Below are positions 1 through 64,000 of a stretch of DNA of 64,000 nt, piece after piece (positions within the stretch are counted from its first letter, which is position 1; every line of letters starts with the position of its first letter). Origin of the DNA: Croceicoccus mobilis (lineage in GTDB: Bacteria > Pseudomonadota > Alphaproteobacteria > Sphingomonadales > Sphingomonadaceae). Position numbers and translations under genes: made by a program. The notes under the pieces are model-generated. The model was not told the origin of the DNA. It was given only the letters and a program-made list of their open reading frames with translations, and did no database searches. Where the stretch lies: assembly GCF_001661965.1 (NCBI RefSeq), contig NZ_LYWZ01000022.1, positions 682,001-746,000 of the forward strand, written 5' to 3'.

Positions 1-753
1 ATATCCCTGTTCCTTGTCCACCGGCGGGAAATCGAAACTGGCGCGGCGGCCCTCGCTTTCCTGTCCTCGGCGATATTTGCCCGACAGGAAACCGCCCGCC
101 AGCGGCGACCAGACCATCAGGCCCAGCCCTTCGGCCTCCAGCATCGGGACGACATCATGTTCAAGGTCGCGGCCCGCCAGCGAGTAATAAGCCTGAAGCG
201 AAGCCAGCGGGGCGAGACCGTGCTGCTCGGTCTTGCCGATGGCGCGGGCGATTTGCCACGCAGCCCAGTTCGACACGCCGACATAGCGTGCCCGGCCCGA
301 GGTCACGATCGTGTCGAGCGCTTTCAGTTGCTCGTCCAGAGGGGTCAGCGGGTCCCAGCCATGGATCTGGTAAAGATCGACGTGATCCATGCCGAGACGT
401 TCCAGGCTGGCGTCGATCTGGTGCAAAAGGTGAAAGCGCGATGCGCCGCGATCATTGGGGCCATCGCCCATCGGCCCCAGCGCCTTGGTCGCGATCACGA
501 CATCATGGCGATTGATGCCCAGATCGCGCATCGCCTGCCCCACCGTCTCCTCCGACTTGCCATCGGAATAGACATTGGCGGTGTCGATGAAATTGACGCC
601 CGCATCCAGCGCGGTCTTCGTGATGGTGTTGACCGCGTCCTGCGCAAGCCCGCCCATCTGCGCAAACATCCCCTCACCCTCACCAAAGGTCATTGTGCCA
701 AGGCAAAGTTCCGAGACGAGAAGGCCGGTCTGGCCGAGGCGATTATATTTCAT
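1..753 (-). CDS. Aldo/keto reductase, partial (C-terminus beyond left edge)
   Basis: The protein is an NADPH-dependent oxidoreductase of the aldo/keto reductase superfamily that would reduce carbonyl substrates in the cytoplasm; the substrate cannot be told from sequence. It starts with MKYNRLGQTGLLVSELCLGT, a typical first strand and helix of the barrel. The family's catalytic residues are visible: Asp in FIDTAN, Tyr in VYSDG, Lys in IATKALG and His in QIHGWD. The ATG at 753 follows a purine-rich stretch on the minus strand. The reading frame stays open to base 1, giving 251 codons of a protein usually about 330-350 residues long, so roughly the last quarter is missing. Confidence 0.9.
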   Translation of the reverse strand, partial: MKYNRLGQTGLLVSELCLGTMTFGEGEGMFAQMGGLAQDAVNTITKTALDAGVNFIDTANVYSDGKSEETVGQAMRDLGINRHDVVIATKALGPMGDGPNDRGASRFHLLHQIDASLERLGMDHVDLYQIHGWDPLTPLDEQLKALDTIVTSGRARYVGVSNWAAWQIARAIGKTEQHGLAPLASLQAYYSLAGRDLEHDVVPMLEAEGLGLMVWSPLAGGFLSGKYRRGQESEGRRASFDFPPVDKEQGY

Positions 754-860
754 GGAGAGTGCTCCGTGGGGAGAATGAGAACGGGGAGGTCGCGAAGGCC
801 AGATGGCCCTCACCCTCCCCGTCTTCAATTGCATGGAAATGGCAGGTTCGGCGGGCCGCC

Positions 861-2156
861 TTACGGGCGCGTCTGGCCGCTGCCGCGCACCTGCCACTTG
901 TAGGTGGTAAGCCCTTCCAGAGCGACCGGACCGCGCGCATGCAGCCTGCCGGTGGCAATGCCGATTTCCGCGCCCAGACCGAATTCGCCGCCATCGGCGA
1001 ACTGGCTGGAGGAATTGGCCATGACGATGGCGCTGTCGACTTCGTTGAGATAACGCTCCAGCGCTGCGGGATCGCTGGCGACGATGGCATCGGTATGACC
1101 CGAGCTATGCGCCGCGACATGATCAAGCGCCGCGTCGATATCGTCGACAATCGCGACAGAGGCGATGGAATCGAGATATTCGGTATCCCAGTCCTCATCG
1201 GTGGCAGGCACGACGCGGTCGTCGAGCTTCTGCACCTTGGCGTCGCCGCGAATTTCGCAATCTGCGTCGAGCAGCGTCTTCACCAGCGAAGCCGGTTCGG
1301 GATAGGCAGCGTCGATCAGCAGCGTCTCCATCGCGCCGCAAACGCCGGTACGGCGCAGCTTGGCGTTGAGGGCAATGGCCTCGGCCATGTCCTTGTCCGC
1401 GCTGGCGTGAACATAGGTGTGGTTGATGCCATCGAGATGGGCGAGCACGGGAACGCGTGCCTCGTTCTGGACGCGGGCGACCAGCGACTTGCCGCCGCGC
1501 GGGACGATCATGTCGATCTGGCCTGCCGCTTTCAGCAACGCGCCCACCGCGCCGCGATCCTGCGTCGGGATCAGCTGGACTGCGCCTTCGGGCACGCCCT
1601 TTTTGGCGAGGCCTTCGGAAATCGCCTTGTTGATGGCGCGATTGGAATGCACCGCTTCCGAACCGCCGCGCAGGATCGCGGCATTGCCGGAACGCACGCA
1701 AAGCGTCGCGGCATCGGCGGTCACATTGGGGCGGCTTTCATAAATGATGCCGATCACGCCCACGGGCACGCGCACACGAGAGAGGTGCAGGCCGTTGGGG
1801 CGCTCCATCTCGTCCATGCGCTGGCCGACGGGGTCGGGCAGGCTGGCCACGTTTTCAACCGCGGCTGCGATGCCTTCAAGGCGGTCCTCGTCCAGCTTCA
1901 GGCGGTCGAGCATGGCGCCCGAAAGGCCGCGCTGTTCACCAGCTTCGATATCCTTGGCATTCGCGGCCAGGATCTCGCTCGCATGGTCGCGCAGCGATGC
2001 GGCGGCGGCGCGCAGGGCGTCGGCCTTTTCGGCATCGCTCATCGAGGCGAGCTTTTTCTGGGCGATGCGAGCCTTTGTCGCCAGCTCCTCGATCAGATTC
2101 GCGGCGTCGGTCTCGGAAAGGGGGGCGTCGGGTTTCTTATCGATCACTGTATCCAT
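861..2156 (-). CDS. proA: Glutamate-5-semialdehyde dehydrogenase (gamma-glutamyl phosphate reductase)
   Basis: ProA reduces gamma-glutamyl phosphate to glutamate-5-semialdehyde with NADPH, the second step of proline synthesis. The 431-residue product has the normal family length. It shows the family hallmarks VIGIIYESRPNVTADAA, LCVRSGNAAILRGGSEA and, around the catalytic cysteine, LRRTGVCGAMETLL. The C-terminal FGLGAEIGIATGRLHARGPV is also a standard ProA segment. The start MDTVIDKK is an ATG. proB is not next to it: the neighbours are an aldo/keto reductase downstream and a divergent M23 peptidase gene upstream, so proA is probably transcribed alone or with the reductase. Confidence 0.97.
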   Translation of the reverse strand: MDTVIDKKPDAPLSETDAANLIEELATKARIAQKKLASMSDAEKADALRAAAASLRDHASEILAANAKDIEAGEQRGLSGAMLDRLKLDEDRLEGIAAAVENVASLPDPVGQRMDEMERPNGLHLSRVRVPVGVIGIIYESRPNVTADAATLCVRSGNAAILRGGSEAVHSNRAINKAISEGLAKKGVPEGAVQLIPTQDRGAVGALLKAAGQIDMIVPRGGKSLVARVQNEARVPVLAHLDGINHTYVHASADKDMAEAIALNAKLRRTGVCGAMETLLIDAAYPEPASLVKTLLDADCEIRGDAKVQKLDDRVVPATDEDWDTEYLDSIASVAIVDDIDAALDHVAAHSSGHTDAIVASDPAALERYLNEVDSAIVMANSSSQFADGGEFGLGAEIGIATGRLHARGPVALEGLTTYKWQVRGSGQTRP

Positions 2157-2461
2157 ACCTCTAACCTAACAACGAATGGCCGATTTGCGAGGGTTCGCGC
2201 CAAAAAAACCATGGCCCGCGAATCCGCTGACCTAGATGTCAGCATACCCCACAAAAACGCGCGTAAACGCATTGCAAACATCAATGGTTCCCGTGATTTA
2301 ACGATGTTTGCCACAATTTGTCACAATTCACCCCATCGATCCAACGCTTCACCGCTAACTCGAAAGTGGCAACTTCCCCTTAACCATCGCCCTGCTAGCC
2401 AAAGGGTGACGGGAAAGCCTCGCACCCCTTCGAGGCTCATTGGGACATACGGGGTCTTACC
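2157..2461. other. Divergent intergenic region between proA and the M23 peptidase gene
   Basis: This 305-base stretch has no convincing ORF and should hold the promoters of both flanking genes. A short direct repeat, CACAATT, occurs near 2313-2325. A 7-bp stem with an 8-base loop (AGCCTCG at 2416-2422 with CGAGGCT at 2431-2437) sits about 24 bases before the TTG start of the peptidase gene. It could affect translation of that gene, but that is inference. I see no clear -35/-10 pair. Confidence 0.5.
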
Positions 2462-3646
2462 TTGGCGCAAGCTGCCGACGCGACGCTTTTCGCCCGGATC
2501 AAGGGCTGGTTTCCGGACCGCGAGTTCATCATGCGCTCGCAGGGACAGGTTCGTTTCGTGCGGATCTCCTCCTCGCTGCAGATGAAGGCGGCGGGCGCTG
2601 TCGCCCTGTTCGCGCTGGTCTGGTCCATCACTATCAGCGTCGCTCTGGTGAGCGAGTGGAACACGCGCCGCAACGCAGAAGCGCTGAACGCCCGCGAGGC
2701 GAAGGTCGCCACCGCCGAAAGCCGGGTCGATGCCTATCGCGACAATCTGGGTGAGGTGACGACCGATCTGTCGCGCCGCCAGGAATTCATCGAGACCATG
2801 GTCGAAAGCCACCTTGGCGAGCTGCCCGAAGTCGGCAGCGTCAAGGGCGTGCAGGATTCGACCGAGGCCACCGGCGCCACGATCGAGAAGGTCAGCGCCG
2901 TGCTTCCCGAAGCTGCCGGCCTTGCCCAGCTTGAAGCGCGTCAGCTTGCCTTCGTCGAAGGTCTGACCCGCCTTGCCGACGCCCGCGCCGATTCTGCCGC
3001 CAAGGCGATCCGCCGCATCGGGCTCGATCCGATGCAGGTCGCGCGCAACGCCGAAAAGGGCAAGACCGCGATGGGCGGCCCCTTCATCCCCTTCACCTCG
3101 GGTGATGAGGGGATCGATCCGCGTTTCGAACGCCTTGCCCAGTCATTGTCGCGCATGAGCGCGCTGGAAAGCAGCCTGCAGGGCATCCCCAACACGCTGC
3201 CCGCAAGCTTCGACATGATTTCCTCTCCCTTCGGCTATCGCCGTGATCCGATCAACGGTCGCGGGGCGATGCACGCCGGGCTGGATTTCCGGGGTTCGAT
3301 CGGCACGCCGATCCATGCAGCGGCGCGCGGCACCGTCTCGTTCGTCGGTCGCCGGGGTGGCTATGGCAATGTCGTTGAGATCCGTCACGGCAATGGCCTG
3401 ATGACCCGCTATGCCCATATGTCGAAGACGCTTGCCAAGCGCGGCCAGAAAGTTGCCGCAGGCGAGGTCGTCGGCAAGATCGGAAACTCCGGCCGTTCGA
3501 CCGGCCCGCACCTCCACTTCGAAGTGCGTATCAACAATCGCGCGGTCGACCCGCGCACCATGCTGGAGAAAGGTGCCAGCATTCTTGGAGCAAGACGTGT
3601 TCTCGAAACAGGAAAAGACGACCGCCTCGCCGCGGCCGGCAAGTAA
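2462..3646 (+). CDS. Membrane-anchored M23 (LytM) family metallopeptidase, bactofilin partner
   Basis: This is a predicted cell-wall endopeptidase. The 394-residue protein has one N-terminal membrane segment (about residues 39-60, KAAGAVALFALVWSITISVA), a long helical, probably coiled-coil, periplasmic stretch (about 65-200), and a C-terminal M23 domain. The zinc-ligand motifs are present as MHAGLDFRG and GPHLHFEVR. The start used is TTG at 2462 (MAQAADA); an in-frame ATG at 2531 would shorten the cytoplasmic tail but keep the membrane segment. A bactofilin gene follows 4 bases after the stop. Membrane M23 peptidase plus bactofilin is a known morphogenesis pair in alphaproteobacteria (LmdC-BacA type), so a cell-shape role is likely. 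Exact cleavage specificity is unknown. Confidence 0.88.
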   Translation: MAQAADATLFARIKGWFPDREFIMRSQGQVRFVRISSSLQMKAAGAVALFALVWSITISVALVSEWNTRRNAEALNAREAKVATAESRVDAYRDNLGEVTTDLSRRQEFIETMVESHLGELPEVGSVKGVQDSTEATGATIEKVSAVLPEAAGLAQLEARQLAFVEGLTRLADARADSAAKAIRRIGLDPMQVARNAEKGKTAMGGPFIPFTSGDEGIDPRFERLAQSLSRMSALESSLQGIPNTLPASFDMISSPFGYRRDPINGRGAMHAGLDFRGSIGTPIHAAARGTVSFVGRRGGYGNVVEIRHGNGLMTRYAHMSKTLAKRGQKVAAGEVVGKIGNSGRSTGPHLHFEVRINNRAVDPRTMLEKGASILGARRVLETGKDDRLAAAGK

Positions 3647-3650
3647 TATC

Positions 3651-4028
3651 ATGGCATCAAACAGTTTCTCCGTCCTCGGCCCCGATCTCAAGGTCACTGG
3701 CAATATCTCGGCAAGCGAGGACCTGCACATCGACGGTAGCGTCGATGGCGACATCAATTGCGCATCGCTCGTGCAGGGTGAAGCGAGCGCCATCACCGGC
3801 GCGATCCAGGCCGACAGCGCGCGGCTTGCCGGCACGGTCGAGGGTTCGATCACGGCCAAGACGCTCGTCATCCTCAAGACCGCGAAGATCACCGGCGATG
3901 TCTTCTATGACACGCTGACGATCGAGCAGGGAGCGACGGTCGAGGGAAAATTCGCCCAGCGCGCGCATGGCTCGGCGCACGCTGAATCGAGTGACGACGG
4001 CGAGCCCAAGCTTTCGCTTGCTAACTGA
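3651..4028 (+). CDS. Bactofilin family cytoskeletal protein
   Basis: Bactofilins polymerise without nucleotide into filaments that position cell-wall enzymes at the inner membrane. The 125-residue product has the short N-terminal tail and the single right-handed beta-helix core of the family, seen as repeated strands: FSVLGPDLKVTGNISASEDL, LHIDGSVDGDI, ARLAGTVEGSITA and AKITGDVFYDTLTIEQGATV. The ATG at 3651 lies 4 bases after the M23 peptidase stop, so the two are surely co-transcribed. The C-terminus is short, acidic and presumably disordered. A hairpin at 4077-4102 inside the convergent acyl-CoA ligase gene may end the transcript, but it lacks a clear T-tract. Confidence 0.93.
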   Translation: MASNSFSVLGPDLKVTGNISASEDLHIDGSVDGDINCASLVQGEASAITGAIQADSARLAGTVEGSITAKTLVILKTAKITGDVFYDTLTIEQGATVEGKFAQRAHGSAHAESSDDGEPKLSLAN

Positions 4029-4056
4029 TCGGCGGACGGGCGTAAGCCCGCGCTGA

Positions 4057-5835
4057 TCAACCGGCTATTTCGTGAGAGCCCGGCGGGTCATCCTGCCGGG
4101 CTTTCGCCGTATCTGATGCCTCCGCAATTTCGGCGCGCAATGCCTTGCGGTCGGGCTTGCCGATCATGGTCTTGGGAAGTTCCTCGCGGATCTCCAGCGC
4201 GGCCAGCCGCTCATGCTTGCCGACGCGCGCGTTGATCCACTGCAGCAGGGCATCCTCACCGTCGTCGCATTCGTCTTCCAGCGTCACGAATGCCTTGGGC
4301 CGCTCGCCCATGTAATCGTCGGGTATGCCCAGCACCAAAGCCTCGCGGATGCCGGGGCGGGCGACCAGCACCTCCTCGATCTGGCTCGGGAAAACCTTGA
4401 AGCCGCCGACCGAAATCATGTCTTTTATGCGGTCGACGATGGTCAGAAATCCGTCCTCGTCCAGAGTGGCGACATCGCCGGTACGAAGCCAGCCATCCTG
4501 AAAGATCGCATTGCCTTCGGGGCGGTTCCAGTATCCCTTCATGACCTGCGGGCCCTTCACCGCCAGCTCTCCGGGCGTACCCGGATCGGCAAGGCGGGTG
4601 GGGTCTTCCTTGTTCAGCAGGCGCACCTGCGTGCCGGGAAGGGGCTGACCGATAGTGCCCGGTTTCTCCAGCGCGAAATCGCCGAAGGGATTGGTCGAGA
4701 CGATGCCGGCCTCGGTCAGGCCATAGCCTTCGATGACATGGGCACCGGTCTTCGCTTCGAACTTGCGCTTCAGCGGCAGGGGCAGGGGGGCGCCGCCCGA
4801 GATGCAGACCCTCAGCGACGTGAAATCGGTCTTTTCGACCTGTGGGTGGTCGAGCAGCGCTTGATACATGGTCGGCACGCCCGGCATGGAAGTCGCGCGC
4901 ACGCGGCCCAGCGCCTTGAGGCATTGTTTCGCGTCGAAGCGCGGCAGCATCACGATCGTCCCGCCATCCAGCACCGTGCGGTTCAGCACCACCACATTGG
5001 CGAAGACATGGAATAAAGGCAGCACGCCGATCATGATGTCGCGTTCGCCCCGATGCGCGTCGATGCACAGGGTCTGGCGCGCGTTGGCGGTGATATTCTG
5101 ATGCGTGAGCATCGCGCCCTTGGGCCGCCCGGTGGTGCCGCCGGTATAGATCAGCAGCGCCACATCCTGATGCGGGTCGATGGCGACCGGCTGCGGCTCT
5201 CCCGCACCCGACACAAAGCGGTCATAGGCGACGATGCGCGGATCGCGGGGCAGGGGGGCAAGGTCGGACCGCTTAAAAAGCTTCATCGCCGCGCCCATCC
5301 ACCATGGCATCATGGAGGGGAGGTCGCCCACCACCAGCCGCTCCAGCCCCGAACAATCCAGCACCTTGCAGGCAGTGGGCAGCAGCAGCGAGGAATTGAT
5401 CGTGAAGAGCGTCTCGACGCCCGAATCTGCGACCTGCGCGGCCAGTTCGTCGACGGTGTAGAGCGGTGAGAAGTTCACCGCCGTCGCGCCCGCGATCATG
5501 ATGCCGTAATAGGCGGTGAGGTAAAGCGGGACATTGGGCAGGAAGAGGCCGATCCGGTCGCCCTTGCCGACGCCGGCTCGCTGGAGAGCGGCGGCAATCT
5601 GCCGCGCCTCCCCCATGGCGTCGGGATAGCTCAGGCGTTTGCCGAGGAAATCGACGACATTTTTCGATCCGGCCAGCTCGGCGCCTCGGGTGTAAAGCTG
5701 GGGCACGGACAATGGCTCGAACTCGGACTCCCAGGGAATCGCGTGGCTGTAATGCCCCTCTCCATCCAGCCGGGCATCGCCGGCAAACGGCCACTGGGCC
5801 GGAATTTCACTCTCCCGCATTTTATTTACATCCAT
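4057..5835 (-). CDS. Long-chain fatty acid--CoA ligase (AMP-binding family)
   Basis: The enzyme activates fatty acids to acyl-CoA by way of an acyl-adenylate, feeding beta-oxidation or lipid synthesis. The adenylation P-loop LLIYTGGTTGRPKGAML, the A5 region IEGYGLTEAG and the A7/A8 region DGWLRTGDVATLDEDGFLTI are intact, and the C-terminal subdomain carries the catalytic Lys in LPKTMIGKPDRKALR. The length (592 residues from the ATG at 5835) fits the FadD family. A longer frame starts at a TTG at 5871 but has no better ribosome site. The gene is convergent with the bactofilin gene and no other fatty-acid genes are adjacent. Chain-length preference cannot be read from the sequence. Confidence 0.93.
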   Translation of the reverse strand: MDVNKMRESEIPAQWPFAGDARLDGEGHYSHAIPWESEFEPLSVPQLYTRGAELAGSKNVVDFLGKRLSYPDAMGEARQIAAALQRAGVGKGDRIGLFLPNVPLYLTAYYGIMIAGATAVNFSPLYTVDELAAQVADSGVETLFTINSSLLLPTACKVLDCSGLERLVVGDLPSMMPWWMGAAMKLFKRSDLAPLPRDPRIVAYDRFVSGAGEPQPVAIDPHQDVALLIYTGGTTGRPKGAMLTHQNITANARQTLCIDAHRGERDIMIGVLPLFHVFANVVVLNRTVLDGGTIVMLPRFDAKQCLKALGRVRATSMPGVPTMYQALLDHPQVEKTDFTSLRVCISGGAPLPLPLKRKFEAKTGAHVIEGYGLTEAGIVSTNPFGDFALEKPGTIGQPLPGTQVRLLNKEDPTRLADPGTPGELAVKGPQVMKGYWNRPEGNAIFQDGWLRTGDVATLDEDGFLTIVDRIKDMISVGGFKVFPSQIEEVLVARPGIREALVLGIPDDYMGERPKAFVTLEDECDDGEDALLQWINARVGKHERLAALEIREELPKTMIGKPDRKALRAEIAEASDTAKARQDDPPGSHEIAG

Positions 5836-5925
5836 GTCAGTTATTGTGCCGGAAACCGCGGATTTCGGCAAGATAGCCGCCTAGCGGGTGCAGCAATGGC
5901 GTTCGCAAATGCGAAAGCGGCAGGC

Positions 5926-5960
5926 AAAAAAAGCCCGGCCTGCGCCATGGCAGACCGGGC
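5926..5960 (-). terminator. Rho-independent terminator of trcR
   Basis: On the minus strand a GC-rich hairpin (arms 5933-5943 and 5950-5960, GCCCGG with CCGGGC outermost and one mismatch) is followed by a run of seven T at 5926-5932. It lies just after the trcR stop codon. Confidence 0.85.
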
Positions 5961-5999
5961 CCTTCGAGTTCCATGCCGCTGCGAAAAGCGGGGGAGGGC

Positions 6000-6704
6000 T
6001 TATTCCTCGGGAATGCCCTCGGCGCGTCGCGCTGCAAGCCAAGCCTCGGCTTCGGCTTCCTGCGCGGCCTCTACGGCGGCGCGCGCAGCGTCCTCGCGCT
6101 CCTTCTTCAGCTCGTCGATCAGCGCCTGGCGATCGTCGGTCAGGCGTGTATCGACCTTGGGCTCGCTGCCTTCGGGCAGGTTCTTAGCCGCCTTCGCCAC
6201 TGCGGTATCCAGCTCGCGCTGGCTGCACAGGCCCAGCGTCACCGGGTCCTTCGGGTTGATGTTCGCGATGTTCCAGTGCGACCGTTCGCGAATCGCGCCA
6301 ATGGTGTTGCGGGTCGTGCCGATCAGTTTCGAAATCTGTGCGTCCGAAATTTCGGGGTGGTTGCGCAAGATCCAGGCGATGCCGTCGGGCTTGTCCTGAC
6401 GCTTCGACACCGGGGTGTAGCGCGGCCCCTTGGTGCGCTGGATCTGGACCGGGACCTTGTGGATCTTGAGCGAGTAGGACGCATCGTTCTGGCCCTTCTC
6501 GATCTCTTCATGGGTCAGCTCGCCCGAACGCACCGGATCGCGGCCAGTGTATTTCTGGCCCGCCAGATCGTCGGCCATCGCCTGCACTTCCAGGATATGG
6601 AGGCCGCAGAAATCGGCAATCTGTTCGAAGGTGAGGCCGGTATTGTCGACCAGCCAGCTGGCGGTCGCATGCGGCATCAGCGGAGTGGCCTGATTCTTGC
6701 TCAC
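6000..6704 (-). CDS. trcR: Cell cycle transcriptional regulator TrcR (DUF1013)
   Basis: The protein belongs to the DUF1013 family restricted to alphaproteobacteria, members of which are named TrcR for a role in cell-cycle-linked transcription. The conserved core is visible as MPHATASWLVDNTGLTFEQI, FCGLHILEVQAMADD and, in the middle, the helix-turn-helix-like ISDAQISKLIGTTRNTIGAI. The C-terminus is a charged helical tail rich in Glu, Ala and Arg. I chose the GTG at 6704 (VSKNQATPLMPH) because GGAAAGG lies about nine bases upstream; an ATG at 6740 would add 12 residues. It is a single gene with its own terminator. The precise target genes in this organism are unknown. Confidence 0.9.
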   Translation of the reverse strand: MSKNQATPLMPHATASWLVDNTGLTFEQIADFCGLHILEVQAMADDLAGQKYTGRDPVRSGELTHEEIEKGQNDASYSLKIHKVPVQIQRTKGPRYTPVSKRQDKPDGIAWILRNHPEISDAQISKLIGTTRNTIGAIRERSHWNIANINPKDPVTLGLCSQRELDTAVAKAAKNLPEGSEPKVDTRLTDDRQALIDELKKEREDAARAAVEAAQEAEAEAWLAARRAEGIPEE

Positions 6705-6784
6705 GTCAGTGAACCTTTCCCATGGGCCCCGACTCGTCATGAGGCGGCCCTGTCTGATATGGTAGGAGCCGCCACGCGCGGGGC

Positions 6785-6820
6785 GAAAAAACGATAAGGG
6801 CCGCCCCTTTCGGAGCGGCC
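6785..6820 (-). terminator. Rho-independent terminator after the glutathione transferase gene
   Basis: The minus strand has a hairpin with GGCCGC at 6799-6804 and GCGGCC at 6815-6820, followed by CTTATCG and a six-T run (6785-6791 region). It is the only candidate transcript end downstream of the gene at 6921-7556. Confidence 0.65.
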
Positions 6821-6920
6821 GCTTGCCGGGGCTATCTAGGCGATGATGCCATTTCAGGCAAGAGAAACCGGGCGCAAGGCTGATTTGCCGGGCCAGATGA
6901 TCACCGGGCGCCGCATGAGA

Positions 6921-7556
6921 TTACATGGCGGCAAAGCCGGGAAGGGCCCGCATCCGCCCGATCCATGCCGTAATCGCGGAGAGGGGCGCGAGATCGAAGC
7001 CCCCTTCATGCGCGACATGGGTATAGGCGAACAGGCAGATATCGGCGAGAGTCGGGCCATTGCCGACGAACCAGTCGCGGCTCTCCAGATGCTTTTCCAT
7101 CAGCGCCAGCGCCGCCTCGCCGCCGGCGCGCTTTCCCGAAAGCATCGCGCGGCGATCGGCGTCGAGATTCGCTTCACCCAGCACCAGCAGCCAGAAACGC
7201 AAAGTCGCGATATTGGGTTCGTGCTGATATTGTTCGAAGAACATCCAGCGCAGCATGTCGGCCCGGTCGAAACGGTCTGCCGGCACCAGTGCGCTGCCAT
7301 CGGCGAGATAGAAGCACGAGGCATTGCTCTCGGGCAGGAATTTCTCGCCCGCCTGCAGCACCGGGATCCGGCCATTGGCATTCACATCGGCGAGGAATTG
7401 CGGGGTCCGCGTCTCCCCCCGCGTGATGTCATACTGCCGCCGTTCCAGCGGCAGGCCCAGAAGCGCCGCGGTCAGCCTGATCTTGTAGCAATTGCCGCTG
7501 ACCGGATCCTCGTGGAGAATCAGCGGTCCGCTCAGGCCGGAAGGCAGTGGATTCAT
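6921..7556 (-). CDS. Glutathione S-transferase family protein
   Basis: This cytosolic protein of 211 residues has the two-domain layout of glutathione transferases: a thioredoxin-like N-terminal half (about residues 7-85) and a helical C-terminal half. The glutathione-binding segments are recognisable as GRIPVLQ and, after it, LPESNASCFYLADG. The active-site region is near SGNCYKIRLTAALLG. The C-terminal domain has the usual N-capping-box segment, GPTLADICLFAYTH. Its ATG overlaps the stop codon of the upstream methyltransferase gene by four bases (ATGA), so the two are co-translated. The substrate is not predictable. Confidence 0.88.
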   Translation of the reverse strand: MNPLPSGLSGPLILHEDPVSGNCYKIRLTAALLGLPLERRQYDITRGETRTPQFLADVNANGRIPVLQAGEKFLPESNASCFYLADGSALVPADRFDRADMLRWMFFEQYQHEPNIATLRFWLLVLGEANLDADRRAMLSGKRAGGEAALALMEKHLESRDWFVGNGPTLADICLFAYTHVAHEGGFDLAPLSAITAWIGRMRALPGFAAM

Positions 7557-8257
7557 GACACCTCGTATTTTCCGCGATTGGTGATCAGCATTCCGCCGAC
7601 CTGCACCGGCAGTCCACGCTTGAAGCGCGCGCCCGAGAAACTCGCGCTCGCGCCATAGGCCTGGATATGATTCCACAAGGCGAGGTCTTCGTCGCCGGTA
7701 AATTCGTCGAATACGAAATGATAGGCATCGAAATAGCGGTGCAGTTCGCACAACAGGAACAAGGTCGAGGAATAGATGTCCGCGTCATAATGGATGAGCA
7801 CGGTGCGACCCTCGGCCTTTTCGGCGATGATCTGCGCCACCTCGGCAAAGGAATTCTGGAACCAGCCTTTCACGAAGCGAACGCGCGGATCGTCGATCTG
7901 CGGGACATTGCCGCCGACATTGAACCGCTCGGTCGTGGTCTCGCCCCAATCCTCGGGCAGGCCGATGAAGCTGTCGCAGCCAACGAATACACTGTCGGGA
8001 TGGGTGAATTTTTCCGACCAGTAGCGGGTGGAATACCCCTGCCACACGCCGAATTCGATCAGGAGGACGGGCGTGTCGGCGCCGATCTCTTCGATCTTCC
8101 AGTCCCACACCTGCTCGCGCTTTTCGGTGCGCTTGACCCTGAACACTTCGGAAAACTGGTGGCGAAGTGCCGAATGGCCGGCAGCGCGGCTGTATACCTG
8201 TACCGGCAGCGCCTTGCCGATGGCGGCCTTGGCGGCCCGTCTCAGCAGATTTTTCAA
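7553..8257 (-). CDS. Class I SAM-dependent methyltransferase (TylF/Methyltransf_24-like)
   Basis: The 234-residue protein looks like a small-molecule or sugar O-methyltransferase of the Rossmann type. Motif I is LLIEFGVWQGYSTRYW, followed by the acidic-loop region VFVGCDSFIGLPEDW; the segment VLIHYDADIYSSTLFLL resembles the metal- and substrate-binding strand of the TylF/macrocin-type group. The N-terminus is basic and has no signal peptide. It is upstream of, and overlaps by four bases, a glutathione transferase gene, and no sugar-modification cluster is nearby. I am confident of the fold but not of the substrate. Confidence 0.75.
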   Translation of the reverse strand: MKNLLRRAAKAAIGKALPVQVYSRAAGHSALRHQFSEVFRVKRTEKREQVWDWKIEEIGADTPVLLIEFGVWQGYSTRYWSEKFTHPDSVFVGCDSFIGLPEDWGETTTERFNVGGNVPQIDDPRVRFVKGWFQNSFAEVAQIIAEKAEGRTVLIHYDADIYSSTLFLLCELHRYFDAYHFVFDEFTGDEDLALWNHIQAYGASASFSGARFKRGLPVQVGGMLITNRGKYEVS

Positions 8258-8295
8258 AGTATTTGCGTCCCTCTGGTGCGCGACCCCGTGTCGCT

Positions 8296-9315
8296 TCAGG
8301 CCGATACTTCCAGCACGATCTTGCCGATATGGCCACCTTCGTCGATGCGCCTGTGGGCATCTACGATCTTTTCCAGCGGAAATGTCGCATCGATCTCGGG
8401 CCTAAGCTGGCCGCTGGCGACGAAGGGCCACACTTCGCGGGCGATTTCCTCGACCAGCGCGGTCTTGAAGGCATCGGTGCGAGGCCGCAGCGTCGAGCCC
8501 GAAAGCGTGAGGCGCTTTACCAGCACCTTGTGCATGGGGATCGTCGCCTCGACCCCGCCTTGCACCGCGATGGTCACGTGGCGCGCATCCTCTGCCATGC
8601 AGGCGATATTGCGCGCGACGTAATCGCCCGAAATCATGTCGAGCACGACATCGACCCCGCGCCCACCGGTCAGGCGCTTCACCTCCTCGACGAAATCGGC
8701 AGTCTTGTAATTGATCGCATGGGTCGCACCGATACGCAGCGCGGCGTCGCACTTTTCTTCCGACCCGCAGGTGACGATGATTTTCAGACCGAACAGATTG
8801 GCCAGCTTTATCGCCATGGTGCCGATCCCGCTGGTGCCGCCATGGACCAGCAGCCAATCGCCCTCATCCGCCATCGCGCGTTCGAAGACATTGCTCCACA
8901 CGGTCAGCAGGGTTTCTGGTATGGCCGCAGCCTCTGTCAAAGCGACGCCATCGGGGACGGGCAGGCAATGGCCCGCGACCGCCACGCAATATTCGGCATA
9001 GCCACCGCCCGAAACCAGCGCGCATTGCCGCGTGCCCAGCATGGCCGGATCGACCCCGTCGCCAACGGCCACCACGGTCCCTGCAATCTCCAGCCCCGGC
9101 GTGGATGGCGCGCCCGGCGGCGGTGGATACAAACCTTGGCGCTGCATGACGTCGGGCCGGTTCACGCCCGCGGCGGCGACCTTGATCAGCACCTCGCCGG
9201 TGGCGGGCCGCGGCGTTTCGATCATGGCCGGGCCAAGCACCTCGGGCCCGCCCGCGCGCATGATCGCGATCGCAGTCATGCGCGCCGGAATCGTCGTGGA
9301 TACTGTTTCGCTCAT
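8296..9315 (-). CDS. NAD(P)H-quinone oxidoreductase, zinc-independent MDR family (PIG3-like)
   Basis: The protein belongs to the medium-chain dehydrogenase/reductase superfamily and lacks the structural zinc site, as quinone oxidoreductases do. Typical segments are VLIKVAAAGVNRPDVMQRQG near the N-terminus, PSTPGLEIAGTVVAVG, the nucleotide-binding WLLVHGGTSGIGTMAIKLA (about residues 140-160) and RGVDVVLDMISGDY. The C-terminal end HIGKIVLEV is also typical. I used the ATG at 9315 (MSETVST), preceded by a GGGGG Shine-Dalgarno run; an upstream in-frame ATG at 9387 adds an unlikely low-complexity leader. The gene is transcribed toward the methyltransferase pair and is probably independent. Confidence 0.9.
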   Translation of the reverse strand: MSETVSTTIPARMTAIAIMRAGGPEVLGPAMIETPRPATGEVLIKVAAAGVNRPDVMQRQGLYPPPPGAPSTPGLEIAGTVVAVGDGVDPAMLGTRQCALVSGGGYAEYCVAVAGHCLPVPDGVALTEAAAIPETLLTVWSNVFERAMADEGDWLLVHGGTSGIGTMAIKLANLFGLKIIVTCGSEEKCDAALRIGATHAINYKTADFVEEVKRLTGGRGVDVVLDMISGDYVARNIACMAEDARHVTIAVQGGVEATIPMHKVLVKRLTLSGSTLRPRTDAFKTALVEEIAREVWPFVASGQLRPEIDATFPLEKIVDAHRRIDEGGHIGKIVLEVSA

Positions 9316-9457
9316 CTTGCCCCCGAATCCTGCCTGTCGCCTGTCGGCCTTGCCCCCCAGCAAGGACCATTTGGCTGTGGATTTCATTCAACGGCAACGC
9401 CGTTAACCGCAAGGTGAGTTGACAGCAAGCCAACAACATCCAAGATTGTGCAGTGCA

Positions 9458-9697
9458 ATGGATGACGACAATCGCCCCAGGCCCGCTGGCCAGCCCGGCG
9501 AACTCGCGGCTCAGCTCGCGAGCGAAAGTCTCGACCCGCTTTCGCAGGACGAGCTGAAGATGCGCATCCATCTCCTCGAACTGGAAATCCAGCGGACCCG
9601 AACCCATATGGAAAAGGCAGCCAGCCACCGGCTTGCTGCCGAGGCCCTGTTCGGATCGGGCCCCGGACCTGGCGGGACAGGCAGTCCCCCGGCATGA
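9458..9697 (+). CDS. DUF1192 family protein
   Basis: The 79-residue product matches the small alphaproteobacterial DUF1192 family of unknown function. The family core is the start MDDDNRPRP and the helical middle LDPLSQDELKMRIHLLELEI, followed by a second helix ending in KAASHRLAAEALF. The tail is Gly/Pro-rich. The ATG at 9458 fits the family N-terminus. It sits divergently from the quinone oxidoreductase gene. No function is known to me. Confidence 0.85.
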   Translation: MDDDNRPRPAGQPGELAAQLASESLDPLSQDELKMRIHLLELEIQRTRTHMEKAASHRLAAEALFGSGPGPGGTGSPPA

Positions 9698-9970
9698 ACA
9701 TCCGCGCCGCCTCTTTTCGGTCCTTGGCGGCGCACCCGTTGCAACACGGTTTGCAAGGCGCTTGTGCCGCGTTTCGCGGCATGGGATCGATGCGCCGCGT
9801 AAACCCTCGAACCTTAACGCAACCGACGGAAACGGCGAAAAAAACGGGACTTTCCGGGCGTAGGGACAAGGTAAAAAATACCTTTCCGTTAACGCTTTCG
9901 CCTTACGTTCAGGCGCACCATGCCATGAACGCGAGTCCCCCCTTTTCGCTGCTGAGGAAATATCGCTGAT

Positions 9971-12394
9971 ATGCCAAGTTTCGCACAGAGCCTCGAGAAG
10001 ACGCTTCACACCGCGCTCGCCAATGCGGCCGAGCGTGCCCACGAATATGCGACGCTGGAACATCTCCTTCTCGCCCTGATCGAGGATGCGGATGCGGCGC
10101 AGGTCATGGAAGCCTGCGGCGTGGACCTTTCCGAACTGACCGGGGTGGTGAAGCAGTACCTGGACCAGGAATACCAGTCGCTGAAGACCAGCGAAAAGGC
10201 GGATCCTTCGCCGACCGCCGGTTTCCAGCGCGTGATCCAGCGCGCCATCCTGCACGTCCAGTCTTCGGGCAAGGATACGGTCACCGGCGCGAACGTGCTG
10301 GTCGCCCTGTTCTCCGAACGCGATTCCTATGCGGTCTATTTCCTGCAGCAGCAGGACATGAGCCGCCTGGACGCTGTCAGCTATATCAGCCACGGCATCG
10401 GCAAGACCGGCAAGCAGGTCGGTTCCACCTCTGCGCCCAAGGGTACGGAAGAGGAAGCGAAGTCCGAAGACAAGGCCGAAGCTTCCAGCGGCAAGGGCAA
10501 GAAGGATTCGGCCCTCGACCAGTTCACCGTGAACCTCAATTCGAAGGCGCTCGCCGGTAAGGTCGATCCGCTCATCGGTCGCGGCCCAGAAGTGGACCGC
10601 ACGATCCAGATCCTGTGCCGCCGGTCAAAGAACAACCCGCTCTATGTGGGCGATCCGGGCGTGGGTAAGACCGCGATTGCCGAAGGTCTTGCGCGCAAGA
10701 TCGTCGAAGGCGACGTGCCCGAGGTGCTTTCGGAAGCGGTGATCTACTCGCTCGACATGGGCGCGCTGCTGGCCGGCACCCGTTATCGCGGCGATTTCGA
10801 GGAACGCCTGAAGCAGGTCGTTTCCGAGCTTGAGAAAATGCCCGAGGCGATCCTCTTCATCGACGAGATCCATACCGTCATCGGCGCTGGCGCGACCAGC
10901 GGCGGGGCGATGGATGCCTCGAACCTTTTGAAGCCTGCGCTGTCGTCGGGCGCGATCCGCTGCGTGGGTTCGACGACCTACAAGGAGTTCCGCAACCACT
11001 TCGAAAAGGACCGCGCGCTTCTCCGCCGGTTCCAGAAGATCGACGTGAACGAACCCACGGTCGAGGATACGATCAAGATCCTCAAGGGCCTGCGTTCTGC
11101 GTTCGAGGAGCACCACAAGGTCAAGTATACGCCCGACGCGATCAAGACCGCGGTCGAGCTGTCGGCCCGCTACATCAATGACCGCAAGCTGCCCGACAAG
11201 GCGATCGACGTGATCGACGAAGTGGGCGCGATGCAGATGCTGGTTCCGCCCAGCCGCCGCAAGAAGACTATCAGCGCGCGTGAGATCGAGAAGGTCATCG
11301 CGACCATGGCGCGCATCCCGCCCAAGTCGGTGTCAAAGGACGACAAGAAAGCGCTCGAACATCTCCAGCGCGATCTCAAGCAGGTGGTGTTCGGACAGGA
11401 CCGCGCGATCGAGGTGCTCTCGACCGCGATGAAGCTGAGCCGCGCAGGTCTGCGCGATGCGGACAAGCCCATCGGCTCGTTCCTGTTCAGCGGTCCGACC
11501 GGCGTCGGCAAGACCGAGGTGGCCCGCCAGCTGGCGTCCATCATGGGCATCCCGCTGCAGCGTTTCGACATGTCGGAATATATGGAACGGCACTCGGTCT
11601 CGCGCCTGATCGGTGCGCCTCCGGGCTATGTCGGCTTCGACCAGGGCGGTCTGCTCACCGATGCCATCGACCAGCAGCCGCATTGCGTTCTCCTGCTCGA
11701 CGAAATCGAGAAGGCGCACCCCGACCTGTTCAACATCCTGCTGCAGGTCATGGATAATGGCCGCCTGACCGACCATCACGGCAAGACGGTCGATTTCCGC
11801 AATGTCGTGCTGATCATGACGACCAATGCGGGCGCTGCCGACATGGCGCGCAACGGCATCGGTTTCGGCGACGTGTCCAAGGCGGACGCTGGGGATGAAG
11901 CTGTGAAAAAGCTGTTCACGCCCGAGTTCCGCAACCGTCTCGATGCGATCGTGCCCTTCGCCTATCTGGGCAAGGAAATCGTGTCGCGCGTGGTCGACAA
12001 GTTCATCCTTCAGCTCGAACTTCAGCTGGCGGACCAGAACGTCCACATCCAGTTCGACGGCGATGCTCGCACCCTGCTTGGCGATCTTGGCTATGACCGC
12101 CTCTATGGCGCGCGCCCGATGGGCCGCGTGATGCAGGAGAAGGTGAAACAGCCGCTGGCCGAGGAACTGCTCTTCGGCAAGCTGGCGCAGGGCGGCGAGG
12201 TGCATGTCACCACCAAGGAAGGCGAACTGGGCAAGCCGGAGCTGAGCTTCGAGCTGACACCGGCACCGCCGAAACTGGTCAAGCGCCGCAAGAAGAAGCC
12301 TGCGCCCAAGAAGACCACCGGCAAGAGCGCCGAGGGTTCGACCGAGGCGGATCTCGACGGCTCGGACGGAGGCACCGGCCCCGAAAAGGGCTGA
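9971..12394 (+). CDS. clpA: ATP-dependent Clp protease ATP-binding subunit ClpA
   Basis: ClpA is the AAA+ unfoldase that feeds substrates to the ClpP peptidase. The 807-residue protein has the N domain (1-145), a first AAA module (Walker A GDPGVGKT about 227, Walker B ILFIDEIHT about 293) and a second module (Walker A GPTGVGKT about 507, Walker B VLLLDEIEKAH about 573). A ClpP-docking loop is seen as NGIGFGD about 628. The last 40 residues are a Lys-rich then acidic extension not needed for the fold. clpS, often just upstream, is not present in the 273-base gap before it, where I see no gene. A hairpin terminator follows the stop. Confidence 0.97.
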   Translation: MPSFAQSLEKTLHTALANAAERAHEYATLEHLLLALIEDADAAQVMEACGVDLSELTGVVKQYLDQEYQSLKTSEKADPSPTAGFQRVIQRAILHVQSSGKDTVTGANVLVALFSERDSYAVYFLQQQDMSRLDAVSYISHGIGKTGKQVGSTSAPKGTEEEAKSEDKAEASSGKGKKDSALDQFTVNLNSKALAGKVDPLIGRGPEVDRTIQILCRRSKNNPLYVGDPGVGKTAIAEGLARKIVEGDVPEVLSEAVIYSLDMGALLAGTRYRGDFEERLKQVVSELEKMPEAILFIDEIHTVIGAGATSGGAMDASNLLKPALSSGAIRCVGSTTYKEFRNHFEKDRALLRRFQKIDVNEPTVEDTIKILKGLRSAFEEHHKVKYTPDAIKTAVELSARYINDRKLPDKAIDVIDEVGAMQMLVPPSRRKKTISAREIEKVIATMARIPPKSVSKDDKKALEHLQRDLKQVVFGQDRAIEVLSTAMKLSRAGLRDADKPIGSFLFSGPTGVGKTEVARQLASIMGIPLQRFDMSEYMERHSVSRLIGAPPGYVGFDQGGLLTDAIDQQPHCVLLLDEIEKAHPDLFNILLQVMDNGRLTDHHGKTVDFRNVVLIMTTNAGAADMARNGIGFGDVSKADAGDEAVKKLFTPEFRNRLDAIVPFAYLGKEIVSRVVDKFILQLELQLADQNVHIQFDGDARTLLGDLGYDRLYGARPMGRVMQEKVKQPLAEELLFGKLAQGGEVHVTTKEGELGKPELSFELTPAPPKLVKRRKKKPAPKKTTGKSAEGSTEADLDGSDGGTGPEKG

Positions 12395-12416
12395 TCTTCG
12401 GATTGTTAACGGAAGA

Positions 12417-12443
12417 GGGCGGCTCTGCGGGGCCGCCCTTTTT
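12417..12443 (+). terminator. Rho-independent terminator of clpA
   Basis: A 7-bp GC stem (GGGCGGC at 12417-12423, GCCGCCC at 12432-12438) is followed by five T. It abuts the stop codon of the convergent coaE gene. Confidence 0.85.
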
Positions 12444-13040
12444 CTATGTGGTGAGGGCGGCGACCAACGCTTCGACCTGCGCGCGGGTGTCTTCGAGCGA
12501 TCCGCCGTTCTCGATCACGTGATCGGCCCGCTCACGCTTTTCCGCATCCGGCACTTGCAGGGCGAGAATCTCTTCGAGTTTCGCTACCGTCATGCCGGGG
12601 CGGGCCAGCACGCGGGTGCGCTGCACATCTGCTGGAGCGGATACCACCGCAACCGCATCCAGCCCGCGCGTTCCGGTCTTTTCGAACAAGAGCGGAATGT
12701 CGAACACGATCAGCGGCGCATCGCGGTTCTCTTCGATAAAGGCGAAGCGTTCATCCGCCACTGCCGGGTGGACGATGGCCTCCAGCCGCTTCAACGCTTC
12801 TGCATCGCCGAATACGATGGCGCCCAGTTCGGCGCGCTTCACGCCTTCCGGCCCGGTGGTGCCGGGGAAGGCTTCCTCGATAGCCGGGATCAGCAGGCCG
12901 CCGGGGCCTTGCAGCTTATGCACCTCGGCATCGGCGTCGAACACGGGCACGCCCAGATCGCGCAGCATGTTCGCCACGGTGGATTTGCCCATCCCGATCG
13001 AACCGGTCAGGCCAAGGATGACAGGCCGCTTGACGCTCAC
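12444..13040 (-). CDS. coaE: Dephospho-CoA kinase
   Basis: CoaE phosphorylates dephospho-CoA in the last step of coenzyme A synthesis. The P-loop GLTGSIGMGKSTVANML is at the N-terminus, followed by VFDADAEVHKL, and the family segment PLIVFDIPLLFEK lies in the middle; the 198-residue length is normal. I chose the GTG at 13040 because it overlaps the aroE stop as GTGA and gives the expected start VSVKRPVILGLTG. It is the last gene of the leftward origin-side cluster ppsR-maf-aroE-coaE, the same order as in Caulobacter, where dnaQ follows. Here dnaQ is instead near 46 kb. Confidence 0.96.
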   Translation of the reverse strand: MSVKRPVILGLTGSIGMGKSTVANMLRDLGVPVFDADAEVHKLQGPGGLLIPAIEEAFPGTTGPEGVKRAELGAIVFGDAEALKRLEAIVHPAVADERFAFIEENRDAPLIVFDIPLLFEKTGTRGLDAVAVVSAPADVQRTRVLARPGMTVAKLEEILALQVPDAEKRERADHVIENGGSLEDTRAQVEALVAALTT

Positions 13041-13894
13041 GATGTCAGGATCGCCCGCAACTCCTCGTCGCAATCGCGCGGGGCTTCATGGCCGAAAAAC
13101 TTCTCGAAAGCATGCGCGGCCTGTCCGATTAGCATGGCAAGCCCGTCAACAGTCTCAAACCCCGCTTCGCGCGCGGCTTTCAGGAATTCGGTGTCGGGCG
13201 GGCTGGTGACGATGTCGTAGCAGACCGAACCCGGCGGCACGTGACTGAAATCGATGTCGAGCGCGGGATTGCCCGTCATGCCCAATGGGCTGGCATTGAT
13301 GACGAGATCGTAGCAGCCTTCCCGATCGTCGAACGCGAAATCGGTCGGTTCGGCCAGCATCGAGACCGGAGCGACGTGATGCTCACCTTCCGGGTCCAGT
13401 TCGTCCAGCAAAGCTCGCCCCTTGGCCGGGTCGCGGCCAAAGACGACCATGGTGAAACCGTGCCCCGCCAGCGCCGTGACCAGCGCGCGGGCCGCACCGC
13501 CATAGCCGATGATCCGCGCCATGCGAAACAGGTGCGGCTGCGCCAGTGCCTCGCGCAGGGGCTCAAGGAAACCGGGAGCATCGGTGTTATATCCGCTCAG
13601 CGTGCCATCTTCGGCCCGGACCACGGTGTTGACCGCACCCATGGCGGCGGCAGTCGGGTCGATATGGTCAAGCAGCGGCATGATCGCCTGCTTGTGCGGC
13701 ATGGTCACGTTACACCCGCGCCAGTCGGGATCGGTCCGGCGGCTGGCCACATAATCGGCCAGACCTTCCGCCTTTACATGGGCGTGGCGATATTCGCCCG
13801 CCAGGCCCAGCCGCTTCAGCCAGAAATTGTGCAGTGCTGGCGATTTCGACTGGATGATCGGATCGCCGATCACCTCGGCATAAGGGACGCTCAT
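13037..13894 (-). CDS. aroE: Shikimate dehydrogenase
   Basis: AroE reduces 3-dehydroshikimate with NADPH in aromatic amino acid synthesis. The 285-residue protein shows the substrate-binding start EVIGDPIIQSKSPALHNFWL, the catalytic Lys in VTMPHKQAIMPLLD, the Asn/Asp region GYNTDAPGFL and the nucleotide-binding ARIIGYGGAARALVTALAG. The C-terminal GLAMLIGQAAHAFEKFFG is typical. It is tightly packed in the leftward cluster: 13 bases after maf and overlapping coaE by four bases. Confidence 0.96.
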   Translation of the reverse strand: MSVPYAEVIGDPIIQSKSPALHNFWLKRLGLAGEYRHAHVKAEGLADYVASRRTDPDWRGCNVTMPHKQAIMPLLDHIDPTAAAMGAVNTVVRAEDGTLSGYNTDAPGFLEPLREALAQPHLFRMARIIGYGGAARALVTALAGHGFTMVVFGRDPAKGRALLDELDPEGEHHVAPVSMLAEPTDFAFDDREGCYDLVINASPLGMTGNPALDIDFSHVPPGSVCYDIVTSPPDTEFLKAAREAGFETVDGLAMLIGQAAHAFEKFFGHEAPRDCDEELRAILTS

Positions 13895-13907
13895 CTTTGC
13901 TGACCTG

Positions 13908-14492
13908 TCATTCCACCAGTTCGCGCTGCGCCCTCAGCGCACCCAGAACGGGAAGCAGCGGCATGCCGAGAACGGTGAAGAAATCGCCCTCCACCTTCTC
14001 GAACAATTGGACGCCCGGACCTTCGATCCGGAACACGCCGACGCAATAGCCGACCGCAGGCCATTCGGCCTCCAGATATTCGCCGATGAAGGCATCCGAC
14101 AATTCCCGCCAGTAGAGCCGCGCGACATCGCGGTGCTGCCATTCGATCTTGCCATCGCGGGCAAGCGTCGCGGCGCTGTGCAGTTCCATCACTTGGCCAG
14201 AGAAATATTTCAGATGCTCGACCGCGTTTTCGCGGCTGACCGGCTTGTCGAACCGTCGCGGCCCCACGGTGACGAGGGAATCGCTTCCCAGCACGAGCCT
14301 GCCGGGATGATTGTCGGAAACGGTCAGCGCCTTGGCATCGGCCAGCGCCTGCGCAGTCGGCCCCGGCGCGCCGTGGTCAAGCCGGTTTTCCAGTGCGCGC
14401 TCGTCAATGTCTGCGGGCACCGCTTCAAATGCGACGCCGGCCTGACGCAGCATCTGCTGGCGCGATCCGCTTTTGGAGGCGAGAATGATCAT
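13908..14492 (-). CDS. maf: Maf family nucleoside-triphosphate pyrophosphatase
   Basis: Maf proteins hydrolyse non-canonical nucleotides and are linked to septum formation in some bacteria. The 194-residue product has the family start IILASKSGSRQQMLRQAG, the segment VPADIDERALE, the catalytic acidic strand RLVLGSDSLVTV and the later FIGEYLEAEWPAVGYCVGVF. It lies between ppsR and aroE, in the conserved origin-proximal order of alphaproteobacteria. Which nucleotide subfamily it belongs to (dTTP/UTP or m7GTP type) I cannot decide firmly. Confidence 0.93.
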   Translation of the reverse strand: MIILASKSGSRQQMLRQAGVAFEAVPADIDERALENRLDHGAPGPTAQALADAKALTVSDNHPGRLVLGSDSLVTVGPRRFDKPVSRENAVEHLKYFSGQVMELHSAATLARDGKIEWQHRDVARLYWRELSDAFIGEYLEAEWPAVGYCVGVFRIEGPGVQLFEKVEGDFFTVLGMPLLPVLGALRAQRELVE

Positions 14493-14544
14493 GGCGCAAC
14501 CCTTTACCGGTTTCGTTCAGGCCCGGCCAGCCGTGTAACTCTTC

Positions 14545-15390
14545 CTAGACCGGCTTGGGACCGGGATTGGCTTTCGACAGGGCGCCGCGCCTTTCATTGA
14601 CCAGATTGATGACGGCGGCCGCGGTCTCCTCGATCGAGCGGCGGGTCACGTCGATCACCGGCCAGCCATTGTCGGCGAACATGCGGCGAGCGAATTTCAA
14701 TTCCTTGTTCACCCGCTCTTGGTCGACATAGTCGGTTTCCGGGGTCTGGTTCAAAGACAGCAGGCGATTGCGGCGCACCTGGATCAGCCGGTCCGCCGAT
14801 GTCGTCAGCCCCACGACCAGCGGACGGCGCAGGCCGAAGAGGGCAGGGGGCGGCGGGCTTTCGACGACGATGGGGATATTGGCAGTGCGATAGCCCCTGT
14901 TGGCCAGATAGATCGAGGTCGGCGTTTTCGATGTGCGCGACACGCCGGCAAGGACGATATCGGCCTCTTCCCATTCCTCCCACAGCAGGCCGTCGTCATG
15001 CGCGATGGTGTACTGGATCGCTTCCACGCGGGCGAAATAGGCCTCGTCCATCTTGTGCTGGCGGCCGGGGCGGGCATGCGCCTCTTGCCCCAGCAGGCTG
15101 GAGAGCGAGCGCGTCACCTGATCGAGCGCGGAAACGGTGGCGAGTCCCGCTTCGTGACAGGCGTTTTCCAGTCTTTCGCGGATCTCGGCATTGGCGAGGG
15201 TGAAAAGGACGAGGCCGGGATTGCGCACGATCTCGCCCATGATGCGGTCGAGATGCTGCTGCGAACGCACCATCGGCCAGAAATGGCGATCAATCTCCGC
15301 CCCTTCGAACTGGGCGAGGGCGGCCTTGGCAATCATCTCCAGCGTTTCGCCAGTGGAATCGGACAGCAGGTGCAGATGTAGCCGGGCCAT
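14545..15390 (-). CDS. ppsR: Pyruvate, water dikinase regulatory protein (DUF299; RP001 homologue)
   Basis: PpsR is a bifunctional kinase/phosphorylase that uses ADP to switch PEP synthase or PPDK off and phosphate to switch it on. The 281-residue protein has the family start LHLHLLSDSTGETLEMIAKA, the P-loop ADIVLAGVSRTSKTPTSIYL (about residues 145-164) and the downstream IPIVVESPPPPALF. It is the first leftward gene from the putative origin; this family (RP001 in Rickettsia) flanks the origin opposite hemE in Caulobacter and relatives. That position makes it a useful map anchor. No PEP synthase gene lies in the window. Confidence 0.93.
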   Translation of the reverse strand: MARLHLHLLSDSTGETLEMIAKAALAQFEGAEIDRHFWPMVRSQQHLDRIMGEIVRNPGLVLFTLANAEIRERLENACHEAGLATVSALDQVTRSLSSLLGQEAHARPGRQHKMDEAYFARVEAIQYTIAHDDGLLWEEWEEADIVLAGVSRTSKTPTSIYLANRGYRTANIPIVVESPPPPALFGLRRPLVVGLTTSADRLIQVRRNRLLSLNQTPETDYVDQERVNKELKFARRMFADNGWPVIDVTRRSIEETAAAVINLVNERRGALSKANPGPKPV

Positions 15391-15551
15391 GAAGGTAGTT
15401 ATCGTCTCGCATCGAAAGGATCATGTTGTGTCGCCCGTCATGCAGCGCGGGGCCGGACACTGCAATGGCTGAGTGCGGCACCGGCATGAAGGTGCCCGTC
15501 GATCCCGGGCGGCGACGGATTGGTGCAGAGTTTGGGGAAGCCATGTAGGCT

Positions 15552-15560
15552 TGTGCATAA
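15552..15560 (-). promoter_or_regulatory. DnaA box, perfect TTATGCACA
   Basis: The plus strand reads TGTGCATAA, so the minus strand matches the DnaA consensus TTATNCACA exactly. It lies 40 bases left of the AT-rich island. Confidence 0.75.
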
Positions 15561-15600
15561 GCACGCGGAAAGCCTGCCGGAAACGCGTGGAGCAAGGGGC

Positions 15601-15655
15601 ATCAAATTTCATACAAATAGATGAATCAAAAAGATTTATTTGTGATATGCGTTAT
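15601..15655. other. AT-rich island, candidate DNA unwinding element
   Basis: Bases 15601-15650 contain only 11 G or C out of 50 (22%), in a region otherwise above 55% GC by eye. The stretch includes ATCAAATTTC and AAGATTTATT. An AT-rich tract beside DnaA boxes is the usual strand-opening site of an origin; here this is inferred. Confidence 0.65.
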
Positions 15656-15772
15656 GGCTGATGCCAAGCCCGGTTCGCCCGGATTGGGGTCGCCCCGAAT
15701 GGCGGAATCGCGTGGCCGACAGACCGCCGCCGGGCTTTTGCATTGCGGCGTCGATCCGGCTTGCACGCGCCA

Positions 15773-15781
15773 TGTGGACAA
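15773..15781 (-). promoter_or_regulatory. DnaA-box-like site, TTGTCCACA
   Basis: The minus strand reads TTGTCCACA, one mismatch from TTATCCACA. A further one-mismatch site, TTATGAACA, lies on the minus strand at 15898-15906. Confidence 0.5.
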
Positions 15782-15798
15782 GCACCGGCATAACCCCC

Positions 15799-15839
15799 GG
15801 GATGAACCCGGTGACAGAACCGGGGACGGAATTCATCCC
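15799..15839. repeat. Nested inverted repeat in the origin region
   Basis: The outer arms GGGATGAA (15799-15806) and TTCATCCC (15832-15839) enclose inner arms CCCGGT (15807-15812) and ACCGGG (15819-15824) around a six-base loop. Seven unpaired bases separate the right arms. This could form a cruciform or bind a dimeric protein. Confidence 0.75.
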
Positions 15840-16065
15840 CGCTATGTGCTGGTTCGTCCCGTGGATTCGTGAACATGGAACAGTGATGCCCACAGCCTGT
15901 TCATAAGACTCACAAGTTTCGATTGACGACGCAGCTATCGGGATTCGCATCGGCGGTTTTTCCCTCGCCATGCGGTGATAATTCGGGCAGTGCCGCGTTT
16001 CCCCACAATCCACAGGACCAACAGAGTCCAACAATCTTTTAAAAGACTATTTGGTTTGGAGAGTC

Positions 16066-17097
16066 ATGGCCGGCCCGCTTTTCGATACGCTCAAAGGTTC
16101 CAATCTTGCCGAACGCCCTGTCTGGCTGATGCGCCAGGCCGGACGCTACCTGCCCGAATACCGGGAACTGCGCGCCGAAAAGGGCGGTTTCCTCGCGCTG
16201 GTTTATGACAGCGAGGCCGCGGCCGAGATCACGATGCAGCCGCTGCGCCGTTTCGGCTTCGACGGCGCGATCCTGTTTTCCGACATTCTGATCGTGCCCT
16301 ATGCGATGGGCCAGGACCTCGAATTCCTGGCCGGAGAAGGCCCCAAGCTTTCCCCTCGGCTCGCCGATCATGCGCTGAAGGCGCTGGAAGGGGTGCCAGA
16401 GCGTCTTTCGCCGATCTACCGTACCGTGGAGCTGGTAAAGGCCCAGCTTGCCCCTGAGCAGACCATGCTGGGCTTTGCGGGCGCGCCGTGGACGGTGGCG
16501 ACGTACATGGTGAACGGCGAAGGCAGCCGCGACCAGCATGACACACGGGCGATGGCCTATTCCGATCCGGCGGCTTTTGGCGCGATCATCGACGCAATCA
16601 GCGATGTGACGATCGAATATCTCATCGGCCAGATCGAGGCGGGCGCCGAAGCGGTGCAGATCTTCGACAGCTGGGCGGGTAGCCTGTCGCCGCATGAATT
16701 CGAACGCTGGGTGATTGCGCCAACGGCAAAGATCGTGTCCGCTGTGCGGGCGAAATGTCCTGGGACGCCGATTATCGGCTTCCCGAAAGGCGCTGGCGAG
16801 AAACTGGTGGCCTATGCCCGTGAAACGCGGGTTGATGCCGTGGGTGTGGACGAAACGGTGGATATCGCGTGGGCAGCGCGTGAATTGCCTGAGAACATGC
16901 CGCTTCAGGGAAATCTCGATCCCCTGCTGCTGCTCGCGGGTGGAGAGGCGCTGAAAATCCGTGCGAAGTTCATTCTCGACGCCTGCGCGCATCGTCCGCA
17001 TGTCTTCAACCTGGGGCACGGCATTGGCCAGCACACCCCCATCGCCCATGTCGAGGCGCTGCTGGAGGTGGTGCGCGGCTGGCGCCGACCCGAATAG
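16066..17097 (+). CDS. hemE: Uroporphyrinogen decarboxylase
   Basis: HemE decarboxylates the four acetate side chains of uroporphyrinogen III to give coproporphyrinogen III in heme synthesis. The 343-residue protein has the signature RPVWLMRQAGRYLPEYREL, the segment GAILFSDILIVPYAMG, the active-site region GFAGAPWTVATYMV and GIGQHTPIAHVEALLE near the end. The ATG at 16066 is preceded by GGAG. It is the first rightward gene from the putative origin and is followed 71 bases later by hemJ. hemB is near 39 kb. Confidence 0.97.
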   Translation: MAGPLFDTLKGSNLAERPVWLMRQAGRYLPEYRELRAEKGGFLALVYDSEAAAEITMQPLRRFGFDGAILFSDILIVPYAMGQDLEFLAGEGPKLSPRLADHALKALEGVPERLSPIYRTVELVKAQLAPEQTMLGFAGAPWTVATYMVNGEGSRDQHDTRAMAYSDPAAFGAIIDAISDVTIEYLIGQIEAGAEAVQIFDSWAGSLSPHEFERWVIAPTAKIVSAVRAKCPGTPIIGFPKGAGEKLVAYARETRVDAVGVDETVDIAWAARELPENMPLQGNLDPLLLLAGGEALKIRAKFILDACAHRPHVFNLGHGIGQHTPIAHVEALLEVVRGWRRPE

Positions 17098-17168
17098 CCC
17101 CGGCCATTTTTCACTTCACCCGCCTTCCCCCCTTTCGAAGCGGGGGCAGGGGGGTTATCTAGTCAGCC

Positions 17169-17612
17169 ATGCAAGAGGTTCTCGACGTGCTCTATCTCTG
17201 GCTCAAGACCGGCCATATCGTGTTCGTCGTTTTCTGGATGGCGGGTCTGTTCATGCTGCCGCGCCAGATGATCTACATGCACCCCGCGGCCCCCGGCTCC
17301 GATGAAGAGGCGCTGTGGGCAAAGCGTTCGCGGTTGCTTGGCAAGATCATTCTTGGCCCCAGCCTGATCGTGGTCTGGGTGCTGGGTATCGCGCTTGCCT
17401 TTTCGCTGAACGCTTGGGGTGATGGCTGGCTGCATGCGAAGCTGCTGCTGGTCGTGGCCCTGTCGGGCTTTCACGGATTTCTTGCCGCCAATGCGAAAAA
17501 GATGGCGCGCGGAGAGCGCCCGCTTTCGGAAAAACAATTGCGGATGTGGGGCGAGGTTCCGGGCATATTGCTGGTGCTGATCGTCGCTCTGGTGGTGGTC
17601 AAACCCTTCTGA
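17169..17612 (+). CDS. hemJ: Protoporphyrinogen oxidase HemJ (integral membrane)
   Basis: HemJ oxidises protoporphyrinogen IX to protoporphyrin IX in the membrane of many alphaproteobacteria. The 147-residue protein has four predicted membrane segments and the family features LKTGHIVFVVFWMAGLFMLP, with a His and the first helix, and KLLLVVALSGFHGFLAA, with the second conserved His. It follows hemE in the same direction, which strongly supports a heme role over the related CopD-like proteins. The stop at 17612 is followed by the rho promoter region. Confidence 0.92.
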   Translation: MQEVLDVLYLWLKTGHIVFVVFWMAGLFMLPRQMIYMHPAAPGSDEEALWAKRSRLLGKIILGPSLIVVWVLGIALAFSLNAWGDGWLHAKLLLVVALSGFHGFLAANAKKMARGERPLSEKQLRMWGEVPGILLVLIVALVVVKPF

Positions 17613-17705
17613 TCGGCCGGCCCCGGCGTGTCGCATCGGGGCCACAATGATGCAGCGATATGCGCCCATGCGACATTCATGACAGTCGGAATACACGGAT
17701 AGCAA

Positions 17706-17734
17706 TTGACCTTGTGCCGGGCGGACCTTATCTT
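17706..17734 (+). promoter_or_regulatory. Predicted sigma-70 promoter of rho, with long 5' leader
   Basis: TTGACC (17706-17711) and TATCTT (17729-17734) are separated by exactly 17 bases. They lie within the 312-base gap 17613-17924, which has no ORF. The transcript would begin near 17741 and carry a 5' leader of about 180 bases. The leader includes pyrimidine-rich stretches and a GGGGTTCAACCC element near 17875. Long leaders with Rho-dependent self-attenuation are known for rho genes; that this one works so is inference. Confidence 0.65.
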
Positions 17735-17924
17735 GTGCTGGTCTTTACGGCGGTATCGGCCTCTCGCCTGATGCTCCGCCACCATCCAGATACAACCGAA
17801 TAAGCCCTGCCAATCCGCCACTGCGCGCGTTTCCTTCGGCCGGGCTTGCAGATTCGGACCTCTCTTCACCCAACGGGGTTCAACCCAAGGGACCAACGAA
17901 ACCCCCAAGTGGAATCATAAGAAA

Positions 17925-19178
17925 ATGCACTTGAAAGAACTCAAGCAAAAGACCCCCGCCGAGCTGGTCGAAATGGCCGAGGAGCTTGGCGTCGAGGGCG
18001 CGTCGACGATGCGGCGCCAGGACCTGATGTTCGGGATCCTTAAGGAAGTGGCCGAGGACGAGGAAATCCTCGGTATCGGCACGATCGAGGTGCTGCCCGA
18101 CGGCTTCGGCTTCCTCCGTTCGCCCGAAGCGAACTATCTGGCAGGACCGGACGATATTTATGTTTCGCCCAACCAGGTCCGTAAATTCCAGCTGCGCACC
18201 GGCGACACGGTCGAGGGCGAGATTCGTGCTCCCCGCGATGGCGAACGCTATTTCGCGCTGACCAAGCTGCTGAAGGTCAATTACGACGATCCCGACGCCG
18301 TGCGTCACCGCGTCAATTTCGACAATCTCACCCCGCTCTATCCGGATGAGAAGCTGGTGCTCGACACCGTGGACCCTACGGTTAAGGACAAGTCGGCCCG
18401 CGTCATCGATATCATCTCGCCGCAGGGCAAGGGCCAGCGCGCGCTGATCGTGGCGCCGCCGCGCACGGGTAAGACCGTGCTGCTCCAGAACATCGCCAAG
18501 GCGATCACCGACAATCATCCCGAAGTGTTCCTGCTCGTCCTGCTGGTCGACGAACGTCCGGAAGAAGTCACCGACATGCAGCGCAGCGTGAAGGGCGAGG
18601 TTATCTCCTCGACCTTCGACGAACCCGCATCGCGCCATGTGCAGGTGGCCGAGATGGTGATCGAAAAGGCCAAGCGCCTTGTCGAGCACAAGAAGGATGT
18701 TGTCATCCTGCTCGATTCCATCACGCGCCTTGGCCGTGCCTACAACACCGTCGTCCCGTCATCGGGCAAGGTGCTGACCGGCGGTGTCGATGCGAATGCA
18801 CTGCAGCGCCCGAAGCGCTTCTTCGGTGCGGCCCGCAACATCGAGGAGGGCGGCTCGCTCTCCATCATCGCGACCGCGCTGATCGATACCGGCAGCCGCA
18901 TGGACGAGGTGATCTTCGAAGAGTTCAAGGGCACCGGCAACTCGGAAATCGTGCTCGACCGCAAGGTCGCGGACAAGCGCATCTTCCCGGCGCTGGATGT
19001 CGGCAAGTCCGGCACGCGCAAGGAAGAGCTGCTGGTCGGCAAGGAGCAGCTGTCGAAGATGTGGGTGCTGCGCCGCATCCTCATGCAGATGGGCACGATC
19101 GATTCGATGGAATTCCTTCTCGACAAGATGAAGGATTCGAAGACCAACGAGGACTTCTTCGCCACGATGAACCAGTAA
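17925..19178 (+). CDS. rho: Transcription termination factor Rho
   Basis: Rho is the hexameric RNA helicase that ends many transcripts. The 417-residue protein has the N-terminal helical domain, the RNA-binding cold-shock-like domain with DGFGFLRS (about residues 62-69), the Walker [14 protein letters not shown] (about 174-186), the Walker [17 protein letters not shown] and the Q/R-loop region [20 protein letters not shown]. The ATG at 17925 follows a purine run (CATAAGAAA). It is in the usual origin-side order after hemJ, under its own predicted promoter. Confidence 0.98.
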
Positions 19179-19202
19179 GGGGCTTTAGGGCGCCCTTACA
19201 GG

Positions 19203-20831
19203 TCAGCCGACCATCCGAAACGTCTCAGCGCTCGCCGCATTCCAGTGGCGGGCGTAGGTGGTGCTGTCGGGGTCTTCCAGCAGGATGCCGGGCTGCAGGA
19301 AAGTGTAGAACCGGTCCATTGAATCCGATCGCACCGTGTTCACTCTTTCGCGGATCAGTTGCGGCGTGATCTCCCACGGGTTCTCAAGACCCATGGCGAC
19401 CACGATCTCCCGCAATCCGTGCAGTGTCTGGCGCTGGAAGCGGGCGACGCGTTCCGCCTTGTCGGTGACCACCAGTCCGCGCTGGCGTGTGATGTCCTGC
19501 GTGGCGACGCCGGTAGGGCATTCGTCGGTATGGCACTTCATCGATTGCACGCAGCCCAGCGCGAACATGAAGGCACGCGCGGCATTGCACCAATCCGCGC
19601 CCAGCCCGAAGTTCATGGCGAGGCCAGCGCCTGAATGAACCTTGCCCGCCGCCGCGATCTTCACCTGCGGTTTGAGGCCAGCCCCCACGAGCATGTTGCG
19701 CACCATGATCGTGCCTTCGCGCAGCGGCATGCCGACGCGGTTGGACAGTTCGACCGGCGCCGCGCCGGTGCCGCCCTCGGCCCCGTCGACGGTGATGAAA
19801 TCCAATGTGATGCCCGTCTGCAGCATGGCCTTGGCAATCGCCATCAGCTCGTGCGGTTGCCCCACGCAGAGCTTTATGCCGATCGGCTTGCCGCCAGACA
19901 GATCGCGCAGCCGGGCGCACCATTCGACCATTTCGATCGGCGTTGAAAAGGCCGAATGGGCAGGTGGCGAAATGCAGTCCTCGCCGCGCTCCACCCCGCG
20001 GGCCGCTGCGATTTCGCGGGTGACCTTTGTGCCGGGCAGCATGCCGCCGTGGCCTGGCTTTGCGCCCTGGCTCAGCTTTACCTCGATCATCTTTACCTGA
20101 TCGATCCCGGCGTTGTCGGCAAAGCGTTCAGCACTGAAACTGCCGTCCTTTTCGCGGCATCCGAAATAGCCGCTGCCCAGCTCCCAGACGAGATCGCCGC
20201 CACCTTCGCGGTGATAGCGCGAGATGCCGCCTTCGCCCGTGTCGTGATAAAATCCGCCCTTCGCTGCACCCTCGTTCAGGGCCATGATCGCATTCGCCGA
20301 AAGCGACCCGAAACTCATGGCCGAGATATTGAGCAGCGCCGCATCATAGGGCTTTGCGCATTGGTCCGAACCGACAGTGCAACGCCAATCCTTGGGCGCT
20401 TTCGCATTGGGCGCGATTGAATGGCCCAGCCATTCATATTCTTCCGAATAAACGTCGAGTTCGGTGCCGAAGGGGTGGGAATCGAGCTCGCCCTTGGCAC
20501 GGGCATAGATCAGGGCGCGCTGGTCATGGTTGAACGGGCGTCCATCAAGGTCGGATTCGACGAAGTAGGAATGGATATAGGGCCGCAGATCCTCTCCCAG
20601 CCAGCGAAAGCGCGCAATCAGCGGGTAATTACGGCGAAGCGTGTGGGAATCCTGAAAGAAGTCCCACAGCGCCAGCGCCAGCAGCGGTATCGTGACGATC
20701 GCCAGCCATCGGACCGGCGGCCACGCGATGGCGATGATCGACAGGATTAGCAGAACCGCGACCGCGCCGAAGCGGGTGGTCAGGTCTGCCGAGCTACGCC
20801 AATGCGCGCGGTTTCGCATATCCGGACTCAA
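19203..20831 (-). CDS. FMN-binding glutamate synthase family protein, membrane-anchored
   Basis: The 542-residue protein matches the central and FMN-binding region of glutamate synthase large subunits without the glutaminase domain. N-terminal hydrophobic stretches (about residues 22-57) should anchor it in the membrane. Family features are ISAMSFGSLSANAIMALNEG, GGISRYHREGGGDLVWELG, KPGHGGMLPGTKV and TVDGAEGGTGAAPVEL. The Fe-S cluster Cys motif is seen as CVQSMKCHTDECPTGVATQD. Its real substrate is uncertain, because stand-alone proteins of this type need not make glutamate. It overlaps a dienelactone hydrolase gene by four bases. The pair interrupts the usual rho-to-mnmE stretch. Confidence 0.9.
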   Translation of the reverse strand: MSPDMRNRAHWRSSADLTTRFGAVAVLLILSIIAIAWPPVRWLAIVTIPLLALALWDFFQDSHTLRRNYPLIARFRWLGEDLRPYIHSYFVESDLDGRPFNHDQRALIYARAKGELDSHPFGTELDVYSEEYEWLGHSIAPNAKAPKDWRCTVGSDQCAKPYDAALLNISAMSFGSLSANAIMALNEGAAKGGFYHDTGEGGISRYHREGGGDLVWELGSGYFGCREKDGSFSAERFADNAGIDQVKMIEVKLSQGAKPGHGGMLPGTKVTREIAAARGVERGEDCISPPAHSAFSTPIEMVEWCARLRDLSGGKPIGIKLCVGQPHELMAIAKAMLQTGITLDFITVDGAEGGTGAAPVELSNRVGMPLREGTIMVRNMLVGAGLKPQVKIAAAGKVHSGAGLAMNFGLGADWCNAARAFMFALGCVQSMKCHTDECPTGVATQDITRQRGLVVTDKAERVARFQRQTLHGLREIVVAMGLENPWEITPQLIRERVNTVRSDSMDRFYTFLQPGILLEDPDSTTYARHWNAASAETFRMVG

Positions 20832-21526
20832 CCGAGATTGGCGGCGAAGAATTCCATCGTGCGCTTGTCGGCAAGCTGCGCGCCAGCTTCATCCCGGCGA
20901 TTGCCGAACTGGGTGGCAAAGCCGTGGTCGAGCCCTTCGTAGTCATGCAACGTGACCTTGGGGTGATCGTCCAGTCCTTCGTGCATCGCCTTTTGTGCAT
21001 CCGGTCCGACGAAGCCATCGGCGGTCGGGATGTGGAGCATCAGCGGTTCGGCGATGGCGTGTTTTTCGTTGAGCATCTGGTCGATCATCACGCCATAATA
21101 GCCGACAGAAGCGTTTACGTCGGTCCGTGCCGCCATCATATAGGCAAGCCGTCCGCCCGCGCAGTAGCCGACGCAACCGACTTTCGCGACGCCGAGTTCG
21201 CGACGCACATAATGTACGGTGGCTTCAAGATCCTTCACCGCCTGGTCGAAATCGAACTTGCCGAAATAATCGAATGCTTGCTGCATCTGTGCTTCGACGT
21301 CGGGGTCTAGTTCGATGCCCGGTTCGAAACGGAAAAACAGATCGGGCGCGATGGCGAGATAGCCGTCCTTTGCCAGCTGGTCGCATTTGTCGCGAATGCC
21401 GGCGTTCACGCCGAAGATTTCCTGAATCACGATGATCGCGGCACGGGGCTCTCCAGCAGGTTTCGCGACATAGGCACCAAAGCTGGCATCGCCTTCGAGC
21501 GTCTGGATGGTGGTGTCGAATTCCAT
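20828..21526 (-). CDS. Dienelactone hydrolase family protein
   Basis: The 232-residue alpha/beta hydrolase has the family's cysteine nucleophile in VGCVGYCAGGRLAYMMA, the acid near PTADGFVGPDA and the histidine in YEGLDHGFATQ. The segment AIIVIQEIFGVNAGIRDKCD is the usual oxyanion-hole region. No aromatic-degradation genes are nearby, so activity on true dienelactone is doubtful; a general esterase or thioesterase is equally possible. It overlaps the downstream glutamate-synthase-like gene by four bases, so the two are co-expressed. Confidence 0.9.
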   Translation of the reverse strand: MEFDTTIQTLEGDASFGAYVAKPAGEPRAAIIVIQEIFGVNAGIRDKCDQLAKDGYLAIAPDLFFRFEPGIELDPDVEAQMQQAFDYFGKFDFDQAVKDLEATVHYVRRELGVAKVGCVGYCAGGRLAYMMAARTDVNASVGYYGVMIDQMLNEKHAIAEPLMLHIPTADGFVGPDAQKAMHEGLDDHPKVTLHDYEGLDHGFATQFGNRRDEAGAQLADKRTMEFFAANLG

Positions 21527-21655
21527 GGAGAGTTCCTCTTTGTCGTTCTGCCCGTCTTCCTATGAATAGGAAGCGCCGATGGACATTGCCACCCGTCTGT
21601 GACAGCGTGCGCCCGCTGGTACAGTGTTTTGAGCCGAAAGAGGGGACCCGCCGCG

Positions 21656-21922
21656 ATGAAGGTCAATGTCGAATTCGATTGTTCGCCCGAAGAGGCGCGG
21701 CGTTTCCTGGGTCTGCCCGACGTGAGCCGTGCGAACGAGGTGTATATCGACGCATTGGTCAACACGATGAAGGGCACCGGCAACATCGAGCAGTTGCAGG
21801 AGATCATCAAGAACTTCTCCCCCATGGGCGAATTCGGGTTGAAGATGTTCCAGCAGTTGATGGAAGGCGGCGCCATGGCGGCCTTTGGCGGAACGCCCAA
21901 GAACGGCAAGAAGAGCAACTGA
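21656..21922 (+). CDS. DUF6489 family protein
   Basis: The 88-residue product starts MKVNVEFDCSPEEARRFLG, a segment I recognise from a small family of sphingomonad and other alphaproteobacterial proteins (DUF6489). The middle has an amphipathic helix (VNTMKGTGNIEQLQEIIKNF) and a phasin-like hydrophobic stretch, GLKMFQQLMEGGAMAAFGG. No function is known to me. The gene precedes mnmE by 52 bases and faces the same way. Confidence 0.75.
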   Translation: MKVNVEFDCSPEEARRFLGLPDVSRANEVYIDALVNTMKGTGNIEQLQEIIKNFSPMGEFGLKMFQQLMEGGAMAAFGGTPKNGKKSN

Positions 21923-21974
21923 TCTTGTCTGTGCCCCCCTTGCCCTGATCGGGGGGAGGGGGCAAAGCCGCCTA

Positions 21975-23261
21975 ATGGCAGCGGCTGACACCATCTTTGC
22001 ATTATCGAGCGGTAGCCCACCGGCGGGCCTTGCAGTGATCCGTATCAGCGGATCGGCCGCAGGCGATGTATTGCTTGCTTTGGGTGGCCGGATTCCCCGT
22101 CCCCGTTATGCGAGCCTGATGCGCCTGCGCGATCCTGCCGATGGTTCGATGCTCGACGATGCGCTTGTTCTGTTCATGCCCGGCCCGAACAGTGCGACAG
22201 GCGAGGATTGCGCCGAATTGCATCTTCATGGTGGCCGGGCGCTGGTAGCGCGGGCACAGGCGGTGCTGGCCGATATGCCCAGCATGCGCCGTGCAGAGCC
22301 GGGCGAGTTTACCCTGCGTGCATTTCGGAACGGGCGAATGGATTTGGCCGAGGCAGAGGGGCTGGGAGATCTGCTTAACGCTGAAACCGAACTGCAATTG
22401 CGCAATGCGCAGGCGTTGACCGGCGGGGCCTTGTCTTCTGCAGTGGGCGAGTGGCGTGAAGCGGTGCTTGGCCTCTCGGCGCAGGTGGAAACGGCGCTTG
22501 ATTTTTCCGATGAGGAAGATGGCGAGGGCGTCGAGCTGGATCTTGCGCCGCAATGCGGGATCTTGGCGAGGCAGATTTCGGAATGGCTGGATGCTCCGCG
22601 GGCCGAAATCCTGCGCGAAGGCTATCGTGTGGCGATTGGCGGCCCGCCGAACGCCGGAAAGAGCAGCCTTTTCAATGCCCTGATCGAAGAAGAAGCCGCC
22701 ATTGCGACCCCGATCGCCGGTACGACCCGTGACGTGCTGCAGCGCAGCGTGGGATTGGGCGGAATCCCCTTTGTTTTTGTCGATACGGCAGGCTTGCGGG
22801 ATCGAACCGATGACCAGATCGAGGCGATTGGCATAGAGCGCGCGTCACATGAAATCGCGCGTGCGGACCTCGTGCTTTGGCTTGGAGGGGAAGGGGAAGG
22901 TCCGGATGGGGCATGGGAGGTCGAAACGATGATCGACCTCACCGATTATCCTGCCAAGTCTGCGCCCCGCTTCCGGCTTTCTTCCGCGACGGGGGCGGGT
23001 GTGGCTGAACTACGCTCTGCCCTGATCGAGCGCGCGCGTTCGGCAATGCCGAAGCCTGGGCAGGTCGCGGTTAGCCAGCGTCAGGCTGCTCTTCTCGACG
23101 ATGCTGCCACTGCCTTGCGCGGCGCTGCCATCGAAGGCGACCCGCTCATTCTTGCCGAAGCTCTGCGGCAGGCGCGGCTCTCATTCGACCGCCTGTTGGG
23201 TAAGACCGGGACTGAGGATATGCTCGACGCGCTATTCGGACGGTTCTGCATCGGGAAGTGA
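21975..23261 (+). CDS. mnmE: tRNA uridine-5-carboxymethylaminomethyl modification GTPase MnmE
   Basis: MnmE works with MnmG to modify U34 of tRNAs decoding two-family boxes. The 428-residue protein has the N-terminal folate-binding domain (TIFALSSGSPPAGLAVIRIS), a helical domain, an inserted G domain with the P-loop GGPPNAGKSSLFNAL (about residues 222-236), FVDTAGLRD, and the hallmark C-terminus FCIGK with the catalytic Cys. The ATG at 21975 gives the standard family start. mnmG follows after an intergenic parS site. Confidence 0.97.
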   Translation: MAAADTIFALSSGSPPAGLAVIRISGSAAGDVLLALGGRIPRPRYASLMRLRDPADGSMLDDALVLFMPGPNSATGEDCAELHLHGGRALVARAQAVLADMPSMRRAEPGEFTLRAFRNGRMDLAEAEGLGDLLNAETELQLRNAQALTGGALSSAVGEWREAVLGLSAQVETALDFSDEEDGEGVELDLAPQCGILARQISEWLDAPRAEILREGYRVAIGGPPNAGKSSLFNALIEEEAAIATPIAGTTRDVLQRSVGLGGIPFVFVDTAGLRDRTDDQIEAIGIERASHEIARADLVLWLGGEGEGPDGAWEVETMIDLTDYPAKSAPRFRLSSATGAGVAELRSALIERARSAMPKPGQVAVSQRQAALLDDAATALRGAAIEGDPLILAEALRQARLSFDRLLGKTGTEDMLDALFGRFCIGK

Positions 23262-23263
23262 AA

Positions 23264-23279
23264 TGTTCCACGTGGAACA
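23264..23279. promoter_or_regulatory. parS site 1 (intergenic mnmE-mnmG)
   Basis: TGTTCCACGTGGAACA is a perfect 16-bp palindrome matching the ParB-binding consensus. It lies 2 bases after the mnmE stop and about 7.2 kb from the right end of the putative origin. Confidence 0.95.
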
Positions 23280-23332
23280 CTCATCGTCGCGTTTGCTTTG
23301 ACCGACCCGCTTGCCCGCATTAAAGGGGCGGC

Positions 23333-25192
23333 GTGCATGAATTCGATGTCATCGTTGTCGGCGCCGGTCATGCCGGTTGCGAGGCCGCAGCTGCTGGGGC
23401 CCGCATGGGTGCGCGCACTGCGCTGATTACCTTCGATCCCGGAAAGACGGGCGCAATGTCGTGCAATCCGGCTATCGGCGGATTGGGTAAGGGCCATCTG
23501 GTCAGGGAGGTCGACGCCTTCGACGGATTGATCGCCCGCGCTGCCGACCATGCTGCTATCCACTATCGCATGCTCAACCGTTCAAAGGGCAGTGCGGTGC
23601 AGGGCCCGCGGATTCAGGCGGACAGGCGTCTGTTCCGCGAAGCAATACAGACCATGGTTCGCGGACAAGAGGGTCTCACCGAAATCGCCGGCGAAGTGTC
23701 TGGTCTGGTCCTGGATGGAGACCGGGTCGGCGGTGTCGTCTTGGCCGACGGCAGTGAACTTCGTGCCAGCGCCGTCATCCTGTGCACCGGCACCTTTCTG
23801 GGGGGCCGTCTGTTCCGCGGGGAAGATGTTTTCGAGGGCGGCCGGATACATGAAGCGGGGGCGCAGCTTCTTGCCGCCCAACTTCGCGATGCGGCTCTTC
23901 CGATGTCGCGCCTCAAGACCGGTACTCCGCCCCGGCTTGATGGTCGCACGATTGACTGGGCGCGACTGGAACGGCAGGAATCTGATGCTGACCAGTGGCT
24001 CATGTCGCCGCTATCGCGGCGGCGTAGCAACCCGCAAGTTTTCTGTGCGATCACCCGCACCAATGAGCGGGCGCATGACCATATTCGCAGCGGACTGGAT
24101 CGCTCACCGCTTTTTTCGGGTGCCATCGACGCACGTGGACCGCGCTATTGCCCTTCGATTGAGGACAAGATCCATCGGTTTCCCGATAAGGACGGCCACC
24201 AGATCTTTCTGGAGCCGGAGGGGCTTGATAGTGCGCTGATCTATCCCAACGGGATCAGCACATCTCTGCCGGTCGATGTGCAGCTGGCCATGTTACAGGC
24301 GATCGAGGGGCTGGAACGGGTTCGGGTCGTGGAGCCGGGTTATGCGGTCGAGTACGATCACATTCATCCACGTGCCCTGTCAAAGGACCTACAGGTGAGG
24401 GCCCTGCCAGGCCTCTATTTTGCTGGTCAGATCAATGGCACAACAGGATATGAAGAGGCGGCTGCGCAAGGCCTGCTTGCAGGGTTGAACGCTGCGGCCA
24501 GCGTGCTTGGCCGCGCTGGGCCGGCGATTGATCGCTCGAACAGCTACATGGCGGTAATGGTCGATGACCTCACGCTTCATGGCGTTTCCGAACCCTATCG
24601 CATGCTGACAGCGCGCGCCGAATACCGGCTTCGACTGCGGGCGAATAATGCTGTCAGCCGTCTCACACCAGTCGCTCGTGAGGTCGGATGTCTCGGCGAA
24701 GATCGTCGACAGTGGTATGAAGAGCGGGAAGCGGCGCGAAAGACCGTCGATGATTGGCTGAACACACCCATCGCCCCCTCCGAACTTGTTTCACGTGGAA
24801 CACAGGCTCGGGCCGACATGGGCCGGTTGACGATGCGTGAGTGGTCCCGTTTTGAGAATATACGGGATGATCTGGAAGCCTTGGCCATTTTTGACGGCAT
24901 CGCCATTGATCCAGACATGGCAGAGGAGGTGCGCGAAGATCTGCTCTATGCGCCCTATCTCGAACGTCAGGATGCTGAGCTTCGCGACCTAAAGGCGGCT
25001 GATGCTGTACCCATTCCGCCGGAGTTTGCTTATGGCGCCCTACCCGGACTTTCCAATGAGATGATTGAAAGACTGGAAAGCGCAAAGCCCGACACGGTCG
25101 CGGATGCATCGCGAATTCCCGGAATCACGCCTGCAGCGCTAGCGGTTCTGGTCGTTCAACTGCGAAAATTCGGAACACGGGTCCAGGCATGA
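23333..25192 (+). CDS. mnmG: tRNA uridine-5-carboxymethylaminomethyl modification enzyme MnmG (GidA)
   Basis: MnmG is the FAD-dependent partner of MnmE in wobble-uridine modification. The 619-residue protein starts with the FAD dinucleotide fold [20 protein letters not shown] and contains the signatures [15 protein letters not shown] and [21 protein letters not shown]. The C-terminal helical domain is complete. The start is a GTG at 23333 preceded by AAAGGGG. A parS site (24787-24802) is encoded within the gene, read as LVSRGT. The stop overlaps the rsmG ATG as ATGA. Confidence 0.97.
24787..24802. promoter_or_regulatory. parS site 2 (inside mnmG)
   Basis: TGTTTCACGTGGAACA matches the 16-bp ParB consensus with one non-palindromic pair (TTT/GGA), a variant seen in natural parS sites. 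Confidence 0.92.
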
Positions 25193-25830
25193 CGGGACTG
25201 CAAATCGACAGTCTGGATCGTGAGAAAGCTCAGCACTGGTTGCGCGAAAATCTTAGTTGCAGCGATCCAGTGATCGCCAAGCTTGATCAGTTTGTAGGCC
25301 TCTTGCTTGATGAGGCCGAGCGCCAAAACCTCGTCGCGGATGCGACGAAGCCGGTTTTCTGGACCCGGCACGTGATCGATAGTGCGCAATTGCTTTTGCA
25401 TGTTCCACGTGAAACAGCTTTGCAATGGGTCGATCTCGGCTCCGGGGCCGGGCTGCCCGGCCTCGTTAATGCGATCATCGCTCCGCACCATAGATTCACT
25501 TTGGTCGAACGGCGGCCGCTTCGCACCGATTGGCTCAACAGAGCTGTTGATCGGCTGGATATCAAGAATGTCGAAGTCGTCTCCGCGCCGGTTTCAGCAT
25601 TGCCGGATCAGAGCTTCGATGTCATCACCGCACGTGCGTTTGCGCCGATGCCAAAGCTATTTGCCATGGCAAAGCGGTTTGCATCGGGGAAAACCCTGTG
25701 GATCTTACCCAAGGGAAAGTCGGCAAAACAGGAAATGTCGGCAATTCCGGGTTGGCAAGGCAGGTTCCACGTGGAACCTTCAGTGACAGACGGCGAATCG
25801 GGAATCATCGTCGGATCGCTTCAGCCATGA
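25189..25830 (+). CDS. rsmG: 16S rRNA (guanine527-N7)-methyltransferase RsmG (GidB)
   Basis: RsmG methylates G527 of 16S rRNA using SAM. The 213-residue protein has motif I as [18 protein letters not shown], the preceding VTRHVIDS-like region ([13 protein letters not shown]) and the later [20 protein letters not shown] and [14 protein letters not shown]. It overlaps mnmG by four bases and precedes parA, the classic gidA-gidB-parA-parB order. Two parS sites are encoded inside it, which fixes parts of its protein sequence (HVPRET and FHVEP). Confidence 0.96.
25401..25416. promoter_or_regulatory. parS site 3 (inside rsmG)
   Basis: TGTTCCACGTGAAACA is identical to the canonical parS consensus. 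It is read in frame through codons for VPRET. Confidence 0.95.
25763..25778. promoter_or_regulatory. parS site 4 (near the end of rsmG)
   Basis: GGTTCCACGTGGAACC is a perfect palindrome differing from parS site 1 only at the two outermost bases. The core TTCCACGTGGAA is intact, so ParB binding is likely but may be weaker. Confidence 0.8.
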
Positions 25831-25897
25831 TGCGCTTGCCAGGCTTGACGCATGGGTTCGGGCGATGCGGGACCAGTTTAATCGGTGGGGTATGCGG

Positions 25898-26674
25898 ATG
25901 ATTGTGATTGCGATCGCCAACCAAAAGGGTGGTGTGGGAAAGACGACGACTGCGATCAATCTGGCCACTGCCTTTGCAGCGTCGGGTTGGCGCAGCCTGC
26001 TGATTGATCTGGATCCTCAGGGCAATGCCTCTACGGGCTTGGGGATTGGATCGGCCGATCGCGAGAATTCCAGCTATGAGCTGCTGCTGGACGAAGCTGC
26101 GCTTGCCGACTGCACACGTGAAACCTCGATCCCGCTTCTCGACATTGTTCCGGCCACTGTCGACCTGTCGGGTGCCGAGGTGGAGCTGGTGGGTGTCGAT
26201 GGCAGAACGCAGCTGCTTCGCAACGCGCTAGAGGGTTGCGGCGATTACGACATTGCCTTCATCGATTGTCCTCCTTCACTAGGGCTGCTGACGCTCAACG
26301 GGCTTGTCGCGGCGGATAAGCTGCTCGTTCCGCTTCAGTGCGAATTCTTTGCGTTGGAAGGGCTCTCGCAGCTGTTGCAGACGGTCGAACAGGTGCAGCA
26401 GCGTTTCAACGCCGATCTTGGCATCGTGGGAATCACGCTCACCATGTATGACCGTCGCAATCGGTTGACCGACCAGGTTTCCGATGATGTGCGCGAAGTG
26501 CTGGGCAAGCTGGTGTTCGACACCGTGGTGCCGCGCAATGTCCGCCTGTCCGAAGCGCCGAGCCATGGGCTTCCGGCGCTTGTCTATGATCACAATTGTG
26601 CCGGTTCGCGCGCCTATATGGATCTTGCGCGGGAATTGATCGACCGGCTCCCCGAACGGAGGAAAGCGGCATGA
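25898..26674 (+). CDS. parA: Chromosome partitioning ATPase ParA
   Basis: ParA is the Walker-type ATPase that, with ParB-parS, moves the newly copied origin to the opposite pole. The 258-residue protein starts MIVIAIANQKGGVGKTTTAI with the deviant Walker A, then LLIDLDPQGNASTGLG and DIAFIDCPPSLGLLTLNGLV. I prefer the ATG at 25898 because GGTGGGG lies about seven bases upstream; an ATG at 25892 in the same frame is the alternative. It overlaps parB by four bases and follows the parS cluster. Confidence 0.97.
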   Translation: MIVIAIANQKGGVGKTTTAINLATAFAASGWRSLLIDLDPQGNASTGLGIGSADRENSSYELLLDEAALADCTRETSIPLLDIVPATVDLSGAEVELVGVDGRTQLLRNALEGCGDYDIAFIDCPPSLGLLTLNGLVAADKLLVPLQCEFFALEGLSQLLQTVEQVQQRFNADLGIVGITLTMYDRRNRLTDQVSDDVREVLGKLVFDTVVPRNVRLSEAPSHGLPALVYDHNCAGSRAYMDLARELIDRLPERRKAA

Positions 26675-27660
26675 ACAAGCCCGCGACGAAGCCCGATCCC
26701 AAACCTGCCAAGCGCCGCGCCGCGCTGGGCCGGGGTCTTGGCGCTCTCTTGGGCGATGCGCAGCGCGAGGAGCCGGTTGCACGTGCACCCTCTGCCGATG
26801 CGCCAGCAGCTGGAGCTAGTGCCGCTGCGCCCGCTGCGGTGATCGAGGCTCCCAGCAGCGGACTTGCCTCGCTGCCCATCGCATCGATCGAACCGCACCC
26901 CGAAAACCCGCGTGTGGAGTTCGAGGAAGGCGCTCTGGAAGAGCTGGCCGCCTCGATCGGTGCGCGCGGCGTGATCCAGCCGGTGATCGTGCGCCCCGGT
27001 GCGGGCGGCCGGTATCAGCTGGTCGCCGGTGAGCGCCGCTGGAGGGCCGCTCAGAAGGCACAACTCCATGAAATTCCAGCAATTATTCGCGATCTCAATG
27101 ACCGGGAAGTCACCGCGCTTGCCCTGATCGAGAATATTCAGCGCGAAGATCTCAATCCGATGGAAGAGGCGAGGGCGTATAATCGCCTGTCCAACCGCGA
27201 TGGCATGGCGCAGGCCGAAATCGCCAAGCTGGTCGACAAGTCGCGCAGCCATGTGACGAACCTGATGCGCCTGCTCAGCCTGCCCGAAGGGGTGCAGACC
27301 CGCGTGGAGAAGGGCGAGTTGTCGATGGGCCATGCCCGCGCGCTCATCAATTGCGAGGATGCCGAGGTGATCGCCGAGCAGGCCATCGCGAAGAAGCTTT
27401 CTGTCCGCGATGTCGAACGCATGGTGCGCAAGGCGAATGCCGGCGATGCGCCGGCACCCGCTCGCCGCACGGCGCGCGAACCTCGGCCCGGAGAGGATGC
27501 CGACATCCTTGCCGTGCAGACGCAGCTGGAAGAGGCGCTGGGTTTGCCGGTGCAGATTCAGGCGGATGCCGATCCGGCTTCGGGCACGGTCACGATCCGC
27601 TACAAGACGCTGGATCAGCTCGACCTTGTCTGCCAGCGCCTGACCGGCGGCGAAATCTAG
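26671..27660 (+). CDS. parB: Chromosome partitioning protein ParB (CTPase, parS-binding)
   Basis: ParB binds parS, clamps and spreads using CTP, and stimulates ParA. The 329-residue protein has an N-terminal basic segment with the ParA-stimulating RRAALGRGLGALLGD, an Ala/Pro-rich linker, the CTP-binding motifs PRVEFEEGALEELAASI and LVAGERRWRAAQKA, and ALIENIQREDLNPMEEA. The helix-turn-helix is MAQAEIAKLVDKSRSHVTNL, and a C-terminal dimerisation domain ends in the last 60 residues. Its stop TAG shares the palindromic CTAG (27657-27660) with the stop of the convergent gene. Confidence 0.98.
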   Translation: MNKPATKPDPKPAKRRAALGRGLGALLGDAQREEPVARAPSADAPAAGASAAAPAAVIEAPSSGLASLPIASIEPHPENPRVEFEEGALEELAASIGARGVIQPVIVRPGAGGRYQLVAGERRWRAAQKAQLHEIPAIIRDLNDREVTALALIENIQREDLNPMEEARAYNRLSNRDGMAQAEIAKLVDKSRSHVTNLMRLLSLPEGVQTRVEKGELSMGHARALINCEDAEVIAEQAIAKKLSVRDVERMVRKANAGDAPAPARRTAREPRPGEDADILAVQTQLEEALGLPVQIQADADPASGTVTIRYKTLDQLDLVCQRLTGGEI

Positions 27661-28139
27661 ATACGCGTCGACAGGATCGCGGCCAGCTTTTCGAGGCCGG
27701 CGCGGTCCTCTTCGTCGAAGAAATCGGTGGTAGGGCTGTCGAGGTCGATGACCGCGACGGCTTTTCCATCGCGCAGGACCGGCACCACGAGTTCGCTTCG
27801 GCTGTTGGCGTCGCAGGCGATATGGCCGGGGAAGGCATGCACATCGGGCACCAGCTGGCTTACGCCCGTTTCGGCAGCCGCGCCGCACACGCCCTTGCCG
27901 AATGGGATGCGGATGCAGGCGGGCAGGCCCATGAACGGCCCCAGCACCAGTCCACCATCGACATTGCGATAGAAACCGGCCCAGTTCAGCCCCGGCACGA
28001 AATGCCAGATCAGCGATGCGACATTGGCCATGTTGGCGGTCGCATCCGGCTCATCAGTGGTGATGGCAGAGGCGGCCTCGGCCAGCTCTGCATAGCGCAG
28101 CGGTTTATTGTCGGGCTCTGTCGGGGCAAATGTGTACAT
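27657..28139 (-). CDS. msrC: GAF-domain free methionine-(R)-sulfoxide reductase
   Basis: fRMsr enzymes reduce free methionine-R-sulfoxide using three conserved cysteines. The 160-residue single GAF domain keeps the family signature LGPFMGLPACIRIPFGKGVC, followed by DVHAFPGHIACDANSRSE. The three Cys are in PACIRI, GVCGAA and HIACDA. Length and motif match the family closely. The gene ends tail-to-tail in parB with overlapping stop codons and is transcribed alone, from a promoter shared with the divergent dehydrogenase gene. Confidence 0.93.
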   Translation of the reverse strand: MYTFAPTEPDNKPLRYAELAEAASAITTDEPDATANMANVASLIWHFVPGLNWAGFYRNVDGGLVLGPFMGLPACIRIPFGKGVCGAAAETGVSQLVPDVHAFPGHIACDANSRSELVVPVLRDGKAVAVIDLDSPTTDFFDEEDRAGLEKLAAILSTRI

Positions 28140-28217
28140 GCGCGCCGTTTAGGCCCGCGCGCACCCTGCTAGCAAGCGCCATTGCGGCATCGCGCGCGTC
28201 CGCCTATCTAACACCGC

Positions 28218-29603
28218 ATGTCCACGACCCTGCGCAAAGCCCTGATCATAGCCGCGATTATCATCGTGGCCCTTGCCATCATCATCTGGTTCATCCTGCA
28301 GCCGCAGAAATCGGAATATGATGAGGCGCAATTGATGGGGACCGACCCCGTCATCGCCGAAAAGCGGCCCGAAACCTTCCCCTCGATCGGCATTCAGGAT
28401 CCCATTGGCTGGAAGGATGGCGAGACACCGACCGCGGCGGAGGGGCTGACCGTCACCCGCTTTGCCGAAGGGCTGGATCACCCCCGTTCGATCCTCGTGC
28501 TGGAAAACGGCGATGTGCTGGTGGCAGAGACCAACAGCCCGCCGCGCGAAGCGGGCGGCATCACCGACCGTATCGCTGGCATGCTGATGTCGAAGGCCGG
28601 GGCAGGGGTCCCGTCAGCGAATCGGATCAAGCTTCTCCGCGATACCGATGGCGATGGCGTGGCCGATAGTGCGACGGTACTGCTCGATGGCCTCAATTCG
28701 CCGTTTGGCATGGTCGTGCGCGACGGGCGGCTGATCGTCGCCAATACCGATGCGGTGCTTTCCTTCCCCTTCACCCCGGGCGACACCTCTATCCCCAAGG
28801 GTGAGGAATGGCAGCTGATGGCATTGTCGGGCGGCGGCAACCATTGGGCGCGCAACATCGCGCTTTCGCCCGATGGCAATTCACTGTTCGTGTCGGTGGG
28901 TTCGGCCAGCAATATCGGCGAAAACGGCATGGATGCCGAGGAAGGCCGCGCCCAGATCCGCGAGTATAATTTCACCACCCAGCAGGAACGCCGCTATGCC
29001 GAGGGGCTGCGCAATCCGATGGGCCTCGCCTTTGAACCGAACAGCGGCGAACTGTGGACCACGGTGAACGAACGCGACATGCTCGGCCCCGACGGCCCGC
29101 TCGATTATCTTACCAATGTCCCGATTGGCGCGAATTACGGCTGGCCGTGGATCTATTGGCGCTTCACTTTCGATGACCGGGTGGAGGCGCCGATGCCGCA
29201 ATATCTGCAGCAATATACCCGCTGGCCGGAATATTCGCTGGGGGCGCATGTCGCGCCGCTGGGGCTGGTGTTTGCCAATGATGGGGCGCTGGGTCCTGAT
29301 TATGCCAGCGGCGCCTTCGTGGCCCGCCATGGTTCGTGGAACCGTGTGCCGCCAGCCGGTTACGACGTGATCTTCGTTCCTTTTGACGAGCGCGGCAATC
29401 CGCTGGAGGATACGCCCGCCAAGACCGTGCTTTCAGGCTTCCTGACCGCAGACAAGGAAGAGACCCATGGCCGACCGACATGGCTGGCCTGGGACAGGAA
29501 CGACCTGCTTGTCAGTGACGACACTGCAGGGATCATCTGGCGCGTCACAGGGGCCGGTTCCGCCGCTTCGGCCGGTGAGGAGGCCGAAACCCCCGCGGAG
29601 TGA
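28218..29603 (+). CDS. PQQ-dependent sugar dehydrogenase family protein (sorbosone dehydrogenase-like), membrane-anchored
   Basis: The 461-residue protein has an N-terminal membrane anchor (about residues 7-28, mostly Ile, Ala and Leu) and a periplasmic beta-propeller of the soluble glucose/sorbosone dehydrogenase type. Recognisable propeller segments are GLDHPRSILVLENGDVLVAE, RIKLLRDTDGDGVAD, GGGNHWARNIALSPDG and YAEGLRNPMGLAFEP. The catalytic His of this family would be in the NHWARN region. The C-terminus is a Glu/Ala tail. No PQQ biosynthesis gene lies in the window, so cofactor use and substrate are open. Confidence 0.85.
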   Translation: MSTTLRKALIIAAIIIVALAIIIWFILQPQKSEYDEAQLMGTDPVIAEKRPETFPSIGIQDPIGWKDGETPTAAEGLTVTRFAEGLDHPRSILVLENGDVLVAETNSPPREAGGITDRIAGMLMSKAGAGVPSANRIKLLRDTDGDGVADSATVLLDGLNSPFGMVVRDGRLIVANTDAVLSFPFTPGDTSIPKGEEWQLMALSGGGNHWARNIALSPDGNSLFVSVGSASNIGENGMDAEEGRAQIREYNFTTQQERRYAEGLRNPMGLAFEPNSGELWTTVNERDMLGPDGPLDYLTNVPIGANYGWPWIYWRFTFDDRVEAPMPQYLQQYTRWPEYSLGAHVAPLGLVFANDGALGPDYASGAFVARHGSWNRVPPAGYDVIFVPFDERGNPLEDTPAKTVLSGFLTADKEETHGRPTWLAWDRNDLLVSDDTAGIIWRVTGAGSAASAGEEAETPAE

Positions 29604-29616
29604 TCCAGCAGGCGCG

Positions 29617-30441
29617 CTAGTCCAGAGAGCGACCGGCGCGCCCTGCCAGCTCGGCGATGTAATGGCGCGCCACGCGGCCCGATCGGGCGCCCCGCTGGCG
29701 CGACCATGTCAGCGCCTCGCCGCGATCCCATTCCAGACCGTAATGATCCGCATAGCCTGCGACGATGGCGAGGTAATCGTCCTGGTCGCATTTGTGGAAA
29801 CCGACGGAGAGACCGAAGCGATCCGCCAGCGCCAGCGCATCATCCATGTCGTCTCGCGCGTTGACCGGATCGTCCTGCTGCTCCTGCGTGCGTGAAACGA
29901 TGGTACGGCGGTTGCTGGTCACGGCAATGCGGACATTGGCGGGGCGAGGGGTTACGCCACCTTCGAGCAGGGAACGCAGCGCACGGGCCTCGTCCTCGCG
30001 CTCGAACCCGATGTCGTCGATAAAGACGAGGAAGTGTCTTTCACGGCCCTTCAGCACCGCGAACAGCGTCGGAAGCGTGTGCAGCGCATCGCTGGCGGCC
30101 TGTACCAGCGCGATATCGCCCTGATCGCTGGCCGCTGCCACGGAAGAGCGCACCAGCGCCGATTTTCCCATGCCGCGCGCGCCCCACAACAGCATGTCAT
30201 GCGCCTCGGCCCCGCGCGCGAGGCGAGCGGTGTTTTCGGCCACGATGTCGCGCTGACGCTCGACCCCGCGCAGCAGCGACAGCGGGGGCGCCGCGATGAC
30301 ATCATGGCCGGTCAGCGCCTTCCCGTCCCAGCCATAGGCGGGAAATGCATCGGGATCGGTCATGCCGTCGGCGGGCGGCGCCATCCGGTCCAATGTGTCG
30401 GCGATGCGGACCAGCAGGGAAGCGATGTCGGTTTCAGCCAT
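29617..30441 (-). CDS. DUF815 family AAA ATPase
   Basis: The 274-residue protein matches the DUF815 group of P-loop ATPases of unknown function. The Walker A is LLWGARGMGKSALVRS, the Walker B FLVFIDDIGFEREDE, and a sensor-like strand is RIAVTSNRRTIVSR. The segment VERQRDIVAENTARLARGAE before the P-loop is typical for the family, as is the C-terminal RSGRVARHYIAEL. It lies head-to-head with tsaC (66 bases apart) and ends 13 bases from the dehydrogenase stop. Its substrate or partner is unknown. Confidence 0.88.
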   Translation of the reverse strand: MAETDIASLLVRIADTLDRMAPPADGMTDPDAFPAYGWDGKALTGHDVIAAPPLSLLRGVERQRDIVAENTARLARGAEAHDMLLWGARGMGKSALVRSSVAAASDQGDIALVQAASDALHTLPTLFAVLKGRERHFLVFIDDIGFEREDEARALRSLLEGGVTPRPANVRIAVTSNRRTIVSRTQEQQDDPVNARDDMDDALALADRFGLSVGFHKCDQDDYLAIVAGYADHYGLEWDRGEALTWSRQRGARSGRVARHYIAELAGRAGRSLD

Positions 30442-30507
30442 GATCTGTGCGTGCGCCTTTACAGCTTTTGGATTGTCGAGCGGCTGACGAGCCTATAGCG
30501 ACGCCGC

Positions 30508-31464
30508 ATGAGCGCTGCCAATGCCCGGAATGATTGTCCCGAAATACTTGCGCTGAGCGAGGAGGCGCTGAAGCGCGCCCATCGCCTGCTGGAGGCGGGC
30601 AAACCGGTCGCGATCCCGACCGAGACGGTTTATGGCCTTGCCGCCCGCGCCGACCGGGATGCGGCGGTGGCCGCGATTTACGAAGCGAAGGGAAGGCCGA
30701 GCTTCAACCCGTTGATCGTGCACGTATCGGACCGCGTGGCGGCGGAGGGACTGGCCCTGTTCGACAGCCGCGCGGCGAAACTGGCGGACCGGTTCTGGCC
30801 GGGGCCGTTGACCCTGGTCCTGCCCCGGCGGGAAGAGGCTGCGCTGGCGGCTGCCACGACCGCAGGTCTTCCCACGGTGGCGATCCGTTGTCCCGCGCAT
30901 CCTGCCGCGCGGGCGCTGTTACAGCTTTGCGCATTCCCGCTGGCAGCACCCTCGGCCAATCGCAGCGGTGCGGTAAGCCCCACGACCGCAGCCCATGTCG
31001 CGGACTCGCTGGCGGGCAGGATCGATCTGGTCGTCGACGGCGGGGCGACAGCCGGCGGGATCGAATCCACGATTGTCGCAGTCGATGCCGATGGCTGGCG
31101 CATGCTGCGACCCGGCCCGATCACAGCGGATGACATCGGCGCCTGCCTTGGCGAAGCCATGAGCGAAGAAGCAGGCAAGGGTATCGAGGCACCCGGCCAG
31201 CTCGCCAGCCATTACGCGCCGGGCAAGCCCGTGCGCCTGCATGCGGGCGATGCCGAGCCCGACGAATATCTCATCGGCTTTGGCGATATCGACGGTGACA
31301 CGAACCTGTCCGAAACGGGCGATCTGTATGAAGCGGCGGCGCGGCTTTATGCCTGCCTGCACATGGCTGCGGCGAGCGACAGGCCGCGCGTCGCGGTGGC
31401 GAGCGTGCCTGAAACGGGAGTTGGTGCGGCCATCAATGACCGCCTGCGACGTGCTGCGGCCTGA
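30508..31464 (+). CDS. L-threonylcarbamoyladenylate synthase (Sua5/TsaC, long form)
   Basis: The enzyme makes threonylcarbamoyl-AMP from threonine, bicarbonate and ATP for the t6A37 modification of tRNAs. The 318-residue protein has the YrdC domain, with GKPVAIPTETVYGLAARAD, IYEAKGRPSFNPLIVHV and LAAPSANRSGAVSPTTA, followed by a Sua5-specific C-terminal domain that begins near PGQLASHYAPGKPVRLH. This two-domain length is the Sua5 form and not the short TsaC form. It is transcribed alone and ends a few bases before a convergent lipoprotein gene. Confidence 0.94.
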   Translation: MSAANARNDCPEILALSEEALKRAHRLLEAGKPVAIPTETVYGLAARADRDAAVAAIYEAKGRPSFNPLIVHVSDRVAAEGLALFDSRAAKLADRFWPGPLTLVLPRREEAALAAATTAGLPTVAIRCPAHPAARALLQLCAFPLAAPSANRSGAVSPTTAAHVADSLAGRIDLVVDGGATAGGIESTIVAVDADGWRMLRPGPITADDIGACLGEAMSEEAGKGIEAPGQLASHYAPGKPVRLHAGDAEPDEYLIGFGDIDGDTNLSETGDLYEAAARLYACLHMAAASDRPRVAVASVPETGVGAAINDRLRRAAA

Positions 31465-31470
31465 TCGCGC

Positions 31471-31812
31471 CTAATCAACCGGCGCAGGTATGGTCGGCCA
31501 AAGCGCCTCGATCTGAGCATAGGTGGCGCGCGCCTTGTCGCAGGCGTCCTGATCGCCGTCGAAGCAATCCTCACGCTGCTTTTCATATTTGCGCTCAAGC
31601 TTGCCGAGCTTTTCCTCGCGCTTGCGCAATTCGCGGCCCCGCTTTTCGTCGGCTTCCGACTGGCTGGTCGTGGCCATGTCGACCGCACTGCCAGCGGCGC
31701 GCACCGGAAGGGTGGCGACATCCAGCGCGGTCTTGGCGATGCATCCGCCCAAAAGCGGCGTCGCGGCGCAGGCAAGGATCGCCAGCATCGGGCGTGAAGA
31801 ACGGGCAGGCAT
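31471..31812 (-). CDS. Hypothetical small lipoprotein
   Basis: The 113-residue product starts with a basic n-region and hydrophobic stretch ending in the lipobox PLLGGC (Cys at residue 24), so it should be lipidated. The mature part has an Ala-rich stretch followed by a highly charged helix (EKRGRELRKREEKLGKLERK) that probably forms a coiled coil, then a short segment with two Cys (DCFDGDQDACDKA). I do not recognise the family. It is convergent with the Sua5-type gene. Confidence 0.75.
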   Translation of the reverse strand: MPARSSRPMLAILACAATPLLGGCIAKTALDVATLPVRAAGSAVDMATTSQSEADEKRGRELRKREEKLGKLERKYEKQREDCFDGDQDACDKARATYAQIEALWPTIPAPVD

Positions 31813-31899
31813 GATCGAACTCCCTGGTCAGGAGAGTATCATGCCTGCCGGGGATGGCCCTAGACTGAACTGTCGTGGTTAACGCCTGGGCCAGCAGGC

Positions 31900-32655
31900 T
31901 CAGGCCGGTTCGCAGACCACGCTGCCCGACCCCATGCCCTTCACCTTGCAGCGCGCGCGGCCCTTGACCACGACCGAGCCGGAGCCTGCCATATTCGCCT
32001 CAACCTCGCCATCGCTGGCAAAGCTGCCGCCGCCCGAACCCATGATGTTGATCTTCGCTGCCCCGGTCTCAAGCGCGTCGAGCTTCGCCGAACCCGACCC
32101 CGCGATCTTGAGCGAGAGCTTCTCCGCCTTGCCCGATGCGACCAGCGAGCCCGATCCCATCACGCGGACTTTCAGCTTGCCGACCGCGACCTTGTCGCAG
32201 ATGGCGCTGCCCGATCCGGCGATCTGGATCTTGGCATCATCGCCCGAGAGCGTGGCGCAATGGACTGAACCCGATCCCATCAGCGAGATCTTGCGCAGCG
32301 AAGGCGTGGTGACAGTAACGGTCACGCTCTGGCCGGAGCGTTTGCCGGCGCGCATGATGGCAAGCTTGCCATCCTCCAGCTTAAAACGCAGCCCGTCATC
32401 GGCTTCCGGCTCGCCCACGACCTCTATGGCAAGTTTGTCGCCTGCGATCACCTTGACCGTATCGGGGCCGAGCAGGGCGATGGAGCTGATCTGCACCCCT
32501 TCCAAATCCAGCTCCTCGAGCTTTTTGCCGTCGGGCTGGTCCATGCGGAATTTCGTCTTGTCGAAGCCTTCGAGGTTCTCGAAAGCCTTGGACATCGCCA
32601 TGCCCGCCATCGCGGAAATGAACTCGCCCAGATTGTCGAACTGCTTGCCGGCCAT
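31900..32655 (-). CDS. Head GIN domain-containing protein (DUF2807), beta-repeat protein
   Basis: The 251-residue protein has the putative auto-transporter adhesin head GIN fold. The second half is built from imperfect repeats of about 20 residues, each with a Gly-Ser-Gly turn: MGSGSVHCA, AGSGSAICD, MGSGSLVAS, AGSGSAKLD, MGSGGGSFA, AGSGSVVVK and GMGSGSVVCEPA. These probably form a right-handed beta-helix. Unlike many relatives it has no visible signal peptide; the N-terminus MAGKQFDNLGEFISAMAG is amphipathic. A cytoplasmic or unusual export route is therefore possible. No function is known. Confidence 0.85.
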   Translation of the reverse strand: MAGKQFDNLGEFISAMAGMAMSKAFENLEGFDKTKFRMDQPDGKKLEELDLEGVQISSIALLGPDTVKVIAGDKLAIEVVGEPEADDGLRFKLEDGKLAIMRAGKRSGQSVTVTVTTPSLRKISLMGSGSVHCATLSGDDAKIQIAGSGSAICDKVAVGKLKVRVMGSGSLVASGKAEKLSLKIAGSGSAKLDALETGAAKINIMGSGGGSFASDGEVEANMAGSGSVVVKGRARCKVKGMGSGSVVCEPA

Positions 32656-32785
32656 GTGCCGTTCTCCCTAGCTGTGTTAGCGTAACAATACAGCATGTAG
32701 GTGCGGGCGGCAAATGGCGCAGCCCTTGGCATCGGTGAAGTGCGGATGTGGATCGACGAACGACGATTCTCCCGGAAACCAACGG

Positions 32786-32821
32786 AAAAGGGCCGCGAGT
32801 CGTGAAACCCGCGGCCCTTTT
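32786..32821 (-). terminator. Rho-independent terminator of carD
   Basis: A 12-bp perfect stem (AAAAGGGCCGCG at 32786-32797, CGCGGCCCTTTT at 32810-32821) sits just after the carD stop on the minus strand. The A/T ends allow function in both directions. Confidence 0.85.
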
Positions 32822-32843
32822 CGCTTTGAACGGCAGTGCCTGA

Positions 32844-33374
32844 TCAGGCGGTCTGCTGCTCATAGTACTTGGGTGCATACTCGTTCAGGATCTCGAGGAT
32901 CTTGGCGAGGGCGGCCGGTTCGTCGGTCTTTTCCATCGCGGCCAGTTCGCGCGCAAGGCGGCTGGAAGCAGCTTCGAAGATCTGGCGTTCGGAATAGCTC
33001 TGCTCCGGCTGGTCGTCGGCGCGGAACAGGTCGCGGGTCACCTCGGCGATCGACACGAGGTCGCCCGAATTGATCTTCGCTTCATATTCCTGGGCGCGGC
33101 GCGACCACATGGTGCGCTTGACCTTGGGCTTGGACTTCAGAACGTCCATCGCCTCACGCAGGGTCTTGTCCGACGACAGCTTGCGCATGCCGATGGATTC
33201 AACCTTGTTCACGGGAACGCGCAGGGTCATGCGTTCCTTTTCAAAGCGCAGCACATAGAGTTCGAGCTGCATCCCGGCGATCTCCTGGCTTTGCAGCTCG
33301 ATCACGCGGCCGACACCGTGCTTGGGGTAAACTACATAGTCACCGACATCAAAGGCGAGAGCCTTGGCAGTCAT
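32844..33374 (-). CDS. carD: CarD family transcriptional regulator (CdnL-like)
   Basis: CarD/CdnL binds RNA polymerase beta and stabilises the open complex at rRNA and other promoters. The 176-residue protein has the N-terminal RNAP-interacting Tudor-like domain (FDVGDYVVYPKHGVGRVIEL) and a helical C-terminal domain with the Trp-bearing segment KVKRTMWSRRAQEYEAKI. The start ATG at 33374 follows GAAAGGACA. It is separated from fdxA by 361 bases, so it has its own promoter, and is ended by a strong hairpin. The carD-fdxA neighbourhood is conserved in alphaproteobacteria. Confidence 0.95.
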   Translation of the reverse strand: MTAKALAFDVGDYVVYPKHGVGRVIELQSQEIAGMQLELYVLRFEKERMTLRVPVNKVESIGMRKLSSDKTLREAMDVLKSKPKVKRTMWSRRAQEYEAKINSGDLVSIAEVTRDLFRADDQPEQSYSERQIFEAASSRLARELAAMEKTDEPAALAKILEILNEYAPKYYEQQTA

Positions 33375-33735
33375 GCAATGTCCTTTCTATGGCGAATCCG
33401 CCCGGTGAAAGCGTGGCTGAGGGGGCATATTGCCGCCCGGGGGGAGCCAAAGACTTCCTTCCTGTGCCGAGGGGATCGGCCCACGATGAAGTCACGCCTG
33501 CGGGATAGTTCGCCTTTCCTGACGCAGCCTGGCGGAGCGATTTCCGCCGACCGGGCAGGTTTTTACCATAAAATGACAGGAAAGGCGAGTCTTGTGCGTT
33601 TCGCGCAAGTTAGCGGCCCTAACCCCGCGCAGCGCAAGGTTAATGACGCGTCACATCATGCCCGATTCGCGCATGATTCGCGCGGTGTCCGGGCCCAGTA
33701 AATCAGGACGTCGGGAATCCCCGAACGCTGAAAGA
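33375..33735. other. Intergenic region upstream of carD
   Basis: These 361 bases carry no convincing ORF on either strand. They should hold the carD promoter and the end of the fdxA transcript. A weak hairpin (TCGGG/CCCGA near 33711-33725) follows the fdxA stop without a T-tract. A direct repeat GATTCGCGC occurs at about 33664 and 33676. I cannot define a promoter with confidence. Confidence 0.5.
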
Positions 33736-34074
33736 TCAATCGCCCTCGCCGGGTTCGGCGGAGAAATACTTCTCGAACTTGCCCTCTTCGCCCTTGTGCT
33801 CGTCGGCATCGGCGGGCGGGTCACGCTTGATCGTGATGTTGGGCCATTCGGCGGAATATTGCGCATTGACTTCCAGCCACTGCTCCAGCCCGTTTTCGGT
33901 GTCGGGAAGGATGGCCTCGGCGGGGCATTCGGGTTCGCACACGCCGCAATCGATGCATTCGCTGGGATTGATCACCAGCATGTTTTCGCCTTCGTAGAAG
34001 CAGTCGACGGGGCAGACCTCGACGCAATCCATGAATTTGCATTTGATGCAGGCATCGGTGACGACATAGGTCAT
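33736..34074 (-). CDS. fdxA: Ferredoxin FdxA (7Fe-8S/2[4Fe-4S] type)
   Basis: This small electron carrier binds two iron-sulfur clusters through [17 protein letters not shown] and [12 protein letters not shown]. The 112-residue length, with a C-terminal extension ending in [14 protein letters not shown], is that of the alphaproteobacterial FdxA type. It lies between an S4-domain RNA-binding gene and carD, in the widely conserved order helicase, S4, fdxA, carD. The redox partner is not evident. Confidence 0.96.
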
Positions 34075-34113
34075 GAGAACTGGTCCCTTGGAAGGCGTTA
34101 CTTAACCCGCCTG

Positions 34114-34452
34114 CTATGGCCGCATGTCCGGATCGTCAAGCGCCGGTGTTACGGTTTCGCCGATATGGCCGCCTGAACCAAGCTCGCGATAATGACTTTG
34201 CGCTTCTAACGCGGGCCCGCGGCGAGTGGGCAGAGACGCCAGTTCGATGACGCGAATGGCGCGGCCCAGCGGGACTGTCAGCACGTCTCCGGCGCATACG
34301 GGCTGCGACATGCGGGTGACGCGGATCCCATTGCGGCGGATATGACCCGATCCCACGATCTCCTGCGCCGCAGAGCGGCTTTTCGCGAGGCGCAGCATCC
34401 ATAAAAGGCGGTCGATCCGCAGGCTTTCGCCCCGATCCCCGCATTCGCTCAC
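34114..34452 (-). CDS. S4 domain RNA-binding protein (Hsp15-like)
   Basis: The 112-residue protein has a single S4 RNA-binding domain, LRIDRLLWMLRLAKSRSAAQ, followed by VGSGHIRRNGIRVTRMSQPV, which resembles heat-shock protein 15 that binds stalled 50S subunits. The GTG start at 34452 overlaps the helicase stop as GTGA. That gives the start VSECGDRGESLRIDRLL and an operon with the upstream helicase. fdxA begins 39 bases further on. Confidence 0.88.
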   Translation of the reverse strand: MSECGDRGESLRIDRLLWMLRLAKSRSAAQEIVGSGHIRRNGIRVTRMSQPVCAGDVLTVPLGRAIRVIELASLPTRRGPALEAQSHYRELGSGGHIGETVTPALDDPDMRP

Positions 34453-37025
34453 TGCATCAACTCCGCCAATTCGGCAAAGGGGTTGCCGGGTGCGGGGCGA
34501 GGGGCAGGGCGCGTGGGCCGCTTTGCACCACCGCGCGCCTGCGGGGGCGGGCCGTCGCGGCGCGGGCGCCAGCGGAAACGCGGCGGGCTGGGCGGGCCGA
34601 ACATCGTTTCCGGCAGGGCAGGCGGGCTCTCGGCGGTAAAGCCTGCTTGCCGCAAAAGATGCGCATAGGCCTTCGTCGTCAGCCCCATCGACAGCGCCAT
34701 GGTCGGGTCGAGTGCGAAGCGAGCCGGTTTTGAATGGCGGCGGCTTTTGCGAGCGGGCTTGCCATCGCTCCAGCGGGTTCGGCGCTGGTGCGCCTCGTGC
34801 AAAAGGCGTTCCGCCATGTCGATGCGCACCAGCCTGTCGCCCGCGCGGCGATAGGCGGCGGGCACGGCCCCGCGCCGATCGGCAAGCGTGGCGGGCAGGT
34901 TCGGTTCGACCAAGAGGGGTCTGTTTGCCGATAGCGCCGAGAGCGCAGCGAAAGCGGCCAGCGGCTTTGGCTTCAGCATCGCGGGCATGAATACGTCCAA
35001 TGCCCCGATCTTCACGCCCAGCCTGCGCAGCCGGTGACGCTGTTCGCCCGAAAGCGCGCGCACGCCGGCCTCGTCCCGCTCGGCAATGCCGCCGCCTTCG
35101 GCCAGGCGGATCAGCAGGGCGCGCAATTCGGGACCGGCATCGAGTTCCTGTGCTGCCGCCTCGATCCGTGCCAGCGGCTTCAGCACCGCGAGTTCGCCAT
35201 CGAGCCATTGGACCAGCGCCCGTTCGACCTCCGCGCGGCGCTGCGGCGATAGCGGGTCCAGCGCGGGTTCCAGCCGAAGTGCCGGAGCCATGAGCTTCTT
35301 CCCCGCCTCAAGCTGGGCGACGCGATGTCCGCGCCACAGGATATGGCTGGCTTCCCAGCTCAGCCCTTCGCCCTGTGCCGCATCATCCAGCAGCAGCTTT
35401 GCCCGCTTGTCGAGCAATTGGGGCAGGTGCTTTTCAGCGGCGGCCAGCAGCAGGCGCCGCATCTCCAGCCGGGCCTGCGGATCGACGCGGAACGCGAAAC
35501 CGTCGAGATGGCCGATCTCTTCCCCATCGACGAGCACCGCGTCATTTTCGCCCAGGGTCACCGGCAGCAGCCCCGCATCGGCGCCCAGCTTGCGCATCAG
35601 CACGGCGGTGCGGCGATTGACGAAGCGTTCGGTCAGCCGGTCGTGCAGCGCCTCGGACAATTTGCGTTCGACCAGATGCGCGCGCTCGGCCATTTCCTCG
35701 CGCTGGAGCAGCCAGTCGGGGCGCTGCGCGATATAGGCCCAGCTGCGGATCGCGGCGATCCGGCCCTGCAGCGTGCCGATATCGCCGCCGGTTCGGTCCA
35801 GCTCGGCAATGCGGGCGGCGGCGTAATCATGCGCGATATGGCCAAGGCCGGTGGACAGTTCCTGCCACAGACGCGCCACGAAACGGGCATGGTTGTCCGC
35901 ACCCAGCTGCCGGAAATCGGGAAGCGAACATGCCTCCCAGAACCGCGAGACCATCGCTTTGCCGCGTACGCCACGGGCAATGCGGTCATCGGCGGAAAGA
36001 ATGCGCGCCACGGCAAGGTCGATGGCTTCAGGTGCTGCCGCCAATGCTTCATCGTCGGGGCTGGCATCCAGATCGGCGATCAGCGTCGTCAGCGAATCCA
36101 TGCGGGGCCGCGCATCGCGCCAATAAAGGCGCTGGAGCGGGGGGAAACTGTGATTTTCGATCGCGAAGATCTCGTCATCGCGGAATTCCGCGCCGTCTTC
36201 CCCTGCCAGCACGCCAAAGGTGCCGTCGGTCTGATGCCGCCCGGCGCGGCCTGCGATCTGCGCCATTTCGGCAATCGTGAGGCGGCGGCGGCGCTGCCCG
36301 TCGAATTTCGCCAGCGAAGCAAAGGCGACATGATTGACATCGAGATTGAGCCCCATGCCGATTGCATCGGTGGCGACGATGTAATCGACCTCGCCCGACT
36401 GGAACATCTCGACCTGCTTGTTACGGGTCTGGGGCGATAGCGCCCCCATCACCACGGCAGCACCGCCGCGGAACCGGCGCAGCATTTCAGCGACGGCATA
36501 GACCTGCTCTGCCGAAAAGGCGACGACGGCGCTGCGCGGCGGCAGGCGGGAAAGTTTCACCGGCCCTGCATGGGTCAGCGTGGAAAAGCGTGGGCGCGAG
36601 ATGATCTCGGCTTCGGGCACCAGCGCCTGCACCATGGGGGTGAGCGAGGAGGAGCCGAGGATCATCGTCTCTTCGCGGCCGCGCGCGTTGAGCAGGCGGT
36701 CGGTAAAGACATGGCCGCGTTCGGGATCGGCGCCCAACTGCGCCTCGTCGATCGCGACGAAGGCGAGGTCGGCATCGCGGTCCATCGCCTCTGCCGTGCA
36801 GAGCTTCCAGCGCGCGTTCGGCGGGTCGATCCGCTCTTCGCCCGTGATCAGGGCAACCCGGTCCGGCCCCTTGATCGCCACGACGCGGTCATAGACCTCA
36901 CGCGCCAGCAGCCGAAGCGGAAAGCCGATCGCGCCGCTCGAATGGGCGCAGAGCCGTTCGACGGCCAGATGGGTCTTGCCGGTGTTGGTGGGGCCCAGCA
37001 CGGCCTTGATTTCAGGCGCACTCAT
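34449..37025 (-). CDS. Suv3-like DExH/D-box RNA helicase
   Basis: The 858-residue protein is a superfamily 2 helicase related to mitochondrial Suv3, widespread in alphaproteobacteria. Walker A is VLGPTNTGKTHLAVERL (about residues 9-25), Walker B FVAIDEAQLGADPERGHVF, and motifs V and VI are VDYIVATDAIGMGLNLDV and MAQIAGRAGRHQTDGTFG. The C-terminal third is Arg- and Pro-rich and looks disordered. The ATG at 37025 is preferred over one 19 codons upstream because it begins directly before the P-loop strand. It overlaps the S4 gene by four bases. A role in RNA turnover or ribosome assembly is likely but unproven. Confidence 0.9.
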   Translation of the reverse strand: MSAPEIKAVLGPTNTGKTHLAVERLCAHSSGAIGFPLRLLAREVYDRVVAIKGPDRVALITGEERIDPPNARWKLCTAEAMDRDADLAFVAIDEAQLGADPERGHVFTDRLLNARGREETMILGSSSLTPMVQALVPEAEIISRPRFSTLTHAGPVKLSRLPPRSAVVAFSAEQVYAVAEMLRRFRGGAAVVMGALSPQTRNKQVEMFQSGEVDYIVATDAIGMGLNLDVNHVAFASLAKFDGQRRRRLTIAEMAQIAGRAGRHQTDGTFGVLAGEDGAEFRDDEIFAIENHSFPPLQRLYWRDARPRMDSLTTLIADLDASPDDEALAAAPEAIDLAVARILSADDRIARGVRGKAMVSRFWEACSLPDFRQLGADNHARFVARLWQELSTGLGHIAHDYAAARIAELDRTGGDIGTLQGRIAAIRSWAYIAQRPDWLLQREEMAERAHLVERKLSEALHDRLTERFVNRRTAVLMRKLGADAGLLPVTLGENDAVLVDGEEIGHLDGFAFRVDPQARLEMRRLLLAAAEKHLPQLLDKRAKLLLDDAAQGEGLSWEASHILWRGHRVAQLEAGKKLMAPALRLEPALDPLSPQRRAEVERALVQWLDGELAVLKPLARIEAAAQELDAGPELRALLIRLAEGGGIAERDEAGVRALSGEQRHRLRRLGVKIGALDVFMPAMLKPKPLAAFAALSALSANRPLLVEPNLPATLADRRGAVPAAYRRAGDRLVRIDMAERLLHEAHQRRTRWSDGKPARKSRRHSKPARFALDPTMALSMGLTTKAYAHLLRQAGFTAESPPALPETMFGPPSPPRFRWRPRRDGPPPQARGGAKRPTRPAPRPAPGNPFAELAELMQ

Positions 37026-37267
37026 CGTGACGGGGAATGTGGCAGTTGCACCCGCCTCCCGCAAGCGATGGGGATGGGCCAATCCCCGACATGCGCAAAT
37101 TCAACCGTTTGCCGCACAGAAGGGGCGTTTCGTCGATCACACGGCGAATTTGACCGTGGGTTAAGTTTCCGGTGCGCAAAATCATCGGCCACAGCTGTGA
37201 CATCAAGGGATCCGCATCAAGGGTCGCCCCTCTCCCCAACGGGGGCAAGGACGGAACGACAAGCGTT

Positions 37268-39861
<2,594 letters not shown>

Positions 39862-39863
39862 TC

Positions 39864-40445
39864 GTGGCCAGCGCCGCATCTTTCCGGCTGGAGACCGACC
39901 GGCTGATTCTGCGCGAGTGGGAGGAGGGCGAGTGCCTCGACTGGCTGATGGCGACCAATACCGAGCCGGTGATGCGCTGGCTGGGCGGTATCCAGAGCGC
40001 TGAATCGCTGGCCGGAAGCGTCGCGCGGCTGGAACAGGTGCGGCGCGATCATGGCCATACGTTCTGGGCGATGGAGCGGAAGGACGACGGCGAACACCTG
40101 TCCGGCGAAGTCATCGGCTTTTGCGGGCTGAAGCGCACGGATCTCGACCCCGACAACTCCGGCGACATGGAGATCGGCTGGCGTCTTTGCGAAAACGCCT
40201 GGGGCATGGGCTATGCCCGCGAAGCGGCACAGGCATGCATGGATGCCGCCTTCACCCGCTTTGCCGCACCCTTCGTCGTCGCGCTGACGGTGATGGAAAA
40301 CACCGCCAGCTGGGGGCTGATGGAACGGCTTGGCATGCAGCGGCGCGAGGATCTGGATTTCACCGTGCCCGAGGGCAAGCGCTTTGCGGGCGACAAGATC
40401 ATCCTCTATGCGATCACGCGCAAGCAATGGGAAGCCAACCAATGA
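39864..40445 (+). CDS. GNAT family N-acetyltransferase (RimJ/RimL-like)
   Basis: The 193-residue protein has the GNAT fold of the ribosomal-protein-alanine acetyltransferase group. It starts ASAASFRLETDRLILREW and contains DMEIGWRLCENAWGMGYARE, which carries the acetyl-CoA-binding segment, and NTASWGLMERLGMQRREDLD. The start is a GTG at 39864, two bases after the hemB stop. The stop overlaps the next ATG as ATGA. Its substrate could be a protein N-terminus or a small molecule. Confidence 0.9.
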   Translation: MASAASFRLETDRLILREWEEGECLDWLMATNTEPVMRWLGGIQSAESLAGSVARLEQVRRDHGHTFWAMERKDDGEHLSGEVIGFCGLKRTDLDPDNSGDMEIGWRLCENAWGMGYAREAAQACMDAAFTRFAAPFVVALTVMENTASWGLMERLGMQRREDLDFTVPEGKRFAGDKIILYAITRKQWEANQ

Positions 40446-41017
40446 TCGACCGTCCCGACGTCACCATCCTGCCTATCCACGGCAAGACCCCGAAGATCCA
40501 CGACAGCGCCTTCATCGCGCCCGGTTGCCGGATCATCGGCGATGTCGAGATCGGACCGGATGTGAGCATCTGGTACAATTGCGTGATCCGCGCCGACGTG
40601 AACCGCATCCGCATCGGCGCGCGCACCAATGTGCAGGATGGCTCAGTCATCCATTGCGACAGTCCCAAGCCCGGACAGGAAGAGGGCTGGCCCACCCTGA
40701 TCGGAGAGGACGTGCTGATCGGCCACATGGCGATGGTCCATGGCTGCACGATCGAAAAGGGCGGCTTCGTCGGGCTGGGCGCGATCGTGATGAATGGCGT
40801 CGTGATCGGTGAAAACGGCATGGTCGGCGCCGGCGCGATGGTGACCGAGAACAAGCGGATCGGCCCGCGCGAACTATGGGTGGGTCGACCAGCGAAGCTG
40901 GTGCGCGAACTCGCCGATGCCGCGGTGGAGGGCATGGCCGAGGGCGTCACCCATTATGTCGAGAACGGCAAGGACCACGCCGACGCGCTGAAAGAGCATG
41001 GCCAGGCCGAAGGCTGA
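40442..41017 (+). CDS. Gamma-class carbonic anhydrase family protein
   Basis: The 191-residue protein is a left-handed beta-helix of hexapeptide repeats, seen in CRIIGDVEIGPDVSIWYNCV and RADVNRIRIGARTNVQDGSV. The three metal-binding histidines correspond to VIHCDSP and GHMAMVHGC. Related proteins are gamma carbonic anhydrases or complex I-associated subunits; activity cannot be judged here. It overlaps the GNAT gene by four bases and the DUF167 gene by 20, so hemB, GNAT, this gene and DUF167 look like one operon. Confidence 0.92.
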   Translation: MIDRPDVTILPIHGKTPKIHDSAFIAPGCRIIGDVEIGPDVSIWYNCVIRADVNRIRIGARTNVQDGSVIHCDSPKPGQEEGWPTLIGEDVLIGHMAMVHGCTIEKGGFVGLGAIVMNGVVIGENGMVGAGAMVTENKRIGPRELWVGRPAKLVRELADAAVEGMAEGVTHYVENGKDHADALKEHGQAEG

Positions 41018-41279
41018 CTTTCCCGCACCCGCCGATATTCGCGCTTTGGCCGATGGCGAAGGGCGGCTGGCGCTGCGCGTCACGCCGGGGGCTTCGCGTG
41101 ATGGGCTGGCGATAGAGGATGGCAGGCTGCGCGCCCGCGTGTCGGTCGCGCCCGAAGGGGGCAAGGCGAACAAGGCGGTCATCAGGCTGGTCGGCAAGGC
41201 ACTGGGTGTCGCGCCATCGACCATCACCTTGCTGCGCGGCGATACGTCGCGCGAAAAGCTGCTGCAGATCCCCGATTAG
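40998..41279 (+). CDS. DUF167 (YggU) family protein
   Basis: The 93-residue product has the DUF167 core RLALRVTPGASRDGLA and LRARVSVAPEGGKANKAVIR, followed by TITLLRGDTSREKLLQI. The biochemical role of this widespread small family is not established. The ATG lies inside the end of the carbonic anhydrase gene, and the stop TAG overlaps the TAA stop of the convergent globin gene by three bases (41277-41278 shared). Confidence 0.9.
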   Translation: MARPKADFPAPADIRALADGEGRLALRVTPGASRDGLAIEDGRLRARVSVAPEGGKANKAVIRLVGKALGVAPSTITLLRGDTSREKLLQIPD

Positions 41280-41692
41280 GCGGCGTTCGCCGGAATCCCG
41301 GCCATGGATCGCGCCATCCTGCCCAGATGCGCACCCAGTTCGTCCGCCATGTCGCGATTGGCGACATCGGCCGCGGCGATGGCGCGTTCCATGGCGTCGG
41401 CCCATTGCCCCGCCGTGGTGCTATCGATCGGCATCTTGCCATGGACGGAGAACATGCAGCGCCCGGGATTGGCCTCGAACCAGTCCCTTGGCCCACCGGC
41501 CCAGCCGGATAGGAAAGCGGTCAGCGCATCGCGCATGCCTGCCAGATCGGCACCATGCATGGCGCGCAATTCGGCATAGGCGGGATCGCTGTCCATCAGA
41601 TCATAGAACCGGCTGACGATATCCTGGAAAGCCATTGTTCCGCCCATGATATGAAAAGGCGTGCGCGGTGTCTGTTTGGCCGTGTCTGACAT
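41276..41692 (-). CDS. Truncated hemoglobin (group II-like)
   Basis: The 138-residue protein is a small globin that could bind oxygen or nitric oxide. It has the family segment YDLMDSDPAYAELRAMHG, the WAGGPRDWFEANPGRCMF stretch and the proximal-His region SVHGKMPID. The C-terminal WADAMERAIAAADV is the H helix. The ATG at 41692 (MSDTAKQTP) is the natural start. It is divergent from wecB and convergent with DUF167. The exact globin subgroup is my inference from the WAGGPRDWF motif. Confidence 0.85.
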   Translation of the reverse strand: MSDTAKQTPRTPFHIMGGTMAFQDIVSRFYDLMDSDPAYAELRAMHGADLAGMRDALTAFLSGWAGGPRDWFEANPGRCMFSVHGKMPIDSTTAGQWADAMERAIAAADVANRDMADELGAHLGRMARSMAGIPANAA

Positions 41693-41746
41693 TTCATCCT
41701 GCCGGTAACCCAGCCTTCCCGCTAGACCGGACAGGGGCGAGGGGCA

Positions 41747-41760
41747 TTGACACGTGTCAA
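41747..41760. promoter_or_regulatory. Perfect 14-bp palindrome TTGACACGTGTCAA, possible operator
   Basis: The site lies between the divergent globin and wecB genes, 55 bases from the globin start. Its left half also reads as a -35 box (TTGACA). No clear -10 follows at 17 bases. Confidence 0.5.
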
Positions 41761-41850
41761 AAATGCCCGCTGGCATCTGTTGCCGCCTGCGGCAATTGGT
41801 GTACGCAAGGCGGCAAGAACGTTTCGCATTCGGAAAAGGGGTCGCAAGCC

Positions 41851-42945
41851 TTGCCCGTGCTGGTCGTCGCCGGAACGCGTCCGGAAATCATCAAGCTATT
41901 ACCCGTGATGCAGACGGCCCGTGCGCGCGGCGATATGGCGGTGGAACTTTGCCATTCGGGACAGCATGCCGATCTGGGGCGCGAGATTCTGAATGCGGCG
42001 GGGGTGGTGCCTGATCATCTGCTGGAACGTCCGCAGGCACGCGATACTGCTGCGCTGCTGGCGGGGTTACAGGCGAATATCGGCGAAGTGATCAACCGGA
42101 TGAAGCCCCGCGCCGTGGTGGTACAGGGCGATACGGCGACCACTCTGGCGGGTGCGCTGGCCGCATTTCACCGACAGATACCGATCGCCCATGTGGAGGC
42201 GGGCCTCAGGTCGCACGATCTCGCCTCGCCATGGCCGGAGGAAGGCTATCGCCGCATGGTCAGCGCCATCGCCCGCTGGCATTTCACGCCGACACCCGCC
42301 GCCACGGAAGCGCTGCGCCGGGAAAACGTGGCGCAAGAAGCGATCACGCATACGGGCAATAGCGTTATCGACACGCTGCATTGGGCAGTATCGCGGCTGG
42401 ATGCCGAACCGGCGCTGGGCGGGGAAGCCGCGCGGCTGATCGAGGGAGCGAAAGGGCGCAATCTGGTGCTCGCGACCGTGCACCGCCGCGAGGCTGACGC
42501 GCAGGCGCTGGGCCGGATCGCCTGCGGCATCCGGCGTCTGGCCGAGGAAACGGGCTGCCATGTCGCCATGCCGCTCCACCCACGCGCCGAAAGCGAAATT
42601 CTGAGCGAGGCGCTGTCCGGACATCCGCAGATCGCCTTGACGGGTCCTCTCGCATATTTCGCGTTCCTGCAGCTGATGCGCGCTTCGCGCCTGATCCTGA
42701 CCGATTCGGGCGGGGTGCAGGAGGAGGCGGCGGCGCTGGGTCGGGCGACGCTGGTCCTGCGCGACGTGACCGAACGGCCCGAAGCGATAGCGGCGGGGAC
42801 GGCCGTGCTTGTCGGCCATGACCCGGACCTGATGCTGGCAGAGGCGAGGGCGGCACTTGCCCGGCCGCTGCCCGCACCAAGCGATGTTTTCGGCGATGGC
42901 CGCGCCGGGCAGCGCATTGTCGAGGTGCTGGCCCGCGACCTCTAG
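41851..42945 (+). CDS. wecB: UDP-N-acetylglucosamine 2-epimerase (non-hydrolyzing)
   Basis: WecB interconverts UDP-GlcNAc and UDP-ManNAc for surface polysaccharides. The protein has the family start VLVVAGTRPEIIKLLPVMQ, then VVVQGDTATTLAGALAAFH, IPIAHVEAGLRSHDL, HPRAESEILSE and the C-terminal LTDSGGVQEEAAALG. There is no in-frame ATG at the right place. I used the TTG at 41851 (LPVLVVAGTRP), with AAGGGG about ten bases upstream, giving 364 residues, near the family norm. It is an orphan: no ManNAc dehydrogenase or glycosyltransferase gene is adjacent. Its stop overlaps the ligase stop within CTAG. Confidence 0.9.
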   Translation: MPVLVVAGTRPEIIKLLPVMQTARARGDMAVELCHSGQHADLGREILNAAGVVPDHLLERPQARDTAALLAGLQANIGEVINRMKPRAVVVQGDTATTLAGALAAFHRQIPIAHVEAGLRSHDLASPWPEEGYRRMVSAIARWHFTPTPAATEALRRENVAQEAITHTGNSVIDTLHWAVSRLDAEPALGGEAARLIEGAKGRNLVLATVHRREADAQALGRIACGIRRLAEETGCHVAMPLHPRAESEILSEALSGHPQIALTGPLAYFAFLQLMRASRLILTDSGGVQEEAAALGRATLVLRDVTERPEAIAAGTAVLVGHDPDLMLAEARAALARPLPAPSDVFGDGRAGQRIVEVLARDL

Positions 42946-44537
42946 TCGCGTACCAGCGCCTGCAGCGCCTCGATCCGGTCTGCCTCATGCGCGGGCTTGT
43001 CCTTGCGGATGCGGTGAATGCGCGGAAACCGCATTGCGAGGCCGGATTTATGCCGCTTGCTTGCGTGGACGGAATCGAATGCGATCTCCAGCACCAGCGA
43101 CTTGTCCGTTTCGCGCACCGGGCCGAACCGGTTGACCGTGTTCTGGCGCACATGACGGTCGAGCCATTTCAGTTCCTCATCGGTAAAGCCGAAATAGGCT
43201 TTGCCGACGGGCAGCAGCTCTGCGCCCTTGTCCGGATCGCCGTTCCAGCAGCCGAAGGTGAAGTCGGAATAGAAGCTCGAGCGCTTGCCGCTCCCGCGCT
43301 GCGCATACATCAGCACGCAATCGATCAGCAGCGGATCACGCTTCCATTTATACCACAGCCCGGTGCGCCGCCCCGCGACATAGGGGGAATCGCGGCGTTT
43401 CAGCATCACCCCCTCGATCGCGTCGTCGCGCGCCTTTTCGCGGATGGCGGACAGGGCGGCGAAATCCTCAGCCTCGATCAGCGAGGAGATATCGAACCGG
43501 TCGGGGTCGAGCCGGTCCATCAAGCTTTCCAAAGCGGCGCGGCGCTGCTGCCAGCCCAGTTCGCGCAAGTCTTCGCCATCGGCCAGCAGCACATCGTAAA
43601 GCCGAACGAAGGCAGGCGCCTCGGCCAGCATTTTCTTCGATACCGTCTTGCGGCCCAGCCTTTGTTGCAAGGCGTTGAAACTGGCCGCGCCGCCCTCTTC
43701 ACCGCCCTGATGCGCGCCGCGGACCAGCAATTCGCCATCCAAGACAGCGGGGAAGGGCAGCGCGTCAGTCATTTCGGGAAATGTGTGCGAAATATCGTCG
43801 CCCGAGCGCGAATAGAGCCGCGTCTCACCCGCGACATGAACGAGCTGCACGCGAATCCCGTCCCATTTCCATTCCGCCGCATATTCGGTCAGATCGAGCT
43901 CGGTCTCCTCCAGCGGATGGGCCAGCATGAAGGGGCGGAACAGCGGCACGCTGTCGAGATCGGGCGGCGCCTCGCCCTTCGCGGCCCATGCGAAGAGATC
44001 GGGATAAGGCGCGGTGATGCCGTGCCAATATTCCTCCACTTCCTCGACGGGCACGTCGAACGCCTGCGCAAAGGCGGTTTTGGCGAGCCGCGCCGACACG
44101 CCGATGCGCATGGCTCCGGTGGCGAGCTTGATCAGCGCATAGCGGGCATTGGCATCGAGCCGGTCGAGCAGCTTTGGCAATTCGCCCGCGACATTGGCGC
44201 GGGTCATGGCCGACAGGATCGCAACGACTTCGTCAAGCGAGGGCGGGGGCGGGGGTTCCACAGGCGGATCGGGCCAGAGCAGGCTGACGGTCTCCGCCGT
44301 ATCGCCGACGTAATCGCGGCTAAGGGCATAGAGGGTGGGATCGACCCGCTCCATCATCAGGCGGCGCACGGTGGCGGCTTTTACCGCCGGGAAATCCAGT
44401 TCACCGGTCAGCGCCGCCATCGCCCAACCGCGATCGGGATCGGGCGTCGTTCGCAAGTAATCCGCGATCAGCGCCAGCTTCGCATTGCGCGAGGAGGTAT
44501 AGGTCAGCCGGTCGATGAGATGGGCGAACGCCTGCAT
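42942..44537 (-). CDS. ATP-dependent DNA ligase (cisplatin damage response type)
   Basis: The 531-residue enzyme is of the bacterial ATP-dependent ligase group linked to DNA damage repair. The adenylated lysine lies in AAEWKWDGIRVQLV (about residue 223). Later motifs are LDGELLVRG, EGVMLKRRDSPYVAGRRTG and WYKWKRDPLLIDCVLMYAQ, and an N-terminal DNA-binding domain precedes them. Its ATG overlaps by one base (TGATG) the stop of an MBL-fold exonuclease gene, its usual partner. The other usual partners, an Lhr-type helicase and a phosphoesterase, are not adjacent. Confidence 0.93.
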   Translation of the reverse strand: MQAFAHLIDRLTYTSSRNAKLALIADYLRTTPDPDRGWAMAALTGELDFPAVKAATVRRLMMERVDPTLYALSRDYVGDTAETVSLLWPDPPVEPPPPPSLDEVVAILSAMTRANVAGELPKLLDRLDANARYALIKLATGAMRIGVSARLAKTAFAQAFDVPVEEVEEYWHGITAPYPDLFAWAAKGEAPPDLDSVPLFRPFMLAHPLEETELDLTEYAAEWKWDGIRVQLVHVAGETRLYSRSGDDISHTFPEMTDALPFPAVLDGELLVRGAHQGGEEGGAASFNALQQRLGRKTVSKKMLAEAPAFVRLYDVLLADGEDLRELGWQQRRAALESLMDRLDPDRFDISSLIEAEDFAALSAIREKARDDAIEGVMLKRRDSPYVAGRRTGLWYKWKRDPLLIDCVLMYAQRGSGKRSSFYSDFTFGCWNGDPDKGAELLPVGKAYFGFTDEELKWLDRHVRQNTVNRFGPVRETDKSLVLEIAFDSVHASKRHKSGLAMRFPRIHRIRKDKPAHEADRIEALQALVRD

Positions 44538-45538
44538 CAGTCGTCCTCGTCCTCATATCCCACCATGGCGAGCGCGCGGGCGCGGCGCTGGTTCAATTGG
44601 CACCAGCGCAGCAAGGCTTCCTCGCGCCCATGGGTGATCCAGCTTTCCTGCGGGTTCACTTCGGAGATGGTGTCGGTGAGTTCCGCCCAGTCGGCATGGT
44701 CGGAGATGATGAGCGGGAGTTCGACATTCCTTTGCCGCGCGCGCTGGCGGATGCGCATCCAGCCCGACGCCATGGCGGTGACGGGATCGGGCAGGCGGCG
44801 ACTCCAGCGGTCATTCAGGGCGCTGGGCGGGCAGACGACGATGCGGCCTTTCATCTCCTCCTTGTCGGCGCCGGTCGCGGGGCGCAGCTCGCCAAGGGGG
44901 ATGCCGTGATCCTCGTAAAGCGCGCACATGCCTTCCAGCGCGCCATGGATATAGATCGGCGCGTCATGCCCGGCCGCCCGCAGTTCCGCGATCACCCGCT
45001 GCGCCTTGCCCAAGGCATAGGCGCCGACCGCAACGCAGCCTTCGGGGCGCTGCTCCAGCGCGGTCAGCAGCTTGGCGATCTCCTCGGTAATGGGCGGGTG
45101 GCGGAATACGGGCAGGCCAAATGTCGCCTCGGTGATGAAGATGTCGCAGGGGACGACTTCAAAGGGCGGGCAGGTGGGATCGGGGCGGCGCTTGTAATCG
45201 CCGGTGATGACGACTCGCTCTCCGGCGTGTTCGAGCAGGATCTGCGCGCTTCCCAAGACATGGCCCGCCGGGAAATAGGTCGCGGTGACGCCGCCGCCCA
45301 GATCGACCGATTCGCGCAATGGGACGGGGATGCCTTCCGCCTCTACCCCATAGCGCAGGCCCATGATCGCCAGCGTTTCGGCTGTCGCATAGACCTTGCC
45401 GTGTCCGCCGCGCGCATGATCGGCGTGGCCATGGGTGACAAGGGCGGTTTCGACAGGCCGCGCCGGATCGACCCAGGCATTGCAGGGCGTGACGTGAATC
45501 CCGTGAGGTTCGGCGCGAATCCAGCTGAAATCACGCAT
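44537..45538 (-). CDS. Ligase-associated DNA damage response exonuclease (MBL fold)
   Basis: The 333-residue protein is a metallo-beta-lactamase-fold nuclease with a beta-CASP domain. The metal-binding motif is VTHGHADHARGG; further motifs are TYFPAGHVLGSAQILLEH, VVITGDYKRRPDPTCPPF and ITEATFGLPVFRHP. The family is found beside the repair-type ATP-dependent DNA ligase, exactly as here with a one-base overlap, so the two likely act in the same repair reaction. The start MRDFSWIRAEPHG is standard. Upstream (45539-45770) is a divergent spacer with no gene. Confidence 0.93.
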   Translation of the reverse strand: MRDFSWIRAEPHGIHVTPCNAWVDPARPVETALVTHGHADHARGGHGKVYATAETLAIMGLRYGVEAEGIPVPLRESVDLGGGVTATYFPAGHVLGSAQILLEHAGERVVITGDYKRRPDPTCPPFEVVPCDIFITEATFGLPVFRHPPITEEIAKLLTALEQRPEGCVAVGAYALGKAQRVIAELRAAGHDAPIYIHGALEGMCALYEDHGIPLGELRPATGADKEEMKGRIVVCPPSALNDRWSRRLPDPVTAMASGWMRIRQRARQRNVELPLIISDHADWAELTDTISEVNPQESWITHGREEALLRWCQLNQRRARALAMVGYEDEDD

Positions 45539-45770
45539 ATGCGCGGCTCTGGAGCAGGAGGGGCGAATTCAGAGAGTGAGGCATCCTGATAGAGCCAATG
45601 CTGGATGCACGCTCTTCGTTCCACTGTACCCTTCCATGGCGCCGATCCACAGACGCGCCCCATACGGCCCGACGCGTGTCTTTCACCGCCTGTCCGAAAG
45701 GGGTGACCCATAGGGGATCAGCCGTCCGCTTTTGCTTGCCAGCCATGCCGGCGAGGCGCATAAAATCTCC

Positions 45771-46493
45771 ATGCGCGAGATTGTCTTCGATACCGAGACG
45801 ACCGGCCTCGACCCCCGCAATGGCGACCGCCTTGTCGAGATCGGTTGCATCGAATTGGTGAACCGCGTGGCCACGGGAAACGTGTTCCACGTCTATTTCA
45901 ATCCTGACCGGAACATGCCGGCCGAGGCGGAGGCCGTGCATGGGCTTTCCGAAGCCTTTCTCTCCGACAAGGAACGCTTTCGCGAACGCGCGCAGGACTT
46001 CCTCGACTTTATCGGCGATTCGCCATTGATCGCCCATAATGCGGGCTTCGACTTCGGCTTCATCAATGCCGAGCTTGAATTCTGCGGTCGCGAGCCGGTG
46101 TGTACCAGCCGGATGATCGACACCGTCGCTCTGGCGCGCAAAAAACACCCCGGCGCAAAGCTTTCGCTGGACGCCTTGTGTTCGCGCTATGGCATCGACC
46201 GCTCGCACCGCACATTGCATGGCGCGCTGCTCGACGCCGAGCTTTTGGCGCAGCTGTATGTCGAGCTGACCGGCGGGCGGCAGATCGGTCTGGAACTGGC
46301 CGCGCTGGAAGGTGCCGGCACGCAGCGCGATGACAGGCAGGTCGCCGCAAATGTGGTGCAGATCGACCGGCCTTTCCGCGAACCGCGCCCGCATTCCGCC
46401 AGCGAAGAGGAAATCGCCGCGCACAAGGCCTTTATCGCGGGTCTTTCAGACCCCATCTGGAAATTGGGCGCTGCATCGCTGCGATCGCGATAG
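45771..46493 (+). CDS. dnaQ: DNA polymerase III epsilon subunit (3'-5' proofreading exonuclease)
   Basis: DnaQ proofreads replication errors in the polymerase III core. The 240-residue protein has Exo I as EIVFDTETTGLDPRNGDRLV, Exo II as LIAHNAGFDFGFINAEL and Exo IIIe as HRTLHGALLDAELLAQLYVEL, all acidic residues present. The C-terminal tail would bind the alpha subunit. The ATG at 45771 gives the standard start MREIVFDTE. In Caulobacter dnaQ adjoins coaE at the origin; here it is about 30 kb from the origin, divergent from the repair exonuclease gene. Confidence 0.96.
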   Translation: MREIVFDTETTGLDPRNGDRLVEIGCIELVNRVATGNVFHVYFNPDRNMPAEAEAVHGLSEAFLSDKERFRERAQDFLDFIGDSPLIAHNAGFDFGFINAELEFCGREPVCTSRMIDTVALARKKHPGAKLSLDALCSRYGIDRSHRTLHGALLDAELLAQLYVELTGGRQIGLELAALEGAGTQRDDRQVAANVVQIDRPFREPRPHSASEEEIAAHKAFIAGLSDPIWKLGAASLRSR

Positions 46494-46571
46494 ATCCGGC
46501 GGCGTAGTAGCCCGAAGCGGAGCGTCCCCCGCTCAACAGGGGCGAGAGAAAACAAAAGATAGGAGTAGCCG

Positions 46572-47162
46572 ATGGATATCCGCGTTTCCGGTCATCAGGT
46601 CGAGACGGGCGCCGCCTTGCAGGAACATGCATCAGAGCGGTTGACGGGGATAGTCGACAAGTACTTCAACCGAGCGTTGTCCTCGCAGGTCACCATGGGC
46701 AAGGGGCCGCATGACAGCTTTACCGCGGACATCGTCACCCATGTGATGCAGGGCCTGATCCTGAAGGCCCGCGGCGAAGCGCAGGACGCGCACCAGGCGC
46801 TGGACCAGGCCGCGACCAAGATCGAGAAGCAGCTGCGGCGTTACAAGCGCCGCCTGAAAGACCGGCATGAGCAGGCCGACCACGCGGTCGAGCTGGAGGA
46901 TGCGGCCTATACCGTATTCTCCATCGCCCCCGACAATGACGACGAAAACGCCGAGGTCGAGGATTTTTCCGACGCTCCGCCGATCGTCGCGGAAACCCGC
47001 ACGCAGATCCCCGAAACGTCGGTTTCGGACGCGGTGATGATGCTGGATCTGCGCGACACGCCGGCCTTGTTCTTCAAAAACGCTGGAACCGGACGACATA
47101 ATATGGTTTATCGCCGCAACGACGGGACGATCGGCTGGGTCGAACCGTCTGCAACCAATTGA
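46572..47162 (+). CDS. hpf: Ribosome hibernation promoting factor, long form
   Basis: HPF inactivates ribosomes in starvation by forming 100S dimers. The 196-residue protein has the S30AE domain at the N-terminus (MDIRVSGHQVETGAALQEHA, KYFNRALSSQVTMGKG) and a charged linker. The dimerisation domain typical of the long form is at the C-terminus (VMMLDLRDTPALFFKNA, MVYRRNDGTIGWVEP). AGGAG lies eight bases before the ATG. ptsN follows after 309 bases, a pairing common in proteobacteria, though usually with rpoN upstream, which is absent here. Confidence 0.95.
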   Translation: MDIRVSGHQVETGAALQEHASERLTGIVDKYFNRALSSQVTMGKGPHDSFTADIVTHVMQGLILKARGEAQDAHQALDQAATKIEKQLRRYKRRLKDRHEQADHAVELEDAAYTVFSIAPDNDDENAEVEDFSDAPPIVAETRTQIPETSVSDAVMMLDLRDTPALFFKNAGTGRHNMVYRRNDGTIGWVEPSATN

Positions 47163-47471
47163 TGAGCCGGGCGTTACGCACGATGATCTGAGGTTGTAAA
47201 ACGCGATACTGCTGCCGTTCGCAGGCGCGTATTTGGCAATTTGCTAACCCTTGCATGCGAAGGAGCCGCCAGTGGGTGCGGCTTCTTCACGCGAGCGATG
47301 CCGGTCGATGCCTTTATTCAAGGCATTGTAACATGGCGATGCAAGGGGAGGCGATTGCCGCGCTTCATCGTAGCCGTCGCATGGTGCGTCGGTACGGTTC
47401 CTGCTGGAACAGGGAGCCGAAGGAGTGCGAAGAGTCCGAATCAAACGGACCCGGAAAGACAGAAAATTACG
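47163..47471. other. Intergenic region between hpf and ptsN
   Basis: These 309 bases have no credible gene. They contain a small GC stem (GCCGC at about 47266-47270 with GCGGC near 47279-47283) followed by TTCTTC, perhaps a weak hpf terminator. A ptsN promoter would be further right, but I cannot assign one. Confidence 0.45.
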
Positions 47472-47933
47472 ATGACTTCGCTTTTCATTCTCGACCCCGC
47501 CGCCGTGGGTACATGCAGCGCGACGACGAAGGACGATGTTCTTGCCGAACTCGCCGACCGCTTCGCGAAGGTCTATGACCTCGACCGCGCCACCGTGCTG
47601 GAAGCACTGGAAGAGCGCGAGAAGCTGGGCAGCACCGGTTTTGGTCGGGGCACCGCTATCCCGCATGCGCGCGTCGAACAGCTGGCACAGCCGGTTTGCG
47701 TCTTCCTGCGCCTCTCGCAGGCGGTGGAATTCGAAAGCGCCGACGGCATGCCGGTAGAGCTGGTATTCGGCCTTCTCTCCCCTGAAAAGTCGGGCGCGAT
47801 GCACCTGCACGCGCTGGCCGCGATCAGCCGCACCATGCGCGACGACCGCATGCGCGACCGTCTGCTCGACGCCCCCGGCGACGAGGCTGTCTATGCCCTG
47901 CTGGCAGGCGTGTCGGAGCGTGACGCAGCCTGA
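47472..47933 (+). CDS. ptsN: PTS IIA-like nitrogen-regulatory protein PtsN
   Basis: PtsN (EIIA-Ntr) is the terminal phosphoacceptor of the nitrogen PTS and regulates metabolism by protein contact. The 153-residue protein carries the phosphorylated His in RGTAIPHARVEQLAQPVCVF, preceded by LEEREKLGSTGFG, and GLLSPEKSGAMHLHALAAIS is typical. The ATG at 47472 gives the family start MTSLFILDP. The end overlaps the start of a thioesterase gene by 14 bases. PtsP and Npr are not in the window. Confidence 0.94.
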   Translation: MTSLFILDPAAVGTCSATTKDDVLAELADRFAKVYDLDRATVLEALEEREKLGSTGFGRGTAIPHARVEQLAQPVCVFLRLSQAVEFESADGMPVELVFGLLSPEKSGAMHLHALAAISRTMRDDRMRDRLLDAPGDEAVYALLAGVSERDAA

Positions 47934-48420
47934 GGCGGGGTCCGGGCCAACCGGCGCGGCGCTGCACTGGCGCGCGCTGGAGCGGCTCTATGCCTCGGCA
48001 CCGATCAACCTAAAATTTCGCTCATCCCTCTCCATTGCCGGAGAGGGCGAAGCGCAAATCGCATTCGACATCGATGAAAGCGTGTTCCACGCCGGCGGCG
48101 CCGCGCATGGCACCGTCTATTTCAAGATGCTCGACGATGCGGCCTTTTACGCGGCCAATACGCTGGTCAGCGATCGCTTCCTTCTGACCACCGCCTTCAA
48201 CCTCCAATTCCTGCGCCCGATCCGCGGTGGCCGGATCCGGGCCGAGGGCAAATGGGTCTCGGGCCGCCGCCGCGTGCTGGTCGCCGAATCGCGACTCGTC
48301 GATGAAGAGGGCGAGGAAGTGGGCCGCGGAACCGGCACTTTCATGCGCTCGCAGATCAAACTTTCGTCGCTTCCGGGCTATAGCGCAGAGGGGTCGATTC
48401 CCGAATCGAGACAGGAATAA
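47920..48420 (+). CDS. PaaI family (hot-dog fold) thioesterase
   Basis: The 166-residue protein resembles acyl-CoA thioesterases of the PaaI/4HBT group. The hot-dog helix and active region are seen in FHAGGAAHGTVYFKMLDDAA, with LLTTAFNLQFLRPIRGGRIR as the following strands and VGRGTGTFMRS near the end. I used the GTG at 47920 (VTQPEAGSGP), which overlaps ptsN by 14 bases; an ATG at 47893 is possible. A DUF1491 gene follows 3 bases after the stop, so ptsN, this gene and DUF1491 form an operon. Confidence 0.87.
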   Translation: MTQPEAGSGPTGAALHWRALERLYASAPINLKFRSSLSIAGEGEAQIAFDIDESVFHAGGAAHGTVYFKMLDDAAFYAANTLVSDRFLLTTAFNLQFLRPIRGGRIRAEGKWVSGRRRVLVAESRLVDEEGEEVGRGTGTFMRSQIKLSSLPGYSAEGSIPESRQE

Positions 48421-48423
48421 GGC

Positions 48424-48747
48424 ATGGATTCGCGCCTGCCCGCCCATCTTGAAACATCGGGCATCATGCGCGCCGTGCAATTGGCAGGCGGTTTCGCGAC
48501 CGTTCTGCAAAGGGGAGAGCGCGATGCGGGCACGATATTGATCGCAACCCGTGATCTTAACGCAATATCATGTCTCTACGAAAGAATGCCCGATCTCGAC
48601 GGCAATCGTGTATGGACCAAATCACGCGAAGAACCCCCTGAAAAAGAACGCGAATTTTCGGAATATATCGCAAGACGGGGCGAACAAGACCCCGATTGCT
48701 GGATAATAGAGATCGAAATCGCACAGCCGGAACGCTTCATCTGTTAA
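48424..48747 (+). CDS. DUF1491 family protein
   Basis: The 107-residue product matches the alphaproteobacterial DUF1491 family of unknown function. Family segments are MDSRLPAHLETSGIMRAVQ, GTILIATRDLNAISCLYERM and, near the C-terminus, EYIARRGEQDPDCWIIEIEI. There is no signal peptide or membrane segment. It is the last gene of the ptsN-thioesterase-DUF1491 run. The 222 bases after it contain a TTGACA at 48762 but no clear partner box. Confidence 0.88.
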   Translation: MDSRLPAHLETSGIMRAVQLAGGFATVLQRGERDAGTILIATRDLNAISCLYERMPDLDGNRVWTKSREEPPEKEREFSEYIARRGEQDPDCWIIEIEIAQPERFIC

Positions 48748-48969
48748 CCAACACCCATGGGTTGACACATTGTCGCCACAAAGCCAGATGGGCGGCGCTG
48801 AAACGGCGTAGGCAGCCCGGCGATGCAGATCGGCATCGTGAGGCAAGCGCGCAGACGGGGAACGACCGGCACGGGTCTTGTTTCCGGATGAGTTCAAGGG
48901 GCCCAAAGGACGGGCTTTCATCCGGACGATCGTGCGACAGGCGCGTTCACCGCATAGTACGAACAGTTC

Positions 48970-49659
48970 ATGAGCCGTAAGGTACGAGGCGCCAGCGCGC
49001 TTACGCTGGTCGCAATGCTGGGGATCACCCTATTCGGGATCGAGGGCACCCGCGCAAAGGCAGAGATGGGCGAAGTCGCCATCGTCGCCAGCGAAATGCC
49101 CGTCACGGAAGCCGTGGACGCCGCCGATGCGTCCAGCGAAGATGCACAGGCCACGGGCCCGCGCTTCGTTTCCAATCCCGTGGTGCAGGCCGTTCCCGAA
49201 ACGCCGACCACCGAGGATAAGAAGGCGAACATGATCGCCGCTTCCAACCTCAAAGACTTTCTGGCCGGCCTTCCGGTTCCCGATTCGCTCGATAAAGAGC
49301 TGACCTGCCTTGCAGGCGCGATCTATCACGAATCCAAGGGTGAGCCGCTCGACGGCCAGCTGGCGGTTGCCCGCGTTGTCGTGGCGCGTGCCGCTTCGCC
49401 GAAATTCCCGTCGTCCTATTGCGGCGTGGTCTATCAGCGTCACCAGTTCTCCTTTGTCCGCGGCGGCGCCATGCCCCGCATCAACAAGGCGAGCCGCGCC
49501 TGGCAGCGCGCCAAGAAGCTGGCGATGATCGCCGACAAGGACGAATGGTCGAGCGAAGCCGAGGGCGCGCTCTATTTCCACGCGAATTACGTCAATCCGC
49601 GCTGGAGCAAGAAGATGACCCGCCTCGCGCAGATCGATAATCACATCTTCTATCGCTGA
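48970..49659 (+). CDS. Cell wall hydrolase (SleB/Hydrolase_2 family)
   Basis: The 229-residue protein has an N-terminal signal or anchor (ALTLVAMLGITLFGIEGT) and a C-terminal hydrolase domain related to the spore cortex enzyme SleB. The domain holds CLAGAIYHESKGEPLDGQLA, with the catalytic Glu, followed by FPSSYCGVVYQRHQFSFVRG and ALYFHANYVNPRWSKKMTRL. It should cleave peptidoglycan in the periplasm; sphingomonads encode several such enzymes. A very strong terminator follows. Confidence 0.9.
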   Translation: MSRKVRGASALTLVAMLGITLFGIEGTRAKAEMGEVAIVASEMPVTEAVDAADASSEDAQATGPRFVSNPVVQAVPETPTTEDKKANMIAASNLKDFLAGLPVPDSLDKELTCLAGAIYHESKGEPLDGQLAVARVVVARAASPKFPSSYCGVVYQRHQFSFVRGGAMPRINKASRAWQRAKKLAMIADKDEWSSEAEGALYFHANYVNPRWSKKMTRLAQIDNHIFYR

Positions 49660-49698
49660 GCCCTGGCTCTAGCGCTGTTTCAGCAGCGGATATGAATA

Positions 49699-49731
49699 GG
49701 GCTGCCGGTCACCCACCGGCAGCCCTTTTTT
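49699..49731 (+). terminator. Rho-independent terminator of the cell wall hydrolase gene
   Basis: An 11-bp perfect stem (GGGCTGCCGGT at 49699-49709, ACCGGCAGCCC at 49715-49725) with a five-base loop is followed by six T. Confidence 0.93.
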
Positions 49732-49757
49732 GCTTTCCATAGGCCTTGCGCGGCCTG

Positions 49758-50534
49758 TCAGTCGGTGAGTTCGATCCAGATCGGCGCGTGATCGCTGGCC
49801 TTTTCCCGGCCTCGCGCGAATTTGTCGACGCCCGATGCGACCAGCCTGTCGGCCAGTTCGGGCGAGAGCAGGGCATGGTCGATCCGAAATCCATGATCGC
49901 GCTGCCATGCGCCCGCCTGATAATCCCAGAACGTCCAGATCCCGCCGCGTGGGTGATGCAGGTCCAGCGCGTCGGTCCAGCCATCGCCTAGGAGGCGGAA
50001 ATAGGCATCGCGCGATTCGGGCTGCATGAGGGCGTCGCTGGCCATCGCCTTGACCGACCACACGTCCTTGTCCTCGGGGATGACATTGTAATCGCCGATC
50101 ACGACGGTCGGAATTTCTTCGGCGCGTAGCTGCGCCATGCGGATGCGCAGACGCTCCATCCACTTCAGCTTGTAATCGAATTTGGGGCCCGGCAGCGGAT
50201 TGCCGTTGGGGAGGTAGATGCAGACGACCCTCACGCCCTTGTAATCGGCCTCCAGATAGCGCGAATGCGTATCCTCGTCGTCGCCGGGCAGGCCGCGCAG
50301 CACTTCGGTTGCGGGCTCATCACCCTTTGACAGGATGGCGACGCCGTTGAACCCTTTCTGCCCGTGCCAGATCGGAGTGTAGCCGACCTTTTCGAATTCG
50401 TGCGCCGGGAAGGTCTCGTCGCTCGACTTGATCTCCTGCAGGCAGGCGACATCGGGCTGGGTCTCCTCCAGCCATTCGAGCAGACGGGGAAGGCGCGCCT
50501 TCACCCCGTTGATGTTGAAGCTGGCGATTTTCAT
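49758..50534 (-). CDS. xth: Exodeoxyribonuclease III
   Basis: Xth is the AP endonuclease and 3'-5' exonuclease of base-excision repair. The 258-residue protein has the EEP-family motifs MKIASFNINGVKARLPRLLE, VACLQEIKSSDETFP (catalytic Glu), VVIGDYNVIPEDKDVW and RIDHALLSPEL, and ends with KASDHAPIWIELTD, carrying the catalytic Asp-His. The ATG at 50534 gives the standard start. It is 10 bases downstream of erpA in the same direction, so they are probably co-transcribed. Confidence 0.96.
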   Translation of the reverse strand: MKIASFNINGVKARLPRLLEWLEETQPDVACLQEIKSSDETFPAHEFEKVGYTPIWHGQKGFNGVAILSKGDEPATEVLRGLPGDDEDTHSRYLEADYKGVRVVCIYLPNGNPLPGPKFDYKLKWMERLRIRMAQLRAEEIPTVVIGDYNVIPEDKDVWSVKAMASDALMQPESRDAYFRLLGDGWTDALDLHHPRGGIWTFWDYQAGAWQRDHGFRIDHALLSPELADRLVASGVDKFARGREKASDHAPIWIELTD

Positions 50535-50544
50535 GTGCGGTTGA

Positions 50545-50877
50545 TCAGACAGCGAAGCTGGAGCCGCAGCCGCAACCGGCAGCTGCATTGGGGTTTTCGA
50601 CGCGGAACGCCGCGCCGCCCAGCGATTCGACATAATCGACCACGCATCCCCGCACGAGGTCGAGGCTGACGGCGTCGACGACCAGGGTCACGCCGTCATT
50701 CTCGGCCTTTGTGTCATCGTCATCGATGTCTTCGGCCAGGCCGAACTTGTACTGAAAGCCCGAACAGCCGCCCCCTTCGACCGAAAGGCGCAGGATCGCA
50801 GGCTTGCCCTGCTTGGCGGCGATGGTGCCGACGCGCTTGGCAGCGGCGTCGGAAAGCTGGATCTCGGGCTGTTCCAT
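50545..50877 (-). CDS. erpA: A-type iron-sulfur cluster insertion protein ErpA
   Basis: ErpA delivers Fe-S clusters to apoproteins. The 110-residue protein has the three cluster-binding cysteines in SVEGGGCSGFQYKFGL and AAAGCGCGSSFAV, and the normal family length. The middle segment VVDAVSLDLVRGCVVDYVES is also typical. It precedes xth on the same strand. Several proteins in this window need Fe-S clusters (FdxA, class I fumarase, the ferredoxin at 51824). Confidence 0.95.
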   Translation of the reverse strand: MEQPEIQLSDAAAKRVGTIAAKQGKPAILRLSVEGGGCSGFQYKFGLAEDIDDDDTKAENDGVTLVVDAVSLDLVRGCVVDYVESLGGAAFRVENPNAAAGCGCGSSFAV

Positions 50878-50935
50878 AGTGACGAGATAGGAGCCTGCGC
50901 GGCCCGCAGCAAGCCATCAGACCGCGCAGAATGAA

Positions 50936-51367
50936 TCAGGCGCTGCGGATATAGGCCCGCATGGCGTTCGCTTCGGCCTCGATCGTGTCGATCCGGGCCT
51001 TCACGAGGTCGCCGATGGACACGAAATCGACGAGCCGCCCATTGTCCACCACCGGCAGGTGACGGATGCGCCGCCGCGTCATCAGCGCCAGTGCTTCCAG
51101 CTCGCTCATCTCCGGCCCCACGGTTACGGCGGGGGAGGTCATCGCATCGCTGACAGGTGCGTTCAGCGCGTCTGCACCCATCGTCTGAAGGCAGCGGATC
51201 ACGTCGCGTTCGGAAAACACCCCCTCCACTGCGCCGGTTTCATCGACGACGGGCATGGCGCCGATGCGCCTTCCGGTCAGCAGGGTGATGGCCTCGGCCA
51301 CCGAATGGTCCGGCCTGCAGGTGACGATACCCTCGTCACGGGTTTCGATGATGGCGGCAATGCTCAT
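50936..51367 (-). CDS. CBS domain-containing protein (paired CBS)
   Basis: The 143-residue protein consists of two CBS motifs, a fold that binds adenosine nucleotides and regulates partners. Typical segments are VAEAITLLTGRRIGAMPVVD, VEGVFSERDVIRCLQTMG, RRRIRHLPVVDNGRLVDFVS and IGDLVKARIDTIEAEANAMR. GGAAGGA lies just before the ATG. It stands alone between erpA and a small divergent membrane-protein gene. The regulated partner is unknown. Confidence 0.92.
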   Translation of the reverse strand: MSIAAIIETRDEGIVTCRPDHSVAEAITLLTGRRIGAMPVVDETGAVEGVFSERDVIRCLQTMGADALNAPVSDAMTSPAVTVGPEMSELEALALMTRRRIRHLPVVDNGRLVDFVSIGDLVKARIDTIEAEANAMRAYIRSA

Positions 51368-51513
51368 AGGCTATCCTTCCCCTCCTCTTGGGGATCGCGC
51401 CTTCTTGGAGCGGAATTCAAAGGCCCGCCTCTCCTCAGGGCGATCCGGCAAAGGCATCATGCCACTCTTCGCGCCCGCTTGCCAGCGCCGCATGCAATCG
51501 CCATCTATGGGGC

Positions 51514-51813
51514 ATGGCAGGCCGCTCCCCCCTTGATGATCCGCAAAATGCCGCATTCGCGTGGGGCCGCTACAAGCGGCTGATGAAGGGCATGGGGCTG
51601 GTCACCGCGCTGACCGTGACCGCCGTGCTTGGCTGGCTTTATTTCGAGAACGGCTTCGTCTCGATCCATTTCTTCATCGCCTGGGGCCTTGGCATCGGCG
51701 TGATGATGATGCTGACCGCGGCGCTGATGGGGCTGGTTTTCCTGTCGAACGGAACCGGCCATGACGAGGCCATTGATGACCGCATGGGCGACGAGGCCAA
51801 GGATATCTGGTGA
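51514..51813 (+). CDS. Hypothetical small membrane protein (two predicted TM segments)
   Basis: The 99-residue product has two hydrophobic segments, LVTALTVTAVLGWLYFE and FIAWGLGIGVMMMLTAALM, with a short loop, a basic N-terminal segment (YKRLMKGMG) and an acidic C-terminal tail (DEAIDDRMGDEAKDIW). I do not recognise the family with certainty; similar small membrane proteins are common in Sphingomonadales. The ATG at 51514 fits. It is convergent with the ferredoxin gene, 10 bases apart. Confidence 0.75.
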   Translation: MAGRSPLDDPQNAAFAWGRYKRLMKGMGLVTALTVTAVLGWLYFENGFVSIHFFIAWGLGIGVMMMLTAALMGLVFLSNGTGHDEAIDDRMGDEAKDIW

Positions 51814-51823
51814 TGCCGCGCGG

Positions 51824-52261
51824 TCAGGCCTCGGGATAGAGGCGATATTCCTCGACAGGCACGCCGCCGATCAGATGTTCCTGGATAATGCGCTCCAGCA
51901 CCGGCGGGCGGCAGCCCCAGTACCAGACCCCTTCGGGATAGACGACGGCCAGCGGCCCCGCCGCGCAGACGCGCAGGCAGTTCGCCTTGGTCCGCATGAT
52001 GCCGCCATCCCGGTCCAGCCCCAGTTCGGCAAGGCGCTTTTTCAGGTAGTCCCAGCTCTCGATCCCGGTCGAAAGCGGACAGCACTTTGGCTTCGTCTGG
52101 TCGGCGCAAAGGAAGATATGGCGCCGGAACGCATCGCCGCCGCCCAGAGCGGAGAGTTCCGCTTGCGCTTCGGGTAGCGAAATCGGCTGACGCACGGGCG
52201 CGGGCCGATCGCCCGCCGCATTTGCACCGTGGGGATCAGAGGCGTCCGGTGATTCGGGCAA
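51824..52261 (-). CDS. Thioredoxin-like [2Fe-2S] ferredoxin family protein
   Basis: The protein resembles the (2Fe-2S) ferredoxin domain seen in NuoE-like and NAD-reducing hydrogenase subunits. The cluster ligands are in [19 protein letters not shown] and [20 protein letters not shown], followed by [13 protein letters not shown]. The longest frame begins at a TTG at 52261 and overlaps popZ by 26 bases; a GTG at 52192 is an alternative start ([10 protein letters not shown]). The redox partner is unknown. Confidence 0.85.
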
Positions 52262-53228
52262 TCTCGCGCTCTACGATCTTTTCGACCATGCCGGGCATGT
52301 TGTCATCGAGCCATTGCTTGAGCATGGGACGCATCATCTCGCGCACCATGTCCTCCAGCGGATTGGCGGTTCCAGCGGGCTTGCTCGGCTCAGGCGTGGA
52401 AGCAACCGACTGCAATGCGGCAAAGCTGTCGCGCAGAGTGGCCGCAGCGGCGCCGGCGATCAGCGATTCGCTGTCATCGGCTGCCGGCGTACCCGCATTC
52501 TCTTCTTCCACCTCGTCTTCAGCGCCCGGCGTGGCCGCCAACGGCTCGGCCTCGCTGAGATCTACGGGCTCCGCCTCGACTTCGGTCACCGGTTCGGGTT
52601 CCGCTTCAGCTTCCGGCAGGGCGGCGACCGGTTCAGCTTCGGGCAGGGGCTCGGCCCCATAGGGCGGCTCAAGGGTGATCGACGGGGTCGTGTCCTCGTC
52701 CTCAACCGGCTCCGCAGCGGCGAGAGGGACCGCCCCATCCTCAGTCTCGGATACAGCCTCGTCTTCGCCCGAGAACGCCGAACCATAGGGGTTCGCGGCA
52801 GGCGCAGGCTCTGCCCCTTCGTCCTCGGCAAGCGGCGGCAGGACGGGCGGCACGATCATGCGAACCTCGTCAGGCTCCGATGCGCTGTCCTGCTCCGCGC
52901 CGGGCTCGACATCGCTTTCGTCCAGCTCCAGCGCATCGCTGTCGAGGCTCTTCAGATCAAAGACGTCGGTACGGCCCTCGGCTTCGGCCTCTTCCTTAGG
53001 CTCCTTGTCCTCGACAAAGGACGAGGTCACGTCGGGAACGCGCGATCCAAAGGGCGAATGGCGAGTGAAGCTGTAGGGTGTGGGCGAAAAGCCGCCAGGG
53101 CGTTCCGATCCCGGCGCGCCATCCTCCCCACGCGGGGTCGGCGCACGCGGGCCATCCTCGCGCGAAATTACCTGTTTGATCGAGCGCAGAATGTCCTCGA
53201 CCGATGCTTCGCCGTCTTTGTGCGCCAT
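52236..53228 (-). CDS. popZ: Polar organizing protein PopZ family (DUF2497)
   Basis: PopZ forms a polymer at the cell pole that captures ParB-parS and so anchors the origin. The 330-residue protein has the family's three parts: an N-terminal helix ([18 protein letters not shown]), a long acidic, Pro/Glu/Ala-rich disordered middle (about residues 25-265) and a C-terminal oligomerisation region, [20 protein letters not shown], then [16 protein letters not shown]. The middle is longer than in Caulobacter PopZ (177 residues in all). tolC and pcm lie upstream on the same strand, as in Caulobacter. Confidence 0.92.
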
Positions 53229-53242
53229 GAGGTGCTCCCCGA

Positions 53243-54706
53243 TTACTCTTCGGGGATTGTCGCGTCCTGTGCGGGCGTGTCAACGGTGCGCGTCGATTGG
53301 GCCACAGGATCCGGCTCGAATTTCCAATCGTTCAGCTGGCCTTTGACCGCATTGTAGTGCGCGGCCGGATCGTAAAGCGGCCCGCCGACGTCGAGATTGA
53401 GGTCATCGGCCTCTGCCATGCCCATCGCCGCCAGCAGCGCGAAACCCGCGACATAGGCATTGCGCCGCGCCGCGACGAGCTGCACTTCGGCCGAGAGCTG
53501 CTCCTGCTCGGCATTGAGGATGTCGAGAATGGTGCGATTGCCGACCGTGTTCTCGGCCCGCACGCCCTCAAGGCTGAGGCGCGCGGCGGATACCGCCGTG
53601 GTCGTCGCCTCGATCACCTGGTTCGCCGCTTCCCAAGCGGTATAGGCGGAACGGACCTGCGCGATCACGTCGCGCTCGACCGCGATCTCGGTCTCTATCG
53701 TCGATGCCGCGCGCGCCTGCGCCTGACGTTCCAGCGCCGAGGCGTAGCCGCCCTGATACAGCGGGATAGAGAAACGCAGGCCAGCGGTCGCTGTGGTGTC
53801 GCTTTGCGAGAAATCGCCGCCGACGATGCCGGCGCCCAGCGATCCGAAATAATTGGTATAGGTGCCGCCGGTGAACACCGATACGCGGGGCAGGCGGGCC
53901 GAACCGGCCACCTCGATATCGTGGCGCGATGCCTCCGTCCTTTCGCGCGCGGCGATCAGGTCGGGATTGTTGTCGAGCGCGATATTCACTGCATCTTGCG
54001 GGCTGGCGGGCAAGCCCGGCAGCGGCGGCGGAGGTTCGAGAGCGACCGGTGCATCGCCGACCAGCTGCACATAGCGTTCGCGGCTGGAAATGAGGTTCGA
54101 TTGCGCCGTCACTAGGTCGCCGCGCGCGACGGCAAGGCGCGATTCGGATTGCGCGACATCGGTGCGGGTCAGGTCGCCGATTTCGAACCGGTCGCTGGTC
54201 GCCTGCAGGTTGACGCCAAGCGCTTCGACATTCTGCAGGTTCAGCCGGACAACGGATTCGTCGCGGATCACGTCCATGTATGCTGCCACGACCTGGCTGA
54301 AGATCGCCGATTCGGTCGCGCGCAGATCGGCGCGCCCGGCCTGCACGCGCTGTTTCGCGGCCTTGACCGAATTGCGGATCGCGCCGCCGGCATAGACCGG
54401 GACCGACAATTCGACATTGCTCGACAGAAAACGTTTCGGCGCGGTCAACGAGTTTTCGCTGCGCTTCAGCTGCTCGGTATACTGGCCGCTGGCATCAATG
54501 CCGGGGAGACCCGCCGATTTCTCGATCGGCACGTTTTCATCGGTCGCGCGCAGGGTGGCGCGGGCCGATTGCAGGGTGGGATTGGTGTTATAGGCGCTGG
54601 CCAGCGCCTCGCGCAGCGTGTCGGCCTGTGCCGGGGTGGCAAAGGCGCCCAGCGCGGCGCAGCCGAGCATGGCGACGCGGGCGATTCGGTGCCCAGCGTT
54701 CTTCAT
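53243..54706 (-). CDS. tolC: TolC family outer membrane efflux/secretion protein
   Basis: TolC proteins form the trimeric outer-membrane channel of efflux pumps and type I secretion. The protein has a signal peptide (MKNAGHRIARVAMLGCAALG to about residue 29) and the two repeated coiled-coil/beta halves of the family. Typical segments are LREALASAYNTNPTLQSARA, FSQVVAAYMDVIRDESVVRL, FSIPLYQGGYASALERQA and VGNRTILDILNAEQEQLSAE. I prefer the start at 54706; an ATG at 54739 overlaps the pcm stop by one base. It lies between pcm and popZ, with no pump genes adjacent. Confidence 0.94.
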   Translation of the reverse strand: MKNAGHRIARVAMLGCAALGAFATPAQADTLREALASAYNTNPTLQSARATLRATDENVPIEKSAGLPGIDASGQYTEQLKRSENSLTAPKRFLSSNVELSVPVYAGGAIRNSVKAAKQRVQAGRADLRATESAIFSQVVAAYMDVIRDESVVRLNLQNVEALGVNLQATSDRFEIGDLTRTDVAQSESRLAVARGDLVTAQSNLISSRERYVQLVGDAPVALEPPPPLPGLPASPQDAVNIALDNNPDLIAARERTEASRHDIEVAGSARLPRVSVFTGGTYTNYFGSLGAGIVGGDFSQSDTTATAGLRFSIPLYQGGYASALERQAQARAASTIETEIAVERDVIAQVRSAYTAWEAANQVIEATTTAVSAARLSLEGVRAENTVGNRTILDILNAEQEQLSAEVQLVAARRNAYVAGFALLAAMGMAEADDLNLDVGGPLYDPAAHYNAVKGQLNDWKFEPDPVAQSTRTVDTPAQDATIPEE

Positions 54707-54738
54707 CGACTGCGACCTGTCCTTTCCCCCCTCATGCA

Positions 54739-55416
54739 TCAGAAGGACCAGCTTTTGGGTTTTGCGAAATCGGAAAGGACCGGCATGCCGGTTTCGGCCA
54801 GCGGTTGCAGGGCCACGCCATCGCCGCTCTTGCGGCCGAGCGCGAGACGGGTGACGCCGCGCTCGACGATGCCGGTGACAAGGCGGCCTTCGGGCGCCAG
54901 CTGGCTGGCGATCGCCTTGGGCAGTTCCTCGATCGCGCCGTCGATGACGATGAGGTCATAGGGTCCGGCCTTTTTCCAGCCCGCGGTCAGCGCGCCATCG
55001 TGCCAGTCGCCGACCTTGCTGCCGGGCGTGCCGGCAAGGCGTGCATCGCTTTCGACAACATCGAGGCTGCCGACCATCGGGCCAAGCAGAGCGGCGAGAT
55101 AGCCGGTCGCGCCGCCGATCAGCAGCGCCTTGTCGGTTTCTTCGGGACGCGCGGTCTGCAGCAGCACCGCCTGCGCGTAGGGCGAAGAGATCGCGCGGCC
55201 TTCGCCCAGCGGGAGCGAACGGTCCATATAGGCGACATCCTGCTGCCCTGCGGCAACGTAATGTTCGCGCGGGGTGGTCGCCATCGCGGCCAGCACCTGC
55301 GCATCGGTGATGCCGCTGGGGCGCAGCTGGCTGTCGATCATCGCCTTGCGCGCGGGCGCAAAGGCCGGGGCAAGCTCGGCGGCGTTTTCGGGCTGGGAAA
55401 TCGGGGCGCTGGCCAT
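54739..55416 (-). CDS. pcm: Protein-L-isoaspartate O-methyltransferase
   Basis: Pcm methylates isoaspartyl residues so that damaged proteins can be repaired. The 225-residue protein has the family start region ARKAMIDSQLRPSGITDAQV, the segment PREHYVAAGQQDVAYMDRSL, the SAM-binding ALLIGGATGYLAALLGPMV and YDLIVIDGAIEELPKAIASQ. The SAM motif is a somewhat divergent GGATGY in place of the usual GxGSGY, as in other alphaproteobacterial members. It is co-directional with tolC and popZ and ends at the possible tolC start. Confidence 0.9.
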   Translation of the reverse strand: MASAPISQPENAAELAPAFAPARKAMIDSQLRPSGITDAQVLAAMATTPREHYVAAGQQDVAYMDRSLPLGEGRAISSPYAQAVLLQTARPEETDKALLIGGATGYLAALLGPMVGSLDVVESDARLAGTPGSKVGDWHDGALTAGWKKAGPYDLIVIDGAIEELPKAIASQLAPEGRLVTGIVERGVTRLALGRKSGDGVALQPLAETGMPVLSDFAKPKSWSF

Positions 55417-55703
55417 GATAGCTACTCTCACGCGGAACGGGCCCATGGGGCGGGCAGGGAAGGGGTTTGGCGAAAGGCCGGGGCCGGATGGGGCTGGCCC
55501 GACCTGCGCCTTCGGCGCTGCTCTAGTGCATCGCGGCCCCTTCGCCAAGGGGCCGATCGGCATGGGCGACCGCGTTTCATGCTGCGGGGGCGAAGGGATC
55601 GACCCCGTGCAGCCGGTGGCGGGGTGGTCGCACCTTGGCAACGGAGGTCCATGCGCCTATTGCGCCCACGAAACCGAAGACTTCCAGCAAGGACGAGTGG
55701 CAC

Positions 55704-57230
55704 ATGGCAGAGATGGTGGTGATCGAGGAAGAGCATCTGGTCGAGAGCATCGCCGATGCACTGCAATATATCAGCTTCTATCACCCGATGGACTACATCA
55801 AGGCGCTGGGCGAGGCCTATGAGGCCGAGATGAACCCGGCGGCCAAGGATGCCATCGCGCAGATCCTGACCAATTCGCGCATGTGCGCCGAAGGTCATCG
55901 CCCGATCTGCCAGGACACCGGCATCGTCAATGTCTTTCTGAAATGGGGCCAGAACTGCCGGCTCAATTCCGACAAGTCGCTGCAGGAGGTCGTCGACGAG
56001 GGCGTACGCCGCGGCTACACCAATCCCGAGAACAAGCTGCGCGCCTCGGTGCTGGCGGACCCCGCCTTTACCCGCCGCAACACCCGCGACAACACGCCTT
56101 GCGTGCTGGACGTGGAAATGGTGCCGGGCGACACGGTCGTGATCGATGTCGCGGCCAAGGGCGGCGGCAGCGAAGCGAAGTCCAAGTTCAAGATGATGAA
56201 CCCCAGCGACAATATCGTCGACTGGGTGCTGGAAATGATCCCGCAGATGGGCGCCGGCTGGTGCCCGCCTGGCATGCTGGGCATCGGCATCGGCGGCACC
56301 GCCGAGCATTGCGTCAAGCTTGCCAAGAAGAGCCTGATGGACCCGATCGACATGGGCCAGCTGAAAGAGCGCGGGCCGCAGAACGATCTGGAAAAGCTGC
56401 GGATCGAGATTTTCGACAAGGTCAATGCGATGGGCGTGGGCGCGCAGGGCCTTGGCGGTCTGGCGACCGTGCTTGATGTTAAGATCTACGACTGGCCGTG
56501 CCATGCCGCGAACAAGCCGGTCGCGATGATCCCCAATTGCGCCGCGACGCGCCACGCGCATCTTACGCTCGACGGTAGCGGCCCGGCCTATCTGCCGACG
56601 CCGGATCTGGACGCATGGCCCAAGGTCGACTGGAAGCCGTCGAAGGAAGCGATCAAGGTCGACCTCGACAATCTCACCCCCGAAATCGTGCAGGGCTGGA
56701 AGAACGGCGACCGCCTGCTGCTCTCGGGCAGCATGCTCACCGGCCGCGACGCTGCGCATAAGCGCATTCAGGACATGCTGGCGAACGGCGAGGAGCTGCC
56801 CGTCGATTTCAGGAACCGCGCGATCTATTACGTCGGCCCGGTCGATCCGGTCGTTGGCGAAGTCGTCGGCCCGGCTGGCCCCACCACTGCAACGCGCATG
56901 GACAAGTTCACCGACACCATGCTCGACCTTGGTCTGCTTGCCATGATCGGCAAGGCCGAGCGCGGGCAGGGCGCGACCGAGGTCATCGCCAAGCACAAGG
57001 TCGCCTATCTTATGGCGGTCGGCGGCGCGGCCTATCTTGTCGCCCGCGCGATCAAGGATGCGAAGGTTCTCGCGTTCGAAGACCTTGGCATGGAGGCGAT
57101 CTACGAATTCCGGGTGGAAGACATGCCCGTCACCGTGGCGGTCGATTCCGAAGGCAACAATGTGCACACTCTGGCTCCGCTGGTGTGGCGCGACAAGATC
57201 GCAAAGGAAGGGCTGCTGCCCACGGGGTGA
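55704..57230 (+). CDS. Fumarate hydratase, class I (Fe-S dependent)
   Basis: The enzyme converts fumarate to malate in the TCA cycle using a [4Fe-4S] cluster. The 508-residue protein unites the alpha and beta domains of class I fumarases. Candidate cluster ligands are the Cys in AEGHRPICQDTGIVNVF, GAGWCPPGMLGIGIGGTAEH and IPNCAATRHAHLTLDGSG. The C-terminal domain holds GPTTATRMDKFTDTMLDLGL. I chose the ATG at 55704 (MAEMVVIEEEH), preceded by AAGGACGAG. It is divergent from pcm. Confidence 0.95.
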   Translation: MAEMVVIEEEHLVESIADALQYISFYHPMDYIKALGEAYEAEMNPAAKDAIAQILTNSRMCAEGHRPICQDTGIVNVFLKWGQNCRLNSDKSLQEVVDEGVRRGYTNPENKLRASVLADPAFTRRNTRDNTPCVLDVEMVPGDTVVIDVAAKGGGSEAKSKFKMMNPSDNIVDWVLEMIPQMGAGWCPPGMLGIGIGGTAEHCVKLAKKSLMDPIDMGQLKERGPQNDLEKLRIEIFDKVNAMGVGAQGLGGLATVLDVKIYDWPCHAANKPVAMIPNCAATRHAHLTLDGSGPAYLPTPDLDAWPKVDWKPSKEAIKVDLDNLTPEIVQGWKNGDRLLLSGSMLTGRDAAHKRIQDMLANGEELPVDFRNRAIYYVGPVDPVVGEVVGPAGPTTATRMDKFTDTMLDLGLLAMIGKAERGQGATEVIAKHKVAYLMAVGGAAYLVARAIKDAKVLAFEDLGMEAIYEFRVEDMPVTVAVDSEGNNVHTLAPLVWRDKIAKEGLLPTG

Positions 57231-57271
57231 TTGGCCGGCCGATGGGCCGACCGGACCTGAATTCCTTATAA

Positions 57272-57294
57272 GGGGGCGCAATTTTCGCGCCCCC
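57272..57294 (+). terminator. Possible terminator hairpin after fumarase
   Basis: An 8-bp perfect stem (GGGGGCGC at 57272-57279, GCGCCCCC at 57287-57294) lies 42 bases after the stop. It lacks a T-tract, so it may end transcription only with help from Rho. Confidence 0.45.
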
Positions 57295-57385
57295 GCACCC
57301 CCCTGATCGACCAAGCGCCGATCCTTATCGACCGGCGTCTTCACCGCTATTGGCATCGCGCCGTCCGCCCCATTATTGCTGGGGC

Positions 57386-58726
57386 ATGGACGAAGACGAC
57401 CTTGAGATGACGGACCGCGCCGAGCCGCGCGTACCTTTGCGCAGCGTGCTCATTTCGATGGTCGCGTTCTGGGTCTGCTATTTCCTGCTCGCCACGCTGC
57501 GCAGCTATCTGATCGGCTTCGATTTCCAGGAAGAGATGATGGCCCGCCGCGTGGTCGTCATCATCGCCAGCATGGCGGTGACGGTGCTGCTTTGGCTGCT
57601 GCTGCGCGGGTTCGACAATCGCCGCTTGTGGATTCGATTCGCGGTGGCATTTGTCGCGGCGCTGCCCGCGTCTTTGCTGATGGGGGTCATCAACATCGAG
57701 GTTTTCCGCGATGTCGAACAGCGCGCGGTCAATCGCATCACCGAGGAACAGGGCGTGCGCGTGCGACGCGACGACAGCGGCAATATCCTTGTCGACGTGC
57801 CGCAGGTCCCGCGTAAGGAAGACCTTGATCCCGCCTTGCCGCCCAGCGTGCTGAAAGCGCTGGACGAGGCCAAGCAGCGTGAGGCGGCGCGGGCGGAAAC
57901 GGATGCGGAATCGGGCGATGTGCTGGATGAAGGCGAGCCGATCGTCATCGACCAGCAGATGCAGCGCAACATGCTGTGGGTGCAGCTGACCGACATCGCG
58001 CTGGGCCGGTATTTCCTGCTGCTGGCATGGGCCGCGCTTTATTTCGCGATGACGCAGGCCGAACACGCCCGCGTCGCCGAACGGCGCGAGGGCGAATATC
58101 GCCGCGCGGCCAAGGCGGCGGAGCTGAAATCGCTGCGCTATCAGGTCAATCCGCATTTCCTGTTCAACACGCTGAATTCGCTTTCGGCGCTGGTGATGGT
58201 GGGCAGGGCGGAGCAGGCCGAGGCGATGATCCAGACGATCAGCACCTTTTATCGCCGCTCGCTTACCGGCGACCCCGTCGGCGATATTCCGCTGGCCGAA
58301 GAGATCGAGATGCAGCGGCTTTACCTGCAGATCGAATCCGTGCGTTTCCCCGACCGCCTGCGCACCGTGATCGAAGTGCCCAAGGATCTGGAAAATGCCC
58401 GCATTCCGGGCATGATCCTGCAGCCGCTGATCGAGAATTCGGTCAAATATGCGGTGGCGCCGGTCAATCGCCCCGTCACCATCTTCATCTCCGCGCTGGA
58501 GGAATATGGGCGGCTGGTCATCACGATCGCCGATAATGGCCCCGGCGGGCCGGAGAAAAAGCGCGAGAGCGACGACCGCGATGGATGCGGGATCGGCATT
58601 GCCAATGTAAGATCGCGGCTGGAGACTCGCTTCGGCAAGGATGTCTCGCTGGTGAGCGGGGATACAGGGCATGGATGGCGCACCGTCATCCGCATGCCCC
58701 TGGTCAGGAATTCGCGGGAAGGGTAG
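57386..58726 (+). CDS. LytS/YehU-type sensor histidine kinase
   Basis: The 446-residue membrane kinase has N-terminal transmembrane segments (about 20-42, 58-80, 88-108), a periplasmic or loop region of about 90 residues rich in charged residues (VFRDVEQRAVNRITEEQGV onward), a further segment near FLLLAWAALYFAM, and a cytoplasmic His_kinase domain. The phosphorylated His is in LKSLRYQVNPHFLFNTLNSL; the ATPase N-box is PLIENSVKYAVAP and the G-box GIGIANVRSRLETRFG. The response regulator starts 3 bases after its stop, so they form one two-component system. The signal is unknown. Confidence 0.93.
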   Translation: MDEDDLEMTDRAEPRVPLRSVLISMVAFWVCYFLLATLRSYLIGFDFQEEMMARRVVVIIASMAVTVLLWLLLRGFDNRRLWIRFAVAFVAALPASLLMGVINIEVFRDVEQRAVNRITEEQGVRVRRDDSGNILVDVPQVPRKEDLDPALPPSVLKALDEAKQREAARAETDAESGDVLDEGEPIVIDQQMQRNMLWVQLTDIALGRYFLLLAWAALYFAMTQAEHARVAERREGEYRRAAKAAELKSLRYQVNPHFLFNTLNSLSALVMVGRAEQAEAMIQTISTFYRRSLTGDPVGDIPLAEEIEMQRLYLQIESVRFPDRLRTVIEVPKDLENARIPGMILQPLIENSVKYAVAPVNRPVTIFISALEEYGRLVITIADNGPGGPEKKRESDDRDGCGIGIANVRSRLETRFGKDVSLVSGDTGHGWRTVIRMPLVRNSREG

Positions 58727-58729
58727 CGC

Positions 58730-59500
58730 ATGAGCGAGGGGGAACAGCTCGCGACGTTGATCGTCGACGACGAGCCGCTGGCGGTGGAACGCATGCAGGT
58801 GATCTGCTCGCGCATACCGGCGCTGCGGATCGTGGGAACCGCAGGCGACGGCGCCGCGGCGCTGCGCATGATCGAGGCGTTGAAGCCCGAATTGCTGCTA
58901 TTGGACATGACCATGCCCGAGGCCGACGGTCTGGCCGTCGCGCGCAATATCGCCGATATCGTGCCCGATCCGGCGGAGCGTCCCGCCGTGGTCTTCGTCA
59001 CCGCGCATGACAGTTTCGCGGTCGAGGCATTCGATCTCGACGCGGTCGATTACGTGCTGAAGCCCGTCGCACCCGACCGGCTGGAGCGCGCCATCGACCG
59101 GGCACTGGCGCGGCGCGGCGCGAGTAATGGCGGCGGTGCCAATGCCGGGGGGCAGCCCGCTGAAGACAAGTATATCTCCGAATTCTGGGTCCCGCACCGC
59201 TCCGAACTGCTGCGTGTCGGCGCGGATGAGGTGAGCCGCATTGATGCCGAGCGCGACTATGTGCGCCTGCATGTGCCGGGCGGCAGCCACCTGCTGCTCG
59301 AAACGATCAGCTCTTTGGAAAAGCGCCTCGACCCCGCCAGGTTCATCCGCGTCCATCGCTCCCACATTTTGCGGCGCGACACGATCACGGGGCTGAAGCA
59401 CGATGGGCTGGGCGTCTGGTCTGTCGAGCTGGGTGAGGCAGAGCCGCTGCGCATCGGGCGAACCTACCTGAAATCGGTCAAGGCGATGGCTGGGCGCTGA
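58730..59500 (+). CDS. LytTR family DNA-binding response regulator
   Basis: The 256-residue regulator has a receiver domain with LATLIVDDEPLAVERMQVI, the phosphoacceptor Asp59 in ELLLLDMTMPEADG and DYVLKPVAPDRLERAI, a short Gly-rich linker, and a C-terminal LytTR DNA-binding domain. That domain holds VSRIDAERDYVRLHVPGG and FIRVHRSHILRRDTITGLKH. It is coupled to the kinase gene by a 3-base gap. Targets are not identifiable; the structured region downstream and the urcA gene are the nearest neighbours. Confidence 0.95.
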   Translation: MSEGEQLATLIVDDEPLAVERMQVICSRIPALRIVGTAGDGAAALRMIEALKPELLLLDMTMPEADGLAVARNIADIVPDPAERPAVVFVTAHDSFAVEAFDLDAVDYVLKPVAPDRLERAIDRALARRGASNGGGANAGGQPAEDKYISEFWVPHRSELLRVGADEVSRIDAERDYVRLHVPGGSHLLLETISSLEKRLDPARFIRVHRSHILRRDTITGLKHDGLGVWSVELGEAEPLRIGRTYLKSVKAMAGR

Positions 59501-59556
59501 TGCGCGCCATGAACCGTTGCGGCACTTTTTTCTGGAATCCATGAACCAAACAAATA

Positions 59557-59699
59557 GGCCGGCATTGCTGCCGGCCCATAGGAAACAGATGCTTTTATGA
59601 CCGCCCTCTGAAACGGAAACGGGCGGAGATTGGATGGCCGATCCGGGGGACTGCGACCGGACCGGCCATCGATAGGCGGCGGCTCGGGATAAGCCGCCG
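59557..59699. repeat. Run of four stem-loops in a convergent intergenic region
   Basis: Between the response regulator and urcA stops lie four consecutive inverted repeats: GGCCGGCA/TGCCGGCC (59557-59576); CCGCCC/GGGCGG (59601-59626); GATGGCCG plus TCCGG paired with CCGGA plus CGGCCATC (59633-59670, 13 pairs with one mismatch); and CGGCGGCT/AGCCGCCG (59677-59699). None has a good T-tract on the plus strand. On the minus strand the first is followed by a T-rich stretch and may end urcA transcription. It may be a structured RNA or a protein-binding array; neither is shown. Confidence 0.7.
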
Positions 59700-59711
59700 A
59701 AACCTTATCGG

Positions 59712-60011
59712 TCAGCCGCCGAAGCGGGCGTTGGCGACCAGCGTGGCCATCTGGCCCTCGCTCTTCTTCAGTGCAGTGCGGACGCAGCTGAAATGGGCGT
59801 TTGCTTCGCGCAGCTGGCCGTCATCCTCGTATTTGCAAACCGCATAGGCGGCCTTGCGGACGCGCTTTTCCATCTCGGCCTGTCCGGCCTCGCTGGTAAG
59901 GTCGAGATCATGGATCGCGACGCGAGCGGTGGAGGCTTCCCCGGCAAAGGCGGCCTGCGGGGCGGTCATGGCCAGAACGGGAAGGGCGGCAATGGCGATC
60001 AGGGTCTTCAT
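59712..60011 (-). CDS. UrcA family protein (secreted)
   Basis: The 99-residue product has a signal peptide (MKTLIAIAALPVLAMTAPQA, cleaved after AFA) and a short mature part with the UrcA features ARVAIHDLDLTSEAGQAEME and AAYAVCKYEDDG, including two Cys (AVCKY and FSCVRTA) that may form a disulfide. The family is common in Sphingomonadales and Caulobacterales; its role is unknown. GGAGAG precedes the ATG. The 273 bases upstream hold no gene that I can support. Confidence 0.88.
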   Translation of the reverse strand: MKTLIAIAALPVLAMTAPQAAFAGEASTARVAIHDLDLTSEAGQAEMEKRVRKAAYAVCKYEDDGQLREANAHFSCVRTALKKSEGQMATLVANARFGG

Positions 60012-60284
60012 GTCTCTCTCCTTTCAAATCCGATGCAGGGGGCGGTTGTCTTGGGTGCCGACCCGTCTGCCTTGCATTCTGTCTAGAAGGAGGGCGGGGC
60101 GCGTGCAGCAAACCCTCTGCCAAGGGGCCGAAACGCTCTGCCAGCGGCCATCGGGGTCTGCGAACGGCATTCAAAGCCGGTCGAACGACATCAAGTTTCG
60201 CACGAAACCTGTGTCAAACAAGATTCACAAAGCGAATCATCTGCGGGGTTCCCAGCGGTCAGTGCCCCGGCTAGACCTCCGGCA

Positions 60285-60566
60285 GTGGGTCTCTTCATCC
60301 TCTTCCTGCTCGGCATCGGCAATTTCGCCATGCACAAGGCGGTGCTGGAAAGCCGGCATCCGCTGCTGGGCCAGATGCCGTGGTTCGTGCACCTGCTGGG
60401 TGGGCGCTTTGGCCTGATCGTGGAATTCCTGCTGCTGACTGCGGCCATGCTGCTGTCTCATAATGCCGCCACGCCGCAGGGGGCTTCAGGCGTGCAGCTC
60501 GCCTATATTTGCTATACCGCCGCCAATGCGCTGGCCGCATGGCTGATCATCACGCGCCGCGTCTGA
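60285..60566 (+). CDS. Hypothetical membrane protein
   Basis: The 93-residue product starts at a GTG (MGLFILFLLGIGNFAMHKAV) and has about three hydrophobic segments: LFILFLLGIGNFA, FGLIVEFLLLTAAMLL and LAYICYTAANALAAWLII. I do not recognise the family. The following diacylglycerol-kinase-like gene starts 44 bases later in the same direction, so they may be co-expressed. Confidence 0.7.
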   Translation: MGLFILFLLGIGNFAMHKAVLESRHPLLGQMPWFVHLLGGRFGLIVEFLLLTAAMLLSHNAATPQGASGVQLAYICYTAANALAAWLIITRRV

Positions 60567-60610
60567 ACGGCAGCGGGAACCCAAGGGGCCTTAGCGGCGA
60601 TATAGAAAGC

Positions 60611-61486
60611 ATGACCGACACCGCGAATATCTGGCTGGTGGCCAACCCCGCCAGCGGCAGCAATGACGAGGAAGCCTTAAAGGCGCTCAAATCGCAATGC
60701 GAGGAGCGCGGCCTGTGCCTGACGCGTCGCATCGCTTTCCCGCGCGAAGATCTGCCCACGCCCGCCGAACTGGACGAGGCGGGCATCGGCATTGTCGCGG
60801 TCTTCGCAGGCGATGGCACTATCAATGCGCTGATCACGGCGCTGGAAGGCTGGCGCGGCGCGGTGCTGGTGCTGCCGGGCGGGACGATGAACCTGCTTTC
60901 GATCCGGCTGCATGGCGAGAAAACGAGCAGCCAGATTGTTGACGATGTATCACGTGGCGCCACGCGCCGGGTACGGCCCGCCATCGTGCGCTGCGAAGCG
61001 GGGACGGCGCTGGCCGGACTGCTGGTCGGCCCGGCAACCGCTTGGGGCGATGTGCGCGAAGCCATGCGCGACATCGACATTCCCGGCTTTGTCGGAGAGA
61101 CGATTGCCGCCGTCGAGAAATCTACCGCCGGCGAAATGGTCCGCTGCGTCGAGCCGCCTGCCGGATCGCCTGATGGCTATCCGCTGCTGATGTTCACGCC
61201 CGAAGGCCTCAATGACGTCGGTGGGGCGGACGGCCACTTCTCACTAAAGGCCTATCATGCCGATAATGTCGGCGATTTCATGAAGCAGGGCCTTGCCATC
61301 ATGCGCCGCAATTTTCGCGAAGGCCCGCATGACGATCTGGGGAATTTCGAAGCCATGACACTGGAAAGCGCCGAAGGCGGCGCACTCGCTCTGCTGATTG
61401 ATGGGGAGGCCGCCGAGATCAGCGCGACCGCCCGGTTCGAAACCGCGACCTGCGGCGTCGACCTGATCGCAACGGCAAGGGGCTGA
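60611..61486 (+). CDS. Diacylglycerol kinase catalytic-domain (DagK/LCB5-like) protein
   Basis: The 291-residue cytosolic lipid kinase has the nucleotide-binding motifs of the family: IWLVANPASGSNDEEALKAL at the N-terminus, IVAVFAGDGTINALITALEG and VLPGGTMNLLSIRLHG. The usual family C-terminal beta-sandwich follows. The lipid substrate could be diacylglycerol, ceramide or another. The second half diverges from the best-known members, so the exact activity is uncertain. It is 4 bases upstream of the metallophosphoesterase gene, which suggests a joint role, perhaps in membrane lipid turnover. Confidence 0.88.
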   Translation: MTDTANIWLVANPASGSNDEEALKALKSQCEERGLCLTRRIAFPREDLPTPAELDEAGIGIVAVFAGDGTINALITALEGWRGAVLVLPGGTMNLLSIRLHGEKTSSQIVDDVSRGATRRVRPAIVRCEAGTALAGLLVGPATAWGDVREAMRDIDIPGFVGETIAAVEKSTAGEMVRCVEPPAGSPDGYPLLMFTPEGLNDVGGADGHFSLKAYHADNVGDFMKQGLAIMRRNFREGPHDDLGNFEAMTLESAEGGALALLIDGEAAEISATARFETATCGVDLIATARG

Positions 61487-61490
61487 ACCC

Positions 61491-62363
61491 ATGGCCGAGC
61501 AGGACATGCGCCCCCGGTCGCTCATCTTTCACCTGTCCGATATTCATTTCGGGCTGGTCGATGAAAAGGCGATTGCCTGGGTGAAGGACGAGATCGCGCA
61601 GAGAAAACCTGATGCGGTAGCGATTACCGGCGATCTGACGATGCGCGCCCGGCACCGCGAATTCGATGCCGCGACCCGCTGGATCAATTCCTTGGATGCG
61701 CCGGTGACGGTCGAAGTGGGCAATCACGACATGCCCTATTTCAACCTGTTCGAACGGTTCACCGACCCTTACAAGCGGTTCTGCGGGATGAAGGAAAAGG
61801 TCGAGGCCGAGCTGGACCTGCCAGGGCTAGCCATCGTCTCCCTGAACACAGCGCCGCGCGCGCAGCCGCGCTGGCCCTGGAGTTATGGTTTCGTCACCGA
61901 TCACCAGCTGGAAAAGACCCTGGCCGCGATCGACAAGGTGCCGGCAGGCGTAAAGGTGCTGGTCGCCTGCCACCATCCGCTGGTGGAAGCGGGTACGCGC
62001 GGCAAGGCTCTGACCCGCGGCGGCGACAATGCGCTGGCGCAGCTGGCAAAGCGCGACGTGCTCGCCGTGCTGTCGGGCCATGTGCATGACGCGTTCGACA
62101 TGACGGCGCAGACCCCGAACGGTCCGATCCGCATGATCGGCGCCGGTACGCTATCTCAGCGCCTGCGCTCAACCCCGCCCAGTTTCAACGAGCTGCACTG
62201 GGACGGCGAGGTGCTCGAGGTCGTCGTCCGCAATCTGGAGCATGTCTCCACCCCCGATATGCAGATCGATGAAGTGCCCGAGGATGCTACGCCCCCGCGC
62301 GAGCCCGAAGAGCCGGTCGCTCCCGTCGGGCGCGTCCCCGAAAAGGACCCGCCGGTTCATTGA
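61491..62363 (+). CDS. Metallophosphoesterase (calcineurin-like)
   Basis: The 290-residue protein has all five metal-binding motifs of the family: IFHLSDIHFGLVDE, AVAITGDLTMRARH, VEVGNHDMPYFN, VLVACHHPLVEAG and VLSGHVHDAFD. Related enzymes include class III cyclic nucleotide phosphodiesterases and lipid pyrophosphatases. The C-terminus is acidic and Pro-rich. The tight link to a lipid-kinase-like gene suggests phospholipid or phosphate-ester substrates, by inference only. It is not the ligase-associated phosphoesterase family. Confidence 0.9.
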   Translation: MAEQDMRPRSLIFHLSDIHFGLVDEKAIAWVKDEIAQRKPDAVAITGDLTMRARHREFDAATRWINSLDAPVTVEVGNHDMPYFNLFERFTDPYKRFCGMKEKVEAELDLPGLAIVSLNTAPRAQPRWPWSYGFVTDHQLEKTLAAIDKVPAGVKVLVACHHPLVEAGTRGKALTRGGDNALAQLAKRDVLAVLSGHVHDAFDMTAQTPNGPIRMIGAGTLSQRLRSTPPSFNELHWDGEVLEVVVRNLEHVSTPDMQIDEVPEDATPPREPEEPVAPVGRVPEKDPPVH

Positions 62364-62389
62364 AGCATGGGCCAATTCGCGGTGCCCCA

Positions 62390-62420
62390 TTGACGCATGT
62401 CAGTTCCTCGCCCCTATAAA
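62390..62420 (+). promoter_or_regulatory. Possible promoter of the methyltransferase lipoprotein gene
   Basis: TTGACG (62390-62395) and TATAAA (62415-62420) lie 19 bases apart; shifting the -10 to CTATAA gives 18. The -35 overlaps TGAC-N4-GTCA, similar in its arms to the palindrome at 41747. The gene starts 35 bases further on. Confidence 0.45.
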
Positions 62421-62454
62421 GGGTCAATCCGATCCATGAGGGGACCGTTTCTCG

Positions 62455-63240
62455 ATGAACCAGATCACGCGAATTCTCACCGCCAGCCTTCTTGCCGGAA
62501 CGGCGCTTGCCGCCTGCTCTTCGGCTAAGCCCGATCAGACCGCAGAGGCCAGCCCGGCAGCGGATGAAGCGATCAGCGCGGATCAGGCCATCACGCTGGC
62601 CGTCGCCAGCGAAGGCCGCCCCGCCGGCGACAAGGAGCGTGACGAGGACAGGAAGCCGGCCATCACCGTCGCCTTCGCCGGGGTGAAGCCCGGCGACACG
62701 GTGATCGAACTGATGCCCGGCGGCGGCTATTACACTCGCATTCTGGCAGAGACCGTGGGCGAGACCGGCAAGGTCATCATGGTCACCAGCCCCGGCAGCC
62801 TGAAATATGGCAGCAATGCCGAGAGCTTCGAGGCGCTGCAGGAACGCTATCCCAATGTGACCGGCGTGATTACCGAACTCGTGGATTTCAAGCCCGAAGC
62901 ACCCGCCGATCTGATCTGGACGACGGAGAACTATCACGACCTCCACAACGGGTCGGATGTCGCCGCGATCAACGCCGTCATGTTCGACGCGCTGAAACCG
63001 GGCGGCCTCTATTTCGTGGAGGATCATTCGGCCCCGGGCACCGGCACCAGCGCGACCGACACGATCCACCGCATCGATCCGGCTGCAGTGAAGGAAGAAG
63101 TGGAAGCGGCAGGCTTTACGCTCGATGCCGAAAGCGACCATCTCGCCAATCCGGGCGATCCGCATGACATCGGGCCTTTCGATCCGTCGATCGAGGGCAA
63201 GACGGACCGCTTCGCACTGCGGTTCAAGAAGCCGGAGTGA
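62455..63240 (+). CDS. Class I SAM-dependent methyltransferase-like lipoprotein
   Basis: The 261-residue protein has a lipoprotein signal ending in the lipobox TALAAC (Cys at about residue 20), followed by an acidic linker and a Rossmann methyltransferase domain. Its motif I is DTVIELMPGGGYYTRILAET, then KVIMVTSPGSLKYG and LIWTTENYHDLHNG. Exported proteins of this type exist in sphingomonads and Caulobacterales; with no SAM known in the periplasm, their function is unclear. The stop overlaps a small membrane ORF as GTGA. Confidence 0.88.
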   Translation: MNQITRILTASLLAGTALAACSSAKPDQTAEASPAADEAISADQAITLAVASEGRPAGDKERDEDRKPAITVAFAGVKPGDTVIELMPGGGYYTRILAETVGETGKVIMVTSPGSLKYGSNAESFEALQERYPNVTGVITELVDFKPEAPADLIWTTENYHDLHNGSDVAAINAVMFDALKPGGLYFVEDHSAPGTGTSATDTIHRIDPAAVKEEVEAAGFTLDAESDHLANPGDPHDIGPFDPSIEGKTDRFALRFKKPE

Positions 63241-63407
63241 GACTCAAACACTTCTTTCGCGGTATGATCGAAGTGGGGCTCACACTGGTTATCCTAATCC
63301 GGTTTGGCTGGATTGGGTTGCTGCTTTCATTGCCCGTGTTTTTTGCTCTGCCATTCGTCTGGCATTGGGCAAAAGCAAAATGGGATCGCCGGGGCAGCTT
63401 GCGCTAA
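63237..63407 (+). CDS. Small hypothetical membrane protein (56 residues)
   Basis: A GTG overlapping the previous stop (GTGA) opens a frame of 56 codons ending in TAA at 63405. The peptide begins VRLKHFFRGMIEVG, has a long hydrophobic stretch (LTLVILIRFGWIGLLLSLPV, then FFALPFVWHW) and a basic tail (AKAKWDRRGSLR), as expected for a small inner-membrane protein obeying the positive-inside rule. Codons such as ATA-free but TTT- and TTG-rich use differ from the neighbours. I cannot name a family. Coupled start and charge pattern support it; length alone does not. Confidence 0.5.
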   Translation: MRLKHFFRGMIEVGLTLVILIRFGWIGLLLSLPVFFALPFVWHWAKAKWDRRGSLR

Positions 63408-63436
63408 AAAGACGATCCCACGTCGAACCAAAAGAA

Positions 63437-63467
63437 AAAGGGCGGCCCCTTGCGGGTGCCGCCCTTT
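63437..63467 (-). terminator. Rho-independent terminator of rpsI
   Basis: A 10-bp perfect stem (AAAGGGCGGC at 63437-63446, GCCGCCCTTT at 63458-63467) is followed on the minus strand by TTCTTTT. It may work in both directions. Confidence 0.88.
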
Positions 63468-63503
63468 CCTTTGGCGTATGCCGGTAAGGCTTTGCGCCCC
63501 GGA

Positions 63504-64000
63504 TCAGCGCTTCGAGAACTGGAAGCTACGACGTGCCTTGGCACGGCCGAACTTCTTACGTTCCACAACGCGGCTGTCGCGGGTCAGGAAGCCTTCTGCC
63601 TTCACGGCGCTGCGCAGGGCGGGCTCGAAACGAGCGAGGGCCTGCGAGATACCGTGCTTCACAGCGCCGGCCTGGCCCGACAGACCACCACCCTTGACGG
63701 TGGCGACGATGTCGTACTGGCCTTCGCGGTCGGTGACCTGGAAGGGCTGGTTGATCACCAGGCGCAGCGTCGGACGTGCGAAATACACTTCCTGGTCGCG
63801 GCCGTTGACGGTGATCTTGCCGGTGCCGGGCTTCAGCCAGACGCGGGCGACCGCGTCCTTGCGGCGGCCGGTGGCATAGGCGCGGCCGTACTGGTCCACT
63901 TCCTTGTCACGCAGCGGCATGGTCGGAGCCGCGGGGGTGATTTCCTCACCACCTTCGGCCAGCTCTGCGCCTTCGGTCAGATCCTTGAGGTCCGACAGAT
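63504..64000 (-). CDS. rpsI: 30S ribosomal protein S9, partial (N-terminus beyond right edge)
   Basis: S9 contacts the anticodon stem of P-site tRNA with its C-terminal tail. The conserved body is clear: [57 protein letters not shown] and the end [17 protein letters not shown]. An ATG at 63920 exists, but the same frame stays open to base 64000 and encodes an acidic segment ([20 protein letters not shown]). This matches the N-terminal extension of sphingomonad S9 proteins, so the true start lies outside the window. rplM should be just upstream, also outside. Confidence 0.95.

Follow-up and report, generated by a model that had tools for sequence, protein, structure and literature searches.

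The gap between ppsR and hemE as the very probable chromosomal replication origin of Croceicoccus mobilis, with a species-specific extension on its ppsR side

Does the gene-free gap between the divergently transcribed ppsR and hemE genes of Croceicoccus mobilis hold the chromosomal replication origin, oriC, and which parts of the gap are likely to matter for initiation? The gap lies in a stretch of 64,000 nucleotides (the window), which is part of a 948-kb contig (C15) in a 32-contig draft assembly of 4.2 Mb. An origin flanked by hemE and COG1806 is known for Caulobacter and Rickettsia (PMC1914354). Closer by, an oriC near hemE has been predicted for Sphingopyxis granuli TFA, with gene order and DnaA boxes both conserved and with a putative DNA unwinding element (DUE), and for Novosphingobium PP1Y, with three DnaA boxes (PMC4741004, PMC4059872). 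A literature search for oriC in Croceicoccus returned no paper on this origin, judged by title. The hemE-RP001 type of origin is known; the instance described here, with its species-specific enlargement, is new.

The original prediction placed oriC in a 675-base gene-free gap with outward-facing genes, and profile matches for ppsR and hemE bear out that arrangement (Table 1). It also named a minimum of cumulative GC skew as a check. Because the genome is a 32-contig draft, the skew curve spans 360 kb around the gap rather than the whole chromosome, and within this part of the contig the minimum falls at window position 14551, 840 bp to the left of the gap. The best change-point in skew is at 15001 (p 0.007 by permutation of 10-kb blocks). 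The skew of the genome itself is weak, with -0.007 on one side and +0.014 on the other, which counts against the assignment. Polar words were also counted on both sides of the gap. The polarity of GGGNAGGG, the best of four words tried, flips at the gap, from 10 on the plus strand and 23 on the minus strand to the left to 30 and 11 to the right (Fisher p 0.0004). For GGGAAGG the p-value is 0.043 and for GGGCAGGG it is 0.09, while AGGGCAGG is equal on both sides.

The skew of five relatives was sampled in 20 stretches of 20 kb from the main contig of each genome (G003, G005, G010, G027 and G036). In all five, with a less sharp switch in G005, mean skew changes sign at the hemE/ppsR gap: it is positive in the half that runs from the gap to higher coordinates and negative in the other half. 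The permutation p-values are 0.007, 0.00015, 0.00025 and, twice, 0 of 20,000. The gap is the top-scoring skew position in G003, G027 and G036. The gap is equalled or outscored by 1.5% of candidate positions in G010 and by 2.9% in G005, where the best fit lies about 150-230 kb from the gap.

The gene neighbourhood is equally regular. A hemE gene was found in all 40 genomes searched, that of C. mobilis included, and the hemE locus was obtained for 30 of them; ppsR lies directly upstream of hemE in 29 of the 30, again counting C. mobilis. The thirtieth, G036, has the two genes adjacent if the ends of its record are joined as a circle. Of the ten remaining genomes, G027 was checked for ppsR, and there too the genes are adjacent. 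A further set of named loci gave adjacency in 63 of 63, two of which repeat genomes of the 30-locus set. The G036 record starts no more than 60 bases from the ppsR match and has hemE at the opposite end; one guess at the reason is that the circle was deliberately opened at the origin.

The original prediction also put parABS and popZ in the window, and parS, parA, parB and a popZ-type gene were all found there. Exact parS-type sites number only three in the genome, all of them 7-10 kb from the gap and beside parAB. This proximity resembles that in Caulobacter, where parS lies about 8 kb from the origin, Cori.

The skew switch, the gene neighbourhood, the parS cluster and the comparison with relatives agree, and oriC is therefore placed in the gap, very probably correctly as far as the gap itself is concerned; that confidence does not extend to each mechanistic step. 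Four sequence features of the hemE-RP001 class are found here, namely hemE and DUF299 flanks, a skew switch, a cluster of DnaA boxes and an AT-rich stretch. The gap might instead be a mere divergent promoter region for ppsR and hemE, with oriC elsewhere, for example beside dnaA. That gene does not adjoin the gap, its best PF00308 match being at C15:586570-587052, about 110 kb to the left, and DnaA boxes are also known from gene promoters. A dnaA gene distant from the origin is, however, ordinary in this class, and both the skew change-point and the flip of the polar word sit at the gap and not at dnaA. Since five relatives also switch skew at or close to hemE-ppsR, and since parS sites cluster near the gap, a promoter region with a remote origin is highly improbable. 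Placing oriC in the gap fixes the replication map of the genome and, for the relatives sampled, agrees with the hemE-COG1806 rule of the literature.

Table 1. Positions of features at and around the gap, in window coordinates
Feature	Positions	Strand	Evidence or remark
ppsR (DUF299/RP001-type kinase-pyrophosphorylase), left boundary gene	14545..15390	-	PF03618 E 3.9e-93; NF003742 E 2.9e-97
Intergenic gap, very probably containing oriC	15391..16065		Divergent genes, skew switch, DnaA boxes
ppsR-side extension	15391..15770		About 380 bp, against about 50 in nearest relatives (alignment)
Perfect DnaA box TTATGCACA, in extension	15552..15560	-	CACA end towards ppsR
AT island in extension, 18% GC	15604..15648		Lowest-GC 45-mer in 360 kb of contig
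Nested inverted repeat (hairpin-forming)	15770..15864		z -3.92
Alignable origin core, about 295 bp	15771..16065		Alignments with 4 and 17 relatives
DnaA-box-like TTGTCCACA, left end of core	15773..15781	-	Sequence match, alignment
CCCACAGCCTGTTCATAAG block, common to relatives	15889..15907		Includes DnaA-box-like TTATGAACA, 15898-15906 (-)
GANTC site GATTC	15942..15946		One aligned column in all 18 aligned sequences
TTCCCCACAATCCACAGG: weak box TCCCCA plus CAATCCACA box	15999..16016	+	CAATCCACA at 16006-16014, CACA end towards hemE-side AT-rich stretch
hemE-side AT-rich stretch, 33% GC, usual DUE position	16020..16065		Location of AT-rich minimum in family-level gaps
GANTC site GAGTC after CAACA	16024..16028		CAACAGANTC in 25 of 47 gaps with CCACAGGNNCAAC
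hemE, right boundary gene	16066..17097	+	ATG at 16066; TIGR01464 E 8.7e-117
rho, origin-side gene	17925..19178	+	TIGR00767 E 2e-207
parS-type site TGTTCCACGTGGAACA	23264..23279		Exact sequence match
parS-type site TGTTTCACGTGGAACA	24787..24802		Exact sequence match
parS-type site TGTTCCACGTGAAACA	25401..25416		Exact sequence match
parA	25865..26674	+	PF13614 E 2.5e-59
parB	26596..27660 (listed ORF; the real start is probably more internal)	+	PF02195, PF17762, PF23552
popZ-type gene (DUF2497)	52236..53228	-	PF10691 E 1.3e-23 at C15:734248-734469 (window 52248-52469)

Which parts of the gap are shared was addressed with a collection of gaps from related genomes. From 92 gaps, G012 and G021 were removed as duplicates of the named loci L121 and L171, other overlaps being checked by eye, to leave 90; the 83 family-level gaps are these 90 minus G030, G035, G032, G038, G029, G024 and L181. 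In a DNA search, parts of the last 230 bp of the gap were matched in 10 of 13 other genomes of the genus. Alignment with the four nearest relatives is possible from the box at 15773 rightwards, and the segment 15771-15880 outscores all 200 shuffles against the gaps of four of five relatives, the exception being G006. The blocks common to 17 relatives fall within about 15885-16060 and comprise CCCACAGCCTGTTCATAAG, TTGAC, GANTC, TCCCC, ATCCACAGG, CAAC and an AT-rich end. In all but two of the 83 family-level gaps, the start of the AT-rich minimum is no more than 110 nt from the hemE match. Exact core words fade with distance, which counts against the assignment: ACAG[GC]CTG occurs in 63 of the 83, CCACAGG near hemE in 58 (absent in 25), and TTGAC with GANTC after it in just 23 (absent in 60).

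Every individual element of the original prediction is present where it was placed, including the perfect TTATGCACA box, the degenerate boxes at 15773 and 15898, the TCCCCACA word at 16000 and the AT-rich island. The anatomy drawn from them stood in part. The two degenerate boxes and the block at 15999-16016 belong to the shared part, but the perfect box and the AT island lie in a species-specific extension outside the alignable core. Likewise, the nested inverted repeat exists and, as RNA, folds well here (1 of 200 shuffles as good), but it was rejected as a shared part of the origin, the corresponding stretch having z-scores of -1.0 to +1.4 in eight relatives (G007 and G010 left out). Since comparison separates the core from the extension, picking origin parts from a single sequence, such as a perfect box or an AT island, can point to DNA that is not shared.

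The DnaA boxes carry most weight as a group. Words with at most one mismatch to TTATNCACA number three in the gap against 0.34 in shuffles, none of 500 shuffles reaching three, and 0.5% of the 675-bp stretches of the window hold three or more. Across the 90 gaps, that of C. mobilis included, 174 such words were counted, a tenfold enrichment over the 17.4 found on average in 20 rounds of shuffling, none of which gave more than 26. There is only one perfect DnaA box in the gap, which counts against the assignment. Over the 4.2 Mb genome, TTATNCACA shows no excess, with 21 occurrences against 23 for the reversed control, although TTATGCACA by itself occurs 8 times against 2. Because TTATNCACA is no commoner than its reversed control, the lone perfect box is weaker evidence than the cluster. 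DnaA-trio modules were sought with a published rule, in which a DnaA box with at most two mismatches is followed within 16 bp by at least three 3'-NAN-5' triplets (PMC8287927). By this rule, 37 of the 90 gaps have a module, against 8.05 in letter shuffles, and the C. mobilis gap has none, which counts against the assignment; it does not show the order of DnaA-box, spacer and DnaA-trios that defines the BUS class.

The locus both resembles and departs from Cori of Caulobacter crescentus. The flanking hemE and COG1806 genes are shared (PMC1914354), as are DnaA-box-like sites with the W-box word TCCCCA (PMC4285127) and an AT-rich stretch. In contrast, Cori has five CtrA boxes (PMC8959179), whereas a search for the perfect CtrA motif, TTAA-N7-TTAA, found it in none of the 90 gaps, a further point against the assignment; by this motif the origin is not of the CtrA-gated Caulobacter type. 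The G-box TGATCCACA of Cori is also not among the five box-like words of the C. mobilis gap.

GANTC sites are in excess in the gap, with seven against 2.8 in shuffles (p 0.018), and a gene with a RAMA domain, of the CcrM C-terminal type, is present in the genome. Both fit, and suggest, control of the origin by CcrM-type methylation. Among the 47 gaps with CCACAGGNNCAAC, the word is followed by CAAC[TA]A[CA] in 19 and by the trio-like CAACTA[CT] in 11, and a methylation site and a DnaA-trio may alternate at this one place.

The location of oriC is drawn from composition and comparison, and each molecular step suggested for it is modelled on other bacteria. DnaA would bind the shared boxes at 15773, 15898 and 15999-16014. 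The box at 16006-16014 points towards the hemE-side AT-rich stretch; there the strands would open and the helicase be loaded. Because the trio rule finds no module in the gap, this most likely site of unwinding is chosen by position and AT content. Two forks would then depart in opposite directions, and ParB bound to parS 7-10 kb away would segregate the new origins. The GANTC sites in the core could serve, through CcrM-type methylation, as a timing mark.

There remains the question of what the ppsR-side extension is. Counted between the start of ppsR and the hemE match, the C. mobilis gap spans 660 bp, roughly double the 300-389 bp of the 82 other family-level gaps. The extra length is about 330 bp, and even the longest of those 82 gaps falls short by 271 bp; outliers at the level of the order reach 486 bp. 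The Pelagerythrobacter aerophilus Ery1 assembly has hemE-ppsR loci on two contigs (L155 and L182), with an equal gap (320) and the same box word. No match to 15391-15880 was found in 13 other genomes of the genus, and none to the whole gap in plasmids. For 15391-15770, with two candidates scored per genome, the matches listed come from 6 of 297 other genomes of the family and are only 29-44 bp long (E 4e-5 to 1e-3). A direct duplication of the core was tried as a source and rejected, its alignment being no better than shuffles (64%; 83%, 26% and 65% as good). A small RNA in the extension is likewise unsupported: the window has no Rfam match, a consensus scan of the extension gave no terminator-like or sigma-70-like site, and folding was no better than shuffles for 15391-15530, 15480-15600 on the minus strand, 15640-15785, and 15655-15745 on both strands.

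The extension is most likely a lineage-specific addition that is dispensable for basic origin function. The probable explanation is an insertion, neutral or regulatory, that is either the decayed remnant of a mobile element or a lengthened leader of ppsR and that may yield a small transcript. It accords with the missing matches in the genus and in plasmids and with stop-free frames of up to 87 codons in 15391-15900, none of which has support, although the scans for promoter, terminator, RNA family and folding given above count against it. Another reading is that oriC has recently been enlarged, such that the extra 330 bp, with the AT island and the perfect box at 15552, acts as a second, lineage-specific unwinding or regulatory module beside the ancestral one near hemE. 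The island has the lowest GC content of any 45-mer in 360 kb, it sits within a gap of exceptional length for the family, and the extension carries the only perfect box of the gap. Aligned in inverted orientation with its own core, the extension scores such that 4% of letter shuffles are as good, as are 8%, 69% and 1% of dinucleotide shuffles under three scorings. Similar alignments with the gaps of 11 relatives leave at most 2.5% of shuffles as good for three of them (G008, G009 and G010) under the first scoring, and none falls below 5% under the other two. An inverted duplication of the core as the source of the extension is thus suggestive under two scorings but disappears under the strictest, in which 69% of shuffles do as well, and it is not established. 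Other features count against a second module. The ppsR-side minimum GC is at least 0.38 in the 82 other family-level gaps, the number of boxes in the extension alone is at chance (1 against 0.21, with 20% of shuffles reaching 1), and there is no trio module in the gap. In known unwinding modules the box faces the stretch that is opened, whereas the CACA end of the box at 15552 faces ppsR, away from the island. A two-module oriC is unlikely.

If the cell did use the extension, origin remodelling could be tested here, and the enlarged oriC would serve as a natural experiment on how new modules are added to bacterial origins. It can be compared with the bipartite origins of Bacillus subtilis and Helicobacter pylori, in which a single origin region likewise holds DnaA-box-like sites in distinct groups; unlike those origins, this gap has no spacer gene, and its second module is putative and species-specific (PMC4285127).

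Two observations were made elsewhere in the genome. On contig C21 (100375-100787; 9376-9788 of locus L028), considered as another possible origin, two perfect TTATGCACA boxes lie 404 bp apart on opposite strands, in what looks like the neighbourhood of phage genes. Contigs C2, C3, C18 and C21 each have an equal weak match to the DnaA domain (29.8 bits) within 2.3 kb of a contig end, and these four are probably copies of a single insertion-sequence ATPase that breaks the assembly.
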